Below are positions 1-10,445 of a stretch of DNA of 10,445 nt, one piece after another. The position numbers were made by a program, and so were the translations under genes. The first letter of the stretch is position 1, and each line of letters opens with the position of its first letter. Source of the stretch: Prevotella sp. UBA3208 (GTDB lineage: Bacteria; Bacteroidota; Bacteroidia; Bacteroidales; Bacteroidaceae); assembly GCA_002363695.1 (NCBI GenBank), contig DEWO01000128.1:1-10445 (forward strand), given 5' to 3'. The notes under the pieces are model-generated. The model made no database searches and was not told the origin of the DNA. It saw only the letters and a program-made list of their open reading frames with translations.

Positions 1-19
1 CCAACTGAACTACGGGCAC
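1..19 (-). tRNA. tRNA gene, 5' fragment only (isotype unknown)
   Basis: Read on the minus strand, positions 19 to 1 give GTGCCCG, then TA, GTTC, AGTTGG. This fits a tRNA 5' end exactly: a 7-nt acceptor strand, U8 and A9, a 4-nt D-stem strand, then A14 and the GG of the D loop. The window edge removes the anticodon, so the amino acid cannot be read. A good Bacteroidetes promoter lies just upstream (63-94). The call rests on 19 bases plus that promoter. Confidence 0.65.
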
Positions 20-62
20 CATAAAAAGAACGATTTGTGCAACCTTGTGGGTTTTGCGGGTG

Positions 63-94
63 CAAAGGTAGGGAAAATATTCGAGACGGCCAAA
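63..94 (-). promoter_or_regulatory. Bacteroidetes-type promoter for the tRNA
   Basis: On the minus strand TTTG (94 to 91) is followed after exactly 20 nt by TACCTTTG (70 to 63). This matches the Bacteroidetes vegetative consensus TTTG-N19-21-TAnnTTTG. Transcription should start a few bases below position 63, giving a leader of about 40 nt before the tRNA at 19. The -33 box lies inside a perfect 14-bp palindrome (89-102). Confidence 0.75.
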
Positions 95-102
95 TATTTG
101 GC
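89..102. repeat. Perfect 14-bp palindrome overlapping the tRNA -33 box
   Basis: GCCAAATATTTGGC equals its own reverse complement. It sits between the secG terminator and the tRNA promoter and covers the -33 element. It could be an operator for a dimeric regulator, or chance in AT-rich DNA. It has no spacer and no T-run placed to make it a terminator. Confidence 0.6.
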
Positions 103-113
103 GTACTTTTTTT

Positions 114-169
114 AAAAAACTAATAAAAACAACCTATCCCCACAGCAAAGAGCCATGGGGATAGGTTGT
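114..169 (-). terminator. Rho-independent terminator after secG
   Basis: CAACCTATCCCCA (130-142) pairs perfectly with TGGGGATAGGTTG (156-168) around a 13-nt loop, and the 129/169 A-T pair extends the stem to 14 bp. On the minus strand the stem is followed at once by T-rich sequence (TTTTT at 129-125, then TTTTTT near 119-114). It lies 22 nt past the secG stop codon. It should end the activator-lptE-TPR-secG transcript and insulate the tRNA promoter. Confidence 0.9.
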
Positions 170-190
170 AATAGGGGTCGGAATGACTTC

Positions 191-601
191 TTAGTTTGCG
201 GGCTGGGCAGGTGCCTCAGCGGCGGGTGCTTCAGTAGCAGGAGCTTCTGCTGCAGGAGCTGCAGCGTCCTTAGCTGGAGCAGCGGCATCCTTCTGCTGGC
301 TGGCTCCGAAACCAGGCAGATTGTTGGGGTTGGTGACGGGGTTCTCAATGTTCTCCATCACTGAACGGTCTGTGGTGGCTGTGGGGGCTACCCAGGCACA
401 GATGATGCTGATGATGACCATTGCGGCGGCGAGGCCCCAGGTGGCTTTCTCGATGAAGTCGGTGGTCTTGCGGACTCCGGCAACTTGGTTATAACCTGCG
501 AAGCTTGATGACAGACCGCCACCCTTCGACTCTTGAATCAGCACAATACCAATCATCAGTATGGCTGCAATCACGATAAGAATTACAAATAATGTGTACA
601 T
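191..601 (-). CDS. secG: Preprotein translocase subunit SecG with Ala/Pro-rich tail
   Basis: SecG is the small non-essential subunit of the SecYEG inner-membrane channel and assists SecA-driven export. The 136-aa product shows the family plan: a first hydrophobic helix (residues about 2-22), the conserved loop IQESKGGGL followed by SSSFAGYNQVAG (23-42), and a second helix (about 53-72). Beyond it is a 60-residue low-complexity tail rich in Ala, Pro and Glu, with EAPA-type repeats from about residue 106. That tail makes it longer than E. coli SecG (about 110 aa); extended tails are familiar in Bacteroidetes. It starts 1 nt after the stop of the upstream TPR gene, so it is co-transcribed and probably translationally coupled. 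No Shine-Dalgarno is visible, only A/T-rich sequence. A strong terminator follows. Confidence 0.95.
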   Translation of the reverse strand: MYTLFVILIVIAAILMIGIVLIQESKGGGLSSSFAGYNQVAGVRKTTDFIEKATWGLAAAMVIISIICAWVAPTATTDRSVMENIENPVTNPNNLPGFGASQQKDAAAPAKDAAAPAAEAPATEAPAAEAPAQPAN

Positions 602-602
602 G

Positions 603-1367
603 TTAATTTTGTTTTTTATTGTTGTTTATTATTAATTTCTCAAGGAAACGCATTTGGTCGGTAAAATAGGCGTTCTTGTGTGGAAACTGTTCGTTGAGCC
701 GTCCTATGATGTCGAGGGCTTTCTGATAGCGGCCCTGTTTGATGTAGATGCGTGCGAGGGTTTCGGTGAAGTATTCTTCGTCGTTGACGTCCTCGTCGTC
801 GTTGCCGTCTTTCTGCTGCGTGGTGCTGGCTGGTGTGAACTCGGGTAGTTCTGCCAATTGGATGCGCCCTTGTTCCTGCTCGAGGAAGGTGTCTATGAGG
901 TCCTGCCCTTTGAGCTGTGGGGTGTCGTTGTCGGTATTGCCGGCTTCTGTCTCCAACAGGTAGGCAACATAGTCGACTGCTGCGTCGGCAGGTGTGGGCT
1001 TCCTTTTGGTGTGGGGCTGCTCGTCAGTGTCGGGCATGGTGTCAAGGAAACTGTCAATGAGTGTGACGGTGCGACTCTCGGAATTTTGAGTTCTGGGCTT
1101 TGTGCTCTCTTGATTGGCAGCAGCCTGGGCAATCTGGTAGTGGGCGGCTTCTATCATCTGGAAGATGACGCGTCGGTCGGTGATGTAGAGTGCTGCTCGT
1201 CGCAGTTCTTCGTCGAAGGCGGGGTCGTGAAGCAGATAGAGGTTCTGCAGCATGAGCAGCCTTGCTGTCTGGTAGTATGGGTGGAGTGCCAGCAGGGAAC
1301 GGAGCTCATAGAGCGTGTTGCGGTCCATGAGTTCGGGATGCTTGATGAGTCCTGCTATCTCCACCAT
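603..1367 (-). CDS. TPR-like protein of unknown function in the lptE-secG unit
   Basis: I recognise this 254-aa product only as the TPR-like hypothetical protein that sits between lptE and secG in Bacteroidales. The N-terminal third (1-85) looks alpha-helical, with a HPYYQTARLLMLQNLYLL segment (29-46) resembling a helical repeat. The middle (85-195) is polar, acidic and low in complexity. It contains the short motif LIDxFL twice (103-108 and 157-162). The C-terminal part (about 199-247, including ARIYIKQGRYQKALDI) reads as a tetratricopeptide-type helix pair. There is no signal peptide or membrane helix, so it is probably a cytoplasmic scaffold or adaptor. The gene starts 35 nt after the lptE stop and ends 1 nt before secG. 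The context suggests a role in envelope biogenesis, but that is inference. The Ser/Thr-rich stretch around 87-101 resembles an in-frame insertion. Confidence 0.8.
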   Translation of the reverse strand: MVEIAGLIKHPELMDRNTLYELRSLLALHPYYQTARLLMLQNLYLLHDPAFDEELRRAALYITDRRVIFQMIEAAHYQIAQAAANQESTKPRTQNSESRTVTLIDSFLDTMPDTDEQPHTKRKPTPADAAVDYVAYLLETEAGNTDNDTPQLKGQDLIDTFLEQEQGRIQLAELPEFTPASTTQQKDGNDDEDVNDEEYFTETLARIYIKQGRYQKALDIIGRLNEQFPHKNAYFTDQMRFLEKLIINNNKKQN

Positions 1368-1402
1368 ACTTTTATGTTCTGTTGTCTGTTAATACTATGT
1401 TG

Positions 1403-1921
1403 TTACCAGTTGGCCACTGCAGCATTGAATATCTGGTCGCAGAGGTCTTTGACCATGAGCGTGACGAGTTCTTCCTGCACGGAACTGAGCGAGACGGTGG
1501 TCTCGTAGGTCTGGCTGGCTGTGAACTGCCGTTCGAAGTCTTCACTGTGGTTGGTATTGTTTGTAAAGCGCACATTGACGGTCATGGAGAGCTCGGTTTG
1601 TGCCGAATAGCCCTCGGACGACACTGACTTGTTGCGCTGGGTGTACTGTGTGATTTCGCCCTCGAGTTTCAGGTCGCCGTTACGTTTGACTTGCTGCAGC
1701 TTGGTATGGCTGGCAAACTGGTCCTTGAGCTGGTTGTTGAACATGGGTCCCATGGGTCCCCATACGTATGCCGTGCGAAGCGGGAACTCTGCAATCTGTA
1801 TGCTCTTGACCTTGGAGTAGTCGATACTTGCACCGTTGAACTTGTAGCTGACGGAACATGCTGACAGCATCATGACGAAGGTCAGGCAGAGGGTTAGGCG
1901 TATTTTATTTGTCCAGTCCAT
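1403..1921 (-). CDS. lptE: LptE-like LPS-assembly lipoprotein
   Basis: The predicted role is the outer-membrane lipoprotein that plugs and supports the LptD barrel, inserting lipopolysaccharide into the outer leaflet. The 172-aa product starts with a lipoprotein signal peptide: a basic start, a hydrophobic core and lipobox L19-S20-A21-C22, with Cys22 as the lipidated residue. The mature part begins SVSYKFNGASIDYSKVKSI, typical of the Bacteroidetes LptE family, which is short and rich in predicted beta strands. I chose the ATG at 1919-1921 because it yields a complete signal peptide. The reading frame is open further upstream, but that stretch is antisense-free shadow of the activator's 3' end. 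The gene overlaps the activator by 17 nt, implying translational coupling. Sequence similarity in this family is low, so the assignment rests on the lipobox, size and neighbourhood. Confidence 0.85.
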   Translation of the reverse strand: MDWTNKIRLTLCLTFVMMLSACSVSYKFNGASIDYSKVKSIQIAEFPLRTAYVWGPMGPMFNNQLKDQFASHTKLQQVKRNGDLKLEGEITQYTQRNKSVSSEGYSAQTELSMTVNVRFTNNTNHSEDFERQFTASQTYETTVSLSSVQEELVTLMVKDLCDQIFNAAVANW

Positions 1922-3146
1922 ATTGTTTAAGTCTGCGATATAGTGTACGGTCGCTGATGCCCAGCTCCATAGCGGCTTTCTTGCGGTTGCCTCCGTTGCG
2001 TTGGAGTGCTTTCTCGAGGGCCTGGCGGCTCCAGTCGTTGACATTGAGGTTCTCGAGCTCTGGTGAGGGCTCAATGTATTCTTCAGCCTCGGCATCCTCG
2101 GTGAGAGGTGACAACTGAGGGCTGATAGTCGAGAGGGTTGTCGGCAGTGGTGAGATGGCAGTCGACAACTGTTGCGACGGCTGGGCTGCAATGCCTCCTT
2201 GTACGTCCTCAATCTGCTTTTTCAGGGTACTCATCTCGCGTCGCATATCATTGACATTGGAGCGCAGTTCGAAGAGTATCTTATATAGAATCTCGCGTTC
2301 GTTCTCGAATGTGTGGTCACCGTCAGTGCGGATGGTGGCCAACTGGGTGCTCTCCTGGTCTTGCGGAATGAAGCGTGCCAGCACTTCGGCTGTAATCTGT
2401 CGCTCAGGGCTGAGGATGCTGATCTGTTCAGTGATGTTCTTCAGCTGTCGCACGTTGCCTGGCCACTTGTAGCGCATGAGCAGTTGTTTGGCTTCGTCGG
2501 TGAGCACTACTTTGTCCATGCGGTACTTCTCTGCCATCTGCATGGCAAAGAGACGGAACAGCAGCACAATGTCCTCGCCACGTTCACGGAGGGGAGGCAT
2601 CTGGATGGGGATGGAGTTCAGACGATAGTAGAGGTCTTCACGGAAGCGTCCCTCGCTGATGGCCTGCCGTATGTTGACGTTGGTAGCGGCGACAATGCGT
2701 ACATCGGTCTTGCGTACCTCAGTGGCTCCTACGGGTATGTATTCGCCTGTCTCAAGTACGCGCAGCAATCGTGCCTGTGTGGCCAGCGGCAGTTCGCCTA
2801 CCTCGTCAAGAAACAGTGTTCCCTTGTTGGCAACGCCGAAGTAGCCGGGTGAGTCGTTGATGGCACCTGTGAAGGAGCCCTTGACGTGTCCGAAAAGCTC
2901 AGAGTCGATAGTTCCTTCGGGTATGGAACCGCAGTTGATGGCGAAGTACTTCTCGCGGCGGCGTGGTGAGTTGTCGTGAATGACGCGTGGAATAATTTCC
3001 TTGCCTACGCCGCTTTCGCCCACGATGAGTACAGACAAGTCGGTGGGCGCTACCTGCAAGGCAACGTCCAGCACATGATTCAAAGCCTCGCAGTTGCCTA
3101 CGATGCTATATCGCTGCTTGATGGTCTGTAACTCCGAACTCTTCAT
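1905..3146 (-). CDS. Sigma-54-interacting AAA+ transcriptional activator, no receiver domain
   Basis: The 413-aa product is a bacterial enhancer-binding protein, which uses ATP hydrolysis to open sigma-54 (RpoN) promoters. The AAA+ domain starts almost at once (about residues 12-245). It has Walker A GESGVGK (43-49), the sigma-54 contact loop as GSFTGA (90-95; canonical GAFTGA), Walker B LFLDE (111-115), and FREDLYYRLN with PLRER (168-177, 185-189) for sensor and arginine-finger functions. Residues about 280-322 look like a coiled coil, followed by a Ser/Thr/Pro-rich linker. The C terminus (about 374-413) is a Fis-type helix-turn-helix (NRKKAAMELGISDRTLYRRLK). No response-regulator, GAF or PAS domain precedes the AAA+ module, so the activating signal is unknown. 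It heads the unit with lptE, the TPR gene and secG, and has its own -7 box upstream. Its targets cannot be read here. Confidence 0.93.
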   Translation of the reverse strand: MKSSELQTIKQRYSIVGNCEALNHVLDVALQVAPTDLSVLIVGESGVGKEIIPRVIHDNSPRRREKYFAINCGSIPEGTIDSELFGHVKGSFTGAINDSPGYFGVANKGTLFLDEVGELPLATQARLLRVLETGEYIPVGATEVRKTDVRIVAATNVNIRQAISEGRFREDLYYRLNSIPIQMPPLRERGEDIVLLFRLFAMQMAEKYRMDKVVLTDEAKQLLMRYKWPGNVRQLKNITEQISILSPERQITAEVLARFIPQDQESTQLATIRTDGDHTFENEREILYKILFELRSNVNDMRREMSTLKKQIEDVQGGIAAQPSQQLSTAISPLPTTLSTISPQLSPLTEDAEAEEYIEPSPELENLNVNDWSRQALEKALQRNGGNRKKAAMELGISDRTLYRRLKQYGLDK

Positions 3147-3171
3147 TTCTGCCGACTACACATTTGGGGCA

Positions 3172-3179
3172 CAAAGGTA
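3172..3179 (-). promoter_or_regulatory. Promoter -7 box for the activator-lptE-TPR-secG unit
   Basis: TACCTTTG on the minus strand (3179 to 3172) lies in the 72-bp gap between the pdxA stop and the activator start, leaving a leader of about 20 nt. No clear TTTG is present 19-21 nt upstream, so the -33 element is poor or the promoter depends on another factor. Confidence 0.55.
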
Positions 3180-3218
3180 CAAAGAAAATCTGACATTATG
3201 GCATACTTTGACAGAAAT

Positions 3219-4337
3219 TTAACTTTCAGCCTCTGTTTTCCTGGTTGGCTTGAATACCGAAAAACGTGCCTTGTCACCGTCTTCACGCTTCTCGTGGAAG
3301 AGTTTGGGCAGCGGATTTTCCAGTGGCTCGTCATAGTTCTGACGGTTGCGGAACACGTCGATAGCGGTATAGATGGCTTGCCGCATAGAGTTCTCGTCAG
3401 CCTTGCCCAGTCCGGCAATGTCGAAGGCTGTTCCGTGGTCTGGTGAGGTGCGAATGATGGGTAGTCCTGCCGTGTAGTTGACACCGTCACTGATGGCAAT
3501 GGTCTTGAAAGGAGCCAGGCCCTGGTCGTGATACATGGCTAACACACCATCGAAATGTACATAGGTGGCAGCACCGAAGAATCCGTCAGCAGGGTAGGGA
3601 CCAAAGGCTTGTATGCCATTGGCTGCCAGTTCGTCGATGGCGGGTTTGATGATGGTCTGCTCTTCGGAACCCAGCACGCCTTCGTCACCTGCGTGAGGAT
3701 TCAGAGCAAGTATGGCGATACGTGGATTGGATACGCGGAAGTCGCGTTTCAGGCTCTGGTGGAAGATGGTGGCTTTCTCAATGATGGCCTCTTTAGTGAT
3801 GGCCTGTGCCACGTCTTTGATAGGCAGGTGGGTGGTGACCAGTGCCACACGCAGATTCTCGTTCATAAGTATCATAAGCGCTTTCTGGCCTTCGCCCACG
3901 CTGGTCTCGATGTACTCGGTATGTCCTGGGAACTTGAAATCAGGACTCTGGATGGTAGCCTTGTTGATGGGGGCTGTCACCAGTACGTCGTAGAGTCCGC
4001 TGCGGAAGTCGGTCATTGCTCTGTCCAGTGCCATGAGGGCTGCCTGTCCAGCCTCTTGCGAGGGCTGTCCGAGTTCAACCTTCACCTCGTCGTCAAAACA
4101 TGTCAGCAAGTTCAGCCGTCCGTCGCGAGCCTCCTCGGCAGTATTGATGATGCTGAAGTTGGTCTCCAACTCCAGTGCCTTGCGGTGGTATGCGGCAATC
4201 TTGGGCGAGCCGTAGACGATAGGGGTGCAGAGTTCGAACATGGCAGGGTCGGCAAAAGCCTTGAGTATGACTTCATAGCCTACACCGTTGGTATCTCCTT
4301 GCGTGATAGCCACGCGTATTTTTCTTTCTTGCTCCAT
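3219..4337 (-). CDS. pdxA: 4-hydroxythreonine-4-phosphate dehydrogenase PdxA
   Basis: PdxA oxidises 4-phosphohydroxy-L-threonine with NAD(P)+; the product condenses with deoxyxylulose 5-phosphate (via PdxJ) to pyridoxine 5'-phosphate, the vitamin B6 precursor. It is a cytoplasmic, metal-dependent homodimer. The 372-aa product has the N-terminal motif TQGDTNGVGYE (12-22) and FPGHTEYI (136-143). The three expected metal-binding histidines are at H170 (VTTHLP), H215 (NPHAGDEG) and H270 (YHDQGLAPFK), at family spacing. RTSPDHGTAFDIAG (296-309) is the conserved C-terminal signature. I chose the ATG at 4335-4337 because it starts directly before the conserved core; the open frame upstream is a shadow of rlmN. 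The gene begins 29 nt after rlmN, suggesting co-transcription. The GDTNGVG form in place of GDPAGIG is usual in Bacteroidetes. Confidence 0.95.
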   Translation of the reverse strand: MEQERKIRVAITQGDTNGVGYEVILKAFADPAMFELCTPIVYGSPKIAAYHRKALELETNFSIINTAEEARDGRLNLLTCFDDEVKVELGQPSQEAGQAALMALDRAMTDFRSGLYDVLVTAPINKATIQSPDFKFPGHTEYIETSVGEGQKALMILMNENLRVALVTTHLPIKDVAQAITKEAIIEKATIFHQSLKRDFRVSNPRIAILALNPHAGDEGVLGSEEQTIIKPAIDELAANGIQAFGPYPADGFFGAATYVHFDGVLAMYHDQGLAPFKTIAISDGVNYTAGLPIIRTSPDHGTAFDIAGLGKADENSMRQAIYTAIDVFRNRQNYDEPLENPLPKLFHEKREDGDKARFSVFKPTRKTEAES

Positions 4338-4366
4338 AGTTGTATGTTTCGTTCTTATCGTAATGA

Positions 4367-5437
4367 TTATAACGGGATTCCGTTGTTTTGCTTGGCTGTT
4401 GATAGTAGTCCGCAGGCGGCAAAGATATCCTGTCCGCGGCTGGCACGGATGGTGGTGAACACACCATGAGCCGTCAGGTAGTCGCGCAGTGACTCCATGC
4501 GCTTCTCGTCGGATGCAGGCAGGTCTACTCCAGGTATTTCGTGGAAGCGGATGAGGTTGATGCGGCATTCCAATCCCTGTAGCAGGCGGGCAATCTCGCG
4601 TCCGTAAGTCGGTGTATCGTTCAATCCGCCGAAGCAGATGTACTCGAACGAGCATCTGCGCTGGTGCGTGAAGTCGTATTGATGCAGCAGTTCGAGGGTT
4701 TCTTCCAGTGGCATAGCTTTCTCGGCAGGCATCAACTTCAGACGCTGCTCGTGCAGTGGTGAGTGCATGGAGATGGCCACATGGCACTCGCTTTCGTCGA
4801 GGAATCGCTTTAGCTTTCCCCTGACGCCCACACTACTGACAGTGATGCGCTTGGGACTCCAGGCGAATCCCCAGTCGGCCGTCAGAACCTCAGTGGCTTG
4901 CAGTACGGCATCAAGGTTGTCCATAGGTTCTCCCTGCCCCATGAACACGATGTTGGTCAGCCTGTCACGTTCTGGCAGTGCCAGTATCTGGTTGAGAATG
5001 TCGGCAGTAGTCAGATTGCCCTGCCATCCTTGCTTGCCCGTCTGGCAGAACAGGCAGTTCATCTTGCATCCTACCTGACACGATACGCACAACGTGGCTC
5101 GGTCGTGGTCTGGTATGAAAACCGTTTCGACGAAGCGGGTGGTGCCGGAAGATTCTGAATCAGAACTCTCTGAGCAACGCACGGGGAAAAGGTACTTGAT
5201 AGTGCCGTCCTTGGAGCGTTGGCAATCGATAGGTGCCATCAGCCCTACTTCGTACTGTTCGTCTATCCGCTGGCGGTTCTGCTTCGAGATATTGGTCATC
5301 TCGTCTACCGAAGAGACCTGTTTCTCATAGATCCACTGAGCCAGTTGCCTGGCTGTGAAGGCAGGCATACCCAATACTCCGACTACGTTTTTCAGTTCAG
5401 CCGGAGTCATTCCTATGAGTCGTTTTTTCGAATTCAC
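4367..5437 (-). CDS. rlmN: Dual-specificity rRNA/tRNA adenine-C2 methyltransferase RlmN
   Basis: RlmN is a radical-SAM enzyme that methylates C2 of A2503 in 23S rRNA and A37 of some tRNAs, through a methylated cysteine. With the GTG start at 5437 the product has 356 aa. The 4Fe-4S ligands are C124, C128 and C131 (CKMNCLFC). The methyl-carrying and resolving cysteines fit C342 (RGQDIFAACGLL) and C117 (CVSCQVGC). GQGEPMDNLD (167-176) is the SAM-binding GEP region. Residues about 88-99 form a Ser-rich insertion where most homologues run directly from FPV to FVE. Start choice: the open frame reaches a TTG at 5452, but that codon adjoins the -7 box. GTG 5437 keeps the conserved KKRLIGMT start but implies an almost leaderless mRNA. 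ATG 5410 would give a normal leader and a product 9 aa shorter. The start is therefore uncertain. Confidence 0.93.
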   Translation of the reverse strand: MNSKKRLIGMTPAELKNVVGVLGMPAFTARQLAQWIYEKQVSSVDEMTNISKQNRQRIDEQYEVGLMAPIDCQRSKDGTIKYLFPVRCSESSDSESSGTTRFVETVFIPDHDRATLCVSCQVGCKMNCLFCQTGKQGWQGNLTTADILNQILALPERDRLTNIVFMGQGEPMDNLDAVLQATEVLTADWGFAWSPKRITVSSVGVRGKLKRFLDESECHVAISMHSPLHEQRLKLMPAEKAMPLEETLELLHQYDFTHQRRCSFEYICFGGLNDTPTYGREIARLLQGLECRINLIRFHEIPGVDLPASDEKRMESLRDYLTAHGVFTTIRASRGQDIFAACGLLSTAKQNNGIPL

Positions 5438-5441
5438 GCTG

Positions 5442-5474
5442 CAAAGGTACAACTTTTAATTGAAAATTGATAAA
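5442..5474 (-). promoter_or_regulatory. Promoter for rlmN-pdxA
   Basis: On the minus strand TACCTTTG (5449 to 5442) is a perfect -7 box. A three-of-four -33 match (TTTA, 5474 to 5471) lies 21 nt upstream, inside the first TGATAAA heptad. The expected start point is only about 1-4 nt from the GTG chosen for rlmN. Confidence 0.6.
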
Positions 5475-5488
5475 TGATAAATGATAAT
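5468..5488. repeat. Three tandem 7-bp repeats in the divergent promoter region
   Basis: TGATAAA, TGATAAA, TGATAAT run head to tail with no spacer. They fill the space between the -33 elements of the two divergent promoters, so they could bind a shared regulator. They may equally be simple AT-rich sequence. Confidence 0.6.
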
Positions 5489-5520
5489 TTTGGCAGATTC
5501 AATAAAAAGTATTACCTTTG
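5489..5520 (+). promoter_or_regulatory. Bacteroidetes-type promoter for the fused GT-HIT-SpoIID gene
   Basis: TTTG (5489-5492) is followed after exactly 20 nt by TACCTTTG (5513-5520), a full match to the Bacteroidetes consensus. The start codon at 5552 leaves a leader of about 25 nt. No Shine-Dalgarno stands out; the nearest purine run is AAAG just before the ATG. Confidence 0.8.
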
Positions 5521-5551
5521 TGGCACTTATGCCTAAAATCATGATACAAAG

Positions 5552-8500
5552 ATGAAACAGAAGATAGATTGTTTCCTGGCTTGTCATCAGGCTGGGGAAG
5601 TGTCCCATACTGTCCGTCAGTTGGAAGGTAGCACCGCAGTGAGCCGTGTGTTCTTGCTGGAAGGACAGCCTCTTCAGAGCAGTGCTATGGTGATGAGTGT
5701 GGCCGAGAAAGCCACTGCCCCCTATGTGCTGGTAGTGATGAAACCTGTCCCTTTGACTATTGGCGAAGGAGCCTTGGAGCGTCTGTTGCTGGCAGCCAGC
5801 GACACTGGTGCTGCAATGGTCTATGCCGACCGCTATGCGATGGAGAACGGACAGCGTAAGGCGCATCCTGTGATAGACTATCAGGAGGGCTCGTTGCGCG
5901 ACGATTTCGATTTTGGTTCATTGTTGCTCATACGCACCTCGCTGTTGCACAAATATGCCACCAGTGATCATGAACGTGACTACCAGTATGCCGGTTTCTA
6001 CGACCTGCGCCTGTTTTTGAGTCGTGAGGGCCTTCTGTTCCACCTGAACGAGTACCTCTATACGGAAGAAGAGCTGGATCTTCGTGCCTCGGGCGAGAAG
6101 CAGTTTGACTATGTGAACCCAGCCAACAGAGCCGTCCAGATAGAGATGGAGCAGGTCTGCACCCAGCATCTGCGCGAGGTGGGTGCGTTGGTCGATACCA
6201 CTCAGTATCAGGAGATAGACTTCCTGGAACAGGAATTTGAGTTTGAGGCCTCGGTGGTGATACCTGTCTTTAATCGTGCCAAGACTATTCGTGACGCCGT
6301 GGAGAGTGCATTGTCCCAGGAGACTGCCTTCCCTTATAATGTCATCGTAGTGGACAATCACTCAACGGACGGCACCTCAGATATTCTGGAAGAACTGTCG
6401 TCGAAGTATGGCAACAAGCTGCATGTCATCGTGCCCGACCGTAACGACTTAGGCATCGGAGGCTGTTGGAACGAGGCCGTGTTCAGTCGTGCTTGTGGGC
6501 GTTTTGCTGTTCAGCTGGACTCTGACGACCTCTACTCGTCGCCTCAGACGCTGCAGACCATTGTTGATGCCTTCTACCAGCAGCAGGCTGCTATGGTAAT
6601 AGGTTCCTATCGCATGTGCGACTTCGAACTGAATACCCTGCCTCCTGGACTCATTGCCCATCAAGAGTGGACAGACGAGAACGGCCCCAACAATGCCCTG
6701 CGCATCAACGGCTTGGGTGCGCCTCGTGCCTTCTTTACCCCTGTGTTGCGCAGCATCGGATTCCCCAATACCTCCTATGGTGAGGACTACGCCTTAGGGC
6801 TGATGTTCTCGCGTCGCTTCCGCATTGGGCGCATCTTCACCGAACTCTATTTGTGCCGTCGTTGGGGAGGTAATTCTGACGCAGCCCTCTCAGTCGAGAA
6901 AATCAATGTCAACAACTTGTATAAAGACCGCCTGCGTACGATGGAACTGAAAGCCCGTCAGCGTATGGCTCAGGGGGGGGAAGACGCATTGAGCCAGTCG
7001 CCCCTGATGCGCTTCTTCCTGCGCCAGCTACAGACGTGGGACGACGTGCGCCAGCGTTATCGTGATCTGGGGCAGGTGGAAACCCGCGAGCTGGTGACTG
7101 ACGGTTTCACACTGAATGTGCAGTGGAATCCGGCACGCATTCGCTCTACAGGTGCCAAGATTGACGCTCGTTCAATTGCCGAGCGCCCCTGCTTCCTGTG
7201 TTGTCAGAATCGTCCACAGGAGCAGATGCGTCGCGTCATTGACAGCGATTATGAACTGTTGGTCAATCCGTTCCCCATACTGCCTGTCCATCTGACGCTG
7301 CCCACCCTGAAGCACCAGCCCCAGAGCATAATCCCCATGTATGGCGAACTGCTTCGGTTGGCTCAGCGCAACAGTGACCTTACCTTATTATATAATGGTC
7401 CTCATTGTGGAGCCTCCGCTCCTGACCACGCCCATCTGCAGGCTGTCAGCAGTGGCATCCTGCCCTTGCAGACTGCTTGGCAGCGTCTGAGCCGCAATTT
7501 GTTGGAGGTCATCAAAAACGATGACGACGAGGGCATTTGGCACGTAGGCGACTATCCTGCAGCGGCCTTCCTGGTGAAGAGCCATACGATAGAGGTAGGT
7601 GTGCGTCTGTTCCGGCGCCTCTACGAATGTCTGCCATCCTCTATTCATGCCGGCGAGGAACCCATGATGAATATCATTGCCTGGCATCAGGGCGACGACC
7701 TGTTGAGTGTGGTACTGCCACGCAGAAAGCACCGTCCTGACTGCTATGAGCGGTGCATGATCAGCCCTGGTGCAGTCGATATGGGTGGGCTCTTGATAAC
7801 CCCTCGTGAGGAAGACTTCCGCAAACTCACACCAGAGCAGGCGCTGGGCATCCTCCATGAGGTGTCGCTGACTCCCGAACAAGTGGCACAGGTTGCAGAA
7901 GAGTTGAAACTACGGCAGAACAAGGAACGTAGTCCCAAGAGCCAGGAACAGCCTACTGTCAAGGTGGGCATCGTTAGCGGTCAGGAGATACACTTCGCCC
8001 TCAATGGCCCCTACATGGCCAAAGGCGAAAGCATACAGGGTGAGCAGACGGTGGCCTTCTCGGAAGGCGGCATTCTTTGGAACGGCAACCAGTATCGTGA
8101 ACTGACGTTTACCCCCCAGCGTGCTGATGCCTCGTTCTCATTGTCCGACGTCACCATTGGCGTCAACTTCCATTGGGAGCGCAAGGAAACCCAGACCTTT
8201 CTAGGTACGCTGCGCCTGGTGGTGGAGGCAGATAAGATTACTGCCATCAACGAACTGCCCGTCGAACAGTATCTGGCTTCGGTCATCTCCAGTGAGATGA
8301 AGGCGACGGCAGGGCTCGAACTGCTTAAGGCCCACGCAGTCATCAGTCGCTCGTGGCTGTTGGCACAGATGAAGCGTCGCGAGGACAGTCAGGAGCAGAA
8401 GAACGGATTCTTCTCGTTCCAGAAGAAAGACGACGAAATGATACGCTGGTACGATCGCGAAGACCATACCATCTTCGATGTTTGTGCCGATGACCACTGC

Positions 8501-9160
8501 CAGCGCTATCAGGGCATCACCAAGCAGACCAGCCGCAATGTGGAACAGGCTCTGAAGGCTACCCGCGGACAGATACTCTGCTATGGCGACGATATCTGCG
8601 ATGCCCGTTTCTCTAAGTGCTGTGGAGGTCGTACCGAGGAGTTTCAGTACTGTTGGGAAGACACTCCCAAGCCTTATCTGGTCAGTGTCGAGGATCCTTT
8701 CTGTAACACCAACGACAAAGCCGTGCTCTCACAGGTGCTCAACGACTATGACTTGGAGACCAACGATTTCTACCGCTGGACCGTCGAATACACTACCGAC
8801 GAACTTTCCAACCTCATCAATGCCAAGCTGAAGGATGACTTCGGTACCGTTACCGACCTTATTCCTTTGGAGCGAGGCAAGAGCGGACGCATCTGGAAAC
8901 TGAAGATTGTGGGTACCAAGAAGACCTTCACCATCGGCAAGGAGCTGGAGATTCGCCGTGCACTCAGCGAGAGCCACCTCTATAGTTCAGCCTTCGACGT
9001 GGAGAAAACACCTACCGGATTCCGTCTTCACGGCATGGGCTGGGGCCATGGGGTAGGCTTGTGCCAGATTGGTGCTGCCGTCATGGGGCAGCAGGGATAC
9101 AGCTACGAACAGATATTGCTGCACTACTATCGTGGTGCCGAAATAAAACGAATCTATTAA
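5552..9160 (+). CDS. Fused protein: tandem GT2-like domains, HIT (DUF4922) domain and SpoIID/LytB domain
   Basis: The 1202-aa product holds parts I remember as separate, adjacent genes in other Bacteroidales. Residues about 1-190 resemble a GT2 fold ([26 protein letters not shown]) with no DxD: the position reads VMKPVPL. Residues about 232-440 are a GT2 glycosyltransferase with VVIPVFNR (235-242), [10 protein letters not shown] (266-275), QLDSDD (321-326) and GEDYALG (410-416). Residues about 486-780 match DUF4922, a GalT/Ap4A-phosphorylase-like HIT domain: CFLC (547-550), [16 protein letters not shown] (616-631) with HxHxQ at H626, H628 and Q630. Residues about 802-1200 are SpoIID/Lyt[16 protein letters not shown] (902-916, likely acid E915), AHAVISRSW (927-935), a possible His/Cys metal site (H972, C978, C983), CCGGRTEE (1023-1030) and [14 protein letters not shown] (1163-1176). 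There is no signal peptide or membrane segment. Domain calls are firm; substrates and overall role are inference, with the adjacent AmpG-like permease pointing to cell-wall fragments. Confidence 0.9.
6973..6980 (+). repeat. G8 homopolymer at the GT-HIT domain junction
   Basis: Eight consecutive G encode the end of Q474, then G475, G476 and the start of E477. The tract lies in the linker between the GT2 domain and the DUF4922 domain, whose conserved part begins at about M486 (ATG at 7007). Adding one G meets TGA at 7063-7065; losing one G meets TGA at 6990-6992. Confidence 0.95.
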
Positions 9161-9166
9161 TTAAGT

Positions 9167-10445
9167 ATGATGAATAGTAAAAGAAATCCGTGGTCGTGGA
9201 TACCGACCCTCTACATCGCCGAAGGACTGCCCAACGTGGTGGTGATGACGGTGGCTGTAGTTATGTATATGCAGTTAGGGCTGACCGATACAGACATAGC
9301 CCTCTATACTGGCTGGTTAGGACTGCCGTGGGTCATCAAACCCCTGTGGAGTCCGTTCGTTGACCTCTATCGCACCAAGCGTTGGTGGGTGCTGACCATG
9401 CAGTTGCTGTTGGGCTCGTCGCTGGCAGGTGTCGCCTTTACGCTCAACACTCCTTTCTGGTTCCAGGGCACTATGGCCTTCTTCTTCCTGATGGCCTTCA
9501 GCAGTGCCACTCACGACATTGCCGCTGACGGCTACTATATGCTCGAGTTGGACGACCACCAGCAGGTGTGGTTTGTGGGCATCCGCAACACCTTCTATCG
9601 CCTGGCCGTCATCTTCGGCAACGGTGTGCTGATTCCCGTGGCAGGTGTGCTGCAGGTGATGTTCCGCTATCAGATGGCGTACACTTGGTGTCTCGTGTTC
9701 TACGGACTGGCAGCCCTCTTCATTGCCATCTGGCTCTACCATAGTTATATCATGCCGCGTGCAGCGAAGGACACGCCCCACGACACCAATGCCCGCGAGG
9801 TCATGAACGGTGTGGTGACAGCCTTCAAGACTTTCTTCCAGAAGCTGCCTCCGCGTGAGATGATGTATGCCATGCTGTTCCTCTTGTTCTACCGTTTCCC
9901 TGAGGCTCTGCTCACCAAGATGAGCGTTACCTTCCTCATGCGCCCCCATTCGGCAGGCGGTTTAGGACTGTCGCCTCAGGAGTTTGGATTGGCCAGTGGC
10001 ACCGTGGGGGTCATCGGACTGACTTTGGGCGGCATCCTGGGTGGTATGCTTGCGGGCCGCGACGGATTCAAGCGCTGGCTGTGGCCTATGGTGTGTGCCA
10101 TCACGTTGCCCGACATCGTCTACGTCTATATGAGCTATGCCCTGCCAGACAATCTGTTTGTCATCAGCTCCTGTCTGTTCGTTGAACAATTGGGCTATGG
10201 CATCGGCTTCACGGCCCTGACCCTCTATATGCTCTACTTCAGCAAGGGCAACTTCCAGACCTCCCACTATGCCTTCTGTACTGCCATCTCTTATCTGGGA
10301 CTCATGCTGCCCGGCATGGTTTCCGGTTGGATGAAGGATGCTTTGGGCTATCGTTCGTTCTTCATCATCGTCATGGCTCTGTGTACCATTACTTTTGCCG
10401 TGACAGCCTTTATCAAGGTCGATCCGGAGTTCGGCAAGAAGACTG
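9167..10445 (+). CDS. AmpG/MurT-type MFS permease, 3' end cut by window
   Basis: The first 426 codons of a major-facilitator permease of the AmpG family are present; such proteins carry muropeptides or MurNAc-type sugars across the inner membrane. The start shows YIAEGLPN (residues 16-23), followed by the GLPWVIKPLWSPFVD region between helices 2 and 3 and the positive TKRWW loop, then SSATHDIAADGYY, a strongly conserved AmpG-family segment. Many hydrophobic helices follow, consistent with a nearly complete 12-helix protein lacking perhaps only a short C-terminal tail. Two in-frame ATG codons (9167 and 9170) are possible starts, 6 nt past the stop of the fused gene, so the two are clearly co-transcribed. 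A Tannerella member of this group (MurT) imports MurNAc; by analogy this one may bring cell-wall sugars to the fused enzyme. The exact substrate is not readable from sequence. Confidence 0.9.
   Translation, partial: MMNSKRNPWSWIPTLYIAEGLPNVVVMTVAVVMYMQLGLTDTDIALYTGWLGLPWVIKPLWSPFVDLYRTKRWWVLTMQLLLGSSLAGVAFTLNTPFWFQGTMAFFFLMAFSSATHDIAADGYYMLELDDHQQVWFVGIRNTFYRLAVIFGNGVLIPVAGVLQVMFRYQMAYTWCLVFYGLAALFIAIWLYHSYIMPRAAKDTPHDTNAREVMNGVVTAFKTFFQKLPPREMMYAMLFLLFYRFPEALLTKMSVTFLMRPHSAGGLGLSPQEFGLASGTVGVIGLTLGGILGGMLAGRDGFKRWLWPMVCAITLPDIVYVYMSYALPDNLFVISSCLFVEQLGYGIGFTALTLYMLYFSKGNFQTSHYAFCTAISYLGLMLPGMVSGWMKDALGYRSFFIIVMALCTITFAVTAFIKVDPEFGKKT

Follow-up and report, generated by a model that had tools for sequence, protein, structure and literature searches.

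In Escherichia coli, the path of peptidoglycan recycling runs through AmpG, NagZ, AmpD, AnmK and MurQ. Bacteroidales are common gut bacteria, and their hosts sense the wall fragments that they release. The closest described system is an operon of Tannerella forsythia (Tanf_08345-08385), found by RT-PCR to form one transcript and consisting of genes for a xanthan lyase, gtf, gtf, lytB, ampG, ybbC, murT, murK and murQ (PMC5388701). The AmpG homologue of this species is functional, though only 27% identical to E. coli AmpG, and its reported major substrates are peptide-free GlcNAc-MurNAc and GlcNAc-anhMurNAc; uptake of peptide-bearing (anhydro-)muropeptides is left as a possibility by the authors (PMC7670621). 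No AnmK is predicted in T. forsythia, for which GlcNAc-anhMurNAc is reported to suffice as the sole source of MurNAc, with only restricted growth on free anhMurNAc (PMC7670621), and MurK does not convert anhMurNAc (PMC5790795). The available text of the papers on this operon gives no tested function for the gtf and lytB products.

SpoIID proteins have been characterised elsewhere: that of C. difficile acts on peptidoglycan only once its peptides have been removed by the amidase SpoIIP (PMC6221140), and that of Waddlia is a muramidase acting on denuded strands (PMC6635528). In the open-licence literature, no description was found of a cytoplasmic SpoIID lytic domain or of a function for the fusion protein described below, and mentions of DUF4922 there come from work on plant GGP.

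A fusion gene and its permease neighbour

The window is a stretch of 10,445 nt from Prevotella sp. UBA3208 (GCA_002363695.1, contig DEWO01000128.1, positions 1-10,445, forward strand). A preliminary description had placed four domains on one chain of 1202 aa, with a permease reading frame 6 nt past its stop codon, and both the ORF coordinates and the domain profiles agree with this (Table 1). An assembly artefact was rejected as the source of the fusion because the same architecture is found in the best 80 of at least 536 relatives, which have best-segment identities of 60-95%. The record titles of these best 80 name Prevotella, Prevotellaceae or Xylanibacter in 75 cases, 'Bacteroidales bacterium' in four and 'uncultured bacterium' in one. 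An AmpG-like gene follows 3' on the same strand in the window and at 79 of these best 80 loci, at spacings of -103 to +190 nt apart from a single locus at +577; in the exception, L031, it lies on the opposite strand. Bacteroides promoters have the consensus TTTG, 19-21 nt, TAnnTTTG, and a promoter-like site precedes the fusion gene, which is probably the first of a two-gene unit with the permease.

Table 1. Coordinates of the locus within the window
Feature	Position	Strand	Remarks
Promoter-like site	5489..5520	+	TTTG-N20-TAccTTTG, read from the sequence; 31 nt 5' of the ATG
Fusion gene	5552..9160	+	ORF of 1202 aa with ATG start; architecture common to 80 related loci
Apparent degenerate GT-A domain	5552..6226	+	Residues 1-225; lacks DxD, with K64 there, position variable
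GT2 domain	6227..6997	+	Residues 226-482; DSDD 323-326 and E411-D412 intact
DUF4922/HIT domain	7004..7921	+	Residues 485-790; Ap4A-phosphorylase (Apa2) fold; HAHLQ 626-630
SpoIID/LytB domain	7949..9157	+	Residues 800-1202; no export signal; E915, H972, C978, H982, C983
AmpG-like MFS permease	9167..10445	+	426 codons up to the window end; TIGR00901 match

The permease reading frame is probably complete bar its stop codon. Its match to AmpG (TIGR00901, residues 17-410) scores 152.6 bits, under the cut-off of 350, and hence it is named AmpG-like only.

The first 225 residues of the fusion look like a degenerate GT-A fold: in a fold comparison, the tandem GT2 structure of K4CP aligns over residues 2-475, and an alignment of distant sequences has no acid pair kept at the GT2-equivalent position. 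The second glycosyltransferase part has the features of a GT2 enzyme, with a PF00535 match at residues 234-369 (89.8 bits against a cut-off of 23.3), a DxD motif and a catalytic acid; D323, D325, D326, E411, D412, R436 and R437 are kept in all 52 distant sequences. The third part likewise combines a PF16269 (DUF4922) match at residues 488-632 (203.8 bits against 23.6) with an Apa2-type fold and an intact HxHxQ motif. Apa2 is its best fold match, at 15-18% identity, and ADP-glucose phosphorylase, also an HxHxQ enzyme, and GalT-type enzymes are distant fold relatives; the domain is a predicted phosphorylase of the Apa2 type.

The fourth part matches PF08486 at residues 894-1011 (88.7 bits against 23) and passes TIGR02669, the NCBIfam SpoIID_LytB domain, at residues 897-1200 (181.7 bits against 83.3). 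It falls below the cut-off of TIGR02870, the sporulation SpoIID equivalog (143.8 against 234.75 bits), and with no export stretch it is a SpoIID-domain protein rather than sporulation SpoIID proper. E915 aligns to the catalytic E101 of C. difficile SpoIID and, like H972, C978, H982 and C983, is kept in 44 of 44 distant sequences. These four residues fit H134, C140, H145 and C146 of the C. difficile protein by spacing, with one residue fewer in a region where the alignment is poor, and are a candidate zinc site. Fold and catalytic Glu are common to the fusion part and the SpoIID structures of B. anthracis (4rwr) and C. difficile (5i1t), to whose zinc site the His/Cys set bears a resemblance. 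Unlike SpoIID lytic transglycosylases, however, the fusion part has no export signal, is joined to nucleotide-using enzymes and has an importer as its partner.

The SpoIID proteins of PMC6635528 and PMC6221140 act outside the cytoplasm, so an exported fusion working as an ordinary periplasmic autolysin was considered. This is extremely improbable: two of the fused domains require nucleotides, and hydropathy analysis found no stretch resembling a signal peptide or membrane span in the fusion, which apparently acts in the cytoplasm. In most standalone SpoIID genes, no more than about 10 residues precede the domain, and in 38 of 38 the first 50 residues contain no 19-residue Kyte-Doolittle stretch above 1.43. 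The chain was modelled as two overlapping pieces, residues 1-790 and 485-1202; the second has a pTM of 0.55 and the mutual placement of the pieces is unreliable, hence no channel between the active sites is claimed.

The same parts in other Bacteroidales

DUF4922 was detected in 44 of 296 genomes across the phylum, mostly within open frames of 288-387 aa. Elsewhere in the Bacteroidales, each part of the fusion is frequently a gene of its own with the order retained, and both GT2-HIT and HIT-SpoIID partial fusions are present. As single genes and partial fusions keep the order of the fusion, the GT2, HIT, SpoIID and AmpG parts probably act together. An order-wide sample of 59 DUF4922 loci, over stretches of up to 20 kb, contained GT2 in 52, SpoIID in 45 and AmpG in 45 (weakly at L167), with all three in 38; AmpG and SpoIID were each missing from 14 of the stretches read, some of which stop at contig ends.

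The survey of parts and permease called for by the preliminary description uncovered linkage to both AmpG and mur genes. Homologues of NamZ, MurT, MurK or MurQ lie near 35 of the 59 loci, comprising 35 of the 45 with AmpG and none of the 14 without; a count from clustering gives 34 loci, with a Fisher p value of 3e-7 for the link to AmpG. Such neighbours had also been predicted for the fusion itself, and here the prediction failed: NamZ, MurK and MurQ are absent from the surroundings of the fusion in the window and at the best 80 of at least 536 loci, with a MurT-like gene at just one of them, L064.

The T. forsythia operon has the gene order of an unfused module plus mur genes, and one sampled locus, L138, corresponds to Tanf_08345-08385 part for part, with DUF4922 at the second gtf and NamZ at ybbC. 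From this layout alone, Tanf_08355 would be the DUF4922 gene and Tanf_08370 that of NamZ. The difference lies in the parts being separate genes in T. forsythia, whereas the fusion is one protein with no NamZ, MurK or MurQ nearby at the 80 loci.

AnmK and MurQ in module-bearing genomes

We consider it fairly probable that the fusion is a cytosolic processor of AmpG-imported, peptide-free GlcNAc-(anhydro)MurNAc which replaces AnmK. This would be a candidate answer to the question, already in print, of how T. forsythia uses GlcNAc-anhMurNAc with no predicted AnmK (PMC7670621); if true, it would also mean that a lytic domain of the SpoIID kind works in the cytoplasm, and would sketch how Bacteroidales recycle their peptidoglycan. 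The earlier proposal, that the protein trims imported wall glycans in the cytoplasm and passes the released sugar through a nucleotide-linked step, is borne out in part. The analysis shows conserved active-site residues in the GT2, HIT and SpoIID parts, no hydrophobic stretch of the export kind, linkage to AmpG and an anti-association with AnmK; what the protein acts on, which way each reaction runs and that it takes over from AnmK are inferred.

New here is the observation that DUF4922 genomes mostly lack AnmK, an association that survives correction for the tree. With a module defined by its DUF4922 match rather than by all four parts, AnmK was found in 11 of 71 genomes with DUF4922 against 188 of 224 without (p 4e-26, uncorrected for kinship), and in none of 50 fusion genomes, L001 being the closest relative among those searched. 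A Pagel-type test of module against AnmK, run over a lepA phylogeny of 115 genomes, gave a likelihood ratio (LR) of 21.7 (p 2e-4), and none of 2000 simulations matched the observed correlation. The anti-association is partly due to one large clade of 41 tips, 38 with the module and two with AnmK; reducing this clade to one tip left AnmK in 8 of 22 genomes with the module and 49 of 53 without (LR 21.2, p 3e-4). The rates of AnmK loss with and without the module were 7.0 and 0.30 on the full tree, and 1.8 and 1.2 after pruning, all from a single-gene tree fitted by a local optimiser with random starts; as the pruned rates are similar, it does not follow that the module came first and AnmK was lost second. 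Common to this system and E. coli recycling is the entry of GlcNAc-anhMurNAc into the cytoplasm through an AmpG-type permease; the contrast lies in the absence of AnmK from 60 of 71 module and 50 of 50 fusion genomes and of any NagZ match over the cut-off in 295 genomes. NagZ was set aside as a discriminator: GH3 proteins, many of around 1000 aa, occur both with and without the module, making it uninformative on replacement.

MurQ follows the opposite pattern, being present in 40 of 71 module genomes and 27 of 224 others, and on the tree in 33 of 59 with the module against 3 of 56 without (LR 34.7). This enrichment, together with the NamZ, MurT, MurK and MurQ genes near many module loci, would fit lineages with NamZ, MurT and MurK that import free MurNAc and lost AnmK in consequence, leaving GT2-HIT-SpoIID some other job on AmpG cargo, such as the trimming of long glycans. 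We regard this as rather unlikely, given that 31 of the 71 module genomes lack both MurQ and AnmK, that MurQ is missing from 31 of 50 fusion genomes (E <= 1e-40), and that the tie of MurQ to AnmK is weaker than that of the module (AnmK in 12 of 36 tips with MurQ and 47 of 79 without; Fisher 0.015; on the tree, LR 9.0, p 0.06). Cells with NamZ, MurT and MurK may nevertheless dispense with AnmK for separate reasons.

MurU, tried as a marker of the following step and set aside, was matched in all 38 module genomes searched and in 14 of 14 controls, every time under the curated cut-off. That no module genome exceeds it, and that the HIT domain has an intact HxHxQ and GalT-type enzymes among its distant fold relatives, would suit a GalT-like MurNAc-1-phosphate uridylyltransferase standing in for MurU, which we nonetheless judge very unlikely.

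A possible reaction scheme

If the fusion does replace AnmK, its cargo would be pieces of peptidoglycan that carry no peptides and have MurNAc or 1,6-anhydroMurNAc at the end, and the module would do the work of E. coli AnmK, in concert with cytosolic NagZ, by different chemistry. The SpoIID part would cleave the MurNAc-GlcNAc bonds of imported denuded oligosaccharides, opening or avoiding the anhydro ring with water as the acceptor, and the GT2 and HIT parts would handle the leftover GlcNAc via a nucleotide sugar. The MurNAc produced would pass to AmgK and MurU, yielding UDP-MurNAc, or to catabolism by MurK and MurQ where these are present.

GT2 enzymes normally run forward, and the nearest folds to the glycosyltransferase part include K4CP, TarS/TarP and heparosan synthase, which build polymers. 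Both points suit an anabolic module, in which the HIT part makes an NDP-sugar from NDP and a sugar-1-phosphate, the GT2 part adds it to an imported muropeptide or another acceptor, and SpoIID edits the product; the recurrent neighbour families, so far as they are annotated, are mostly salvage and uptake genes, which makes such a role unlikely.

A bolder version of the salvage reading, which we put forward as rather unlikely, has a reversed GT2 lifting GlcNAc onto NDP, the HIT part phosphorolysing NDP-GlcNAc to return the NDP, and SpoIID serving as a cytosolic hydrolase or muramidase that opens the anhydro ring by lytic chemistry in which water is the acceptor. The net reaction would be GlcNAc-anhMurNAc + H2O + Pi -> GlcNAc-1-phosphate + MurNAc, spending no ATP and replacing both NagZ and AnmK. 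A glycosyltransferase is similarly reversed when sucrose synthase is coupled to a nucleotide-sugar phosphorylase, making an NDP-sugar from a disaccharide; the families differ from those of the fusion, and the likeness is one of analogy only.

The fused gene and its relatives

Reading-frame and profile searches upheld the preliminary description of a single chain joining GT2, DUF4922/HIT and SpoIID domains, with an AmpG-like permease gene immediately downstream.

Features of the Prevotella sp. UBA3208 window
Feature	Position	Strand	Basis or product
Promoter-like TTTG-N20-TAccTTTG	5489-5520	+	sequence read; resembles the Bacteroides promoter consensus
Fusion gene	5552-9160	+	codes for 1202 aa
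AmpG-like permease gene	starts 6 nt past fusion stop, extends to window end	+	profile matches
RlmN-like radical SAM protein gene	upstream of fusion	opposite	domain matches
PdxA gene	upstream of fusion	opposite	domain matches
Sigma-54 activator gene	upstream of fusion	opposite	domain matches
LptE gene	upstream of fusion	opposite	domain matches
Gene of protein with weak TPR matches	upstream of fusion	opposite	domain matches

A protein search scored 7,997 candidates, every one with E <= 0.001; the 120 matches listed among them are 1125-1245 aa long, with GT2, DUF4922 and SpoIID Pfam domains. Scanning genomes revealed at least 536 relatives, the best 80 of which were kept as fusion loci. The best of these, L001 (uncultured Prevotellaceae RUG431; RUG records are rumen genomes), has 95% identity in its best segment, making a rumen Prevotellaceae the likeliest source of the window. 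An AmpG-like gene lies directly 3' of the fusion in 79 of these best 80 of at least 536, as in the window. In L031 the AmpG-like gene (13730-14998) and the fusion are on different strands, the sole such case in the 80 loci, which may represent an inversion or assembly error.

In an even set of 295 genomes from the order of Prevotella koreensis (the order sample), 73 have DUF4922 (71 in the AnmK comparison below). Sixty such regions were read, 59 containing the genuine domain. Searching them with HMMs derived from Prevotella fusion proteins showed GT2, HIT, SpoIID and AmpG repeatedly in this order, whether as individual genes, as GT2-HIT (L114, L116, L118 and L120) or HIT-SpoIID (e.g. L112, L115 and L119) partial fusions, or as the full fusion (L113). 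GT2 was found in 52 of the 59 stretches, SpoIID in 45 and AmpG in 45 (weakly in L167); AmpG was not found in 14 of the 59, nor SpoIID in 14, some being cut by a contig end (L113 is 4 kb). All three accompany DUF4922 in 38 of the 59. We are nearly certain that the parts form one functional unit tied to AmpG.

Among loci L111-L170, 22 of 45 AmpG-like permeases (e.g. L132-L136, L158 and L160) have an insert of ~110-200 residues between the transporter halves, absent from the window permease. Given MFS topology, this loop would be periplasmic; no separate Pfam domain was found in that of L136.

Mur genes beside the module

Recurrent neighbour families, named by Pfam/NCBIfam from one member each, comprise NamZ, MurT-like (HGSNAT_cat, 25.6 bits against a cut-off of 22), MurK-like (BadF family, 26.7 bits, under the cut-off of 31.5), MurQ (TIGR00274, 315.8 bits against 302), a Golvesin_C protein and a GlcD-like FAD/Fe-S oxidase. 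When the four mur-type genes of locus L138 were used as queries, NamZ was detected in 20, MurT in 10, MurK in 30 and MurQ in 22 of the 60 order-sample stretches, with at least one in 35 (34 by clustering). Every one of these 35 has AmpG, accounting for 35 of the 45 AmpG loci, whilst none of the four genes was detected in the 14 loci without it; hence the separate parts are, as proposed, linked to AmpG and MurNAc genes elsewhere. The forecast of such neighbouring genes holds for these relatives but fails in the window's own lineage: applied to the window and to the 80 loci with the fusion, the same search found no NamZ, MurK or MurQ, and a MurT-like gene in L064 alone.

The order in L138 is Golvesin_C, GT2, DUF4922, SpoIID, AmpG, NamZ, MurT, MurK, MurQ. 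This matches the Tannerella forsythia operon (xanthan lyase, gtf, gtf, lytB, ampG, ybbC, murT, murK, murQ), reported to be a single transcript by RT-PCR (PMC5388701). Part of this operon context has been published; the fusion itself, a cytosolic SpoIID and the anti-association with AnmK described below were not found in the accessible portions of the literature searched. The ~1000 aa Golvesin_C protein (L138, 9797-12814) is near the module in 17 more loci, directly upstream of GT2 in 12, and is perhaps the 'xanthan lyase'. Near the module in L131 (14342-17206) and six more loci is a GlcD-like FAD oxidase with Fe-S/CCG domains in the same chain; it could oxidise D-lactate freed by MurQ. In L137, L143 and L152, the SpoIID gene lies upstream, separated from the module (on the opposite strand in L137 and L143), and AmpG is followed by a Mur-ligase family gene and an M24 peptidase, as named from the L137 members.

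Anti-association with AnmK

AnmK (PF03702) is present in 199 of the 295 genomes. It occurs in 11 of the 71 genomes that have DUF4922 and in 188 of the 224 that lack it (Fisher 4e-26). Kinship was corrected for using a random draw of 60 of the 71 and 60 of the 224 genomes, of which 59 and 56 (115 of 120) had a detectable lepA. On the tree of this single gene, with DUF4922 matches standing for the module and genome completeness judged only through lepA, a Pagel-type comparison favoured dependence (LR 21.7, 4 df, p 2e-4), and the observed correlation of -0.71 was reached in none of 2000 simulations of AnmK by its own rates. One large module clade has 41 tips, 38 with the module and two with AnmK; reducing it to one tip leaves AnmK at 8/22 versus 49/53 (p 3e-4). 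As controls, MurQ was positively tied to the module (33/59 versus 3/56, LR 34.7), its tie to AnmK being less clear (12/36 versus 47/79, Fisher 0.015; LR 9.0, p 0.06). The fitted AnmK loss rates were 7.0 versus 0.30 on the full tree and 1.8 versus 1.2 on the pruned tree, hence the association gives no direction of cause.

AnmK was found in none of the 50 fusion genomes searched (50 of the 80 loci; 47 titled Prevotella, Prevotellaceae or Xylanibacter), 19 of which have MurQ at E <= 1e-40. Across the order sample, 67 of 295 genomes have MurQ at E <= 1e-48. At that level it is missing from 171 of the 199 genomes with AnmK, implying that the AnmK product is used there without MurQ.

A proposed role in the cytoplasm

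The hydropathy maximum of the fusion is 1.36 (Kyte-Doolittle, 19 residues), and residues 1-50 of the standalone module SpoIID genes never exceed 1.43 in 38 of 38, the usual threshold for a membrane helix being 1.6. Most standalone genes start at most ~10 residues before the domain, although in a few the first matched position is preceded by 27-55 residues, and two of the fused domains require nucleotides. Hence, with hydropathy as the guide to export, a cytosolic location is probable for the module SpoIID domain, in contrast to the signal peptide and septal location reported for SpoIID in PMC6635528.

On balance, we favour a cytoplasmic role in which the module handles what AmpG imports and substitutes for AnmK. 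In T. forsythia, whose AmpG is reported to take up mainly peptide-free disaccharides, AnmK is not predicted, yet GlcNAc-anhMurNAc is reported to serve as sole MurNAc source (PMC7670621), and the MurK of this species leaves anhMurNAc unconverted (PMC5790795). Some activity must therefore open the anhydro sugar, and the module is the conserved unit beside AmpG. Reportedly, Clostridium difficile SpoIID requires peptide-denuded strands (PMC6221140), in agreement with AmpG cargo, and Waddlia SpoIID yields mainly non-anhydro products from denuded strands, the kind of chemistry required for MurNAc instead of anhMurNAc, whereas B. subtilis SpoIID gave no such products in the same assay (PMC6635528).

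The specific reaction scheme is much more speculative, and we think it improbable as it stands. The SpoIID domain would open the anhydro sugar to give MurNAc, not anhMurNAc. The presence of GT2 and a phosphorylase-type HIT domain on the same polypeptide points to a nucleotide that serves as carrier and is then restored; in the breakdown direction these would produce GlcNAc-1-phosphate, whilst in the synthesis direction an acceptor would be decorated. Breakdown is preferred, since salvage genes predominate among the neighbours that were annotated.

The next step could fall to an AmgK-like kinase (RapZ C-terminal domain) and a MurU-like enzyme, whose genes adjoin in G159 (L304, 51-1487), a module genome without AnmK or MurQ; both L304 genes score under the curated cut-offs. 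L115 also has such a pair (18513-20000), ~6 kb away from its module, with a kinase homologous to that of L304; these AmgK-like genes are candidates for a GlcN6P-sensing MurNAc kinase.
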